Assembly (NCBI GenBank): GCA_949290865.1
Contig: CASETM010000020.1
Span: 1-49,060 of the forward strand
Length of the DNA stretch: 49,060 nucleotides
Reading direction: 5' to 3'
Origin: an uncultured Bacillota bacterium
GTDB taxonomy: Bacteria > Bacillota_I > Bacilli_A > Erysipelotrichales > Coprobacillaceae
Part shown: positions 1 to 49,060 of the stretch, piece by piece
Layout: every line of letters starts with the position of its first letter
Numbering within the stretch: the stretch's first letter is position 1
Position numbers and translations under genes: made by a program
Notes under the pieces: generated by a model
What the model was told of the DNA's origin: nothing
The model's input: the letters and a program-made list of their open reading frames with translations, nothing else
Databases searched by the model: none

Positions 1-164
1 ACAAGTAGCACACCTGCACATTAAGATACAAATCGATGGGTAAATTTGAAATTAATGCCGGGAAGCTTATATAACCACACATATTATAACACTTACTTTG
101 ATAAAAAGAAATGTTTGATTTTCATGACTATGTGTGCCTTGGAGCTTCAGGCGGAAAGGAATGT

Positions 165-653
165 ATGGTTAATATGGAAATAAAAGAAGCAAATATGTTG
201 GATTTAAATAATGTTTATCAGTTGGAAATTACCTGCTTTCCAGAGGCTGAAGCTGCTTCGTATGAAGCTTTACGATCACGACTGGAAACTTTTTGTCAGG
301 GATACGATATTCTATATATTGATGGGCAACCTGCAGGTTATATTGGTGGTCTGAAAAACGATGTTCCTGAATTACCTGATGAAATGTATCACGACAGTTC
401 GTTACATCAAGAAGATGGAAAATATCAACTGATCTTTTCTGTCTGTGTTTTGCCTCAGTATCAAGGGAAAGGGTATGCTAAAGCAATGGTGAAAAATTAT
501 ATTGCGAAAAGAAAAAATAATGTCGATGGTTTTGTTTTGACATGTAAAGATCATTTGATTCCTTTTTATGAAAGCTGTGGCTTTGTTTTTGAAAAAGTAT
601 CGCAATCGACGCATGGTCATGCAAAATGGAATGATATGGTTTTAAAATTATGA
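165..653 (+). CDS. GNAT-family N-acetyltransferase (AANAT-like)
   Basis: This 162-residue protein should transfer an acetyl group from acetyl-CoA to an amine; the substrate is unknown. The acetyl-CoA binding motif QYQGKGYA follows the strand FSVCVLP, and the C-terminal part has the PFYESCGF motif and a GHAKWNDM ending, as in arylalkylamine-acetyltransferase-like GNATs. The frame is open from 111, but the ATG at 165 is preferred because GGAAAGGA ends four bases before it; ATG 174 is an alternative. A TTGAAA/TATAAC pair at 46-75 could be its promoter. It appears monocistronic, ending at a hairpin before glpK. Confidence 0.8.
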   Translation: MVNMEIKEANMLDLNNVYQLEITCFPEAEAASYEALRSRLETFCQGYDILYIDGQPAGYIGGLKNDVPELPDEMYHDSSLHQEDGKYQLIFSVCVLPQYQGKGYAKAMVKNYIAKRKNNVDGFVLTCKDHLIPFYESCGFVFEKVSQSTHGHAKWNDMVLKL

Positions 654-670
654 TATGATATAAGTAATCG

Positions 671-697
671 GGGGAGTGTTTTATACTGCCCTTTTTT
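671..697 (+). terminator. Hairpin plus T-run immediately upstream of glpK
   Basis: The arms 671-679 and 683-691 pair with one G-G mismatch and are followed by six Ts at 692-697, only three bases before the glpK Shine-Dalgarno sequence at 701. An extended -10-like sequence, TGATATAAG, lies at 656-664 just upstream. The hairpin may therefore end the acetyltransferase transcript, or act as a leader terminator controlling glpK. Confidence 0.6.
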
Positions 698-710
698 AGT
701 GGAGGATATT

Positions 711-2207
711 ATGGAAAAGTATTTGATGGCATTAGATCAGGGAACAACAAGTTCCAGGTGTATTATTTTTAAAAAAAATGGAGAGATAAAGAGTATTGCG
801 CAAAAGGAATTCGCACAGATTTATCCACAGCCGGGTTATGTAGAACATGATCCGATGGAAATCTGGTCATCTCAGGTTGCTGTAGCTATTGAAGCAATGG
901 CCAAGGTTAATATTTCAAGTCACAGTATTGCTGGAATTGGTATTACCAATCAAAGAGAAACAACAATAGTGTGGGATAAGACGACGGGGCAGCCAATTTA
1001 TAATGCCATTGTCTGGCAATGTCGTAGAACATCAGAAATGATTGATGAATTAAAGGGAACAGAACTGGCAAAAAGAATTCCGGAAATTACTGGTTTGGTC
1101 CCTGATGCATATTTTTCAGCTTCCAAGATCAAATGGATCTTGGATCATGTTGATGGTGCAAAAGAAAAAGCGCAGAAAGGTGAGCTGTTATTTGGAACAG
1201 TAGACAGCTGGCTAGTTTATAATTTGACTAAAGGTAAGAAACATGTTACAGATTATACAAATGCTTCACGAACAATGTTATATGATATTCATAAACTGGA
1301 ATGGAATCAGGAACTTCTGGATTATTTTGAGATACCAGAATCAATGCTGCCAGATGTCAAACCATCCAGCTATGTTTACGGTTATGTCGATGAAGGGTTG
1401 CTTGGCGGCAAGATTCCAATTTGTGGTATTGCAGGGGATCAGCAGGCGGCATTGTTTGGACAGTGCTGTTTTCAAAAGGGGGATATCAAGAATACTTATG
1501 GAACTGGCTGTTTTTTGCTGATGCATACAGGAACACAGCCAATTCAGTCTCAAAATGGTCTTGTTACAACGATTGCGGCCAGCTATGGTGATAAGATCAA
1601 TTATGCTTTAGAGGGAAGTGTTTTCGTGGCTGGGGCCAGTATTCAATGGTTGCGTGATGGTCTGGAAATGATTAAGTCTGCCCCGGATTCGATGAAATAC
1701 GCTTGTGAAGTTGAAGATACGAATAATGTCTATGTGGTTCCGGCTTTTACTGGTTTAGGAGCGCCATACTGGTCTCAAGATGCACGAGGGATGATTGTTG
1801 GGCTAACTAGAGGGGTAACCAAAAATCATATTATACGTGCAACTTTGGAATCAATTGCTTATCAGTCTTATGATGTCATTGAAGCGATGAAGGAAGATGC
1901 GAAAGATAATATTGGCATTTTGAAAGTTGATGGCGGTGCTTCAACCAATGATTTTCTCATGCAGTTTCAAAGTGATATTTGTCATACGATCGTTCATAGA
2001 CCGAAATGTGTTGAAACAACGGCATTGGGTGCTGCATATCTGGCAGGACTGGCTGTCGGTGTTTATAAAGATGAAGAAGATATTATCAGTAACTGGGCCA
2101 TTGATCAGCAGTTTTTGCCAACGATGAGTCATGAAAGAAAGAATAAGCTGATCAAAGGATGGAAAAAAGCAGTTCATCTTTGTTTGAATTATGGAAATGA
2201 AGAATAA
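711..2207 (+). CDS. glpK: Glycerol kinase
   Basis: GlpK phosphorylates glycerol to glycerol 3-phosphate with ATP in the cytoplasm. The 498-residue length is normal for the FGGY kinase family. It has the N-terminal motif [10 protein letters not shown], then [26 protein letters not shown], and the C-terminal [15 protein letters not shown] and [13 protein letters not shown] motifs. The ATG at 711 follows GGAGG at 701-705; the in-frame GTG at 699 overlaps that site and is rejected. Many Gram-positive GlpKs carry a histidine phosphorylated by HPr (YHFYG context); here the aligned stretch reads [11 protein letters not shown], with no histidine. There is no adjacent glpF or glpD, so the gene stands alone behind its leader hairpin. 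Confidence 0.96.
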
Positions 2208-2214
2208 TTAAATG

Positions 2215-2254
2215 AAACAGTTCATATATTTAAAAGAACTGTTTTTTATTTTTT
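2215..2254 (+). terminator. Rho-independent terminator of glpK
   Basis: AAACAGTTC (2215-2223) pairs perfectly with GAACTGTTT (2236-2244) and runs into a T-rich tract. Its last two Ts are the first two bases of the upstream CIRCE element. Confidence 0.85.
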
Positions 2255-2279
2255 AGCAATCATTTATGTAGAGTGCTAA
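2253..2279 (+). promoter_or_regulatory. CIRCE operator 1 of groESL
   Basis: TTAGCAATC, nine bases, then GAGTGCTAA matches the HrcA operator consensus TTAGCACTC-N9-GAGTGCTAA with one mismatch and exact spacing. It lies upstream of the groES promoter. Confidence 0.85.
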
Positions 2280-2308
2280 AAAGTTCATTTTCAGTTCATA
2301 TATAAGTC

Positions 2309-2314
2309 TATAAT
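2309..2314 (+). promoter_or_regulatory. -10 box of the groESL promoter
   Basis: A perfect TATAAT lies between the two CIRCE elements. The -35 is unclear (TTTTCA at 2288 or TTCATT at 2284). Transcription should start near 2321, at the edge of the second CIRCE. Confidence 0.7.
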
Positions 2315-2322
2315 AGACTGTG

Positions 2323-2349
2323 TTAGCAAAAAGGTAGCGAGAGTGCTAA
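2323..2349 (+). promoter_or_regulatory. CIRCE operator 2 of groESL
   Basis: TTAGCAAAA, nine bases, then a perfect GAGTGCTAA right half. The left half has three mismatches but the spacing is exact. It covers the start of the transcript, and its right half runs into the groES Shine-Dalgarno AAGGAGG. Confidence 0.85.
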
Positions 2350-2363
2350 GGAGGTAATGAAAT

Positions 2364-2624
2364 ATGCTAAGACCATTAAATACAAATGTGATATTAAAAA
2401 AAGAAAAAGCAGAAACAACAACAGCCAGCGGCATTGTCCTGGTATCGCCAAAGGAAACGGCAGAAAATCAGGCAAAAGTTGTTGCAGTTGGACCAAAATG
2501 TGATGATTTGCTGAAAGCTGGTGCAACTGTTATTTTCAAAGAATATACGGGAACTCAGTTTAAGCAGGATGATGATGAATATATGATATTAGATCAGAAA
2601 GATATTTTAGCAGTTATTGAATAG
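2364..2624 (+). CDS. groES: GroES co-chaperonin
   Basis: This 86-residue heptameric co-chaperonin caps GroEL and releases folded substrate in the cytoplasm. The N-terminal [13 protein letters not shown], the mobile-loop core TTTASGIVL and the end [10 protein letters not shown] identify it. It is somewhat shorter than the usual 94-97 residues, with a shortened middle. AAGGAGG at 2348-2354 fixes the ATG at 2364. It is co-transcribed with groEL 12 bases downstream, and two CIRCE sites imply HrcA repression relieved by heat or misfolded protein. Confidence 0.97.
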
Positions 2625-2633
2625 GAGGAATAA

Positions 2634-4246
<1,613 letters not shown>

Positions 4247-4247
<1 letters not shown>

Positions 4248-4264
4248 AAAACAATGTTGTTTTT
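4247..4264 (+). terminator. Weak terminator after groEL
   Basis: AAAAACAA (4247-4254) and TTGTTTTT (4257-4264) form an AU-rich hairpin whose 3' arm is itself the T-run. The call is weak because of low GC and a very small loop. Confidence 0.45.
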
Positions 4265-4285
4265 GAGGTAAATTAAGGAATATTC

Positions 4286-4314
4286 TTGACAGCTAAAGCG
4301 TAAAATGATAATAT
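4286..4314 (+). promoter_or_regulatory. Promoter of infC-rpmI-rplT
   Basis: A perfect TTGACA at 4286-4291, a 17-base spacer and TAATAT at 4309-4314, with TG at 4306-4307 giving an extended -10. Transcription should start near 4321. This is one of the best sigma-A promoters in the window. Confidence 0.88.
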
Positions 4315-4320
4315 CTTTAT

Positions 4321-4460
4321 GCAAATGAAAAGTAGTGGAAAGAAGAAGTGCCTGCTTCTCGCCCGATTGATGATGTCGATGGGCAAATGTCACTAAGATA
4401 GAATATCTTAATGTCGATAGTGGGTACTTAATGTGCTCACTTTTTATTTCACTATAATAA
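4321..4460 (+). promoter_or_regulatory. Structured leader of the infC operon (L20-leader type)
   Basis: About 140 bases separate the promoter from infC. They can form a stem GCCC/GGGC (4361-4364 with 4381-4384), a perfect hairpin TAAGATA-GAA-TATCTTA (4394-4410) and a terminator hairpin. In many Firmicutes this leader is bound by ribosomal protein L20, which promotes termination; that role is inferred here from position and architecture. Confidence 0.7.
4420..4446 (+). terminator. Leader terminator (attenuator) before infC
   Basis: GTGGGTAC (4420-4427) pairs with GTGCTCAC (4433-4440), allowing two G-U pairs, with loop TTAAT, followed by TTTTTATTT. It lies 35 bases before the infC start, as expected for attenuation of the operon. 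Confidence 0.75.
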
Positions 4461-4475
4461 ATGGAGGTGGCTTTT

Positions 4476-5018
4476 ATTAGCAGATTTGATAACAGAAAAC
4501 CAAAACAACCAGATGATTTAGTTAACGAAAGAATTCGTTTCAAGGAAGTGTTGGTTATTGATCAAAACGGTGATCAGTTAGGGGTTAAAAGTAGAAATGA
4601 AGCATTAGATATTGCTTATGATGCTGAATTGGATTTGGTGTGTGTTGCGCCAAATGCTAAACCGCCAGTATGCCGTATTATGAATTTTGGTAAATATCGT
4701 TTTGAACAACAGAAAAAAGCAAAAGAAATGAAAAAGAATTCGAAGGTTGTGACTTTGAAAGAAACGCAATTATCTGTAACGATTGATGTTCATGATAAGA
4801 ATGTGAAGTTAAAAAGAACGTTAAAATGGTTAGAAGAAGGTAATAAGGTAAAAGTAGCAATCAGATTTAGAGGAAGACAGCTTGCACACGTTGATTTGGG
4901 GAAAAAAGTTATTGATGACTTTGTTGAAGAATGTGCAGAAGTCGGTCAAATTGAAAAACCGGCTAAACTGGAAGGACGTACTTTAACAGCTATATTAGCG
5001 CCAAAAAAGAAAAAGTAA
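4476..5018 (+). CDS. infC: Translation initiation factor IF-3, with AUU start
   Basis: IF-3 binds the 30S subunit, keeps it apart from the 50S and checks the start codon. The sequence has the family motifs LVNERIRF, VIDQNGDQLG, APNAKPPVCRIMNFGKYRFE and the C-terminal TLTAILAPKKKK. The frame is open from an ATG at 4461, but that ATG abuts the Shine-Dalgarno GGAGGT at 4463-4468. The correctly spaced codon is ATT at 4476, giving ISRFDNRKPK and 180 residues. AUU starts are known for infC in other bacteria and let IF-3 repress its own translation. It leads the infC-rpmI-rplT operon. Confidence 0.95.
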   Translation: MSRFDNRKPKQPDDLVNERIRFKEVLVIDQNGDQLGVKSRNEALDIAYDAELDLVCVAPNAKPPVCRIMNFGKYRFEQQKKAKEMKKNSKVVTLKETQLSVTIDVHDKNVKLKRTLKWLEEGNKVKVAIRFRGRQLAHVDLGKKVIDDFVEECAEVGQIEKPAKLEGRTLTAILAPKKKK

Positions 5019-5037
5019 TTAATGGAGGAAATATATT

Positions 5038-5232
5038 ATGCCAAAAATGAAATCACATAGCGGATTAAAAAAACGTTTAAAAAGAACAGGTAGTGGAAAA
5101 TTAAAACGTAGCCATGCTTATGTTTCACATTTATCACATAACAAAACTCATAAACAAAAGAAACACTTAGCGAAAGCAACAGTTGTTAGTGCTTCTGATT
5201 ATAAGAGAATTAAATCAAGATTATGTAAATAA
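5038..5232 (+). CDS. rpmI: 50S ribosomal protein L35
   Basis: This small basic protein of 64 residues starts with the L35 signature [20 protein letters not shown]. It is a structural part of the large ribosomal subunit. GGAGGAA lies nine bases before the ATG, and the gene is 19 bases after infC in the conserved infC-rpmI-rplT order. Expression should follow the attenuated leader upstream of infC. Confidence 0.97.
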
Positions 5233-5261
5233 TCAAAGGAATGAAATAGGAGGAAGAAACG

Positions 5262-5624
5262 ATGGCAAGAGTTAAAGGTGGATATACAACTAGACATAGA
5301 AGAAAAAAGATTATTAAATTAGCCAAAGGATATTTTGGTTCTAAACATAAGTTATATAAAACTGCTCATGAACAGGTTATGCACTCTATGGCATATGCAT
5401 ATAGAGACAGAAGAAATTTAAAGAGAGAAATGAGAAAATTATGGATTGCACGTATTAATGCTGCAGCAAGAATGAATAATATCTCATATTCTAAGTTAAT
5501 GCACGGTTTAAAACTGGCAAATATTGAAATCAACAGAAAGATGTTATCAGAAGTTGCAATCTGTGATCCTGAAGGATTTACAGCAATTGTTGATACAGCA
5601 AAAAAAGCATTAGAAAACGCGTAA
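5262..5624 (+). CDS. rplT: 50S ribosomal protein L20
   Basis: L20 (120 residues) binds 23S rRNA early in large-subunit assembly. The start [23 protein letters not shown] and the motifs [20 protein letters not shown] and NRKMLSEVA are diagnostic; the second quoted motif spans about residues 47-66. An AGGAGGAAG site precedes the ATG. In Gram-positives L20 also represses this operon by binding the infC leader, which fits the leader and terminator seen at 4321-4446. It is the last gene of the operon, closed by a terminator at 5642. Confidence 0.97.
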
Positions 5625-5641
5625 TAAAATTAAGCAAAATT

Positions 5642-5672
5642 AAGCAAATCAAAAGGTTTTGCTTTTTTTTTG
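5642..5672 (+). terminator. Terminator of infC-rpmI-rplT
   Basis: AAGCAAA (5642-5648) pairs with TTTGCTT (5658-5664) and continues into a run of Ts to 5671. Confidence 0.75.
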
Positions 5673-5734
5673 TGAAAAAATATATTTATTTGTTTAAATA
5701 TGATACAATGAATAGTGATTAAGGAGGGGGATTT

Positions 5735-7246
5735 ATGGAAATCTTGAAAAGATATGCAGAAAAGAAAAAAATTTTTATGTCTGCATTTATTTTATCTGGA
5801 ATATATACAGTTTTATATATTCTTGGAAAATTAATGAATGGCAATGATCTGTCTTTAGATTCTTCATCATCTGCTATTTCAACATTGTCAACAATGATTA
5901 CAGTTATCGTAATCATATTTTATGTAACGTTGATTGTTTCAGTAGTTGGAATGGTACTGGCTGGAGTCTATTATTTTGTAAAAGATAAAAGTGATTTTGT
6001 CATGTTAGGTGAATTTGTAGGTTATGCTATTTCTTCAGTGTTATTAGGTTTATCAGTATCAGGTATTAATGCAGCTGCAAAAGTTGTTAAAGCATATTCA
6101 AGTGGAGATTATTCATCGTTATTGACTATGAATTATTCAGGTATGATTGAAGCAATGGATAGAGCTTCAAGCTGTATGGAGTATTTTCAATGGGTCATGA
6201 TCATTATGTTCATTTTTAATCTGATTGTTTTCCTGACGATGAAAGATGTCATCAAAACAAACAATTTTGCATATAGTTTAGATGACAATTTTGGTGCACA
6301 GGGGCAAAGAATTGTCAGCTATGATCCACAAACTGGAAAACCAGTATATGAAAATGTCCAGACAGGACATTCAGCTAGTGGAAATGGCGTGAATGCAGGT
6401 TCATCAATGCCAGTAAAGAACTCTGTTGATTTGGGATCGTTCTTTAAATCAAAAAATGGAAAAATAGTCATTGGTGTTGTTATTGCTGTGATCGTTGCTT
6501 TTGGTGGCTATAAAATTTATGATACGTATTTTAATAAGACTTCAATTAACCTGCTGGAAAACGTTAAAGTTGAATTTAGTGGATATGATGGATCAGGAAG
6601 AATATTTTCATGCGAGATTGGTAATATAGAATACGATAAAACCAATGCGGAATTAGCAAGTTTTGTAAATTCTATTTATTTGGATTATGATTATGAAGAA
6701 GATTTAAAAAATGGTGATGAAGTAGAAATTACGGCTGTTTATGATCAAAGTCAAGCTGATACGCTCAAACTGGATGTAAAAGGTGCAACAAAAAAAGTAA
6801 AAGTTAAAGGGCTTATAGAGAGATATAAAAAAGCATCGGACGTTCCTAGTAAAACGTCAAGCAATGTGAAGAAGGCAATGGATGAAGAAATGCAAGAGGA
6901 ATATGATAATCGTCAATCTAGTTATTCTTCATATAAAACGTCATTTGTTTCAATGTATTATGCATATGATAAAGAATCTAGCTATACGCCAGAAGATTAT
7001 TGTATAGGAATATATAAAGTTGAACATACAACTAATTATGGAAATACACCTGAAACAGAAACATTTTATGCTATTGCTTATATGACAGATGTTAATTCTG
7101 AATATTCAGATGATGATGATCATTATGTTTATATTTCAACACTATATGATTCAAGTTATAATAGAATTTCTGATGAATCACAAATTCAAGCAGCATTGGA
7201 AGATTCTTATTATTTTGATGATCACAAAATTACAAAATTTGAATAA
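5735..7246 (+). CDS. Multi-pass membrane protein of unknown function
   Basis: I do not recognise this 503-residue protein. Hydrophobic segments lie near residues 13-33, 52-80, 91-112 and 152-171, followed by a polar linker and another single span near 246-263 (KIVIGVVIAVIVAFGGYKIY). The remaining 240 residues have regular beta-like alternation, are rich in Tyr, Asp and Ser, and probably lie outside the cell. An internal segment SYDPQTGKPVYENVQTG precedes the last span. AAGGAGGGGG precedes the ATG, and an extended -10, TGATACAAT, lies at 5701-5709. It is monocistronic, with its own terminator. A stress or envelope sensing role would be a guess. Confidence 0.75.
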   Translation: MEILKRYAEKKKIFMSAFILSGIYTVLYILGKLMNGNDLSLDSSSSAISTLSTMITVIVIIFYVTLIVSVVGMVLAGVYYFVKDKSDFVMLGEFVGYAISSVLLGLSVSGINAAAKVVKAYSSGDYSSLLTMNYSGMIEAMDRASSCMEYFQWVMIIMFIFNLIVFLTMKDVIKTNNFAYSLDDNFGAQGQRIVSYDPQTGKPVYENVQTGHSASGNGVNAGSSMPVKNSVDLGSFFKSKNGKIVIGVVIAVIVAFGGYKIYDTYFNKTSINLLENVKVEFSGYDGSGRIFSCEIGNIEYDKTNAELASFVNSIYLDYDYEEDLKNGDEVEITAVYDQSQADTLKLDVKGATKKVKVKGLIERYKKASDVPSKTSSNVKKAMDEEMQEEYDNRQSSYSSYKTSFVSMYYAYDKESSYTPEDYCIGIYKVEHTTNYGNTPETETFYAIAYMTDVNSEYSDDDDHYVYISTLYDSSYNRISDESQIQAALEDSYYFDDHKITKFE

Positions 7247-7255
7247 AATTGAAAG

Positions 7256-7286
7256 AAGGAGATTAGTAATGCTAACTCCTTTTTTA
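7256..7286 (+). terminator. Terminator of the 503-residue membrane protein gene
   Basis: AAGGAG and TTAG (7256-7266, with one bulged A) pair with CTAACTCCTT (7272-7281), then six Ts. Confidence 0.8.
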
Positions 7287-7289
7287 TTG

Positions 7290-7731
7290 GGGAAAATAGT
7301 ATACTCTATTATATATAGAGAGATATTAAATGAAAAATATCTATAATTATTTATATGTATTTAGTAGTTAAATTGTATTACAGTATAATTTACAGAATTG
7401 AACAATGTTTAGTAATATTTGTTTAGCTTTTTATAGGGTATACATTTATTGATTGTTTAGAGAATACCAGTAAAATTGGTTAATGATTATACTTTAATAT
7501 CATAAGAATAAAAACATCTACTGGCTGATGCTGAATTGGTTTTGGTGAATATGACTATTTTGATTATGGATGAATCAATTTATCAATTGATTAAAAAAGT
7601 ACTATCTGTTTTATGAAAGGATTATTGAAAATGGATTAAAAGCTTTTAAATGGAAATTCTTTTTCTGATGATGTAAGAAAAATATGATAAAATTAGGGTG
7701 ATTTTATCCAAAGTGGGGAGGATAGGATAGT
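7290..7731 (+). other. 442-base AT-rich stretch without a supported gene
   Basis: No convincing gene lies here. A 34-codon open stretch at 7512-7616 (it contains LADAELVLVNMTILIMDE) looks protein-like but has no start site and could be a remnant. Near the right end, TGATAAAAT at 7685-7693 is a probable extended -10 for the ABC operon, and GGGGAGG at 7715-7721 is its ribosome-binding site. Confidence 0.5.
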
Positions 7732-9027
7732 ATGGGAACGTTGCGCTTTTCCATGACGATGCTAATTAGAGATTATAGAAAAAGTATATTTTATGGAATG
7801 ACTTTGGTTTTTGCGGTTGCGGTATCGTTTGTATTTTTTAATATAATTAATAATAAAGATCTAGTTGATCAGATGATTGCTTCTAGTGGCGGAACATGGC
7901 ATGAGGTGAAAATGCCTTTTTCATCGGTTTTATCTTTTTTAATTGTCTGTTTTTGTTGCTTTATGATTTTTTTCGCTAATAATTTCTTTTTAACAAGAAA
8001 GACAACGGAATTGGCAGTTATGGGTATGTCAGGGTCAGGATATATCAATTCAACAATATATGTTCTATATCAGACATTTGTTTTGCTGCTTTTGGCAACG
8101 CCATTAGGTATATTGTTAGGAAGGATTGTTGTTCCTTATGCTAATCAGTATATGTATACGGCATTAGGTATTGATAAAGATATTCATATTATTGCTAAGG
8201 AAGCTTATCTTTATTCTTTTCTGATTGTTGCCATTGTACTGGCAATGATTTGTGTATTGACGGCAGGATATCTTCATCGTAATGATATTCTGGTCTTGCT
8301 ATCGCAAGAAAAAGAAATGAATTTTAACAAAGGTTCGCGAAAGACGTCATCGCTACTGTATATAGGTATTTACATAATGGGAATTGTTATGATGTTTATG
8401 AATCCTCATCAGGCTGATGCCTATATTGCTCCAACTCTTGTCGGTATTATTGGTGCGATAGGGATCATCCGTTACGTTTTGCCTGATGTCATTAGAAAAA
8501 TGAAAAAAGATGTATTTCTGACTAAAAGGCATATTTTGATCTCTATTTCTAACTTGAGCTATTCTATTCAAAGATCTTTGCTGCTGTTTGGACTGATGAC
8601 TGTTTCAGTAACAGGAATGATGGCTATTCTGGTAGCCTGTAAGGATTCACCAAGAGAGTTTACAACAGCAGTTATTGGCTATATTGTCGTCATTGTTTTG
8701 CTGGCTGTTTCAATTGTTTACAAATTATCAATGGAAGCAATGACAAGAAAAATACTTTTTTCTAATTTATGGAAAATTGGCTATACAAGGAAAGAACTTA
8801 GAAAAATGATTAAACAGGAAATTGCTATGTATTATACGATTTTAATATGCATACCGTTGGTCTATATTATCTTTATTGCGGGACGATTTATTTATTATGA
8901 AGAAATGACTTTTTATTTTGTATTAGTTTTTTCATTAGCTTATATTATACCAATCGCTCTATCGGGACTGATAACATATTATCAGTATGAACAAGCGGTG
9001 GTTAAATCGATCAAAGGAGGTAAATAA
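7732..9027 (+). CDS. BceB-like ABC transporter permease lacking the extracellular domain (A)
   Basis: This 431-residue permease has about ten predicted spans (near residues 18-38, 62-87, 107-130, 160-185, 209-227, 233-252, 284-303, 314-335, 370-392, 398-420). An FtsX-type half lies near residues 60-185 (FANNFFLTRKTTELAVMG) and a second in the C-terminus (LWKIGYTRKELRKMIKQE). The layout is that of BceB permeases, which export or disengage peptide antibiotics, but the roughly 200-residue extracellular domain normally after span 7 is missing: only ACKDSPREF joins spans 7 and 8. The stop is one base before the ATPase gene. The permease at 9799 is a paralogue, so a heteromeric transporter is likely. 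The substrate is unknown. Confidence 0.8.
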   Translation: MGTLRFSMTMLIRDYRKSIFYGMTLVFAVAVSFVFFNIINNKDLVDQMIASSGGTWHEVKMPFSSVLSFLIVCFCCFMIFFANNFFLTRKTTELAVMGMSGSGYINSTIYVLYQTFVLLLLATPLGILLGRIVVPYANQYMYTALGIDKDIHIIAKEAYLYSFLIVAIVLAMICVLTAGYLHRNDILVLLSQEKEMNFNKGSRKTSSLLYIGIYIMGIVMMFMNPHQADAYIAPTLVGIIGAIGIIRYVLPDVIRKMKKDVFLTKRHILISISNLSYSIQRSLLLFGLMTVSVTGMMAILVACKDSPREFTTAVIGYIVVIVLLAVSIVYKLSMEAMTRKILFSNLWKIGYTRKELRKMIKQEIAMYYTILICIPLVYIIFIAGRFIYYEEMTFYFVLVFSLAYIIPIALSGLITYYQYEQAVVKSIKGGK

Positions 9028-9028
9028 A

Positions 9029-9799
9029 ATGGAAAAAAAAGAAATATTAGTTGCTGATAAAATTACCAAGATTTATGGTATTGGCACAAAAACGTTGTTT
9101 GAAGCTTTACATGAAGTATCATTGACGATGTACGAGGGAGAGTTTGTCTGTATCATGGGTCCTTCGGGTGCTGGAAAATCAACATTTATTAACAATTTGT
9201 CAACGATTGATATTCCTACTAAAGGAAAAGTTTTTATTAATGGAACAGAAGTACGTGCGATGTCAGAAGGTGAAATTGGCAGATTTCGATATGAAAACCT
9301 AGGTTTTATTTTTCAGGAATTTAATTTGTTGGATTCATTGACTATTTTTGAAAATATTGCTGTTCCGCTTACGCTAGCCAATGTCAAAAAAGATGAGATC
9401 AAAGCCAGAGTCAGTGATATTGCCAAAAAACTTGGTGTAGAACAGACTTTGGAAAAATTTCCCAATGAATGTTCTGGTGGTCAAAGACAGCGTGTGGCAA
9501 TATGCAGAGCGCTGGTTACCAACCCTAAACTCATCATTGCTGATGAACCAACTGGAAATCTGGATAGTAAGAATTCTCATGAAATATTGTCTTTATTCAA
9601 AGAATTAAATGAAAAAGAAGGTGTTTCGATTCTAATGGTAACTCATGATGCTAAAATCGCTTCCTACTCATCGAAACTGCTGTATATCAAAGACGGTGTC
9701 ATTGATCGGATGATCGAAAGGGAAGGGTTGTCACAGAAAGAATACTTTTATAAAATTGTTGATATTAATTCCAGTGAATCACAGGAGCTGTTTGAATAA
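9029..9799 (+). CDS. ABC transporter ATP-binding protein (BceA-like)
   Basis: This 256-residue ATPase powers the flanking permeases. It has Walker A GPSGAGKST, Q-loop FQEFNLL, signature CSGGQRQRVA, Walker B LIIADEPTGNLD and the switch histidine in MVTHD. The signature starts with Cys where most have Leu. The ATG at 9029 follows AAAGGAGG at 9013-9020; the open frame upstream to 8987 overlaps the permease and is rejected. The stop overlaps the start of the next permease (TAATG), so the three genes form one translationally coupled operon. The closest relatives should be the LolD/MacB/BceA group. No two-component system lies beside it, unlike typical bce loci. Confidence 0.93.
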   Translation: MEKKEILVADKITKIYGIGTKTLFEALHEVSLTMYEGEFVCIMGPSGAGKSTFINNLSTIDIPTKGKVFINGTEVRAMSEGEIGRFRYENLGFIFQEFNLLDSLTIFENIAVPLTLANVKKDEIKARVSDIAKKLGVEQTLEKFPNECSGGQRQRVAICRALVTNPKLIIADEPTGNLDSKNSHEILSLFKELNEKEGVSILMVTHDAKIASYSSKLLYIKDGVIDRMIEREGLSQKEYFYKIVDINSSESQELFE

Positions 9800-11103
9800 T
9801 GGGACTGTTAAAATTATCTCTTGTTTCTTTGAAAAAGGATAAACAGAAAAGTATTTTTTACTTTATGACATTTTTACTGACGACAGTTTTTATCTTTTCT
9901 TTCTTTAATCTGGTTTTTAACCCACAGGCCAATATAAATTTGGGAAAAAACGATACAACATTTGTCACACCGATTGCAGTATTTGTTATCGTTATAGCCA
10001 TGGTCTGTGTCTTTCTTGCCAATAATTTCTATGTTTCCAATAAAAGTAAAGAAATATCGATTATTCTTATGTCGGGAGCCAGTGTTTATCAGGTTGGTAT
10101 CTATTTATTTATACAGGTTTTTATCATTATGCTTTTTGCTATACCTTTTGGTTGGCTCTTGGGATATTTGCTGATTCCTATTATTAATTCTATTTTTTCA
10201 TCGACTTTTGTCTATCAGGGACAATTGTTTTATCTGTCAGAAGAAACAAATGTAGCTACGGCAACTATTTTGTTGTTTGAGGTTTTCTGGTGTTCGCTGT
10301 TGAATTTAGGTTATTGTGTAAGAAGTACGATCAATTCAATTATCCATGAAGAAAATAAATTGACTTTTGCCGCTTCATTAGGACAGACGATGCCCTTTTC
10401 TTTCCCGAGAAAAAAACATTCTGCTTCTGATAAGCTGTTTGTCATGCTATATTTTATTCCTGCAGTTATTTTTGTTTTTTTGCGTGATTCAATGTCATTT
10501 TTACTGTTTTCACTGATCGGAATTATTGGTGTCTATGGAATTATAAAGAAAGTGATTCCAAATATGATTAAAAACAGGCAGAAAAATGATTCTCTGGAAG
10601 AACCAGTGCAATTGATGGGATTAGGTTTTCTTTACAGTGATATGAAAAAGATATTTGGTTTGTTGCTGGTCATGTTATTGTCATCAATTCTTTTGACATG
10701 TGTGACAGTCTATACTTTGGCGCAACCACTGGTTTCGATGGTTGCTTTGATGTCTTATATTTCAGTCATGATCTTAATGTCTTTGACTGTTGTTTTTAAG
10801 ATTGGAATGGAACTGAACAAAAGAAAACGGAATTATCAGCATATGTGTTATCTGGGTTATTCCGTTATTCAGTTAAAACAGGTAATTTACATGGAAATGA
10901 GATGGTTTTATGGAATTATTACTGTCATACCATTGGTTTATCAGATCATTATTTTAGGAAATCTGTTGCTGTCAGGACAAATTGAGGTTTCTTTAACAAT
11001 GCTGATTCTGTTTATTCAGATTGTACCTGTCTGGATCAGCTACCTGCTTAGTGTAAAACTATATCAGGGAATTCTGCCACATAGTTTAACAAATGAAAGA
11101 TAA
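9799..11103 (+). CDS. BceB-like ABC transporter permease lacking the extracellular domain (B)
   Basis: This 434-residue, roughly ten-span protein is a paralogue of the permease at 7732. Both begin with a basic KxxKSIFY segment before span 1, both have an ANNF(F/Y) segment followed by an FtsX-type motif (here NKSKEISIILMSGASVYQ), and both end with a second FtsX-like half (YQHMCYLGYSVIQLKQVIY). It too lacks the large domain between spans 7 and 8. Its ATG overlaps the ATPase stop. It is the last gene of the operon, and the terminator hairpin begins inside its stop codon. The likely partner is permease A, as a heterodimer. Confidence 0.8.
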   Translation: MGLLKLSLVSLKKDKQKSIFYFMTFLLTTVFIFSFFNLVFNPQANINLGKNDTTFVTPIAVFVIVIAMVCVFLANNFYVSNKSKEISIILMSGASVYQVGIYLFIQVFIIMLFAIPFGWLLGYLLIPIINSIFSSTFVYQGQLFYLSEETNVATATILLFEVFWCSLLNLGYCVRSTINSIIHEENKLTFAASLGQTMPFSFPRKKHSASDKLFVMLYFIPAVIFVFLRDSMSFLLFSLIGIIGVYGIIKKVIPNMIKNRQKNDSLEEPVQLMGLGFLYSDMKKIFGLLLVMLLSSILLTCVTVYTLAQPLVSMVALMSYISVMILMSLTVVFKIGMELNKRKRNYQHMCYLGYSVIQLKQVIYMEMRWFYGIITVIPLVYQIIILGNLLLSGQIEVSLTMLILFIQIVPVWISYLLSVKLYQGILPHSLTNER

Positions 11104-11124
11104 GCGAGATGCTTATTTTTTTTT
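11100..11124 (+). terminator. Terminator of the three-gene ABC operon
   Basis: ATAAGC (11100-11105) and GCTTAT (11111-11116) flank a GAGAT loop and run into nine Ts. The hairpin includes the stop codon of permease B and the stop of the convergent phosphodiesterase gene. Confidence 0.8.
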
Positions 11125-11652
11125 ATGAAAAATATGACGAAAGGAAAGTTTCTTTTTAGGTTCGGTTTGAAAAGGATCACACAATTCATCATTTTTGACG
11201 TTGTAAAAGGTGACTTTTTTTGTTTTGGTGTCGAAAAGACAGTAAGTAGGATAACGATACTTGCCGCGGGGATAGGTAACACTTCCTGGGTTGATATAGG
11301 TGATTTCATCCTGAACAATATACGTTGGTTGATGGGTGTGTCCAAAGCAGACGACATCAATATGGTTTTCTTTAGCGTATTTTTCTAATTCGTGAATACC
11401 AGAATCAACATGATATAAATGACCGTGAACAATGTAGAAATTTAGACCATCTATTTCTAAAGTGAGATTTTCAGGAACAGGAGGATGATCATTATTGCCT
11501 TTTACGATATAGAAATGATCGATATTCATGTCGGTATAGGGCATAAAGATATCTCCACAATGGATATAATAGTCAGCAGGATGTCTGTTTATTATTTTTA
11601 TAAGATCATTTTTTTTCATTGAATGACTATCTGAAAGTATCATGATTTGCAT
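11113..11652 (-). CDS. YfcE/MJ0936-type metallophosphoesterase
   Basis: This 179-residue phosphodiesterase has the full metal-binding set of the calcineurin-like family: D8 and H10 (LSDSH), D34 (CGD), N53 or N54 (GNND), H76 (VHGH) and H105/H107 (GHTH). Members cleave phosphodiesters with two divalent metals; the natural substrate is uncertain. The C-terminal KKKLSFRHIFHKKK tail is strongly basic. AAAAGGAGG precedes the ATG on the minus strand. It converges on the ABC operon, with the 3' ends overlapping a shared hairpin, and diverges from the second ABC system. Confidence 0.9.
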   Translation of the reverse strand: MQIMILSDSHSMKKNDLIKIINRHPADYYIHCGDIFMPYTDMNIDHFYIVKGNNDHPPVPENLTLEIDGLNFYIVHGHLYHVDSGIHELEKYAKENHIDVVCFGHTHQPTYIVQDEITYINPGSVTYPRGKYRYPTYCLFDTKTKKVTFYNVKNDELCDPFQTEPKKKLSFRHIFHKKK

Positions 11653-11683
11653 GGGTGGCCTCCTTTTAAATAATCGCTTTTTA

Positions 11684-11692
11684 TGTTATAAT
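11684..11692 (+). promoter_or_regulatory. Extended -10 promoter of the second ABC system
   Basis: TG-T-TATAAT is a perfect -10 with the TGn extension. The -35 (TTTTAA at 11664) is poor. Transcription would begin about 30 bases before the ATPase start. Confidence 0.7.
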
Positions 11693-11727
11693 ATTAACAT
11701 CTTTAAATAGTGAAAGCGAGTGATTTT

Positions 11728-12432
11728 ATGGCCCCATTTATTAGTTTTAAAGATGTCAAGAAAATATATAAAGTTGGAGATATTGAAATCCGCGCTAGTG
11801 ACGGTGTTAATTTTGAAGTGGAAAAAGGAGAGTTTGTAGTTATTGTTGGACCTTCTGGTGCTGGAAAAACAACTATACTGAATCTGCTGGGAGGAATGGA
11901 TAAGGCAACAAGTGGAGAAATTATCGTCGATGGTCAAAATGTTGCGTCATATAATGAAAAAAAACTGACACAGTATCGTCGTGATGATATTGGCTTTGTA
12001 TTTCAGTTCTATAATCTTGTTCAGAACCTGACAGCATTAGAAAATGTTGAACTTGCTTCACAGATATCTAAAAATCCTTTAAATGAAAAGATGGTTTTAA
12101 AAAGAGTAGAGTTGGAAGATCGTATGAACAATTTCCCTGCTCAGCTTTCTGGGGGTGAACAGCAGCGTGTGGCTATTGCCAGGGCCATCGCTAAAAATCC
12201 TAAGCTGCTTTTATGTGATGAACCAACTGGAGCACTTGACTATCTAACAGGAAAATCAATTCTTTCGTTGTTAAGAGAAATGTGTGATAAATACAGTATG
12301 ACGGTTATTGTCATTACGCATAATAGTGCCTTGTCAGGAATGGCAGACCGGGTGATCCATTTAAAGAATGGGAAAGTTGACAGGATGTTTATGAATGAAC
12401 ATCCTCAACCAATAGAAGAAATTGAGTGGTAA
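11728..12432 (+). CDS. ABC transporter ATP-binding protein (MacB/LolD-like)
   Basis: This 234-residue ATPase shows Walker [11 protein letters not shown]-loop FQFYNLV, signature [14 protein letters not shown], Walker [13 protein letters not shown] and switch histidine VITHN. It should drive the large FtsX-type permease encoded three bases downstream, in a type VII (mechanotransmission) ABC system rather than a classical importer. The ATG at 11728 is preferred over the GTG at 11710, which has no ribosome-binding site; the site before 11728 (AAGCGAG) is itself weak. It diverges from the phosphodiesterase gene. Confidence 0.92.
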
Positions 12433-12435
12433 TTT

Positions 12436-15400
12436 ATGAAGAAAAAGGCGTATTATAAAAATCAAATAAGGACCATTTCAAAAACGAGAGCAAGATTTTT
12501 GTCAATATTCTGTATTGTGTTCTTAGGTGCGGCTTTTTTTGCAGGGTTAAGACATTCGCCAACAATCATGAAGGAATCAATGCATCAGTATCTTCAGACA
12601 TATCAATGGAATGATCTCAATTATATTGGAACCCTGGGTTTTGATCAGGAACTTATTGATCAGGTCAAGGAGGTTGATGGTGTAGAAGCGGTTGATTATG
12701 GTTTTCGTTTTGATGGCTTGATGAGCTATAAAAATAAATCCAATATTGGTGTTACTGTTTATACGGATGATCAGTTTGAAAAAGGTGTTGACATTCCAGA
12801 ACTGGTTTCTGGTAAATGGCCAAAGGATGATACGGAATGTCTGATGGATGAAAAATACTTTTCTGATAATGAAATGAAACTGAATCAGGAAATAGAGATC
12901 AGCAATGATTATGGAACCAAAACATATAAAATTGTTGGAACTGTGAATGATACGCGTTACATCTGTGATGTGGAAAGAGGAACCAACAGTTTAGGGGATG
13001 GAAATAATGGGGCTTTCCTTTTGATCATGACAGAAGGAAATGAACATATGGCTGTTCCTGAAGATCTGTTTGAACTTCATGATCATAAAACAATATATAA
13101 TGATTTACGTATTCATGTAGAAAATCCTGATGATCTGTATGAATTTGATGATGATTATGATGACTATGTCAAACCGATTAACAAGGAAATCAAAAATATA
13201 TTCAAGTCATACTATACATCTTTATACAATGAGAAAAAAGAAGACGCAACAAAACAGATTGAAGATGGACAAAAAGAGTATGATGATGGTCTGACCCGGT
13301 ATAATGATGGCATGAAAGCCTATCAGGATGGTGTTAATGAATATAACAGCGGAATGCAGCAGTATAATGATGGCTATGCGCAGTATCAAAATGGCTTAAA
13401 AGAATATAATACTGGCTATGCAAAATACAAAGATGGGCTCGATCAGTATAATCAGGGTTATACACAGTATGAAGATGGTTTAAAACAGTATGAAGAAGGC
13501 TTGAAAACATATGAGCAGAATCTGGCCCAGTTTAATGAAGGCAAAAATGCGATCATGGCAGGACTTGAAAAAGTAGGTGGATATGATGCAGCCTGTCAAC
13601 GTAAAGCTTATTTAGAAGAAAATGGTTTAACGGAAAGAGAAGAATATAAAAAGTTGACAGAACTCATTGCTGGATATGACAGTCTGGGTGAAAATGAAAG
13701 TGCACTTAACGAAGCCAAAAAGGTACTGGATGATAATAAGGCGATTCTAGACAGTACATATCAGCAGCTGGTTTCTTCAAAGGGAACATTAGATGCGACT
13801 AAAACTCAGCTGGATAGCGCGAAAAGACAGTTGGATGAAACAAAGGTAACATTAAGCAGTTCAAAAGCGGAACTTGATCAGGCTAAAATTCAGCTTGATG
13901 ATACGCTGGTAACGCTTAATGAAGCCAAAGTCGAGCTGGATGATGCCCAGATTAAGTTAAATGATGCTCGTGCTGAACTGGATGAACTGGTCAAAGGAGA
14001 AGCTAAAGCCCTGACCAAAAATGAAAGTGCTGCGATTTTAAGTTTTGCTGCAAACTGTGAATCGATTAATGCTTTATCAATTATGTTCCCAACGTTATTC
14101 TTCCTGGTAGCAGCCCTGGTTTCAATGACGACAATGACCAGAATGGTAGAGGAATTGAGAACTCAAAATGGAACTTTTAGAGCATTAGGTTACAGAAAAC
14201 GAGATGTTATTCTACAGTATCTAATCTACGCTTTCCTGGCAACGTTCTTTGCCTGTGGTATCGGCATTGTCTTTGGTACATATTTCTTTTCTCATATCAT
14301 TTACTATCTGTATCGAATCATGATGTTTGATGTAGGAGCACCTACTAGATTTGTCTTTGAGTTTTCTACATGTCTTCAGACATTTGTGATTTCCGTAGCG
14401 ATTATTCTATTCGTCACATTTATGGTATCATACAAAGAATTGAAAGAAGTTCCAGCCCAGATTTTAAGACCAAAAGCGCCAAAGATTGGTAAGCGTATTT
14501 TATTAGAGCGAATAGCATTTATCTGGAAAAGATTGTCATTTAATCAGAAAGTCACTATGCGAAATATCTTCAGATATAAGAAACGTTTCTTTATGTCTGT
14601 TATTGGGATTGCTGGATGTACTGCTTTGATTGTTGTAGGTTTCGGTATCAAAGGTTCGGTTTCACCGTTGGCTGGTATTCAGTATGGTACGATGTGGACA
14701 TATGATGGTATCGTGAATTATCCTGATGATCTTGATGAACAGGAAGCTGTACAGGCTAGAGAAGATTTTAAAAATGATAAGGCAATTGCTTCATCAATGG
14801 GGATTTATACAAAGATGATTACAATTGATAATCAGTCAGTTAATATTGAAGTTCCAAGTGATAAAGATGAATTTGACAAATATGTTCATATGGAAGATTA
14901 TACGACTGGCAAAGAATTAAAACTGTCTGATGATGGCGTTTATATTAATGCTAAACTGTCAGAACTGTTAGATGTGACAACTGGCGATACGATTCAGTTT
15001 GAACTGGAAGATAAAGATTATACCGTAAAAGTTGCTGGTGTATATAAGTTGCACTTTAGACACTATATGTATATGAGTTATGAGTATTATCAACAGTTAA
15101 CGAATCAGAAGATAGATTTTCATAGTGAATATTTCACATTAAATGATGGTGCTACAGAAGATGATGTGATTGAATACTGTGATCAGCACGACAATATTTC
15201 TTCAGTGAATTTTGAAAGTGGCATTGCTGAATCATTTGTCAGTCAGATAGAAAGTTTAAACAGTGTTGTTATTATCCTGATTGTATGTGCTGGGGCACTG
15301 GCGTTTATTGTTCTTTATAATTTAACGAATATTAATATTCAGGAAAGAAAGAGTGAAATCGCAACAATCAAGGTTTTAGGCTTCTATCCTAAAGAAGTTT

Positions 15401-15657
15401 ATGATTATGTTTTTAGAGAAAATATTATTTTGGCAGTCATTGGTTCATTGTTCGGGCTGGTCTTAGGAAAATATGTTCATAGTTATATCATAATGACAGT
15501 AGAAATTGATATGGCCATGTTTATCAGAAATGTTCAATATACCAGTTATCTGTATGCAATCGTTTTAACGATGCTGTTTACGTTCCTGATCAACCTGTTT
15601 ATGAGAAGAGTTCTAAGAAATATCGATATGGTTGAATCGTTAAAGAGTATTGAATAA
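12436..15657 (+). CDS. Large FtsX-type ABC transporter permease with heptad-repeat coiled-coil insert
   Basis: This 1073-residue protein has a span near residues 18-38 (SIFCIVFLGAAFFAGL), an extracellular domain, then unusual repeats. About a dozen seven-residue units of the form Y-x-D/N-G-x-x-x cover residues 276-372, and Leu/Asp-rich coiled-coil heptads cover about 430-520. Two FtsX halves follow: residues about 540-680 (TRMVEELRTQNGTFRALGY) and about 940-1073 (IQERKSEIATIKVLGFYPK). The layout resembles MacB-like exporters with a very long extracytoplasmic stalk. It is translationally linked to the ATPase at 11728. The substrate is unknown; a link to envelope or peptide export is inference. 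Confidence 0.88.
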   Translation: MKKKAYYKNQIRTISKTRARFLSIFCIVFLGAAFFAGLRHSPTIMKESMHQYLQTYQWNDLNYIGTLGFDQELIDQVKEVDGVEAVDYGFRFDGLMSYKNKSNIGVTVYTDDQFEKGVDIPELVSGKWPKDDTECLMDEKYFSDNEMKLNQEIEISNDYGTKTYKIVGTVNDTRYICDVERGTNSLGDGNNGAFLLIMTEGNEHMAVPEDLFELHDHKTIYNDLRIHVENPDDLYEFDDDYDDYVKPINKEIKNIFKSYYTSLYNEKKEDATKQIEDGQKEYDDGLTRYNDGMKAYQDGVNEYNSGMQQYNDGYAQYQNGLKEYNTGYAKYKDGLDQYNQGYTQYEDGLKQYEEGLKTYEQNLAQFNEGKNAIMAGLEKVGGYDAACQRKAYLEENGLTEREEYKKLTELIAGYDSLGENESALNEAKKVLDDNKAILDSTYQQLVSSKGTLDATKTQLDSAKRQLDETKVTLSSSKAELDQAKIQLDDTLVTLNEAKVELDDAQIKLNDARAELDELVKGEAKALTKNESAAILSFAANCESINALSIMFPTLFFLVAALVSMTTMTRMVEELRTQNGTFRALGYRKRDVILQYLIYAFLATFFACGIGIVFGTYFFSHIIYYLYRIMMFDVGAPTRFVFEFSTCLQTFVISVAIILFVTFMVSYKELKEVPAQILRPKAPKIGKRILLERIAFIWKRLSFNQKVTMRNIFRYKKRFFMSVIGIAGCTALIVVGFGIKGSVSPLAGIQYGTMWTYDGIVNYPDDLDEQEAVQAREDFKNDKAIASSMGIYTKMITIDNQSVNIEVPSDKDEFDKYVHMEDYTTGKELKLSDDGVYINAKLSELLDVTTGDTIQFELEDKDYTVKVAGVYKLHFRHYMYMSYEYYQQLTNQKIDFHSEYFTLNDGATEDDVIEYCDQHDNISSVNFESGIAESFVSQIESLNSVVIILIVCAGALAFIVLYNLTNINIQERKSEIATIKVLGFYPKEVYDYVFRENIILAVIGSLFGLVLGKYVHSYIIMTVEIDMAMFIRNVQYTSYLYAIVLTMLFTFLINLFMRRVLRNIDMVESLKSIE
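13261..13554 (+). repeat. 21-base coding repeats for Y-x-D-G heptads
   Basis: The region encodes about twelve consecutive seven-residue units (such as YNDGMKA, YQDGVNE, YNSGMQQ, YNDGYAQ). At the DNA level the units are degenerate 21-mers sharing TAT-xxx-GAT-GG. They look like old internal duplications and could vary in number between strains. Confidence 0.8.
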
Positions 15658-15733
15658 TTTTTACTAACAAAATAAATCGTATTTAGGATATGTAAAAATC
15701 AAAAAAAATATCAAAAAAAGTTAATTATCTAAA

Positions 15734-15799
15734 ACCCTTGGTATCATTGGAGTTTAGCCAAATAGATAAGTCTGGTGATGGTGCCAAGGGTAGATTTTT
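15734..15799 (+). terminator. Complex hairpin (possible three-way junction) followed by a short T-run
   Basis: ACCCTTGG (15734-15741) pairs with CCAAGGGT (15784-15791), extended by TATCA/TGATG. Inside lie two small hairpins: TTGG/CCAA (15747-15761) and AGA/TCT (15764-15773). TTTTT follows at 15795. It probably terminates the permease transcript, but it is more elaborate than other terminators here. The promoter of the next gene (TGATAAAAT, 15811-15819) lies downstream of it. Confidence 0.5.
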
Positions 15800-15850
15800 A
15801 TCTTAAATTATGATAAAATACCTATGTGTTAAATCGAAAGGAGGAGACGA

Positions 15851-17344
15851 ATGGAAAGCGAGATCAAAGGACAGCTTAATAAACTAATCAAAAATAAAGT
15901 TATTAAAGAAAAAGGATTTAGATTTTTTGAAGAAAAAATTATGAATAGAAAAGCAATGTTCATTCCTATCTTAGGTGTCGCAACGTTTATGTTAGTTGGG
16001 TATGCAGCTGCAGATACTGAAGCACCAGAAATTATTTCGGATCGTATTGAAGTATCTTATGGTGAAAAGTTTGATGTTGATGCGATTGATATTACAGATA
16101 ACCGCGATGAAAGAGATTCGATAACAGTGCAAGCTAACAAAGCATCATTAGATGTTGATCAATTAGGTGAATATACTGTAGATGTTACTGCTACGGATTC
16201 ATTTAATAATGAAACAACCAAAACAATTACAGTAAGTGTAGTTGATCAGGTTGGACCTGAATTTGAAACTTTAGGATCAAATGAAGGTTATGTTGTTGAA
16301 GTACCTGTTCACGGTAGTAAAGATTTAGCAAGCTATATTAAGGCAGTTGATAACGTAGATGGCGATGTTACTCCATTTATGACTGCTAATAAAGATTTAG
16401 ATACTTCTAAATTGGGTACACAAACAATTACTTTAACAGCGAGTGATGTATCTGGCAATGAAACAGAAAAAACAATTGAATTTGCTGTTACAGATACACA
16501 GGCGCCACAAATTAATCTGACACAAGGATCTGATGTTGTTGTTAATTACAAATCAGCATTTAACTTATCAGATTATGTAAACGTTACTGATAACTTCGAT
16601 ACATCAATTACACCAGTAGTTGATGGAACTGTTGATGTCAATAAAGAAAATGAAAAACAGACTTTAACAATTACAGCAACAGATTTATCAGGAAACACAT
16701 CAACAGCAACATTAAATGTTACTGTTAAGGATATTGAAGCTCCAGTTATCACTTTATCACGCAGTGAATTAAGTGTAAATGCAGGTACATCAGTTGACTT
16801 CTCTCAATATTTAAAGAGTGCAACTGATAATAAAGATGGTGATATTACCAATAAAGTATCTATTCCAACTGTAAGAACTTCTCGTGCTGGTACATATACA
16901 GCAACTTATAGTGTAACAGATAATGCTGGTAATAAGTCAACAGCAAATCTGACCGTTAAGGTAAATTCTATTTCAAGTGGTTCAGGTATAGGAAGTTCTT
17001 CTAGGCCAAATTACTATGGAACTTCAGTTGTTGGCGCAGCTTATTCAAGATTAGGATGCCCATATAAATGGGGAGCTGCTGGACCAAACGCATTTGACTG
17101 TTCAGGTTTAGTTGTCTGGTGTTATGCTAAGGCTGGTAAATCATTACCACATTCTTCAGGTGCTTTAGCAAGTTCAGGAACAAGAATAAGTATTTCTGCG
17201 GCTCAGCCAGGTGACATCTTATGGAGACCAGGACATGTAGGAATTTATATTGGTGGTGGAAAATACATTCACGCACCACATTCTGGAGATGTTGTAAAAA
17301 TTTCTTCAGGTGCTAACAGTTTCTCTTATGCTGTGCGACCATAG
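15851..17344 (+). CDS. Membrane-anchored NlpC/P60 cell-wall hydrolase (first of tandem pair)
   Basis: This 497-residue protein should cut peptidoglycan stem peptides outside the cell. A basic N-terminal tail of about 33 residues is followed by one span (AMFIPILGVATFMLVGYAA, about 34-52) without an obvious cleavage site, suggesting a type II anchor. Four Ig-like repeats of the DUF5011/HYR kind follow (about residues 53-370, each with a TDN or TATDxxGN motif), then an NlpC/P60 domain with C417 (FDCSGL), H462 (GHVGIYIG) and H474 (IHAPH). GGAGGAG precedes the ATG. It has its own promoter and a terminator at 17361. Confidence 0.92.
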   Translation: MESEIKGQLNKLIKNKVIKEKGFRFFEEKIMNRKAMFIPILGVATFMLVGYAAADTEAPEIISDRIEVSYGEKFDVDAIDITDNRDERDSITVQANKASLDVDQLGEYTVDVTATDSFNNETTKTITVSVVDQVGPEFETLGSNEGYVVEVPVHGSKDLASYIKAVDNVDGDVTPFMTANKDLDTSKLGTQTITLTASDVSGNETEKTIEFAVTDTQAPQINLTQGSDVVVNYKSAFNLSDYVNVTDNFDTSITPVVDGTVDVNKENEKQTLTITATDLSGNTSTATLNVTVKDIEAPVITLSRSELSVNAGTSVDFSQYLKSATDNKDGDITNKVSIPTVRTSRAGTYTATYSVTDNAGNKSTANLTVKVNSISSGSGIGSSSRPNYYGTSVVGAAYSRLGCPYKWGAAGPNAFDCSGLVVWCYAKAGKSLPHSSGALASSGTRISISAAQPGDILWRPGHVGIYIGGGKYIHAPHSGDVVKISSGANSFSYAVRP

Positions 17345-17360
17345 AATAACTTTATTAATA

Positions 17361-17391
17361 AACTACGACTTCGGTCGTAGTTTTTCTTTTT
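17361..17391 (+). terminator. Terminator with UUCG tetraloop
   Basis: AACTACGAC (17361-17369) and GTCGTAGTT (17374-17382) pair perfectly around TTCG, followed by a T-rich tract. The rest of the 336-base gap to the next gene is AT-rich and empty apart from the promoter at 17614. Confidence 0.92.
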
Positions 17392-17613
17392 GTTAAAAAG
17401 AGAAATTGTGTTATATGACAAATTCTATAGTATTGATTTTAAAGGAATAAAAAAAATAGTTATATATTCAACGTTTTTTTATTTACAGAATATTTTCAAT
17501 GTTAATAAATACCATATTTATCCTTTATTGTTTCTTAAATTATAAATCAATAACTAAAAATTTTGGAATATCCTAAAAAATAAAAATAAAATGATTTATT
17601 GTCCATGATAAAT

Positions 17614-17642
17614 TTGCAATATGTTTTTAGATATGATAGTAT
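17614..17642 (+). promoter_or_regulatory. Promoter of the second NlpC/P60 gene
   Basis: TTGCAA (17614-17619), 17 bases, then TAGTAT (17637-17642), with TG at 17634-17635 giving an extended -10. It lies inside an upstream extension of the open frame and so decides the start at 17681. Confidence 0.78.
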
Positions 17643-17680
17643 TTAAATCGCTTGCAGTATTTTTTGAAAGGAGAAATCGA

Positions 17681-19096
17681 ATGGAAAGAAATATCAAGGC
17701 TACATTAACGAGTGTATTTGAAGATAAAATAAAAAATAGAAAAGCAATGTTTATCCCAATGTTAGGTGTTACAGCCTTCATGTTAGTTGGGTATGCTGCT
17801 GTTGATCATGAAAAGCCAGAAATCGTTTCTGATCATATTGTGATTCCTTATGGTGAAAAACTTGATCTCGATATTCTGGAAGTAACTGATAATCATGATT
17901 CTAGAGAAGACTTAACAGTACAGGCTAATGACCGTTCATTAGATACTGATCAATTGGGAGAATATCAGGTAGAGGTATCTGCAACCGATCAGTTTAACAA
18001 TGTTGCGGTAAAAACAATTGATGTTGAAGTTGTTGATAATGAAGCACCAGTTATAGAAAAATTGGGTGCAGATAATGGATATGTTATTGAAGTTCCAATT
18101 AATGGAAGCAATGATCTGGCTTCATATATCAAAGCAACGGATAATGTTGATGGAGATGTGACACCTTTTATTGAAAGTAATGTTGCTTTAGATGCGACAC
18201 GTTCAGGTTTACAGGAAATTGAAGTCAAAGTTGCAGATACATATGGAAATGAAACAAAAGAAACTTTATCTTTCCTGGTTGCGGATATTGAAAAACCAAC
18301 TATAATTTTAAAAGCTGGAAATAATATTACTGTTGATTATAAGAGTGAGTTCAAAGTTGAAGATTACATGACCATAACTGACAATATTGATACTCAGGTC
18401 AAAGTTGAAGTTGAACCACAGGTAGATACATCTTTATTGGATAAAGAACAGAATGTTACTGTTACTGCAATCGATGCTGCCGGTAATCAGTCAACGGAAA
18501 AACTGACAGTGACTGTCAAAGATATTTCGGGACCTAAAATTGTCCTGAAAACAAACAAAGTGACAGTATACAAAGGAGAAAGCATTGATTTGGCATCTTA
18601 TATCGAATCTGCTGAAGACAATACAGATGGAGATATGAAGTCAAAAGTTACATATAATACGATCGATACATCAACTACAGGCTTAAAAACTGTAACTTAT
18701 ACAGCAACGGATTCACTTGGTAATCAGTCGGTTGCACAGTTGAATGTTGATGTCGTTTATTCGGGACAGCAAATTGTAAATACAGGGCTTTCAAAATTAG
18801 GAACACCATATAAATGGGGTGCAACTGGTCCTAGTTCATTTGATTGTTCTGGATTTACACAATGGGTATATGCACAGAATGGAATTTATATTCCAAGAAC
18901 ATCTGGTGCTCAAAAAGCTGGTGGACAGATAATCAGTTTATCAGAATTAGAACCTGGAGATATTGTATGGAGATCAGGACATGTCGGTATTTACATTGGA
19001 GGAGGACAATATGTTCACGCTCCTCATACTGGAGATGTCGTTAAAATTTCAAATATGTCATCTGGAAACTTTACTTGTGGAGTCAGATACAGATAA
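17681..19096 (+). CDS. Membrane-anchored NlpC/P60 cell-wall hydrolase (second of tandem pair)
   Basis: This 471-residue paralogue of the preceding gene has the same plan. A charged N-terminal tail is followed by a span (KAMFIPMLGVTAFMLVGYAA, about 24-43), four Ig-like DUF5011-type repeats and a C-terminal NlpC/P60 peptidase with C389 (FDCSGF), H434 (GHVGIYIG) and H446 (VHAPHTGD). The linker before the enzyme domain is shorter than in the first copy. Start 17681 follows AAAGGAGA; the open frame reaches back to 17621 but that part contains the promoter. The repeats have diverged well beyond recent duplication, so the two probably have distinct roles. Confidence 0.92.
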   Translation: MERNIKATLTSVFEDKIKNRKAMFIPMLGVTAFMLVGYAAVDHEKPEIVSDHIVIPYGEKLDLDILEVTDNHDSREDLTVQANDRSLDTDQLGEYQVEVSATDQFNNVAVKTIDVEVVDNEAPVIEKLGADNGYVIEVPINGSNDLASYIKATDNVDGDVTPFIESNVALDATRSGLQEIEVKVADTYGNETKETLSFLVADIEKPTIILKAGNNITVDYKSEFKVEDYMTITDNIDTQVKVEVEPQVDTSLLDKEQNVTVTAIDAAGNQSTEKLTVTVKDISGPKIVLKTNKVTVYKGESIDLASYIESAEDNTDGDMKSKVTYNTIDTSTTGLKTVTYTATDSLGNQSVAQLNVDVVYSGQQIVNTGLSKLGTPYKWGATGPSSFDCSGFTQWVYAQNGIYIPRTSGAQKAGGQIISLSELEPGDIVWRSGHVGIYIGGGQYVHAPHTGDVVKISNMSSGNFTCGVRYR

Positions 19097-19110
19097 AACA
19101 TAAAATTCAT

Positions 19111-19147
19111 AAACCGTCGCTTCAATGAAGAAGTGATGGTTTTTTAT
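19111..19147 (+). terminator. Terminator of the second NlpC/P60 gene
   Basis: A 13-pair stem (19111-19123 with 19130-19142, two G-U pairs) around AATGAA, followed by Ts. Confidence 0.88.
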
Positions 19148-19183
19148 TTTGTTTACGTTTATAATAAAGGTGAGGTGATACTG

Positions 19184-20677
19184 ATGTATGTAGCAACAAG
19201 TCAGCAGTTAAAAAGATATGATCAGGCTTTGCTGAATGCAGGATATACAATTGAACAGTTAGTTGATAAGGCCAGTGACTGTTTATTTAAGCATTTTCAG
19301 TCTTATCAGAAAATTATGATTGTCTGTGGCCCAGGAAATAATGGTGCTGATGGACTTTCTCTGGCAGTTAAGCTGTTTCAATCTGGGAAAGATGTCTGTC
19401 TTTATTTGACTGGCAGTCCCGAAAAGCTGTCGAGAGCCAATCGTTATTATTTGGATCTGGCTATCGATCATCATCTAAAAACAGTTCAGCTGAATCATAT
19501 GTCTTTGGCACAGTTTGAAGAAGATATGAGTAGATATGAGGTTGTTATTGATGCGCTATTTGGTTTTGGGTTAAACAGCGATTTGCGGGGAAGTGTTAAA
19601 AATGTGGTCGATATGATCAATAATGCCTATAATATTGATGTTGTCGCTATTGATATTCCGACAGGTTTAAATCCTGATACAGGCAAACCTTATAACAGCT
19701 GCATCTGTGCCAGCAAAACAATTACGCTTACAGCCTATAAACTAGGTTTTTTGAATAATGACTGTCATTTGTATACTGGTGATATAATACTTGAACTTCT
19801 AGATGCCCAAAGCTTTCATGAAGATATGCTGTTAGCGAAGATGGTAGAGGACAAATGGGCAAAATATCATTTAAAACAGCGAAAATTTGATGGACATAAA
19901 GGAACTTATGGCAAGGTCTTACATATAACTGGATGTCATCAATATGTTGGAGCGGCTTTGTTGGCGGCAAAAGCATCTGTTTATACTGGAAGCGGCATTG
20001 TTACAGTCTGTTCAACTGATCGAATCCTGCAGTCTTTAACAGTTTTTTGTCCAGAAGCAACTATGCTGTTAAGACAGCGAACAATCAGTGAAAAGGAAAT
20101 AAAAAGCAGGGACGCAGTGCTGATTGGAAGTGGTTTAGGACTTAATGAAGATGCATATCATCATGTAATCACACTGTTAAAAAATACTGATGGACCAGTT
20201 GTTATTGATGGGGATGCCTTGACGATTCTGGCACAGAATAAGGAACTGCTGGAACATCATACTGGACAATGGATTTTAACGCCTCATCATGGTGAATTTA
20301 AACGATTTGTGAATTTTGAAAATACTGCTGAAATGGTTGATCAGGCTATTGTGTTTGCCAAGAAATATCATGTCATTCTTGTTCTCAAAGGACCAAATAC
20401 CTTTATTACGGATGGTAATGAAGCCTATCGTAACAGCACAGGAAATAAAGCAATGTCTTCAGCGGGCATGGGAGATGTTCTGGCAGGAATGATCACGAGT
20501 TTAGCGGGACAAGGTTATTCGGCAAAGAATGCAGCGATTCTTGGTGTTTATCTGCATGGTCTGTGTGGAGATGAACTGGCGAAAACACAGTATACTGCTC
20601 TTGCTCATCAGGTGATTGAAATCATTCCACAGATGATGCTGAATGTTATAAATAATAAAAGTGATATCAATGGCTGA
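19184..20677 (+). CDS. nnr: Bifunctional NAD(P)HX epimerase / ADP-dependent NAD(P)HX dehydratase
   Basis: This 497-residue repair enzyme restores damaged hydrated NADH and NADPH. The N-terminal YjeF_N epimerase domain (about 1-205) has the motifs CGPGNNGADGLSLA and AIDIPTGLNPDTG. The C-terminal ribokinase-like dehydratase (about 220-497) has GTYGKVLHI, IDGDALTIL, TPHHGEF, VLKGPNTFI and the active-site AGMGDVLAGMI. AGGTGAGGTGA before 19184 sets the start; the frame open from 19133 overlaps a promoter-like TATAAT at 19160. The 3' end lies inside a bidirectional terminator shared with the convergent pgeF. Confidence 0.95.
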   Translation: MYVATSQQLKRYDQALLNAGYTIEQLVDKASDCLFKHFQSYQKIMIVCGPGNNGADGLSLAVKLFQSGKDVCLYLTGSPEKLSRANRYYLDLAIDHHLKTVQLNHMSLAQFEEDMSRYEVVIDALFGFGLNSDLRGSVKNVVDMINNAYNIDVVAIDIPTGLNPDTGKPYNSCICASKTITLTAYKLGFLNNDCHLYTGDIILELLDAQSFHEDMLLAKMVEDKWAKYHLKQRKFDGHKGTYGKVLHITGCHQYVGAALLAAKASVYTGSGIVTVCSTDRILQSLTVFCPEATMLLRQRTISEKEIKSRDAVLIGSGLGLNEDAYHHVITLLKNTDGPVVIDGDALTILAQNKELLEHHTGQWILTPHHGEFKRFVNFENTAEMVDQAIVFAKKYHVILVLKGPNTFITDGNEAYRNSTGNKAMSSAGMGDVLAGMITSLAGQGYSAKNAAILGVYLHGLCGDELAKTQYTALAHQVIEIIPQMMLNVINNKSDING

Positions 20678-20697
20678 TATCACTTCTTTATTTTTTT
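20659..20697. terminator. Bidirectional terminator between nnr and pgeF
   Basis: AAGTGATATCA (20659-20669) and TGATATCACTT (20675-20685) form a perfect 11-pair stem. T-rich tracts flank it on both strands. It contains the nnr stop codon and the pgeF stop codon. Confidence 0.88.
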
Positions 20698-21429
20698 GAT
20701 CAGTGTCACATTTCTGGCACCATCGCGATTTTTGCGGTGAGAATAAAAGAGATCATTGTTTTCAACTGTACAGTAGTGACTGACCTGGATGTTCTGTTCA
20801 GGAACACCAAGATTCAATAACTGCTGTTTATTCAAACCTTTGTTATCAAGAAGATAATGTGTTTCATCTGTTTTTATATAAAATGAAGAAGTGTCAAAGT
20901 TCATCATTTTTACCTGTGAAATCACATCATCCTGTACTTCTAAATGTTTGCTGGAAATACAGGGACCGATAAAACAGAACATGTGATGAGGGTCACAGTG
21001 TTCGTGACTGATCAGATAGCGAATGGTTTTATCAACAATCTGGCGGACTGTTCCTAGCCATCCTGAATGAATGGCGCAAACAATCTTCTGATCTTCACAG
21101 TAAACAAGTACTGGTGTACAGTCAGCGTGGAAAGACAGTAAAAAAAGATCACTGTCTCTTGTATAGGTAGCATCGGTATCCTGCAGCAGTTCAGTTTGTG
21201 CAAGCATATTTGTACCACCGTCTTTTAAGCATACCTGTTTGAGATTGGTGGAATGTGTCTGTCGAGGAGCAACCATATGTGCCAGATTGGTTTCCAGCAA
21301 AGCGGCAAGTTCCTGTCGGTGACTAAGCACCAGACGGTAATCAGGGTTATTATAGGATATATCACCAAGTTCCCTTGTTGTTGTAAAGGCTTTGACATCA
21401 GGATGTAAATTCCATTCTATGATTTTCAT
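20680..21429 (-). CDS. pgeF: PgeF/YlmD-type polyphenol oxidase-like (laccase domain) protein
   Basis: This 249-residue member of the YfiH/DUF152 family has the zinc-binding triad H59 (PRQTHS), C104 (HADCTPV) and H121 (IHSGW) plus the IGPCIS motif. E. coli PgeF edits peptidoglycan composition by removing misincorporated serine, and other members act on purine nucleosides, so the physiological reaction here is open. AAGGAGAA lies before the ATG on the minus strand. The gene stands alone, convergent with nnr and divergent from the small coat-like gene. Confidence 0.88.
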   Translation of the reverse strand: MKIIEWNLHPDVKAFTTTRELGDISYNNPDYRLVLSHRQELAALLETNLAHMVAPRQTHSTNLKQVCLKDGGTNMLAQTELLQDTDATYTRDSDLFLLSFHADCTPVLVYCEDQKIVCAIHSGWLGTVRQIVDKTIRYLISHEHCDPHHMFCFIGPCISSKHLEVQDDVISQVKMMNFDTSSFYIKTDETHYLLDNKGLNKQQLLNLGVPEQNIQVSHYCTVENNDLFYSHRKNRDGARNVTLIKKIKK

Positions 21430-21502
21430 ATTCTTCTCCTTTTTTCCAAAAAGTCCAATTCTTTATTTCAATACTCCATAAGGTATATTAGGAGGTGTTT
21501 TT

Positions 21503-21790
21503 ATGAGCTGTCAATGCAATCGTTCATGTTTCCAAAACTGTTCACAAATGATGGGGAACTGTTGTCAGAGATATTCATGTGGCTCTTTTCAGTCGCAGGT
21601 TCAGCCAATTGTTGCTCCAAAAAAAGTCTGTACAACTTTCCAGAATCAGTATGTTGAACAGCCTGTAATTTGTCCAATCGAATGCAGACGTGTTAACAAT
21701 ATCGTTTATTATCCACGCTATTATCCACAGTATGAAGAAACTTACTATACTCAAAATAATAACGGTAACAATAATAACTGCTGCATGTAA
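21503..21790 (+). CDS. Small Cys-rich protein resembling spore coat protein CotD
   Basis: This 95-residue protein has ten cysteines, five in its first 20 residues and a CC pair at the C-terminus (NNNNCCM), with Tyr/Pro/Gln-rich middle parts (YYPRYYPQYEETYYT). The PIVAPKKVC and EQPVICPIECRRVNN segments resemble the repeated P-I-V-x-P / V-P-x-I-x-P pattern of Bacillus CotD. It is probably a cross-linked spore coat component, implying sporulation in this lineage. AGGAGG at 21490-21495 marks the ATG. The call rests on composition and motif pattern, so it is moderate. Confidence 0.65.
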   Translation: MSCQCNRSCFQNCSQMMGNCCQRYSCGSFQSQVQPIVAPKKVCTTFQNQYVEQPVICPIECRRVNNIVYYPRYYPQYEETYYTQNNNGNNNNCCM

Positions 21791-21818
21791 AATAGATGTT
21801 TCGGCATCTATTTTTTTT
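21790..21818 (+). terminator. Terminator of the CotD-like gene
   Basis: AAATAGATG (21790-21798) and CATCTATTT (21805-21813) flank TTTCGG, followed by Ts to 21818. It overlaps the 3' end of the convergent rqcH. Confidence 0.9.
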
Positions 21819-23451
21819 CAGTAATTTCTTGTAAAAAAGTATCATCAGGATCAATATAAATAGTTTTGTAGCTATCTAGAATGACTTTCCCAGGTTTGCT
21901 GCCAGCAGGTTTTTTTAGTGTTTTTACCAATGTATAGTTCACGGGAACACTGCTGGAATTTCGTCCTTTAGAATAGTAAGCTGCTATTTTGGCAGCCAGT
22001 CTGATTGTATATTCATCCAGGTTCTGTGCTTTGACGATAACATGACTGCCTGGCATATCTTTTGCATGAAACCACATATCGTAACGGTGAGCATGTTTGA
22101 AAGTCAGATAATCATTTTGCAGATTGTTCTTACCAATATCGATTTCGATACCATCTTTTGTTATAAATGAAAGAAAATGAGGAATCTGTTTTTTTCTGAT
22201 CGTGTTTCTTTTACTTTTCTTTTTCAGGTAACCTTCATTTTCCAGTTCTTCTTTAATTTCTAAAGCGTCATAGTATGATGCCTGTGACATTGATGTCACC
22301 AAGGAATCAAAATAATCGATTTCTTTTCTAGTCAGTTCAATCTGTTCATTTAAGACCTGAATAGAGTTTTTGGCTTTCTGATATTTCTGATAATATTTTT
22401 GAGCGTTGGCCTTGGGTTCAAGTTTAGGATCCAAAGCAATATCGATTTGTGTATTATCATAATAATTATCAACAATGATATGATCCATGCCTTTGTGAAT
22501 CAGATGCAGCGAAGAGTAAAGCAGATCTCCCTTGATCCGATATTCATCACTGTTTTGAGAATCAAGAAGTGTACTTTCCAGTTTTTTCAGTTTGATAACA
22601 TTTTTCTGATATTCATTGCTGATAAATTTTAACAGATTGCTGGTCTGCTGTTTGATTCTTTCTTTCTGATCAATTTCATGGAAATGTATGTCTAAACCTT
22701 CAAATAATGGATATTTGACAGTTTCTCCATGTAAATGTGTCAGTTCAATCAAATAAAAGTATTCCTTATGATCTGCTGTTGTCAGATAGAGATCATCTGA
22801 ATGATCAATCATTTTCATAATATCGTGAAAATTCTGATGATTGTCAATACGATAAACAATTTCTTTTGACAGAATTGGAGACATACCCTGATAGATTCTG
22901 TTTAACTGATTGTCTTCAATATAATCGGCAGTAAAGGGATCGAGTTTATTAAGCATGGGTGGTAACTGATAGATAGCACCAGGCTGTAAAAAACGTTCAC
23001 TGTTCATGCTGGGAGTAATTCGTTTGATACTGTCAACGATCTTGTGATCCTGGTTGACCAGAATAATATTTGAATGTTTTCCCATGATTTCTACATACAG
23101 AAAATATTCAATATAATCCCCTAATTCGTTTCGTGTTGCAAAAGTGATTTTCAGGATCCTGTCTAAACCAGCCTGTTCAATTTCTTTGATATGACTACCT
23201 TCTAGAATTTTCCTGAAAAGCATGGTTAAGGGATTGGGACTTTCAGGAGTCGGATAGTCTAAATATGTCAGCTGGAGACGTGCATACATAGGATGACAGG
23301 ATATCAGAAGCTGATAGTTCTGACGTTGGGCACGAACCTGAAACAAGAGTTCATATTTTGATATTTGATAGATTTTATTGATACGTCCACCTTGAATCGT
23401 ATCAATGAGAATATTTTTTATACGATGTAACATAATGCCATCATAAGCCAT
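21808..23451 (-). CDS. rqcH: Ribosome quality-control protein RqcH (NEMF/FbpA family)
   Basis: RqcH binds stalled 50S subunits with peptidyl-tRNA and adds C-terminal alanine tails that mark the chain for degradation. This 547-residue version has the NFACT-N start MAYDGIMLHRIKN, central helices and coiled coil (about 280-400), and the NFACT-R motif YDMWFHAKDMPGSHVI. From the ATG at 23451 the conserved Asp-Arg falls at D97/R98, the numbering used for B. subtilis RqcH. AGGGTGA precedes this ATG; the GTG at 23460 is part of that site. It diverges from gmk, as yloA does in Bacillus. Confidence 0.95.
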   Translation of the reverse strand: MAYDGIMLHRIKNILIDTIQGGRINKIYQISKYELLFQVRAQRQNYQLLISCHPMYARLQLTYLDYPTPESPNPLTMLFRKILEGSHIKEIEQAGLDRILKITFATRNELGDYIEYFLYVEIMGKHSNIILVNQDHKIVDSIKRITPSMNSERFLQPGAIYQLPPMLNKLDPFTADYIEDNQLNRIYQGMSPILSKEIVYRIDNHQNFHDIMKMIDHSDDLYLTTADHKEYFYLIELTHLHGETVKYPLFEGLDIHFHEIDQKERIKQQTSNLLKFISNEYQKNVIKLKKLESTLLDSQNSDEYRIKGDLLYSSLHLIHKGMDHIIVDNYYDNTQIDIALDPKLEPKANAQKYYQKYQKAKNSIQVLNEQIELTRKEIDYFDSLVTSMSQASYYDALEIKEELENEGYLKKKSKRNTIRKKQIPHFLSFITKDGIEIDIGKNNLQNDYLTFKHAHRYDMWFHAKDMPGSHVIVKAQNLDEYTIRLAAKIAAYYSKGRNSSSVPVNYTLVKTLKKPAGSKPGKVILDSYKTIYIDPDDTFLQEITEKK

Positions 23452-23490
23452 TTTCATCACCCTAAAATACTATAACACATTTGAATTTAA

Positions 23491-23519
23491 TTGACATTAT
23501 AACTTTGATATTGTAGAGT
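23491..23519 (+). promoter_or_regulatory. Promoter of gmk
   Basis: A perfect TTGACA at 23491-23496, 17 bases, then TAGAGT at 23514-23519. The -10 is modest. Confidence 0.65.
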
Positions 23520-23548
23520 AAAAAATATAAAAAAGGGGCGTGAGTGTT

Positions 23549-24112
23549 TTGAGTAGAGGTATGCTGATCATTTTAAGTGGACCAAGTGGTGTAGGCAAGG
23601 GAACGGTTCGACAGGAACTGTTTAAAGATGAAAGTTTAAATTTGTGTTATTCTATTTCGATGACGACAAGAAAAGCAAGACCTAATGAAAAAGAAGGCAT
23701 TGATTATTTTTTTGTAACTGAAAAAGCATTTGTTGAGAAAGTTGCTGCCGGGGGATTTTTAGAATGGGCAAAATTTGTTGGAAATTATTATGGAACTCCT
23801 AAAGATTACGTTGAACAGCTTTTGGATGAAGGGAAAAATGTTGTATTGGAAATTGAAGTTCAAGGTGCTTTGCAAGTTATGAAGAAATGCCCTGATGCGC
23901 TGACGATTTTTCTGATACCCCCTTCTTTGGAAGAACTGGAAAAAAGGATCAGAGGACGTCGAACGGAAAGTGAAGATATTGTTAAAGAACGCATGGATAA
24001 GGCAAAAAAAGAAATTCAGACCAAAGATGAATATAAATACGTTGTTGTCAATGATGATGTACAGCGGGCAAAAGACAGAATTGCGCAGATTATCAAAGAA
24101 AATGCGGAATAA
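23549..24112 (+). CDS. gmk: Guanylate kinase
   Basis: Gmk converts GMP to GDP with ATP, a step in GTP and (p)ppGpp supply. P-loop SGPSGVGKGT, the GMP-binding SMTTRKARPNEKEGIDYFF and EIEVQGALQV are all present. The start is uncertain: GTG 23540, TTG 23549 and ATG 23561 are in frame. TTG 23549 gives MSRGMLIILSGPSG, closest to other Gmk N-termini, with AAGGGG about ten bases before. The protein is then 187 residues. In Bacillus rpoZ and coaBC follow; here a terminator and a new promoter lead straight to priA. Confidence 0.95.
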   Translation: MSRGMLIILSGPSGVGKGTVRQELFKDESLNLCYSISMTTRKARPNEKEGIDYFFVTEKAFVEKVAAGGFLEWAKFVGNYYGTPKDYVEQLLDEGKNVVLEIEVQGALQVMKKCPDALTIFLIPPSLEELEKRIRGRRTESEDIVKERMDKAKKEIQTKDEYKYVVVNDDVQRAKDRIAQIIKENAE

Positions 24113-24138
24113 AAACTCTATTCAGGTAGAGTTTTTTT
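24113..24138 (+). terminator. Terminator of gmk
   Basis: AAACTCTA (24113-24120) and TAGAGTTT (24127-24134) around TTCAGG, followed by Ts. It separates gmk from priA. Confidence 0.85.
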
Positions 24139-24162
24139 GTTTGTGTGAATCTAAGGGATTTA

Positions 24163-24191
24163 TTTTCAATCGTCTGTAATTATGATAAAAT
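24163..24191 (+). promoter_or_regulatory. Promoter of the priA-thiN operon
   Basis: TTTTCA (24163-24168), 17 bases, then TAAAAT (24186-24191) with TG at 24183-24184. The nine genes from priA to thiN have no other clear promoter between them. Confidence 0.65.
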
Positions 24192-24212
24192 AAGCAACAG
24201 GAAGGTGGATAT

Positions 24213-26399
24213 ATGTACATATTAAAAGTTCTTGTTGAACACCCCAGCCGTTCACTGGATATGACGTTTGATTATCTTTCTGACGAAATGGTTCAGCCGG
24301 GATGTCGTGTCAAAATCACATTTGGTCATCAGAACATTGTTGGCTATGTTGACGATGTTATCGTAACAGACCAAAACAAAGAACAGCTGGAAGCGGAAAA
24401 TGGATTTCGTTATCAGTATGTTCAAGAAATCATTGATTGTCAGCCACTTCTTAATGAAGAATTAAGACATTTGGCTGATTATATGGCAAAATTGACATTA
24501 TCACCACGAATCAGCTGTTTACAGTGCATGTTGCCACCGCAACTGAAACCCAGCACAAATCACAGTGTCGGGATCATTTATGTAAAATGTGTTAAATATT
24601 TGCGTGATGCTGTTTTGAAAACAGAGAAACAGCAGAAGGCGCTACAGTATATCAAAGAACATGATCTTTTACCGGTTAAGGATTATCCTTTTAGTAAAAC
24701 GTTATTAGATAATATTGAAAAGCAGAAGGCGATCTGTTATGTCCGTCAGGAAGTCTACAGAGATCCTTATCAGAAAAATGAAAAAACAGTTGCTGATCGA
24801 CCGTTAACGAAAAGACAGCAGGAAGCGGTTAATCAGATTCTGGCATCTTATCATAGTTTTACTACTTTTTTACTGTTTGGAGTTACTGGTTCAGGGAAAA
24901 CGGAAGTTTATCTCCATTTGTCACGATTTGTGATTGAACATGATAAAACGGTGCTGATGATGGTTCCGGAAATTTCACTGACACCTATGATGGTTCAGGC
25001 CTTCAAAAGCCGTTTTGGCAGGCAGGTGGCGATTCTGCATTCTCGCCTTTCTTCTGGGGAACGATATGATGAATATCGTCGCATCGTCTCTCAGGAAGTC
25101 AAAATCGTTGTTGGCGCCAGAAGTGCGGTTTTTGCACCGTTAGAAAATATAGGGCTGATCATTATGGATGAAGAACATGATACCAGCTATAAACAGGAAA
25201 ATGATCCTCGTTATCTGACGACTCAGATTGCCAAACTAAGAGGAAAATATCATCATTGCCCGGTCGTTCTGGGAAGTGCAACACCTTCTTTAGAAAGCTA
25301 TAGCCGCGCTTTAAAAGGTGTATATCAGTTATGTACATTGCCAGAAAGAATCAATAAAAACCCATTGCCGGAAATTGAACTGATTGACATGGTTCAGGAA
25401 ATAAAAAATCGGAATTATGGGATTTTTTCGAAAAAAATGGAAAAAGCAATCCAGGAACGACTGAATCGAAATGAACAGGTGATTCTGCTTTTGAATAAAA
25501 GGGGATATGCCCAGTATATTCGCTGTGATGACTGTGGAGAGGTGATCAGATGTCCTCATTGTGATGTAACCTTAACTTATCATAAAGCTAGTCAGTCATT
25601 AAAATGTCATTACTGTGACTACACACATTCAGTTTATTATCATTGTCCGCACTGTCATGGAACGCATCTGACAAAGGTGGGAACAGGAACTCAGAAAGTT
25701 GAAGAATATATTGAGAATCATTTTTACAATGCAAAAGTCATTCGTTATGATGTTGATTCGACTCGTAGAAAAGGAGGACATGAAAAACTGCTGGCCAGCT
25801 TTGAAAAACAGGAAGCCAATATTTTGCTGGGAACGCAGATGATTGCCAAAGGTCTTGATTTTGAAAATGTGACTTTTGTAGGTGTGATCAATGCTGATAT
25901 GTCTTTGAATATTCCTGATTTCAGAGCCAATGAAAGAACTTTTCAGCTGCTGGAGCAGGTTTCAGGAAGAAGTGGCAGGGGAAACAAAAAGGGAATCGTC
26001 ATGATCCAGACTTATAATCCAGACCATTTTGTTTTGCAGTGCATAAAGACACATGATTATCAGCGTTTTTATACTGAAGAGATGAAAATCAGAAAACTGG
26101 GAAAATATCCACCTTACTGTCATCTGGTCAGTATTTTAATTCAGGGTAAAAATGAAGCGGAAACGGAAACATATGCCATGCAGATCAAACGGTATCTGCT
26201 TAATCAGTTAAAGGGAACAGTTATTCTTGGGCCGGCAAACTGTACGATTTATAAGGTCAATGACCGTTATCGTAAAAGAATTACGTTAAAACTGACTGAC
26301 AGTAAAGAACTGTATCCCGTTTTACAGAGAATGAATGATTTTTATAAAAAAGGAAAGGTAAGTGTTGTATGTGATTTTAATCCATACACGACATTATAA
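24213..26399 (+). CDS. priA: Primosomal protein N' (PriA helicase)
   Basis: PriA recognises stalled replication forks and reloads the replicative helicase. The 728-residue protein has an N-terminal DNA-binding domain, Walker A GVTGSGKT (about 223-230), Walker B/DEAH-type MDEEHD, and a zinc-binding insert with paired cysteines (CDDCGEVIRCPHC, CHYCDY, CPHC). This is followed by the helicase C-lobe with GTQMIAKGLDFENV and QVSGRSGRG. GGAAGGTGG precedes the ATG. It heads a compact operon that continues with rsmB two bases after its stop; def and fmt, normally between them in Bacillus, are absent here. Confidence 0.97.
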   Translation: MYILKVLVEHPSRSLDMTFDYLSDEMVQPGCRVKITFGHQNIVGYVDDVIVTDQNKEQLEAENGFRYQYVQEIIDCQPLLNEELRHLADYMAKLTLSPRISCLQCMLPPQLKPSTNHSVGIIYVKCVKYLRDAVLKTEKQQKALQYIKEHDLLPVKDYPFSKTLLDNIEKQKAICYVRQEVYRDPYQKNEKTVADRPLTKRQQEAVNQILASYHSFTTFLLFGVTGSGKTEVYLHLSRFVIEHDKTVLMMVPEISLTPMMVQAFKSRFGRQVAILHSRLSSGERYDEYRRIVSQEVKIVVGARSAVFAPLENIGLIIMDEEHDTSYKQENDPRYLTTQIAKLRGKYHHCPVVLGSATPSLESYSRALKGVYQLCTLPERINKNPLPEIELIDMVQEIKNRNYGIFSKKMEKAIQERLNRNEQVILLLNKRGYAQYIRCDDCGEVIRCPHCDVTLTYHKASQSLKCHYCDYTHSVYYHCPHCHGTHLTKVGTGTQKVEEYIENHFYNAKVIRYDVDSTRRKGGHEKLLASFEKQEANILLGTQMIAKGLDFENVTFVGVINADMSLNIPDFRANERTFQLLEQVSGRSGRGNKKGIVMIQTYNPDHFVLQCIKTHDYQRFYTEEMKIRKLGKYPPYCHLVSILIQGKNEAETETYAMQIKRYLLNQLKGTVILGPANCTIYKVNDRYRKRITLKLTDSKELYPVLQRMNDFYKKGKVSVVCDFNPYTTL

Positions 26400-26401
26400 A
26401 T

Positions 26402-27661
26402 ATGGCAAGAAAACATGCATATCAGATACTTAATCAGTATTTTACAGATAAGAGCTATCTGAATATTACATTAAATGAAACATTAAAAAACAGTCAGCTG
26501 TCCAGACAGGACAAAGATCTCTGTACGAGAATTGTCTATGGGACGATTCAGAATCTATTGTTTTTGCAGTATCAGCTGGAACCATATATTCAGGGAAAAA
26601 AAATAAAAAGAAAAGTCAGGACAATATTGCTGATGTCGTTATATCAATTGATTTTTCTGGATAAGATTCCTGAATATGCTGTTATCAATGAAGCGGTCAA
26701 ACTGGCAAAAAAAGAAAATTATCATACCAGTCAGTTTGTTAATGCAGTATTAAGAAACTTTAAAAGACATGATTTAAGATCAACAGATCAGCTTGATGAC
26801 ATTGAACAGCTGGCAATTGTTACATCACATCCATTATGGATGGTCAAAATGATGATCAAACAGTATGGACTGGAAAGCACACGGAAAATGTGCGAAGAAA
26901 ATAATAAAAGTCCTGTACGAGCAGCCAGGGTCAATACTTTAAAAATCAGTAAAGATATGATCCTGCAGGATAAAGATTTTTGCGAGGGATATCTTTCTCC
27001 GGATGCTTTGCTATATCGTCATGGCAATATTGCCGATACTGCATATTATAAACAGGGACTTTTGACAATTCAGGATGAATCAAGTCAAATGGCAGCTTTG
27101 ACTTTGGCTCCACAGGAAGGGGAATATGTTCTGGATATGTGTGGGGCACCAGGCAGTAAAACGACGCATCTGGCGCAACTAATGAATAATACCGGAACAA
27201 TCGAAGTTTATGATCTTTATGAACATAAAGCCAGACTGATTGCTCATAACTGTCAAAGACTCGGTGTGACAAATGTTCATATTCATACCCATGATGCGAC
27301 GTATTTATCTGAACTTTATCCACGAGAAACGTTTGACAGGATCTTGCTGGATGCACCATGTTCAGGATTAGGAGTCTTGAAAAGAAAACCGGAAATAAAA
27401 TTTCATGATTCATCAGTGATGGATGAACTGATTCCATTGCAGGCAAAATTGTTGGAAAATGCATATGATTTATTGAAGAATAATGGTACAATGGTGTATA
27501 GTACTTGTACGATAAATAAAAAAGAAAATGATCATATGATAGCAGATTTTACGGAAAAACATCGTGATATGGAAGTTGTCGAGAAAAGAACAATTCTCAA
27601 TTATGAATATCATAGTGATGGTTTCTTTATCTGCAAGATGATAAAAAGGAAAAGATTATGA
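26402..27661 (+). CDS. rsmB: 16S rRNA (cytosine-967-C5) methyltransferase RsmB
   Basis: RsmB methylates C967 of 16S rRNA using S-adenosylmethionine. The 419 residues have a NusB-like N-terminal domain (about 1-140) and a Rossmann methyltransferase with SAM motif LDMCGAPGSKTTH. The two cysteines of this family are in DAPCSGLG and YSTCTINKKEN; the latter is the catalytic one in relatives. No clear Shine-Dalgarno sequence is seen, so translation is probably coupled to priA, whose stop lies two bases upstream. The last codons overlap rlmN by four bases (ATGA). Confidence 0.95.
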   Translation: MARKHAYQILNQYFTDKSYLNITLNETLKNSQLSRQDKDLCTRIVYGTIQNLLFLQYQLEPYIQGKKIKRKVRTILLMSLYQLIFLDKIPEYAVINEAVKLAKKENYHTSQFVNAVLRNFKRHDLRSTDQLDDIEQLAIVTSHPLWMVKMMIKQYGLESTRKMCEENNKSPVRAARVNTLKISKDMILQDKDFCEGYLSPDALLYRHGNIADTAYYKQGLLTIQDESSQMAALTLAPQEGEYVLDMCGAPGSKTTHLAQLMNNTGTIEVYDLYEHKARLIAHNCQRLGVTNVHIHTHDATYLSELYPRETFDRILLDAPCSGLGVLKRKPEIKFHDSSVMDELIPLQAKLLENAYDLLKNNGTMVYSTCTINKKENDHMIADFTEKHRDMEVVEKRTILNYEYHSDGFFICKMIKRKRL

Positions 27662-28680
27662 AACACATATATAACTATTCATTAGAAGAACTTACAGATT
27701 ATTTTAAAAGCATTCAACAAAAACCTTTTCGTGCAAAACAGGTCTTTCAATGGCTGTATCAGAAAATGGTTTTTGATTTTCAGGATATGTCTAATGTTTC
27801 AAAAGATTTAAGAGAACAGCTGACACAGGAAATGAAAATCGATGTTTTTGAAATCAAAGAAAAACAGGTATCTGTTGATGGAACGGCGAAATATCTGTTT
27901 AAACTGGAAGATGGACATCTGATTGAAACGGTGCTGATGAAGCATGATTATGGTCAGTCTTTGTGTGTAACAAGTCAAGTGGGCTGCAATATGAAATGTT
28001 CATTCTGTGCCAGTGGACTACTTAGGAAACAGAGAAATCTGACAGCTGGAGAAATGGTTAATCAGGTCATGGCGGTTGCCAGAGACAGTCAGATTCGTAT
28101 TTCTCATGTTGTCATTATGGGAACTGGTGAACCTTTTGATAATTATGATGAAGTGATGAAGTTTGTGAGAATTATCAATCATCCTCATGGTCTGGCCATT
28201 GGTGCAAGACATATTACAATTTCAACATGTGGACTCGTACCAATGATCGAAAGATACAGTCATGAAGGACCGCAGACCAATTTAGCGATTTCTTTGCATG
28301 CTCCTAATGATGACATCAGAAATCAGCTGATGCCAGTCAATAAAGTCTATAATATGGATGTTCTGAGAGAAAGTATCAAAAAATATATTGAAGTAACAAA
28401 CAGAAGAGTAACATTTGAATATATTTTATTGAATGGTATCAATGATTCTCTATCATGTGCCAGACAACTGGCACATTATGTCAGAGGACTGAATGTCTAT
28501 ATTAATCTTATTCCTTATAACAGTGTTGATGAGCATGGTTATCAGGCCAGTCAGCACGTTGAAGAATTCAAAGATGAACTGTTACGATTAAAGATCAACT
28601 GTACGGTAAGAAAAGAACACGGTCGTGATATTGATGGTGCGTGCGGTCAGTTAAGAGCGAAACGTAGTGGGGTGATATAA
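27658..28680 (+). CDS. rlmN: Dual-specificity 23S rRNA/tRNA adenine-C2 methyltransferase RlmN
   Basis: This radical-SAM enzyme (340 residues) makes 2-methyladenosine at A2503 of 23S rRNA and A37 of some tRNAs. The [4Fe-4S] ligands are C110, C114 and C117 (GCNMKCSFC). The C-terminal C329 (ACGQLRAK) corresponds to the cysteine that takes part in methyl transfer. GEPFDNYDEV and ISTCG are further family motifs. It overlaps rsmB by four bases, and its stop overlaps the prpC start (TAATG), so the run is translationally coupled. Confidence 0.97.
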   Translation: MKHIYNYSLEELTDYFKSIQQKPFRAKQVFQWLYQKMVFDFQDMSNVSKDLREQLTQEMKIDVFEIKEKQVSVDGTAKYLFKLEDGHLIETVLMKHDYGQSLCVTSQVGCNMKCSFCASGLLRKQRNLTAGEMVNQVMAVARDSQIRISHVVIMGTGEPFDNYDEVMKFVRIINHPHGLAIGARHITISTCGLVPMIERYSHEGPQTNLAISLHAPNDDIRNQLMPVNKVYNMDVLRESIKKYIEVTNRRVTFEYILLNGINDSLSCARQLAHYVRGLNVYINLIPYNSVDEHGYQASQHVEEFKDELLRLKINCTVRKEHGRDIDGACGQLRAKRSGVI

Positions 28681-29411
28681 TGGAGTATTTTGCACTAACC
28701 GATATTGGAAAAGTCAGAAATAAAAATCAGGATCAGGCTGTTGCAGCAATCAATGGCAAAGATCAGATCCTGGGATTGGTTTGTGATGGCATGGGAGGCC
28801 ATAAGGCAGGAGAAATTGCTTCTCATGTTGTCGAGGATCATGTTTTGACATGCTTTAGAGGGATTCCACCGTTTATTGATGAAGAAGAAGTTGAAAACTG
28901 GCTGATGGATACAGTTTTAGAGGCACATCAAATTGTAAAAAGAATGGCCAATATGGATGAAGATACCAAAGGTATGGGGACAACTGCTGCTATTGCGGTC
29001 GTTATGGATGAGCAAGTTTATACCTGTCATGTTGGTGACAGCAGGATATATTTATATGATGAAAATGGTATAGAACAGCTGACTAGAGATCATACACTGG
29101 TTAATGAACTGATTGAAAGAGGTGCCATTTCTAAAGAACAGGGGAAAAATCATCGACAGAAAAATATTCTTATGCAGGCCATTGGGGCAGATATGGATAT
29201 TGTCCCAGAAATGAATAAAGTTGATCTGAATGGCAGAAACGTACTTATCTGCAGTGATGGATTATATAATAATTTATCGGAACAGGATATGATAAAGATT
29301 TTAAGAAAAAAAGATATGATTAAAAATAAAGTACATGAATTGATTAACCAGGCCAATGAACAGGGCGGAAGTGACAATATTGCTGTAGTATTAATAGAAG
29401 GAGGCATATAG
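28680..29411 (+). CDS. prpC: PP2C-type Ser/Thr phosphatase (Stp/PrpC)
   Basis: This 243-residue Mn2+-dependent phosphatase reverses phosphorylation by the PASTA kinase encoded next to it. PP2C motifs are in order: TDIGKVRNKNQD, VCDGMGGHKAGE, MGTTAAIAVV, CHVGDSRIYLY, LTRDHTLVNEL, ICSDGLYNNLS and GGSDNIAVVLIE. The aspartates of DGMGG, SDG and SDN should hold the metals. GGGGTGAT precedes its ATG inside rlmN, and only one base separates it from prkC. This kinase-phosphatase pairing is standard in Firmicutes and controls wall synthesis and growth state. Confidence 0.96.
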   Translation: MEYFALTDIGKVRNKNQDQAVAAINGKDQILGLVCDGMGGHKAGEIASHVVEDHVLTCFRGIPPFIDEEEVENWLMDTVLEAHQIVKRMANMDEDTKGMGTTAAIAVVMDEQVYTCHVGDSRIYLYDENGIEQLTRDHTLVNELIERGAISKEQGKNHRQKNILMQAIGADMDIVPEMNKVDLNGRNVLICSDGLYNNLSEQDMIKILRKKDMIKNKVHELINQANEQGGSDNIAVVLIEGGI

Positions 29412-29412
29412 C

Positions 29413-31311
29413 ATGAACAAGGTAATTGCTGAACGTTATGAGCTTATTGACTTGCTTGGACAAGGAGGTATGGCTGATGTATATCTGGCTAAAGATACGA
29501 TTTTAAATCGTACGATTGCAATTAAGATATTAAGAACATCATTAGCGAAGGATCCTGTCTATATAGCCAGATTTCAAAGAGAAGCAAGCGCAGCAGCGGC
29601 GCTGTCTCATAAAAACATTGTAGAAATCTATGATGTTGGTGAAGATAATAATCAATATTATATTGTTATGGAATATGTTCCAGGAACGACTTTAAAAGAT
29701 TTGATTTTAAGAAGAGGCGCTTTGCATGTTATGGAAGCTATCGATATCATGAAACAGGTGCTTTCTGGTACTGCCAGAGCGCATCAGATGGGTATTATCC
29801 ATCGTGATCTCAAGCCACAGAATATCCTTGTTACTGATTCAGGAGTTGCGAAAATCGCTGATTTTGGTATCGCTTCTATTTCAACAGGCAGTCATTTTAC
29901 GCAGACTGATGTGATCATGGGATCTTTGCATTATCTGGCACCTGAACTGGCTAGAGGTGAGAAAGCAACAGTACAAAGTGATATTTATGCTTTGGGAATC
30001 GTTTTCTATGAACTATTAAGAGGACAGGTTCCTTTTAACGGTGAATCACCAGTCAATATTGCCTTGAAACATATGCAGGAAGATTTGCCATCGTTACTGG
30101 AATTTAATCCAACGATTCCTCAATCTGTTGAAAACATTATTATTAAGGCAACAGCAAAAAATTTAAATGATCGTTATCGCAATGTTGTTGATATGTTAAA
30201 CGATTTAAAAACATGTCTTTCACGAACAGATGAAAAGAAACTGGTATTTGTTCATGATGAACCTGACCCAACGATTGTTGTCAGTCCTCGTAAAATATTT
30301 GAAAATGACGATGAAGAAGTTGTAAAGGAAGAACCAGAACCAGAAACAGTTGTCAAAGAACAGCCGAAAAAGAAGAAATCAATTATTGAGAAACTTAAGA
30401 AAGTAAATCCAAAAGTACTTCTTGGTGCGGCAGCTGCATTTATTGTTATTGTTTTTATTGCGGTGTATTTTATGCTTTTTGCAGGGAATACACAGGCTAA
30501 TGTTATGCCTGATCTTTTAGGAATGACACAGGAAAAAGCTGAAAAGCTTCTCGAAGATTATGGTGTAACGATTGATAAAACTGTTTATACGGAGCTATCT
30601 GATGAATATGAAGAAGGAGAAATTATTGAAACTGATCCAAAAAGCGGAAGCTCAATTAAAGAGGGTGATGTTGTTAAAATCACTGTTTCAAAAGGAAAAT
30701 ATATTGTTATTGGCAATTATGTCGGAATGAGTCAGGATGAGGCTACTGAAGAGCTGGAAAGTGATGAAATGGGATTTACGGTCAATATCAAAAAGGAAAT
30801 TTCTTCTGAAAAAGCTGGAACCGTCATTGATCAGAGTCTAAAAAAAGGATATAAGCAAGATCCTACAGAAGAAGACAGAACAATTACGTTGACGATTTCT
30901 AAAGGAAGTTATACGGTACTGGACAACTATGTGGGTATGACTTTTGATGAAGCAAAGCAGAAATTGGAGGCAATTGGCTTTACGGTTTCAAAATCTGAAC
31001 AAAGCAGTGATAAAGAAAGTGGAATAGTCATTAGTCAAAGTCTGGCAAGTGGCTATAAAATTGATCCTGATGAAAAGGACAGACATATTACTTTAACAGT
31101 ATCAATTGGGAATAATGTTGAAGTTCCAAATGTTGTTGGTAAAAAGGTAGAAGATGCACAGGCTTATCTGGAAAGCGCTGGATTTGTTGTCAATCCTGAA
31201 GCGGGAGACAAAAAGGAAGGCGAACAGGGTATTGTTTATCAGCAGACACCTGCTGCTGGATCATCAGTAAAAAAAGGAGCAACCATTACGATATACTATT
31301 ATGACGAATAA
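29413..31311 (+). CDS. prkC: PASTA-domain Ser/Thr protein kinase (PrkC/Stk)
   Basis: This 632-residue membrane kinase senses muropeptides or lipid II and phosphorylates wall and division proteins. The cytoplasmic kinase domain (about 1-270) has the glycine loop GQGGMADVY, K38, catalytic HRDLKPQN (H130-N137, D132), DFG at 150-152 and APELARGE. A charged linker leads to one span (about 335-358), then four extracellular PASTA repeats (about 363-430, 431-500, 500-568, 569-632). AGGAGGC at the end of prpC is its ribosome-binding site. The end overlaps rsgA by 11 bases. Confidence 0.97.
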   Translation: MNKVIAERYELIDLLGQGGMADVYLAKDTILNRTIAIKILRTSLAKDPVYIARFQREASAAAALSHKNIVEIYDVGEDNNQYYIVMEYVPGTTLKDLILRRGALHVMEAIDIMKQVLSGTARAHQMGIIHRDLKPQNILVTDSGVAKIADFGIASISTGSHFTQTDVIMGSLHYLAPELARGEKATVQSDIYALGIVFYELLRGQVPFNGESPVNIALKHMQEDLPSLLEFNPTIPQSVENIIIKATAKNLNDRYRNVVDMLNDLKTCLSRTDEKKLVFVHDEPDPTIVVSPRKIFENDDEEVVKEEPEPETVVKEQPKKKKSIIEKLKKVNPKVLLGAAAAFIVIVFIAVYFMLFAGNTQANVMPDLLGMTQEKAEKLLEDYGVTIDKTVYTELSDEYEEGEIIETDPKSGSSIKEGDVVKITVSKGKYIVIGNYVGMSQDEATEELESDEMGFTVNIKKEISSEKAGTVIDQSLKKGYKQDPTEEDRTITLTISKGSYTVLDNYVGMTFDEAKQKLEAIGFTVSKSEQSSDKESGIVISQSLASGYKIDPDEKDRHITLTVSIGNNVEVPNVVGKKVEDAQAYLESAGFVVNPEAGDKKEGEQGIVYQQTPAAGSSVKKGATITIYYYDE

Positions 31312-32188
31312 ATATGAAAAAGGACGTATCATTAAAGCTTTAGCAGGATTTTACTATATAGATGATGGGAAAACAGTTCATCAGTGCCGAGCACGAGGTA
31401 AATTTAGAAAACAGGATATTAAACCGGTAGTTGGTGATTTTGTTGAATTTCAAAAAGGTAACCATGGAGATGGTTACCTTATGAAGATTTTAGAGCGAAA
31501 AAATGTTTTGAAAAGGCCACCAATAGCCAATATTGATCAGGCACTGCTGGTGTTTTCCAGAAAAGAGCCGGATTTTTCAAGTGTACTCTTAGATAAATTT
31601 TTGCTTTTGATTGAACATCATGATATTACACCAGTGATTATTATTTCTAAAATGGATATACAAGGTGATGATCATATTATGGACTATATCCATGATTATC
31701 GAAACGCTGGTTATCAGGTGATAGAATCAAGTGTTAGAAATAATCAGGGAATTGAAGAAATTAAAGCGCTTTTCAAAGATAAAGTGACAGTGATCACCGG
31801 TCAAAGTGGGGTAGGTAAATCTAGCCTGCTCAATGCCTTAGACATTAATCTGCAGCTGGAGACGAGTGAAATATCACAGGCACTGGGGAGAGGAAGACAC
31901 ACGACCAGGCACGTAGAATTAATGAATCTTTATGATGGTTATGTTGCCGATACACCTGGATTTTCTTCTTTAGAATTGGAAATGGATCCTGTTGAAGCAG
32001 CGGTTGCATATCACGATTTTGCAACGTTGTCTTACCAATGCAAGTTTAAAGGATGTTTACATGACAGTGAACCGAATTGCGCTGTTAAACACGCGGTAGA
32101 AGAGAATAAAATAGCAAAAGAAAGATATGAGCATTATTTATCGATGCTTCATGAAATTAAGAAAAGGAAGGAGCATTTTTATGATTAA
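31301..32188 (+). CDS. rsgA: Ribosome small-subunit GTPase RsgA
   Basis: RsgA is a circularly permuted GTPase that checks late 30S maturation. The 295 residues have an N-terminal OB-fold (about 1-75), then G4 IIISKMD before G1 GQSGVGKSSLLN, the hallmark of the permutation, G3 DTPGFSSLE, and a C-terminal zinc motif CKFKGCLHDSEPNC. The start at 31301 lies inside the end of prkC, with no good Shine-Dalgarno sequence at normal distance, so coupling is likely. It overlaps rpe by eight bases. Confidence 0.96.
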   Translation: MTNKYEKGRIIKALAGFYYIDDGKTVHQCRARGKFRKQDIKPVVGDFVEFQKGNHGDGYLMKILERKNVLKRPPIANIDQALLVFSRKEPDFSSVLLDKFLLLIEHHDITPVIIISKMDIQGDDHIMDYIHDYRNAGYQVIESSVRNNQGIEEIKALFKDKVTVITGQSGVGKSSLLNALDINLQLETSEISQALGRGRHTTRHVELMNLYDGYVADTPGFSSLELEMDPVEAAVAYHDFATLSYQCKFKGCLHDSEPNCAVKHAVEENKIAKERYEHYLSMLHEIKKRKEHFYD

Positions 32189-32831
32189 AATAGCACCATC
32201 GTTACTTTCGGCCAATTTTGCATACTTGAAAGATGAAATTGATGCCATTGAAAAAGCCAAAGCAGACTGGATTCATTATGATGTCATGGATGGTCATTTT
32301 GTCCCCAATATTTCTTTTGGTTACAGTATTTTAAAAGATGTTGCTAAAGTAACAGATATGTTTTTAGATGTTCATTTGATGATCAGTGAACCATTAAAAT
32401 ATGTCGATCATTTTATTGACAGTGGTGCATCGCTGATTGTTTTCCATATTGAAGCAATGAAAGATCAGGCACAGACACAGGAACTGATCAGAAAGATCAA
32501 AGATCGTCATGTCCAGGTGGGAATCAGTATCAAACCGGATACGCCGGTAACAGAGATTGCAGATTATCTGGAACTGCTGGATGTTGTTCTAGTGATGTCG
32601 GTTGAACCAGGATTTGGAGGACAGTCATTCATGCCTTTAGCATTATCAAAAATAAAAAGCTTAAAAAATATGAGAGATCATCATCAATATCATTATCTTA
32701 TTGAGGTTGATGGTGGTATCAATGCTGAAACCGGCAAGCTGTGCAAAGAGGCAGGAGCGGATGTCATGGTAGCGGGAAGTTATGTTTTTAACAGTGATAG
32801 CTATCAGGAAAGTATTGCGTCACTGAAATGA
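32181..32831 (+). CDS. rpe: Ribulose-phosphate 3-epimerase
   Basis: Rpe interconverts ribulose 5-phosphate and xylulose 5-phosphate in the pentose phosphate pathway. The 216-residue TIM barrel starts MIKIAPSLLSANF and shows YDVMDGHFVPN (metal-binding His and Asp), DVHLMI, MSVEPGFGGQSF and EVDGGIN. AAGGAG at 32168-32173 marks the ATG at 32181; an upstream in-frame ATG at 32127 lies within rsgA and is rejected. The stop overlaps the start of thiN (ATGA). rsgA-rpe-thiN is the usual Firmicutes order. Confidence 0.97.
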   Translation: MIKIAPSLLSANFAYLKDEIDAIEKAKADWIHYDVMDGHFVPNISFGYSILKDVAKVTDMFLDVHLMISEPLKYVDHFIDSGASLIVFHIEAMKDQAQTQELIRKIKDRHVQVGISIKPDTPVTEIADYLELLDVVLVMSVEPGFGGQSFMPLALSKIKSLKNMRDHHQYHYLIEVDGGINAETGKLCKEAGADVMVAGSYVFNSDSYQESIASLK

Positions 32832-33427
32832 AAATAGGAATTTGTGCAACTCATCTGGATCATTTCTGTTTACCAAAAGATATTGATTATATAGGTGTTG
32901 ATCATGGTATTGAAGAACTGTTTAAACAGAATATCAAACCTGTTTTTAGTATTGGTGATTTTGATTCGTTGAAAGATAAAAGCATATTAGAGGATCTGAA
33001 CTTAAAGATCTTGCCTGCCAGAAAAGATGTTACTGATACGCATGCTGCTATTGATTATGCACTTGATCAAGGTTATGACCAGATTGAACTTTATGGTGTA
33101 ACCGGAGGAAGGCTGGATCATTTTTTTGCAGTCATCTGTCTTTTAAAGAAATATCGGGATATTGATATAAAGATTATTGATCAGCAAAATGAAATCAGCC
33201 TGTTAAAACCGGGAACGCATCAAATTACAGGTGATGGTTATCGATATATTTCATTTTTTGCTGTTGATGAATCATTGCTGACAATAAAAAATGCAAAGTA
33301 TCCATTGACAGGATATTTATTAAAGAATGATGATCCATTATGTGTATCTAATGAAATTGATGGTAACGCTATGCTGATTGAAAACAGTGGAGATATTTTT
33401 TTAATGAAATCAAGCGATATGAATTGA
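32828..33427 (+). CDS. thiN: Thiamine pyrophosphokinase
   Basis: ThiN transfers pyrophosphate from ATP to thiamine, making the cofactor thiamine diphosphate used by transketolase, among others. The 199-residue protein has the family motifs GVDHG, SIGDFDSL, TDTHAAIDYAL and YGVTGGRLDHF. Start overlaps the rpe stop by four bases, so it is translationally coupled. It is the last gene of the priA operon; no hairpin is obvious in the short gap before the strong rubrerythrin promoter. No thiamine riboswitch is seen here. Confidence 0.95.
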   Translation: MKIGICATHLDHFCLPKDIDYIGVDHGIEELFKQNIKPVFSIGDFDSLKDKSILEDLNLKILPARKDVTDTHAAIDYALDQGYDQIELYGVTGGRLDHFFAVICLLKKYRDIDIKIIDQQNEISLLKPGTHQITGDGYRYISFFAVDESLLTIKNAKYPLTGYLLKNDDPLCVSNEIDGNAMLIENSGDIFLMKSSDMN

Positions 33428-33451
33428 CATTATTGTGTATCATGTTATAAT
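33424..33451 (+). promoter_or_regulatory. Strong promoter of the rubrerythrin gene
   Basis: TTGACA (33424-33429), 16 bases, then TATAAT (33446-33451) with TG at 33443-33444. Both hexamers are perfect and the -10 is extended. The -35 includes the thiN stop codon. Confidence 0.9.
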
Positions 33452-33455
33452 TAAA

Positions 33456-33470
33456 TAGGAATCATTCCTA
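33456..33470 (+). promoter_or_regulatory. Palindrome at the rubrerythrin transcription start
   Basis: TAGGAA-TCA-TTCCTA is a perfect dyad starting five bases after the -10 box, covering the expected +1. It may be an operator for a peroxide or metal repressor, or a 5' hairpin protecting the mRNA. Confidence 0.55.
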
Positions 33471-33506
33471 ATAAGGAGTGATAAATATGAAAAGGAGATT
33501 AAGAAA

Positions 33507-34097
33507 ATGGCAAAATTTGTATGTACAGTATGTGGTTATGTTTATGAAGGAGATGCTGCTCCTGCAGAATGTCCAGTATGTCATGTTGGTGCTGACAAAT
33601 TCAAAAAAGTAGAAGGTGAATTAACTCTCGCTGCAGAACATGAATATGGAATTTATGCAAAAACAGTAAAAAATAATCCAGATATTTCAGAAGAAGATAA
33701 AAAATATATCTTTGATCAGTTAAAAGCTAATTTTGAAGGAGAATGCTCAGAAGTAGGTATGTACTTATGCATGGCTAGAATTGCTCATAGAGAAGGATAT
33801 CCTGAAATTGGTTTATACTGGGAAAAAGCTGCTTGGGAAGAAGCAGAACATGCTTCTAAATTCGCTGAATTATTAGGTGAAGATTTAGAACCTAACATGA
33901 AAGCGACAACTAAAGATAACTTAGCTTGGCGTGTAGACTGTGAATTCGGAGCAACAGCTGGAAAAGTTGAATTGGCAACTTGTGCTAAGAAAAACAATTT
34001 AGATGCAATTCATGATACAGTACATGAAATGGCTAGAGATGAAGCTCGTCATGGTAAAGCTCTAAAAGGTCTTTTAGATAGATATTTTGGAAAATAG
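33507..34097 (+). CDS. Reverse rubrerythrin (N-terminal rubredoxin domain)
   Basis: Reverse rubrerythrins reduce hydrogen peroxide (and oxygen) to water in anaerobes. In this 196-residue protein the rubredoxin-like Fe-Cys4 site is N-terminal ([11 protein letters not shown] and CPVC), and the diiron four-helix domain follows ([34 protein letters not shown]), the opposite order to classical rubrerythrin. AAAAGGAG precedes the ATG at 33507. A second AAGGAG with an ATG at 33487 opens an overlapping out-of-frame reading frame. In clostridia such genes are repressed by PerR; the strong promoter with a palindrome fits an inducible stress gene. Confidence 0.93.
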
Positions 34098-34118
34098 TAT
34101 ATACTATACTGTTTTTAA

Positions 34119-34151
34119 GAAGATGTTATCAGTAATGATGACATCTTTTTT
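34119..34151 (+). terminator. Terminator of the rubrerythrin gene
   Basis: AGATGTTATC (34121-34130) pairs with GATGACATCT (34137-34146) around AGTAAT, followed by a T-run. Confidence 0.87.
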
Positions 34152-34187
34152 CATTTGTTCTTTTCATGATATAGATTTCTTAAAATA

Positions 34188-34215
34188 TTGACTTTCAATA
34201 ATATTTATATAAAAT
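34188..34215 (+). promoter_or_regulatory. Promoter of the NSS transporter gene
   Basis: TTGACT (34188-34193), 16 bases, then TAAAAT (34210-34215). The TTG of the -35 is also a possible start codon of the open frame, which is one reason to reject that upstream start. Confidence 0.7.
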
Positions 34216-34241
34216 TTTTATGGAAAAGAAAGGGAATATGT

Positions 34242-35609
34242 ATGGAAAGAGAAAAGTTTTCATCACGACTTGGATTTATTCTGATTTCCGCGGGATGTGC
34301 TATTGGACTTGGGAACGTTTGGCGTTTTCCTTATATCGTTGGTAAATATGGAGGAGCTTTGTTTGTTTTGATTTATCTGGTTTTCCTGATAATTCTGGGA
34401 GCACCGATCATGACGATGGAATTTGCAGTGGGAAGAGCCAGTCAGAAAAGCTGTGTCAAAGCTTTTGAAACAATTCTTCCTGCCAAAAAGAACTGGCGTT
34501 TTATTGGATATTTTCAGGCAGCTGGAAATTATATGTTAATGATGTTTTATACAACAGTTGGTGGCTGGATGCTTTCTTACTTTGTGAAGATGCTAAATGG
34601 TGATTTTATTGGGGTTCAGTCTCAGGGGGTTGCCAATATTTTTAATCAGTCATTACAGGATCCTTTTTTACAGATTTTCTGGATGATTGTGGTTGTAGCT
34701 CTAGGGTTTGGAATCTGTTCTTTAGGATTACAGAATGGTGTAGAAAAGATCACAAAGGTTATGATGTCTTCGCTGTTTGTGATTATTCTTGTTTTGGTTA
34801 TTAGAGCCGTGACTTTGCCAGGCGGGGAAGAAGGTCTTTTGTTTTATCTGGTACCTGATTTTTCATCAATTCAGAAGTATGGTCTTTTAGAAGTTATTTT
34901 TGCGGCGATGGGACAGGCGTTTTTCACGTTAAGTCTAGGCATTGGTGCTATCGCCATCTTTGGCAGCTATATTGATAAAAAAAGAAGACTATTAGGAGAA
35001 ACAATCAGTGTTTGTACTTTAGATACTGTTGTCGCCATTATGTCTGGCCTGATTATTTTTCCAGCCTGTTTTGCTTTTGGGGTGAATCCTGAAAGTGGCC
35101 CTGGTCTGGTGTTTATTACTTTGCCAAGCATTTTTAATGAAATGTGGATGGGTCAGTTGTGGGGTTGTTTGTTCTTTGTCTTTATGAGCTTTGCAGCTTT
35201 ATCAACAATAATTGCTGTTTTTGAAAATATCATTTCTTTTGGCATGGATCTGTTTCACTGGTCAAGAAAAAAAGCGGTTGTCATCAATCTTGTGCTTATT
35301 TTTGTTTTATCGTTGCCTTGTGCACTGGGATTTAATGTTCTTAATGGTATTCAGCCTTTTGGTCTAGGAACAACGATTCAGGATCTGGAAGATTTTTTGG
35401 TGACTTATAACTTTTTGCCATTAGGATCGTTGGCCTATCTGATTTTCTGTACTTCAAGATATGGATGGGGATTTGATAATTTTCTAGATGAGGCAAATAG
35501 TGGCAGTGGTATAAAATTCCCAAAATGGACAAAGCTGTATTTAAAATATGTATTACCATGTATCATTCTGTTTATATTTATTCAGGGATACTGGACATTC
35601 TTTTTTTAG
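34242..35609 (+). CDS. Neurotransmitter:sodium symporter (NSS/SNF family) amino-acid transporter
   Basis: This 455-residue inner-membrane protein should import an amino acid together with Na+. The N-terminal signature GCAIGLGNVWRFPYIVGKYG covers span 1, with its broken helix and sodium site, and span 6 carries FTLSLGIGAIAIFGSY. Hydrophobic segments fit the 11 spans of bacterial members such as MhsT and Tyt1, shorter than the 12 of LeuT. AAAGGGAA before ATG 34242 sets the start. The gene is monocistronic with its own promoter and terminator. Hydrophobic amino acids are common substrates of the family; specificity cannot be read here. Confidence 0.93.
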   Translation: MEREKFSSRLGFILISAGCAIGLGNVWRFPYIVGKYGGALFVLIYLVFLIILGAPIMTMEFAVGRASQKSCVKAFETILPAKKNWRFIGYFQAAGNYMLMMFYTTVGGWMLSYFVKMLNGDFIGVQSQGVANIFNQSLQDPFLQIFWMIVVVALGFGICSLGLQNGVEKITKVMMSSLFVIILVLVIRAVTLPGGEEGLLFYLVPDFSSIQKYGLLEVIFAAMGQAFFTLSLGIGAIAIFGSYIDKKRRLLGETISVCTLDTVVAIMSGLIIFPACFAFGVNPESGPGLVFITLPSIFNEMWMGQLWGCLFFVFMSFAALSTIIAVFENIISFGMDLFHWSRKKAVVINLVLIFVLSLPCALGFNVLNGIQPFGLGTTIQDLEDFLVTYNFLPLGSLAYLIFCTSRYGWGFDNFLDEANSGSGIKFPKWTKLYLKYVLPCIILFIFIQGYWTFFF

Positions 35610-35620
35610 AATATTGTAAT

Positions 35621-35654
35621 AAAACGAGTTGTATTTATAACTAACTCGTTTTTT
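35621..35654 (+). terminator. Terminator of the NSS transporter gene
   Basis: AAAACGAGTT (35621-35630) pairs with AACTCGTTTT (35643-35652), followed by Ts. Confidence 0.87.
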
Positions 35655-35661
35655 GTTTATC

Positions 35662-35687
35662 AAAAAAGGTGGTTAACCACCTTTTTT
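35662..35687 (-). terminator. Palindromic terminator of the gpsA-tagD fusion
   Basis: A perfect 26-base palindrome: six As, GGTGGTTAACCACC and six Ts. It is symmetrical and could work on both strands. The stop codon of the minus-strand gene (35673-35675) lies at its centre. Confidence 0.88.
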
Positions 35688-37124
35688 ATCTTTATGAAGA
35701 TCTTCTTTGATCTGTGTTGTCGAGATTTCTGGTGTTCTAGGCAGATAAATGACTTCAACACCTTCATCTCTTAGATAATCAAATTTCCCTTTCCAGTCAT
35801 CTCCCATGACGAATGTATCAATATGATAATCCTTGATATCCTGGATTTTCTGTTCCCAGCTTTCTTCAGGAATAACGAGATCAACAAAACGAATAGATTC
35901 AAGTAATCCTTTTCGCTGTTCATAATTGAAGTAACATTTTTTGTGTTTTTCATGTTCAACAAACTCATCAGTTGAAACAACAACAACCAGATAATCTCCT
36001 AGTGCTTTTGCTCTTTTCAGTAAATTGATATGGCCATAGTGAAGTAAATCAAATGTACCATAAGTAATAACTCTTTTCATACCTAACCCTCTTTTGCTTC
36101 GAATAATACTGTTTTCGTAATTGATATCTGATATAGATCTGGTTAACTCTGTTTTTCTGTCTCTGTTCATCAAAGTGTTAACTGTTTCTTTTGGATCGGC
36201 ACCATGATTGATCACTTCATTGACAGCGTTGATAATAGGAATTTCAACATTATTTCTTTTTGCCAACTGCATGGCAGCAGGAAGAGCGTTGATTCCTTCA
36301 ACAACCATACCTACTTTTTTAATGGCTTCTTCAGGTTTATAGCCTTGCCCGATTAATGTCCCACAAGTGAAATTGCGACTGTGCGTGCTTGTTGCTGTAA
36401 CGATCAGATCGCCAATACCGGCTAAACCATTGAAGGTCTGTTCCAGACATCCCATTGATAAACCTAAACGGGTAATTTCCGATAACCCTCTTGTAATAAT
36501 AGCAGCCCTGGTATTATCGCCAAAATTCAGACCGTTTGAAATTCCTGCAGCTAAAGCAATAATATTTTTTAAAGCACCACACAATTCGACACCAATAACA
36601 TCAATATTTGTATAGACCCTCATACATGTTCCTACAAAAAGATTCTGTACCTTTTCTGCAACTTCCAGATTATTGCAGGCAGAAACAATTGTTGAAGGCA
36701 TATCTCGTGCAACTTCTTCAGCATGTGTTGGACCGGAAAGAGCAACAAGTTTTGTACTTTTTCCTAAGACATCCTTAATGATTTCTGACATTGTATATAA
36801 AGAATCTAATTCGATTCCTTTTGCCAGGTCAATCAAAATCTGATCATTGATATAGTCTTTGGCTTTTTCTACGGTACTTCTGACAAATACTGAAGGCACT
36901 CCTAAAATAATATATTCACCCGCACATGCTTCTTCAAGATTGGTTGTGAGTTTCATGTTATCAGGAATAATGATTTCTTTTAATTTTGGATGTGTGTGAT
37001 GTTTTTTGATATAGTCAATCTCTTCGGGTAGTGCAGACCATACGGTCACATCATGGTGGGCACACAAGATTCTGGCAACAGCGATTCCCCATGTTCCTGC
37101 GCCCAAGACACCTACTTTTGACAT
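35673..37124 (-). CDS. gpsA: Fusion of glycerol-3-phosphate dehydrogenase (GpsA) and glycerol-3-phosphate cytidylyltransferase (TagD)
   Basis: This single 483-residue frame joins two enzymes. Residues 1 to about 330 are GpsA: Rossmann motif VLGAGTWGIAVA, ALSGPTHAEEVA, GVELCGALKNIIALAAGI (catalytic Lys) and FNGLAGIGDLIVT; it reduces dihydroxyacetone phosphate to sn-glycerol 3-phosphate. After a roughly 18-residue linker, residues 349-483 are a complete TagD-like enzyme: YGTFDLLHYGHINLL (the HxGH-type motif), FVMGDDWKGKFDYL and RTPEISTTQIKEDL; it makes CDP-glycerol from glycerol 3-phosphate and CTP for teichoic acid. The product of the first domain is the substrate of the second. AGAGGTGA precedes the start. 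Residue 349 is a Met with its own ribosome-binding site. Confidence 0.95.
   Translation of the reverse strand: MSKVGVLGAGTWGIAVARILCAHHDVTVWSALPEEIDYIKKHHTHPKLKEIIIPDNMKLTTNLEEACAGEYIILGVPSVFVRSTVEKAKDYINDQILIDLAKGIELDSLYTMSEIIKDVLGKSTKLVALSGPTHAEEVARDMPSTIVSACNNLEVAEKVQNLFVGTCMRVYTNIDVIGVELCGALKNIIALAAGISNGLNFGDNTRAAIITRGLSEITRLGLSMGCLEQTFNGLAGIGDLIVTATSTHSRNFTCGTLIGQGYKPEEAIKKVGMVVEGINALPAAMQLAKRNNVEIPIINAVNEVINHGADPKETVNTLMNRDRKTELTRSISDINYENSIIRSKRGLGMKRVITYGTFDLLHYGHINLLKRAKALGDYLVVVVSTDEFVEHEKHKKCYFNYEQRKGLLESIRFVDLVIPEESWEQKIQDIKDYHIDTFVMGDDWKGKFDYLRDEGVEVIYLPRTPEISTTQIKEDLHKDKKGG
36081..36092 (-). promoter_or_regulatory. Internal ribosome-binding site before the TagD domain
   Basis: On the minus strand AGAGGGTTAGGT directly precedes an in-frame ATG (36078-36080) at residue 349, exactly where a free-standing TagD (135 residues) would begin. 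It may allow separate synthesis of the cytidylyltransferase. Confidence 0.6.
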
Positions 37125-37167
37125 CTTTAATCACCTCTTTTTCATTATACAATAAATTATATTTGTT

Positions 37168-37893
37168 TTATAGATGTGTATATTTAATTTTTTCGTTTCT
37201 GACAAAGACCAGTTTGTGGTCATTGGAACGATTGTTATCATAATGATAATCATCAACAACGATTTTTTTAATATCTTCAAGATTTTTTATCTTATGTCTG
37301 ATCATTTGATCAAGCATTTGTCCTCTGGCTTTTTTGAGATAGACAGCAGTTCTTTTAATTTTGTCACCTGACAGTTCAATAAAATCAACCTGTATAAGGC
37401 GGGGATGATGAATCATTTTTTCATACTCTTTTGTGCTTAAGGATAAAATGTAATCTTCATCTTTTAAATAATCATCGATGTCATTTTTCCAGTAATCATA
37501 TAAAGATAGTCCATCTGGTTTATGTTTGATTTCAAGACGATGGAACTGAATCAGATCATTATAGCGTAAAATACCATAAAGTGGTGAATTGATTAGCAGG
37601 TGTTTTTCAATATATTCAAGTTCTTCCTGATGATATTGACTGATCATCAGCTGTTTGAAAACAACTCCATCGTAAAGACATAAAGCTGGATAATGTTCAT
37701 CATTGTGCAAATAATCATAAATTAGGTCAGATTGTTTAAAAGATATATTCATCAGTTCGTGAATTTCTCTTGGATCCAGTTTTTGCAGTTTTTTTCTTAA
37801 ATAAGTTGCCTTTTCTTCAAATAGTGGTTTTTGACCGATTATTGGATAAGACTGAATTTTGAGTGTTTTGGCATCTGCAATCATTATTTTCAT
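37168..37893 (-). CDS. yaaA: YaaA-family (DUF328) protein
   Basis: This 241-residue protein matches the YaaA/UPF0246 family. Visible motifs are CLYDGVVFKQL, SPLYGILRYNDLIQFHRLE, LYDYWKNDI and KKARGQMLDQMI. E. coli YaaA lowers intracellular iron during peroxide stress and binds DNA; a similar protective role here is inferred from the family. GGTGATA precedes the ATG. It lies 43 bases upstream of the gpsA-tagD fusion on the same strand and may be co-transcribed with it. It diverges from the NA37-family gene. Confidence 0.87.
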   Translation of the reverse strand: MKIMIADAKTLKIQSYPIIGQKPLFEEKATYLRKKLQKLDPREIHELMNISFKQSDLIYDYLHNDEHYPALCLYDGVVFKQLMISQYHQEELEYIEKHLLINSPLYGILRYNDLIQFHRLEIKHKPDGLSLYDYWKNDIDDYLKDEDYILSLSTKEYEKMIHHPRLIQVDFIELSGDKIKRTAVYLKKARGQMLDQMIRHKIKNLEDIKKIVVDDYHYDNNRSNDHKLVFVRNEKIKYTHL

Positions 37894-37933
37894 TTATATC
37901 ACCAAAACCATTATATCTTAAAATCTGATTTTA

Positions 37934-37942
37934 TGATATACT
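37934..37942 (+). promoter_or_regulatory. Extended -10 promoter of the NA37 gene
   Basis: TG-A-TATACT, with no convincing -35. It lies in the 65-base divergent gap between yaaA and the nucleoid-protein gene. Confidence 0.6.
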
Positions 37943-37958
37943 TTAAAAGGTGATAAAA

Positions 37959-38963
37959 ATGAATACAACAATTATTGATAAAATACTGATCCATATGCTG
38001 GATCATGAACATAATCAGGTCATATATTCAGAAAGTTTTATTGATCTGGAACATACAACAACAGAATATTATGATAAGAAAATCGAAAAATGTCTGACCA
38101 ATACATCAATTAAAGAACTGATTGTAGGCAGTGAACATCATCTTTTAAAACTGGCAAAAGAAATGACTGAAGATGATGAAACATTTATTATCAACTCGAA
38201 ACTGATTTCTCAGGAAATCTTTGATGTTGCCCGTCGAGTTGAAGAAATGCCAAATTCAAATTTGTTATTTATTGAATGTAAGGTCGATGGTGAAAAGATG
38301 ATGCTGATCATCAAGATCAACTATAAGCTGATGCCAATTTCTGTAATTGAAGAAATTGAGGGGAAGCAGAATATCCGTTTTTCAATGCAGCAATGTCTGC
38401 CAGCAAAAACAGCAGCTGTTGAAGAAGCAATCATTCTCAATCTTGATAAAAATACGATCTCACTGATCGAAAAAAGATTTATGATTGATGGTAAACCAGG
38501 TTACTACCTTAATGATCAGTATATTAAAGGAGAACCTAAACTGACTGATAAGCAGAAAATGAGTATTGTCAACAAGGTCGTTAAGAAAGTAGATAGTGAG
38601 TATCATGTTTTTGATGGTGAACCGACAGCAGCTGTCAAAAAAGAGATGATCGAACTGGTCATGGATCATAAACCAATCAGACCGATGGAAGTGGCAAAAA
38701 AAGTTGTTGCCAATGATTACAATGCCAGTGAAGAAGTGGAAGTGATTATGAAAGATTTGGGAATTGAAGAAGATGATGAAATTGTTAATATTCCTATTTC
38801 TTTAGAAAGAATGTCGAGATGCAAACTGATCTTGGATGATGACCGTACGATTGAATTAAATGTTGAAGATTATCTGAATCAGGAAAATATTGTTACAGAA
38901 ACAGATGAAGCGGGATTAACGACGATTACTTTAAACAATATTAAAGAAATAAAAATTAAATAA
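37959..38963 (+). CDS. Nucleoid-associated protein (NA37/NdpA family)
   Basis: This 334-residue protein has the features of the NA37 family (PF04245): an N-terminal segment ILIHMLDHEHNQVIYSES, the conserved middle LLFIECKVDGEKMMLIIKI, and a C-terminal domain rich in Glu, Lys and Ile. E. coli YejK/NdpA is nucleoid-associated; the molecular role is poorly known, and in some bacteria members are linked to phage or plasmid defence or stability. ATG 37959 follows AAAAGGTGA. It is monocistronic, between a divergent yaaA and the ptsH promoter region. Confidence 0.75.
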   Translation: MNTTIIDKILIHMLDHEHNQVIYSESFIDLEHTTTEYYDKKIEKCLTNTSIKELIVGSEHHLLKLAKEMTEDDETFIINSKLISQEIFDVARRVEEMPNSNLLFIECKVDGEKMMLIIKINYKLMPISVIEEIEGKQNIRFSMQQCLPAKTAAVEEAIILNLDKNTISLIEKRFMIDGKPGYYLNDQYIKGEPKLTDKQKMSIVNKVVKKVDSEYHVFDGEPTAAVKKEMIELVMDHKPIRPMEVAKKVVANDYNASEEVEVIMKDLGIEEDDEIVNIPISLERMSRCKLILDDDRTIELNVEDYLNQENIVTETDEAGLTTITLNNIKEIKIK

Positions 38964-38971
38964 ACAAAAAA

Positions 38972-38990
38972 ATCCTCAATTTATGAGGAT
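38972..38990 (+). terminator. Hairpin after the NA37 gene
   Basis: ATCCTCA (38972-38978) and TGAGGAT (38984-38990) around ATTTA. The following tract GATTTGT is only weakly T-rich, so termination is uncertain; A-rich DNA on the other side favours the + strand less than usual. Confidence 0.5.
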
Positions 38991-39004
38991 GATTTGTATC
39001 GTAA

Positions 39005-39018
39005 TGTAAACGCTTTAA
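39005..39018 (+). promoter_or_regulatory. Catabolite-responsive element (CRE) upstream of ptsH
   Basis: TGTAAACGCTTTAA matches the CcpA consensus TGWAANCGNTNWCA at all but one specified position. It lies just upstream of the -35 of ptsH, a position typical of activation. Confidence 0.7.
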
Positions 39019-39035
39019 TTTTTTTAGAAAATAGG

Positions 39036-39064
39036 TGGAAATCACATAAATTAAATGCTATAAT
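39036..39064 (+). promoter_or_regulatory. Promoter of ptsH
   Basis: TGGAAA (39036-39041), 17 bases, then a perfect TATAAT (39059-39064) with TG at 39056-39057. Confidence 0.8.
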
Positions 39065-39097
39065 GAGTGCATAGAAATTTTAAGGAGGAGTCATATA

Positions 39098-39367
39098 ATG
39101 GCAAAAGAATTATCTTTCACAGTATCTGATCCAGTTGGATTACATGCAAGACCAGCTACTATTTTAGTAAATCAAGCTAGCAAATTTACTAGCAATATTA
39201 AATTAATCTATAATGATAAAGAAGTTAACTTGAAATCTATCATGGGAGTTATGTCTTTAGGTGTACCAACAAAAGCTACAGTGACTATCGTGGCTGAAGG
39301 TGATGACGAAGAAGATGTAATTGCTTCTATTGCTAAAGTTATCAAAGAACAAAAAGTTGCTGAATAA
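39098..39367 (+). CDS. ptsH: Phosphocarrier protein HPr
   Basis: HPr carries phosphate from enzyme I to sugar-specific PTS enzymes and, phosphorylated on serine, is the co-repressor of CcpA. The 89-residue protein has the active histidine H16 (GLHARPAT, His15 without Met) and the regulatory serine S47 (LKSIMGVMSLG, Ser46). AAGGAGGAG marks the ATG. ptsI, usually the next gene, is absent here; a terminator follows at once. The upstream CRE suggests feedback by CcpA on its own effector protein. Confidence 0.97.
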   Translation: MAKELSFTVSDPVGLHARPATILVNQASKFTSNIKLIYNDKEVNLKSIMGVMSLGVPTKATVTIVAEGDDEEDVIASIAKVIKEQKVAE

Positions 39368-39377
39368 TAAAGCAGTT

Positions 39378-39405
39378 AAAAGAAATCCTGGTGATTTCTT
39401 TTTTT
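39378..39405 (+). terminator. Terminator of ptsH
   Basis: AAAAGAAATC (39378-39387) and GATTTCTTTT (39393-39402) around CTGGT, followed by Ts. Confidence 0.87.
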
Positions 39406-39412
39406 CTTACTG

Positions 39413-39438
39413 AAAACCCAGAGCGTGCTCTGGGTTTT
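39413..39438 (-). terminator. Terminator of the ArAE-type gene
   Basis: AAAACCCAGAGC (39413-39424) and GCTCTGGGTTTT (39427-39438) form a near-perfect 26-base palindrome whose edge overlaps the stop codon of the minus-strand gene. Confidence 0.85.
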
Positions 39439-40384
39439 ATACGTTATACTGCATCAGAACAATCTGTTTTTCAACAAATTCTTCCAAATCTAAGACGACA
39501 CCGTATAAGATAGCTTTGTCTTCGATGTTATCCATATTATTAAAGAAACACTGTTTGATCAGCTGAATCTGATTTTTATGATGATGCGGTTTTTTCTGGC
39601 TTGCCAGATCATCGATGATTTCATTGATCAGATAAGTCAGGTTGATGATATCGATTTCACACAGGTTTTTAATCTGTTTGAACTTAAACGAAATATTTTC
39701 CAGCAGATAAACCTGTTCTAAACGAATGTCACAGTAGTGGACGTATTTTCGACTTTCTTCCTGATTGATATTCTCGTTATTTTCAATGGCTGTCTGAATA
39801 GCTGATTCGATATAATCTTCAAGTTTTTGAATGCATACATCTAATGTGGTATTATCCTGGTTTAACAGATATGTATTGATATGCTGAAATAAAGAGATAA
39901 ATGATGATTCTATATAGTTAATATCCTCATTGATTAGTTCACGATACGTTCTTTTGGGAATGATCATATTCATGATAATAGCAAAAGTACTGCCGATAAA
40001 GATCAGATAGAATTCATTGACAATAAAAGCCGATGTTACTTCAGGGGAAAACAGGATATGGGTTCCCATGACAGCATTGACAGAAATCGTACCATGCCAT
40101 TGAAAATAATAGGAAATCCAGACAACAAAGAAAATATAGATACTAAAAGTGATCCAGTGAATCTGCGTCGCTTGAAAGACAAGAATGGCGACTGCAATAG
40201 AAACACAGAAAGAAAATAGTCGCTGAATTGCCAGGGTCAATGTTTTTTTGCGACTGTCAGTTATTGTCAGTAAGGCTGTGATACCAGCACTTGCTGAAAA
40301 ATCCAGCTGACATAATTCAGCAATCATAATGCTGAAACAGCAGGCTACTGCTATTTTTAATGCTTTTATCATATCTTTTTTCAT
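39437..40384 (-). CDS. Aromatic acid exporter (ArAE/DUF939, YqjA-like) membrane protein
   Basis: This 315-residue protein has an N-terminal half with about five to six hydrophobic segments (to about residue 145, including SASAGITALLTITDSRKKTL and WISYYFQWHGTISVNAVMG) and a soluble helical C-terminal half. This is the plan of the Firmicutes ArAE_1 plus C-terminal DUF939 proteins, related to FUSC-type exporters. Transport of aromatic or other small acids is assumed from the family, not shown. The ATG at 40384 follows GGTGATC; the GTG at 40396 is part of that site. It is convergent with ptsH and divergent from ybaK. Confidence 0.8.
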   Translation of the reverse strand: MKKDMIKALKIAVACCFSIMIAELCQLDFSASAGITALLTITDSRKKTLTLAIQRLFSFCVSIAVAILVFQATQIHWITFSIYIFFVVWISYYFQWHGTISVNAVMGTHILFSPEVTSAFIVNEFYLIFIGSTFAIIMNMIIPKRTYRELINEDINYIESSFISLFQHINTYLLNQDNTTLDVCIQKLEDYIESAIQTAIENNENINQEESRKYVHYCDIRLEQVYLLENISFKFKQIKNLCEIDIINLTYLINEIIDDLASQKKPHHHKNQIQLIKQCFFNNMDNIEDKAILYGVVLDLEEFVEKQIVLMQYNV

Positions 40385-40455
40385 TTTGATCACCACAGTT
40401 TCATTATACTTGATTTATATATGGAAAATAAACAAAAAAATAATGAAGATAACTG

Positions 40456-40464
40456 TGTTATAAT
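40456..40464 (+). promoter_or_regulatory. Extended -10 promoter of ybaK
   Basis: TG-T-TATAAT, a perfect -10 with extension and no recognisable -35. Confidence 0.65.
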
Positions 40465-40482
40465 CTGGTAGGGGGTATGGAT

Positions 40483-40965
40483 ATGGCAAAACAGGTAAAA
40501 ACAAATGCGCTGCGTTTGCTTGATAAAGCAAAAATCAAATATGAATTAAAAGAATACGAATATGATGAAGAACATTTAAGTGGACATCATATTATCGATC
40601 AGGTCGATCTTGATGCTGACCAGATCTTTAAAACGCTGGTCCTGCAGGATAATCATCATGATTATCTTGTTTGCTGCATCCCAGTTTTAGAAGAAATCGA
40701 TCTTAAGAAACTGGCTAAGCTGGCAGGTAAGAAAAATGTGGAAATGATTCATCAGAAAGATCTGTTAAAAGTGACTGGATATATCAGGGGTGGATGTTCA
40801 CCAGTAGGAATGAAAAAGAAGTTTCCGACATATATTGATGAAAGTATTTGCACTCAGGAAAAAGTAGCTTTTTCAGCAGGAAAAAGAGGTCTGCAGATGG
40901 TCGTTTGTGCTGATGAAATCATCGATTTTCTGCAGGCAACAACGGGAAATGTTGTCAGAAAATAG
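40483..40965 (+). CDS. ybaK: YbaK/EbsC-type Cys-tRNA(Pro) deacylase
   Basis: This 160-residue enzyme of the prolyl-tRNA editing (INS) superfamily hydrolyses Cys-tRNA(Pro) made by mistake. Motifs are the Lys in IFKTLVLQ, CIPVLEEIDLKKLAKLAG and the GYIRGGCSPVGMKKKFPTYI block. The start is ATG 40483, seven bases after AGGGGG; the ATG at 40477 is only one base from that site. No prolyl-tRNA synthetase lies nearby. It is followed by the CRE and promoter of the phosphoglucomutase gene. Confidence 0.93.
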   Translation: MAKQVKTNALRLLDKAKIKYELKEYEYDEEHLSGHHIIDQVDLDADQIFKTLVLQDNHHDYLVCCIPVLEEIDLKKLAKLAGKKNVEMIHQKDLLKVTGYIRGGCSPVGMKKKFPTYIDESICTQEKVAFSAGKRGLQMVVCADEIIDFLQATTGNVVRK

Positions 40966-40980
40966 AAATTTGAAAAAAAA

Positions 40981-40994
40981 TTAAAACGGTTACA
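40981..40994 (+). promoter_or_regulatory. CRE upstream of phosphoglucomutase
   Basis: TTAAAACGGTTACA matches TGWAANCGNTNWCA with one mismatch. As at ptsH, it lies upstream of the -35 region. Confidence 0.65.
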
Positions 40995-41002
40995 TTTTTT
41001 TA

Positions 41003-41031
41003 TGGTTTTTAATTTCTAGCTTTGATATACT
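41003..41031 (+). promoter_or_regulatory. Promoter of phosphoglucomutase
   Basis: TGGTTT (41003-41008), 17 bases, then TATACT (41026-41031) with TG at 41023-41024. Confidence 0.65.
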
Positions 41032-41052
41032 AATAGATAAGAGGTGACATAA

Positions 41053-42738
41053 ATGAATTACGAAGAAAAATATCAAAAATGGGTCAGCAAAGAAGATCTG
41101 GACCCATCATTAAAAGCAGAATTGTTAAGTATGGATGAAACTGCAAAAGAAGATGCATTCTATACAGATGTTGAATTTGGGACTGCTGGGATGAGAGGTA
41201 TCTTAGGGGCAGGTACAAACAGACTGAATATCTATGTTATTCAAAAGGCTAATGTGGGATTTGCGAAATATATCGCATCATTACCTGATGGTAAGGAAAA
41301 AGGGGTTGCAATCGGTTACGATAATAGACATATGTCATATAAATTTGCGATTGAATCAGCAAAAGTATTGGCAACCTACGGAGTGAAATCATTCATTTTT
41401 GAATCATTAAGACCTACACCAGAACTGTCATTTGCAGTACGTTATTTAAAATGTGCTGGTGGGATCATGATTACTGCCAGTCATAATCCTAAAGAACATA
41501 ATGGATATAAGGTGTACGATGATACTGGATGTCAGTTACTTCCAGAAGCAGCTGATCAGGTTGTAAAATATGTTAATGAAGTTGATGATGAATTAAATAT
41601 CAAAGTTTTATCTGATGAAGAAGCTTATCCATATATTACATGGATTGGTGAAGAAGTTGATGAAGCTTACTATAAGGAAGTTATGGCTATTGAAGTTAAT
41701 CCAGGTATGGATAAAAATGATTTCAAGATCGTGTTCTCACCACAGCATGGAACATCAAATATTGCCGTTAGAACATGCTTGACAAGACTGGGATATGATC
41801 TGGTACCAGTATTGGCACAATGTGCACCAGATCCAGATTTCTCTAATACAAAATCACCAAACCCTGAAGTGCCTTCTTCTTATGAACTGGCTATCAAAAA
41901 AGCCAAAGAAGTGGACGCTGATGTAGTTGTTATCACTGACCCTGATGGAGACCGTCTAGGTGTTGTTGCGAAACATAATGGTGAATATGTTCTGATGTCA
42001 GGTAACCAGTCTGCTGCTGTTTATCTAGAATATATCTTAAGTCAGATGAAAGAAAAAGGAACATTACCTTCTAATGCGGTTATGTATAATACAATCGTAA
42101 CTTCTGATTTAGGTGAACTAGTAGCAAGAAGCTATGGTGTTGATGTTGAAAAGACATTAACTGGATTTAAGTTTATCGGGGATAAGATCCGTAAATATGA
42201 AGCAACTAAAGAAAAAGTCTTTGTATTTGGATATGAAGAATCTTATGGTTGCGTTATCAAAGATTTCGTTAGAGATAAAGATGCTGTTCAGGCTGTTTTA
42301 ACAGCTGCTGAAGCGGGTAACTTCTATAAGAAACAAGGTAAAGATTTAATCGATGTTTTAAATGAATTATATGCAAAACATGGTACATTCAAGGAAACTC
42401 AGATTGCTTTATCTAAAGCCGGAGCTGCTGGAGCTGCCAGAATCAAAGAAATCATGGATAACTTAAGAAAAGATGCCCCTGCACAAATCGGTGGAGTGAA
42501 AGTTGTTTTGGCTGAAGACTATGGAAACAGCACACGTTCTGATGGAACAACAATTGATCTGCCAAAATCTAATGTATTGAAATACTACTTAGAAGATGGA
42601 TCATGGATTGCTGCAAGACCTTCAGGAACTGAACCAAAATGTAAGTTCTACTTCTCAATCAAAGGTAAAGATGCTGATGATGCAGCAGCAAAAACAGAAG
42701 TTTTCCAGAAAGATATGATGAATATTATCGGAGAATAA
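41053..42738 (+). CDS. pgcA: Phosphoglucomutase / phospho-sugar mutase (alpha-D-phosphohexomutase family)
   Basis: This 561-residue enzyme interconverts glucose 6-phosphate and glucose 1-phosphate, feeding UDP-glucose, glycogen and wall polymers; phosphomannomutase activity is possible. The four family motifs are present: catalytic S143 in TASHNP, metal-binding DPDGDR at 296-301, the sugar-specificity loop FGYEESYG, and the phosphate-binding RPSGTEP from R522. Length fits the PgcA-type group. AGAGGTGA precedes the ATG. A CRE and an extended -10 promoter precede it. The mobile element begins just after its terminator, leaving the gene intact. Confidence 0.95.
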   Translation: MNYEEKYQKWVSKEDLDPSLKAELLSMDETAKEDAFYTDVEFGTAGMRGILGAGTNRLNIYVIQKANVGFAKYIASLPDGKEKGVAIGYDNRHMSYKFAIESAKVLATYGVKSFIFESLRPTPELSFAVRYLKCAGGIMITASHNPKEHNGYKVYDDTGCQLLPEAADQVVKYVNEVDDELNIKVLSDEEAYPYITWIGEEVDEAYYKEVMAIEVNPGMDKNDFKIVFSPQHGTSNIAVRTCLTRLGYDLVPVLAQCAPDPDFSNTKSPNPEVPSSYELAIKKAKEVDADVVVITDPDGDRLGVVAKHNGEYVLMSGNQSAAVYLEYILSQMKEKGTLPSNAVMYNTIVTSDLGELVARSYGVDVEKTLTGFKFIGDKIRKYEATKEKVFVFGYEESYGCVIKDFVRDKDAVQAVLTAAEAGNFYKKQGKDLIDVLNELYAKHGTFKETQIALSKAGAAGAARIKEIMDNLRKDAPAQIGGVKVVLAEDYGNSTRSDGTTIDLPKSNVLKYYLEDGSWIAARPSGTEPKCKFYFSIKGKDADDAAAKTEVFQKDMMNIIGE

Positions 42739-42749
42739 TACAAAAAGAC

Positions 42750-42779
42750 AAAAAACGTTGATAAAATCAACGTTTTTTT
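42750..42779 (+). terminator. Terminator of phosphoglucomutase
   Basis: AAAAAACGTTGAT (42750-42762) and ATCAACGTTTTTT (42766-42778) form a 13-pair stem around AAA. It marks the last clearly chromosomal feature before the mobile element. Confidence 0.9.
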
Positions 42780-42799
42780 GATGGAATATTATAATTTCG

Positions 42800-42844
42800 G
42801 TTTATTTTGTGTTTATTTTGGCTTATTTTACAAAATAATAAACC
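42800..42844. repeat. Direct and inverted repeats beside the integrase (possible arm-type sites)
   Basis: TTTATTTTG occurs at 42801-42809 and 42812-42820, and a degenerate TTATTTTA at 42823-42830, with an 11-base period. An inverted related copy, CAAAATAATAAACC, lies at 42831-42844. Short direct repeats near the integrase end are where Tn916-type integrase arm domains bind. AT-richness makes chance repeats possible. Confidence 0.4.
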
Positions 42845-42848
42845 AAAA

Positions 42849-44008
42849 TTACTCATTTTTTAGCTTTTCAAGATCAAAATCGATAAGTTGTGCAACTTTT
42901 TGATTCATTGAATTTAAAACGTCTGCATAGATGTCAGCGGTAGTAGATATATCATTGTGTCCTAAGTGAGCAGATACAACTTTGATATCGACATTATTCA
43001 TTAAAAGTAATGTTGCATTAACATGTCTTAAAAAGTGAACTGTTACATATTCATAATCAGTTCCTTTTTTTATTTTATTTAGACGAGTTCCAACACTATT
43101 ACGATGGATAAAATCACCAAATGGATTAGTAAAAACTAAATTTTTATCTTGATAAACATTTTTAAGATATATTTTTCTTTCATTTTGTTCTTCTTTGACC
43201 ATTTTTAATAACCTATAAATCGTATCAGACATTCCTAAAGTTCGATAACTATTTTCTGTTTTAGGAGGTCCTACTATAGCACCTCCTCTAGGAAAATTGA
43301 CCGTTTTATTGATATTAATAGTACGTTTATTAAAATTAATATCATTCCAGGTCAAAGCTGAAGTTTCGCCAATACGCATTCCTGTATAGATTTGAAATCG
43401 GATAATGGCATTGCAAACATCAAATTCTTCAGTTTTGTGTAAAATATCTTGGATTTGTTCAGGTTCAAGTGGTGGTAATTTCTTACTTCGATTTTTCTTT
43501 GGTTTAATAGCATTTTTGCATGGATTATCTTTAATCCATCCTTTGAATCCTTATAGTATTTTTTAGGTTTCAATGGTTTGCCAGTTTTTGGATCTGTCAT
43601 AATTGATATTTCATTTAAAAACATTGTTACTCTATTAGTGGTAATATCACCAATTTTAAGATGACCTAGTTTTGGTAAAATCTTTGAGTTAACAATGTTT
43701 TCCATTCCAATAAAAGTAGCATCTCTTAAATTGTTTGGAGCGTAGTAAGTTTTATACCATTCCCAGACTTCAGATAGTTTTTTTTCTGAGCCAAGATTTT
43801 GTTGTTTTTCAAATTGGTATTGCATTTCAGATTCAATTTCTTTGGCTATTTTTCTAGCTTTACGAATCCCCATATCTTTGGGTGGAGAAAAAGTTTTGTA
43901 TTTTCTTTTTTGAACATAGTTTCCTTTTTTATCAATTTGATATCCATCATAAACAGTAATATCGAAGGAAAGTGATCCGTCTTTCTTTTTTCTTTCATAT
44001 ATGCTCAT
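42849..44008 (-). pseudogene. Tyrosine integrase, disrupted by frameshift with internal deletion
   Basis: Two overlapping frames encode one broken phage-type integrase. The N-terminal part (44008 downwards, MSIYERKKKDGSLSFDITVY) has the arm-binding domain and the start of the core-binding domain (LSEVWEWYKTYYAPN). It stays in frame to about KPLKPKKYYKDSKDG near 43540, then becomes nonsense. In another frame the protein resumes with GWIKDNPC, runs through LPPLEPEQIQDIL and the catalytic residues TGMRIGE, KTENSYRT, HFLRH, LGH and the Tyr in ADIYADV, and ends at 42849. About a dozen residues expected between the two parts are missing, so this is a deletion plus frameshift. GGAGG overlapping the end of the upstream regulator is its ribosome-binding site. 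Confidence 0.85.
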
Positions 44009-44009
44009 A

Positions 44010-44357
44010 TTAATCCTCCAATTGTTTGATAAATATTTTTAAATCAGACAAATTAACATTATTCATTTTTAGATTTTTTAATGTTGTTATAGAATTGCTA
44101 TCTAAAAGAAGAACTTTTGTAACAAAGTCATCATGATTTTGATAATTATCTTCTTTATAAATATAATCAAGACTAACACCATATAATTGAGGTAGTAAAC
44201 ACAATACTTTGTTAGTAGGATTAAGTACATCTTTTTCATAGGCACATAAAGTCTTTCTGTTTAGAAAACCTAAAATTCTTTGAACATCAGCTTGACTATA
44301 TCCAGCATTTAATCTAGCTATTTGTAAACGTGTTTTATATTCTTTTTTTGGTTTCAT
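44010..44357 (-). CDS. XRE-family helix-turn-helix regulator (next to integrase)
   Basis: This 115-residue protein has an N-terminal Cro/CI-type HTH (LQIARLNAGYSQADVQRILG, then LCAYEKDVLNPTNKVL, about residues 8-60) and a helical C-terminal half of unknown role. It probably binds an operator within the element to control excision or transfer genes. AAGGAG precedes the ATG, which overlaps the stop of the other regulator (ATGA). The integrase starts two bases after its stop, so regulator, regulator and integrase form one transcript. Confidence 0.8.
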   Translation of the reverse strand: MKPKKEYKTRLQIARLNAGYSQADVQRILGFLNRKTLCAYEKDVLNPTNKVLCLLPQLYGVSLDYIYKEDNYQNHDDFVTKVLLLDSNSITTLKNLKMNNVNLSDLKIFIKQLED

Positions 44358-44716
44358 AATGTATACTCCTTATAATGAATTTTGATAAAGTTATTTATTC
44401 TTTTTATATGGTTTAAATTGTTTACAGAAGATATGAGTTTCAGTAATTCATCATCAATGCCCAATGCTTTATTAATATATTCAATATGGTTGCGATAATC
44501 ATCAATATGCATCAGAAAATCTAGAGATACTTTATAAGCTTGATGCATTTTAACTAGATTAGGAGCACTGGGAATAGTTTGAGATGATTCGTATTTTCTG
44601 ATAGATCGTCTTTGAACTCCTAACAAATTTGACATAGTTTTTATATCAATATTTGCTTCAATACGACACTGTTTAAAACGATTTGGCAGGGATTTATCCT
44701 GATATTCATATGACAT
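44354..44716 (-). CDS. XRE-family helix-turn-helix regulator (divergent to parB operon)
   Basis: This 120-residue regulator has a Cro/CI-type HTH near residues 10-65 (FKQCRIEANIDIKTMSNLLG, then SIRKYESSQTIPSAPNLVKM) followed by a helical tail. ATG 44716 is chosen because AAGGAGG lies about ten bases before it; the GTG at 44728 overlaps that site. It is first in the minus-strand operon and faces the ParB-like gene across a 262-base gap with a plus-strand promoter and a terminator. Its likely job is to repress one or both divergent promoters. Confidence 0.8.
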   Translation of the reverse strand: MSYEYQDKSLPNRFKQCRIEANIDIKTMSNLLGVQRRSIRKYESSQTIPSAPNLVKMHQAYKVSLDFLMHIDDYRNHIEYINKALGIDDELLKLISSVNNLNHIKRINNFIKIHYKEYTL

Positions 44717-44750
44717 ATTAAATTTCACCTCCTTGAAGAAGCCTTATAAA

Positions 44751-44779
44751 TTGACTTTGTTGCAATAACAGTCTAAAAT
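44751..44779 (+). promoter_or_regulatory. Rightward promoter of the element's ParB-ParA-SSB operon
   Basis: TTGACT (44751-44756), 17 bases, then TAAAAT (44774-44779). The transcript would carry a leader of about 190 bases, with a terminator before the first gene. ACAGTCT overlaps the -10 (44768-44774), and its inverse AGACTGT lies at 44856-44862; both might be operator half-sites. Confidence 0.65.
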
Positions 44780-44925
44780 ATAAAATTTTTAAAATCAAAG
44801 GTACGAATTTTTAGCATATTTTATTTTCTTTTATATAGTTCATGTTAGTTTAATGAGACTGTAATTTTGTTCAGTATTGGTAATAAATGTTTAATAACTT
44901 TTTTAAAATTAAATAAAAAATTTTG

Positions 44926-44961
44926 CGGATATCTTATGAATTTAAGGTATCCGTTTTTTTA
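44926..44961 (+). terminator. Intrinsic terminator in the leader of the element's operon
   Basis: CGGATATCTTA (44926-44936) pairs with TAAGGTATCCG (44943-44953; one G-U pair), followed by seven Ts. It lies 17 bases before the start of the first ParB-like gene, downstream of the only convincing rightward promoter, so it looks like an attenuator. Confidence 0.85.
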
Positions 44962-44978
44962 TTAGGCAGGTGAACTAT

Positions 44979-45854
44979 ATGGAATATGTATATAAGGTGG
45001 TGAATCTACAACAGTTAGATGAATTTCCAAATCATCCATATCAGGTAAGAATAGATGAAGATCTAAGAAATCTTCAAAAAAGTATCATGGAAAGAGGAGT
45101 TGATGAACCATTGATTGTTAGAAAGATTGACGACAGGTATCAAGTCATATCTGGACATCGAAGAATGAAAGCCTGTCAATTGGCTGACATTAGCAATGTG
45201 CCCGTCAGAATAGTTGATCTTAATGATGATGAAGCAGTAGTCATGATGGTTGACAGCAATTTGCATAGAAGAAAATTATTGAAAAGTGAGTTAGCATTTG
45301 CCTATCGAATGAAAAATGAGGTTTTAAAGCATCAGGGTAAGAAGTTCATAGATGAAACAACTTTGTGCCCAGTGGGAACAAACTACAGTACACATTCGGC
45401 ACAGATAATAGCTAATCAAGAAAGAACAAGTAAAAGACAAATTTATCGATATATTCGATTAACTTATTTAAATAAAGGATTATTAGACCTTGTCGATGAA
45501 GAAAGAATAGCTATTCGTCCTGCATATGAACTTTCATTTTTAAATGATAAACAACAGGAAATGCTTTTAAAAGTTATAGAAGAACTTGATGCAACACCCA
45601 GTTTATCTCAGGCTAAATTCTTTAAAGAACTGGCCCAGGATGATGAGCTGGATGAAGAAACCATCTATGATGAATTATTGCAGGAAAAGCCAAATCAAAA
45701 GGAAAAATTAAAATTGGAAGCCAGTAAATTAAGACAGTATTTTCCCAGGGGTGTGACACCTTTGGAAATGCAGGAAGCTATCTTTTATTTGTTGGAAGAA
45801 CACAGTGATGAACTGGAACAGTATATGACCACTTCCTATGAACTGAAGATATAA
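44979..45854 (+). CDS. ParB/RepB/Spo0J-family DNA-binding protein 1 of the mobile element
   Basis: This 291-residue protein has a ParB N-terminal domain (about 10-95) with GVDEPLIVRKIDDRYQVISG and GHRRMKACQ (the CTP/phosphate-binding box) and a following HTH (NQERTSKRQIYRYIRL). The acidic C-terminal part is probably for dimerisation. Such proteins bind parS-like sites and help partition or regulate the excised element. AGGTGA precedes ATG 44979; the GTG at 44970 lies inside that site. It is the first gene after the leader terminator. Confidence 0.85.
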   Translation: MEYVYKVVNLQQLDEFPNHPYQVRIDEDLRNLQKSIMERGVDEPLIVRKIDDRYQVISGHRRMKACQLADISNVPVRIVDLNDDEAVVMMVDSNLHRRKLLKSELAFAYRMKNEVLKHQGKKFIDETTLCPVGTNYSTHSAQIIANQERTSKRQIYRYIRLTYLNKGLLDLVDEERIAIRPAYELSFLNDKQQEMLLKVIEELDATPSLSQAKFFKELAQDDELDEETIYDELLQEKPNQKEKLKLEASKLRQYFPRGVTPLEMQEAIFYLLEEHSDELEQYMTTSYELKI

Positions 45855-45907
45855 AAAAACAAGTAAGAAAAGCTTAGTTGTCTATTTACCAGCGGGAGAG
45901 AGGAAAA

Positions 45908-46840
45908 ATGATAAGTAATAATGTTTATTTAAGATTCGATACTTTTGATGATGAAAAAAGTGTATTGAATTTTATTAAGGAAGAAAAGAATTTTAAAGCT
46001 AATTCTAAAACATGGAAGAAAGATATCTATAAGTTATTGAGATATAAAAAGAAGCATTTAAGGAATTTTGAAAAAGATAATCAGTATCGTAATATTTTTG
46101 GCTATTATCTGAAGATCATGATTCCTGATATTTTTGATAAAAGAGTTGATGAGTTTGTAAGAGAAACAATGTTAGAAATCGATAAACGATTTTTAAAAGA
46201 CCTATATGTTTATAAAATAATCACTGAAGGTAAAGGAAGGTATGCAGAGATTATCTGTTTTACAAGATACGTGTATAAAAGAGCAAACAGATGTCTAAAG
46301 AAATATCAGCGTGATTATTACTATAATCAAAAGACAAAAAAATTATGTAAAAAAGATCATCCTGATGCTGTATTAAAAGCTAAAAAGGGTGATCTTATAC
46401 TGGATAGTAGTGGTCATAAAATATATGAAATTGTTGAGGTCAAAGCAGTTGAAGATAGAATCTTTGTTTATAAAACGATTCAGGAATTAACTCGAAGATT
46501 AAAGAATGCAGTAGCGACTGTCATTAAAGACAATCAGTATCACGAGCTGATCGTTAATATTGTTTCAAGAATTACCATTGATAAAGATGATAGTTCGGCG
46601 GTTAAAAAATATAAACAACAAAGAAATATAGTTATCAGGAAAATCAATGAAATTATCCGATCTTTTATTGAGCATATGAAATTGGGAAATCTTTTAACAA
46701 TTTCAGAAATAAAGGTAATCAATGAAGAATGGTGCAAAAAAGTTGATGAGATGGCACATGAAAAGAGCAGTTCTTTTGATGATATGAAAGACTATCTTTA
46801 TAAATGGTGGCAACAGAATATTATTGAAGTCATGTTCTAG
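45908..46840 (+). CDS. Basic protein of unknown function in the mobile element
   Basis: I do not recognise this 310-residue protein. It is rich in Lys, Arg and Tyr (RYKKKHLRNFEKDNQYRN, FTRYVYKRANRCLKKYQRDY), has no signal or membrane span, and is predicted to be mostly helical, suggesting a nucleic-acid binding protein. Its place between two ParB-like genes and before ParA suggests a role in replication, processing or partition of the element. GGGAGAGAGG (45894-45903) precedes ATG 45908. It ends just before a palindrome at 46842. Confidence 0.65.
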   Translation: MISNNVYLRFDTFDDEKSVLNFIKEEKNFKANSKTWKKDIYKLLRYKKKHLRNFEKDNQYRNIFGYYLKIMIPDIFDKRVDEFVRETMLEIDKRFLKDLYVYKIITEGKGRYAEIICFTRYVYKRANRCLKKYQRDYYYNQKTKKLCKKDHPDAVLKAKKGDLILDSSGHKIYEIVEVKAVEDRIFVYKTIQELTRRLKNAVATVIKDNQYHELIVNIVSRITIDKDDSSAVKKYKQQRNIVIRKINEIIRSFIEHMKLGNLLTISEIKVINEEWCKKVDEMAHEKSSSFDDMKDYLYKWWQQNIIEVMF

Positions 46841-46841
46841 T

Positions 46842-46855
46842 CGGTAATTTTACCG
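46842..46855 (+). promoter_or_regulatory. Palindrome CGGTAA-TT-TTACCG before parA
   Basis: A perfect dyad two bases after the preceding stop codon, in the 106-base gap before parA. Candidate partition (parS-like) or operator site; it has no T-run and so is not a clear terminator. A second small hairpin, TCCAG/CTGGA (46917-46931), lies just before the parA ribosome-binding site. Confidence 0.45.
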
Positions 46856-46946
46856 GGTAGAAAATTTGTATATTTGTTTATAAAACAAAAAAGAAACAAA
46901 ATAAAAGCAGAAAGGTTCCAGTAAAGCTGGATTAAGGAAAAAGAAA

Positions 46947-47816
46947 ATGAAAATTATAAGTGTAATCAATCAAAAAGGTGGCGTTGGAAAAACGCAGACA
47001 AGTATTAATTCAGCAGTGAGTTTAAGTAGAAAGGGATACCGTGTCTTGCTTATAGATGGAGATGCACAGGGCAATGCAACAAGCTATTTTGACAAAAAAG
47101 TAAATGATATCAATCTATCAAAATTTATAGAAAAAGAGTTTGATAATCAAGAACCATTAAAATGGCTTGAAGAAGCATTAGGTGATGCATTCTATGAATA
47201 TGATATCAATGATGTTCTTTTAGGACAGTGTCAGATCAAAGAAGCAATATATGCTACTGATTATGAAAATCTGTCTATTATTCCTTCTACAGAAACAAGA
47301 CTGATCAATACAGACCAGCTTATCAAAGCTGCCAATAAAATGCAGCATAACCGTCTAAAGAAGGCATTAAGAGATGTTAGAAAAGAATTTGATTATGTTG
47401 TCATTGATAATGCACCAACATTTAATACGATCACTCTAAATACTTTATTTACTAGTGATAAAGTCATTATTCCATTAAAGATTGGAAGATTTGAACTTGC
47501 AGGTTTTATCAAAACGATGAATGAACTGGAAAATCTAATGAATGACTTTGAATGCTTTTATCAGATCTATGTGTTATTTAACATGATTCCTAGAGGCAAG
47601 AGACCTCTTTATAGTGCTTTCATTGAAAAAATCAGAGGAATATTCAGTTCAACAGATAAATTATATGAAGTTAAGGTTTTGAATACTACAATAGGCTATC
47701 AGGACGCTGTTGCTTCCAAATCAGCTATGTCCTGTCAGCTGTTAGTTGATACCAAGAGCAAAATTGCTGATGACTATAAAAGATTTGCAGAAGAAATATT
47801 AGAGAAGGGACAGTAG
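46947..47816 (+). CDS. parA: ParA/Soj-family partition ATPase of the mobile element
   Basis: This 289-residue ATPase has the deviant Walker A KGGVGKTQTS (about 10-19), IDGDAQGNAT, and the Walker B-like VVIDNAPTFN. ParA proteins move ParB-bound DNA by ATP-dependent patterning on the nucleoid. In conjugative elements they stabilise the excised circular form or help position the transfer machinery. TTAAGGA lies nine bases before the ATG. The stop TAG is part of the ribosome-binding site AGGTGA of the following ParB-like gene. Confidence 0.93.
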   Translation: MKIISVINQKGGVGKTQTSINSAVSLSRKGYRVLLIDGDAQGNATSYFDKKVNDINLSKFIEKEFDNQEPLKWLEEALGDAFYEYDINDVLLGQCQIKEAIYATDYENLSIIPSTETRLINTDQLIKAANKMQHNRLKKALRDVRKEFDYVVIDNAPTFNTITLNTLFTSDKVIIPLKIGRFELAGFIKTMNELENLMNDFECFYQIYVLFNMIPRGKRPLYSAFIEKIRGIFSSTDKLYEVKVLNTTIGYQDAVASKSAMSCQLLVDTKSKIADDYKRFAEEILEKGQ

Positions 47817-47825
47817 GTGATATAT

Positions 47826-48509
47826 ATGAGCTTAACGGATTTACAGAATATGCAACCTAAAATGAATCATCTGCTCGGACTTAGAAAAATTGATATTGAA
47901 GATATAAAAGAAAATGATCATAACATTTTTGAACAAAGAGATATCGATGAATTGAAAGAAAATATCAAAAAAGATGGATTATTAAAACCTTTGGAAGTCT
48001 ATCAGGATGATGATCATTATATTTTAATAGGTGGACATCGTCGTTATAATGCTTTGTTGCAGCTGTATATGGATGATTTAATCGAACCAGAGATTAACTG
48101 CATTGTCTATCCAAAACCGGATTGTGAAAATAATGAATTGATTCAGATCATTGCTTCAAATGCTCAAAGAAACATGAGTAAAGCAGAACTGGTTGAAATA
48201 ACCAGGATATTATTAAAAATTCTAGAAAGTGAGCCGGACAGAAAGCCAAAAGGAATGGAAACCAGAGTATGGATAGGCGGATATTTGGGGGTATGTGGTA
48301 AGACTGCCCAGGAATATATCAATTTAGCAAGAGGGAAAAAACAAATGTCTAAAAAAGAAAGAGATATATCTTTTGAATACGTAGAAACGTTACTTAGAGA
48401 GAAGTATTCAACTAAAGTAAAGGTGACTAAGAATAGAGTGACACTTATTTACAATGGAGTGGATGATCTTAATAGAATACTTGAAATCATGAATTGTATA
48501 GAAAAATAA
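47826..48509 (+). CDS. ParB-family protein 2 of the mobile element
   Basis: This 227-residue protein has a ParB N-terminal domain (about 20-110) with GLLKPLEVYQ and ILIGGHRRYNAL, and a helical HTH-like part (GVCGKTAQEYINLA), then a C-terminal dimerisation-like segment. It is the probable partner of the ParA encoded nine bases upstream, completing a parAB cassette; the first ParB-like protein at 44979 is more distant in sequence and place. AGGTGA before ATG 47826 sets the start; the GTG at 47817 is rejected. Confidence 0.87.
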   Translation: MSLTDLQNMQPKMNHLLGLRKIDIEDIKENDHNIFEQRDIDELKENIKKDGLLKPLEVYQDDDHYILIGGHRRYNALLQLYMDDLIEPEINCIVYPKPDCENNELIQIIASNAQRNMSKAELVEITRILLKILESEPDRKPKGMETRVWIGGYLGVCGKTAQEYINLARGKKQMSKKERDISFEYVETLLREKYSTKVKVTKNRVTLIYNGVDDLNRILEIMNCIEK

Positions 48510-48523
48510 AATGGAGGACTTAT

Positions 48524-48814
48524 ATGTTTAAAGTTATTTTATGTGAAAAAATCAACAGTGAATTGACTGTCAAAGAAGTTGGAGACAGAAAGGTATGTAA
48601 TTTTACATTGGCTTGTAAAAATGCATTTGATAAATATGAATCCCATGTGCGATGTTCGATCTGGGGTTCGTTTGTTGATGAACTTGTAAAGAAAGATTAC
48701 ACAGATAAAACAGTTTTTATCGAAGGAGAAGGAACAAATAAGCTGTTGGATAACAATGATGGAAATCGTCATTATATTTTTAATGTCAAATGTTCAAGAA
48801 TTGAAGTTGTATGA
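48524..48814 (+). CDS. Short single-stranded DNA-binding protein (SSB-like)
   Basis: This 96-residue protein looks like an OB-fold SSB without the long acidic tail: KVCNFTLACKNAF, RCSIWGSFVDELVK and TVFIEGEGTNKLL match the strand pattern of SSB. Element-encoded SSBs protect the transferred single strand. GGAGG at 48513-48517 before ATG 48524 sets the start; the frame opens earlier within the ParB gene. It overlaps nothing and precedes a structured 61-base element. Confidence 0.8.
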   Translation: MFKVILCEKINSELTVKEVGDRKVCNFTLACKNAFDKYESHVRCSIWGSFVDELVKKDYTDKTVFIEGEGTNKLLDNNDGNRHYIFNVKCSRIEVV

Positions 48815-48817
48815 TAA

Positions 48818-48878
48818 AGTGAGGTTTTCGCCCTGAAAAGACAAATAAACAATAGACGATAGTCGGCGATACCTCTCT
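48818..48878 (+). ncRNA. Structured 61-base element between SSB and the LtrC-like gene
   Basis: AGTGAGGT (48818-48825) pairs with ACCTCTCT (48871-48878; one mismatch), then TCGCC (48828-48832) with GGCGA (48865-48869), enclosing a loop with a small GAC-GATA-GTC hairpin (48855-48864). It is more GC-rich than its surroundings. It may be a regulatory RNA, a leader for the next gene or a DNA hairpin such as a transfer-origin part. Confidence 0.45.
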
Positions 48879-48910
48879 CCCTTTTAATTTATGAAAGGCA
48901 GGTAACTTAA

Positions 48911-49060
48911 GTGAATATTAAAGAAAGAAGAAATGAAACAAAGGCATATGATCTGGTTACATTGGCTGCTGATCTAGGATTTACACCTGTTAAGGTCAGC
49001 AGTCGATTTATTTCACTGGAAGAACATGATTCAGTGATGATCAATATCACTAGAAATACA
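48911..49060 (+). CDS. Start of a probable DUF3991/LtrC-like protein (cut by window edge)
   Basis: Only the first 50 codons are in the window, starting with GTG at 48911 and containing VTLAADLGFTPVKVSSRFIS and LEEHDSVMIN. This resembles the N-terminus of DUF3991/CHC2-type zinc and TOPRIM-like proteins (LtrC family) found after SSB in Firmicutes conjugative elements, where they are thought to act as primases. AGGCAGGT lies upstream. The identification is based on a short stretch and position. Confidence 0.55.
   Translation, partial: MNIKERRNETKAYDLVTLAADLGFTPVKVSSRFISLEEHDSVMINITRNT

Follow-up and report, generated by a model that had tools for sequence, protein, structure and literature searches.

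Candidate structured RNA motifs of mobile elements are a class found in Rfam-style catalogues. The element described here, a three-way-junction structure lying between ssb and an LtrC-like gene, resembles members of that class in being a short intergenic structure on the gene strand, with compensatory changes and no known ligand; unlike them, it matches no Rfam family. Structured DNA sites of conjugative elements offer further points of comparison. The part of PMC4595007 that describes sso1 of ICEBs1 places stem-loops in an ICE intergenic region, as is the case here, but sso1 has three separate stem-loops, whereas the present element is one closed three-way junction that recurs within an element, and the likeness is one judged by description. 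According to the relevant portion of PMC11541004, Frpo/ssi single-strand promoters are structured elements close to ssb in a conjugative region; Frpo lies upstream of ssb and carries its −35/−10 sequences within the fold, whereas the present element is downstream of ssb, has an outer stem of only five to eight pairs and contains no + strand promoter-like pair. The −35/−10 pair within the folded strand that marks a single-strand promoter of the Frpo type is thus not seen on the + strand; one minus-strand promoter-like match (48839 to 48811) reaches into the element, at chance level (2 found versus 2.7 expected). Finally, the oriT of the pLS20 MobL system is also an inverted repeat, but it occurs only once, at a distance of 865 bp from its relaxase gene (PMC5313138). 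MobL relaxase genes occur on the same contigs as the structured element in three related genomes (G289:C112:50286, G028:C97:67880 and G017:C157:10755), but at these three loci the element is 19–31 kb away, and it can occur twice. Since the nearness to the relaxase gene is lacking, an oriT of the MobL type was rejected.

A search of the whole window, that is, the entire 49,060-base stretch of DNA analyzed, against 4,227 Rfam families returned no match at gathering thresholds, and at E<=10 or 5 only weak unrelated matches appeared at the window, G017 and G028 loci. Open-access literature on DUF3991, on LtrC/oriT and on structured RNA in ICEs yielded nothing relevant on such an element. Judged by its sequence, the element thus appears to be uncatalogued and may be a new candidate among structured cis-acting RNA motifs of mobile elements.

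The window corresponds to a complete contig (G000:C20) with an integrated element at its right end. The gene order there is a broken tyrosine integrase (two ORFs), two HTH regulators, ParB, an unnamed conserved gene, ParA, another ParB, ssb, the structured element and, cut off after 150 bases, an LtrC-like gene. The integrase (42849–44008, − strand) is split into two overlapping frames of 218 and 176 aa; at the same place the related genomes G035 and G289 have intact frames of 402 and 403 aa. The unnamed protein of ~310 aa (45902–46840) has no Pfam match; almost every related element read has it next to ParA (12 further loci by tblastn), and it may act as an initiator of replication or transfer. 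The features that matter for the structured element are as follows.

46947–47816, + strand: ParA-like gene (PF13614, E 1.6e-44), in one cluster with the second ParB-like gene
47817–48509, + strand: second ParB-like gene, ParB2 (PF02195, E 1.7e-7), the bait for related loci
48524–48814, + strand: ssb gene, upstream neighbour, 96 aa, SSB family (Pfam PF00436, E 6e-7)
48818–48878, + strand: three-way-junction structured element (fold z −3.1, covariance-model relatives, pair counts)
48821–48825, + strand: outer (distal) closing-stem 5′ arm GAGGT, pairing with 48871–48875; GAGAC with a matching 3′ arm in G289
48828–48832, + strand: inner closing-stem 5′ arm TCGCC, pairing with 48865–48869; 5/5 pairs in 8/8 copies
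48833–48840, + strand: small 5′ hairpin CT-GAAA-AG, which folds; 4-bp CCAT/ATGG in G028 copy 1
48841–48854, + strand: conserved single strand ACAAATAAACAATA between the two hairpins, recurring in relatives and interrupted in G028 copy 2
48855–48864, + strand: small 3′ hairpin GAC-GATA-GTC, from the fold; A-U to G-C change in G028
48865–48869, + strand: inner closing-stem 3′ arm GGCGA, from the fold; 5/5 pairs in 8/8 copies
48871–48875, + strand: outer closing-stem 3′ arm ACCTC, from the fold
48876–48885, + strand: pyrimidine tract, its CCTTTT able to pair with the ribosome-binding site at 48894–48898; inconsistent across relatives
48894–48902, + strand: probable ribosome-binding site AAAGGCAGG of the LtrC-like gene, from sequence
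48911–49060, + strand: LtrC-like gene with a GTG start, truncated at the contig end; 74% identity over 50 residues to the G289 DUF3991/Toprim protein

The G289 LtrC-like protein is full-length, with both DUF3991 and Toprim_2.

An earlier sequence-only reading had proposed nested stems of eight (one mismatch) and five pairs around a 32-base loop, and this proved exact to the base. The outer stem (48818–48825/48871–48878) comprises A48818-T48878, G48819-C48877, G48821-C48875, A48822-T48874, G48823-C48873, G48824-C48872 and T48825-A48871, with the mismatch T48820×T48876. An internal loop, TT (48826–48827) opposite T48870, separates it from the inner stem (48828–48832/48865–48869), formed by T48828-A48869, C48829-G48868, G48830-C48867, C48831-G48866 and C48832-G48865. 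The single hairpin proposed within the loop (48833–48864) is present but is one of two: a 3-bp hairpin (G48855-A48856-C48857/G48862-T48863-C48864) and a weak 2-bp one (C48833-G48840, T48834-A48839). The same reading rightly placed the structure outside any gene (ssb ends at 48814, the next start, GTG, is at 48911 and no ORF spans the region, so that a coding sequence was rejected) and in DNA of raised GC content (0.43 versus 0.34 for the contig). Its claim of more structure than expected by chance holds against shuffling: the + strand RNA MFE is −16.9 kcal/mol (z −3.12), with 1/200 dinucleotide shuffles equally good, compared with a weaker RNA fold on the minus strand (z −1.9) and z −2.5 and −2.2 for the two strands folded as DNA. 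By MFE alone, however, the element is unexceptional: 1.6% of 19,600 contig windows of the same length (both strands, step 5) match or beat it, as do 28 of 2,480 within 42800–49060. The single-sequence evidence is therefore modest, and the strong evidence for the element is comparative.

Eight copies of the element were found in five genomes: one each in the window (G000), G035 (Erysipelatoclostridium sp. An173) and G289, two in G028 and three in G017. Outside the window, the four other genomes, which all belong to the same order, carry their seven copies in mobile-element loci, and all eight copies have in common a closing stem, small hairpins and a ACAAATAAACAA-like linker. The G035 locus is nearly identical to the window (97% over 186 bases; blastn, 43 genomes of the family) and has the same ssb, element and LtrC order; its LtrC-like gene is broken ~60 bases in by an IS21-type insertion (IstA/IstB-like, by eye; L002 from ~1690). 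The order is the same again in G289, which belongs to another family and whose ParB2 is 73% identical to that of the window. In G289, GAGAC and a 3′ arm complementary to it take the place of the GAGGT/ACCTC outer stem of the window, and the linker and inner stem are nearly unchanged. The G289 element also holds, beside SpaA-type surface protein genes, a reverse transcriptase gene (L082:13590-15470; RVT_1, E 1.1e-35) that probably marks a group II intron.

More distant loci were reached with a ParB2 profile, which matched 177 of 288 genomes at E<=1e-8, mostly weakly, and with covariance models run over the related loci. Model R1, built from the window, G035 and G289 copies, gave 17.6 bits in G028 (E 0.05 in 322 kb) and 15.0 and 14.3 bits at two places in G017 (E 0.22 and 0.34). 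These matches are weak by score alone, but all three have in common the linker ACAAATA(A/C)ACAAAA with a small hairpin on either side, and the closing stem around them differs in sequence. When G028 was added to the R1 sequences and G017 was left out of training (R2), the matches in G017 at E<=0.1 were exactly its three copies (E 0.0026, 0.0052 and 0.079). The second G028 copy, first spotted by eye, was then recovered at E 1.3e-4 by R3, a seven-sequence model from whose training it had been left out. Fold z values are −3.5 for G035, −2.5 for G289 and −2.8 for G028 copy 1, compared with −3.1 for the window; for G017 copies a and b taken alone they are at the level of shuffles (0.19 and −0.94). 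In G014, the nearest other ICE searched (LtrC 53% identical), there is no element between ssb and LtrC, and it is therefore dispensable there.

The sequence-only reading had called the element conserved-looking, and relatives were examined for conservation and covariation of its stems; the stems turned out to be retained with compensatory changes. The counts, which come from only five lineages and from alignments partly fitted to the structure with the model's help and so lean towards it, are 96.7% of 60 cells paired in a four-sequence alignment (slid controls 35–63%), with both-side changes at 7 of 15 pairs, and 95.0% of 101 cells in a seven-sequence alignment (slid controls 27–62%), with double-sided changes at eight pairs. 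Every copy forms the five inner pairs, but arms swapped between lineages still pair at 90%, because G.U is allowed, and the inner stem is therefore of little weight. The outer arms are more informative: over the five lineages, pairing with their own partners ranks 3 of 120 permutations. Thus, the hairpin is a genuine three-way-junction structure, conserved and recurring among related conjugative elements.

Matches beyond the eight copies are of mixed quality. A pattern search allowing <=3 mismatches in 294 genomes of the order matched six, namely G000, G035, G289 and, with a look-alike in a chromosomal gap, three related species. That gap (L003 1485-1530, L014 and L015, from G021, G020 and G023) has an ABC-transporter gene on one side and a ChbG/YdjC-like gene on the other (names by eye) and contains GAAAAGACAAATAATCAATAGACGA, which in G021 agrees with the window linker at 24 specified bases without mismatch and is flanked by two other hairpins; R3 scores the L003 look-alike at 18.0 bits (E 0.016). 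Patterns run in 392 and 195 genomes matched six and three, with the element fold only in G000, G028 and G289; a G497 match was judged from sequence, unfolded, and two-mismatch matches in G002 and G022 are outside the eight-copy count. Also outside it is a G022 site reported by R3 (L106:5725-5791, minus strand; 21.2 bits, E 0.0011), which is AT-rich, lies on the strand opposite to that of the element's genes and has a weaker counterpart in G021 (R1, R2). Across 288 genomes R1 matched 13 at E<=0.1, convincingly only G000 and G035; the other 11 (19.6–23.2 bits) were rejected, being mostly in or by coding sequence and without the linker-plus-stem, and G289 is not among the 13, possibly left out by the 288-genome draw. 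R2 matched six of 43 genomes; its matches in G016 (within transposase-like coding sequence, by eye) and G004 (without linker-plus-closing-stem) were discarded. An SSB-alignment search of genome contigs gave two loci, both already found by the whole-genome searches. Searches of viral contigs with the LtrC protein and with ParB2 as queries gave no relatives. Five DNA patterns matched 0, 21, 8, 4 and 72 viral stretches; linker and closing stem occurred together in none of the sets of 21, 8 and 4, and in the set of 72 a 3′ ACGG is within reach in seven, which are nearly one repeated sequence with other spacing and were set aside by sequence, unfolded. Plasmid blastn with the window element and plasmid and phage blastn with the G017 element gave no credible match.

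The copies differ in what lies downstream. Those in the window, G035 and G289 are directly before LtrC; G028 copy 1 is followed by an unknown gene that lies upstream of ssb, and G028 copy 2 by a 60-residue ORF. These five of the eight end 23–36 nt upstream of a start codon. In G017, an MNT (Polbeta family) and HEPN gene pair stands between copies a and b, for which the distance to the next long ORF is ~140 and 235 nt, and copy c adjoins a second MNT-HEPN pair. An intrinsic terminator follows copy b within 10 nt (one of two G017 copies scanned); at the window element the search of 48500–49060 for a GC-rich stem with a T-run found none, and a terminator was rejected as its identity. The window spacer (48877–48910) folds locally at −6.3 kcal/mol, and shuffles equally good for spacer pairing with the ribosome-binding site number 25/500 in the window, 31/500 in G035 and 0/500 in G028 copy 2; the pairing is absent in G289 (101/500) and G028 copy 1 (226/500), so that three of five leaders show it.

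Each of the eight copies is on the same strand as its flanking genes. On that strand the inner stem contains G.U in 8 of 40 cells and A.C in none, amounting to approximately four events. Gene-strand location and the occurrence of G.U, not A.C, favour mRNA. Two copies lie within one contig region both in G017 and in G028, and this recurrence within one element, together with the 19–31 kb to the MobL genes, argues against oriT. In the pLS20 system, MobL nicks the template strand (PMC5313138), so that A.C mismatches would, by analogy, be expected on the transferred strand. Strand, distance and copy number together favour RNA over oriT and, by this analogy, over a fold of the transferred strand. 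The sequence-only reading had offered both an uncharacterised regulatory RNA and a DNA hairpin used in transfer. The latter fits poorly with two copies within single mobile loci so far from a MobL gene. The former is the better guess, given the lack of an Rfam match, the sense-strand wobbles, the strand of all eight copies and the five copies directly before a start codon, and it stands as an interpretation. We give roughly even chances to the element being an uncatalogued intercistronic cis-acting RNA of an ICE family of this order.

Other explanations account for parts of these data. As a single-stranded DNA site, the fold would serve priming or loading (a single-strand origin, a primosome or primase site, or a single-strand promoter) while the element is single-stranded in transfer or rolling-circle replication, with the Toprim protein LtrC as a possible user. 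The neighbouring SSB and DUF3991/Toprim proteins, the conserved single strand between the hairpins and the two DNA strands, both of which beat most shuffles, are in keeping with such a role, and sso1 of ICEBs1 works through three stem-loops and acts in one orientation (PMC4595007). Yet the wobbles are on the sense strand, and a transferred strand chosen as in MobL nicking of the template strand (PMC5313138) would by analogy have A.C in their place; the G289 copy is weak as DNA (z −0.9 and −1.3), other copies adjoin genes unrelated to single-stranded DNA (MNT-HEPN, an Ig-like-domain protein) and the + strand lacks a −35/−10 pair. We consider this reading unlikely. Inverted repeats of this size act as sites elsewhere, and ParA/ParB genes adjoin the locus, so a double-stranded or extruded DNA site (oriT-like, partition-like or a regulator site) to which a protein of the element binds could also be imagined. 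It is quite improbable: a conserved loop-linker with changing stem sequence is the pattern of folded RNA or single-stranded DNA, not of a duplex site, two copies occur per mobile locus in G028 and G017, and the distance to MobL again far exceeds the 865 bp of pLS20 (PMC5313138).

The positions of the G017 copies, on each side of one MNT-HEPN pair and beside another, and the two copies in G028 would suit a small dispersible repeat or recombination site spreading within these elements with no regulatory role. However, the copies vary in stem sequence yet stay paired, and the copy between ssb and LtrC holds its position in G289, where ParB2 is 73% identical; to this explanation, too, we assign a low probability. 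Least probable is a chance hairpin conserved merely through recent descent. The share of contig windows that equal its MFE and the near-identity of window and G035 would allow for it, but the G289, G028 and G017 copies show compensatory change, and the structure recurs with changed stems.

What fits best is a cis-acting RNA with varying expression platforms. The data show the structure and its conservation, the compensatory changes, the recurrence, and the orientation and position of the copies; from these we infer RNA as the working form, a bound factor and the direction of control. Such an RNA would be transcribed with the ssb-LtrC operon and fold as a three-way junction of closing stem, small 5′ hairpin, single-stranded ACAAAUAAACAA-like linker and small 3′ hairpin. 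A factor would read the folded junction and linker, and the outcome might pass to the neighbouring gene via the downstream part, that is, a pyrimidine tract masking the ribosome-binding site in some copies and an intrinsic terminator in one. The module recurs in further gaps of related ICEs: in front of LtrC or of an unknown gene, and on both sides of an MNT-HEPN pair. More speculatively, and with considerable doubt, the conjugative elements of this order may have a modular RNA control layer in which one three-way-junction motif, repeated across gaps and recognised by an element-encoded factor, jointly tunes, at the post-transcriptional level, genes as separate as LtrC, unknown genes and a toxin-antitoxin-like pair, alongside a second layer of short palindromic hairpins before many genes. 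If the element is RNA, it would be an uncatalogued structured motif inside the replication/transfer operon of conjugative elements from gut-type Firmicutes, in which gene control has received little study, and with several copies per element a single regulator could act on separate genes. As single-stranded DNA, it would give a lead on the handling of incoming DNA by the LtrC/SSB module. In both cases, the motif is a defined sequence to mutate.

Related ICEs also have a short palindrome in many intergenic gaps, often directly before the next ribosome-binding site: TGGCAAnnTTGCCA in G028, GGTGGCAAnnTTGCCACC in G021/G022 and TGTAGCAAnnTTGCTACA in G017. Its strict form was not found in the G289 stretches L082/L083. 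The sites are as follows.

L084 (G028), palindrome sites: 5665, 8415, 10272, 11936
L090, palindrome sites: 10915, 14255, 15923
L161, palindrome sites: 4791, 5749, 6957, 7823, 11871
L105 (G021), palindrome sites: 4061, 5555, 6777, 8073
L106 (G022), palindrome sites: 9244, 10736, 11957, 13255
L109 and L158 (G017), minus strand: palindrome sites at 11 places

Between ICEs the palindrome stem varies with compensation, and the middle two bases are variable. The 3′ hairpin of the element in G028 copy 1 is itself a form of this palindrome.
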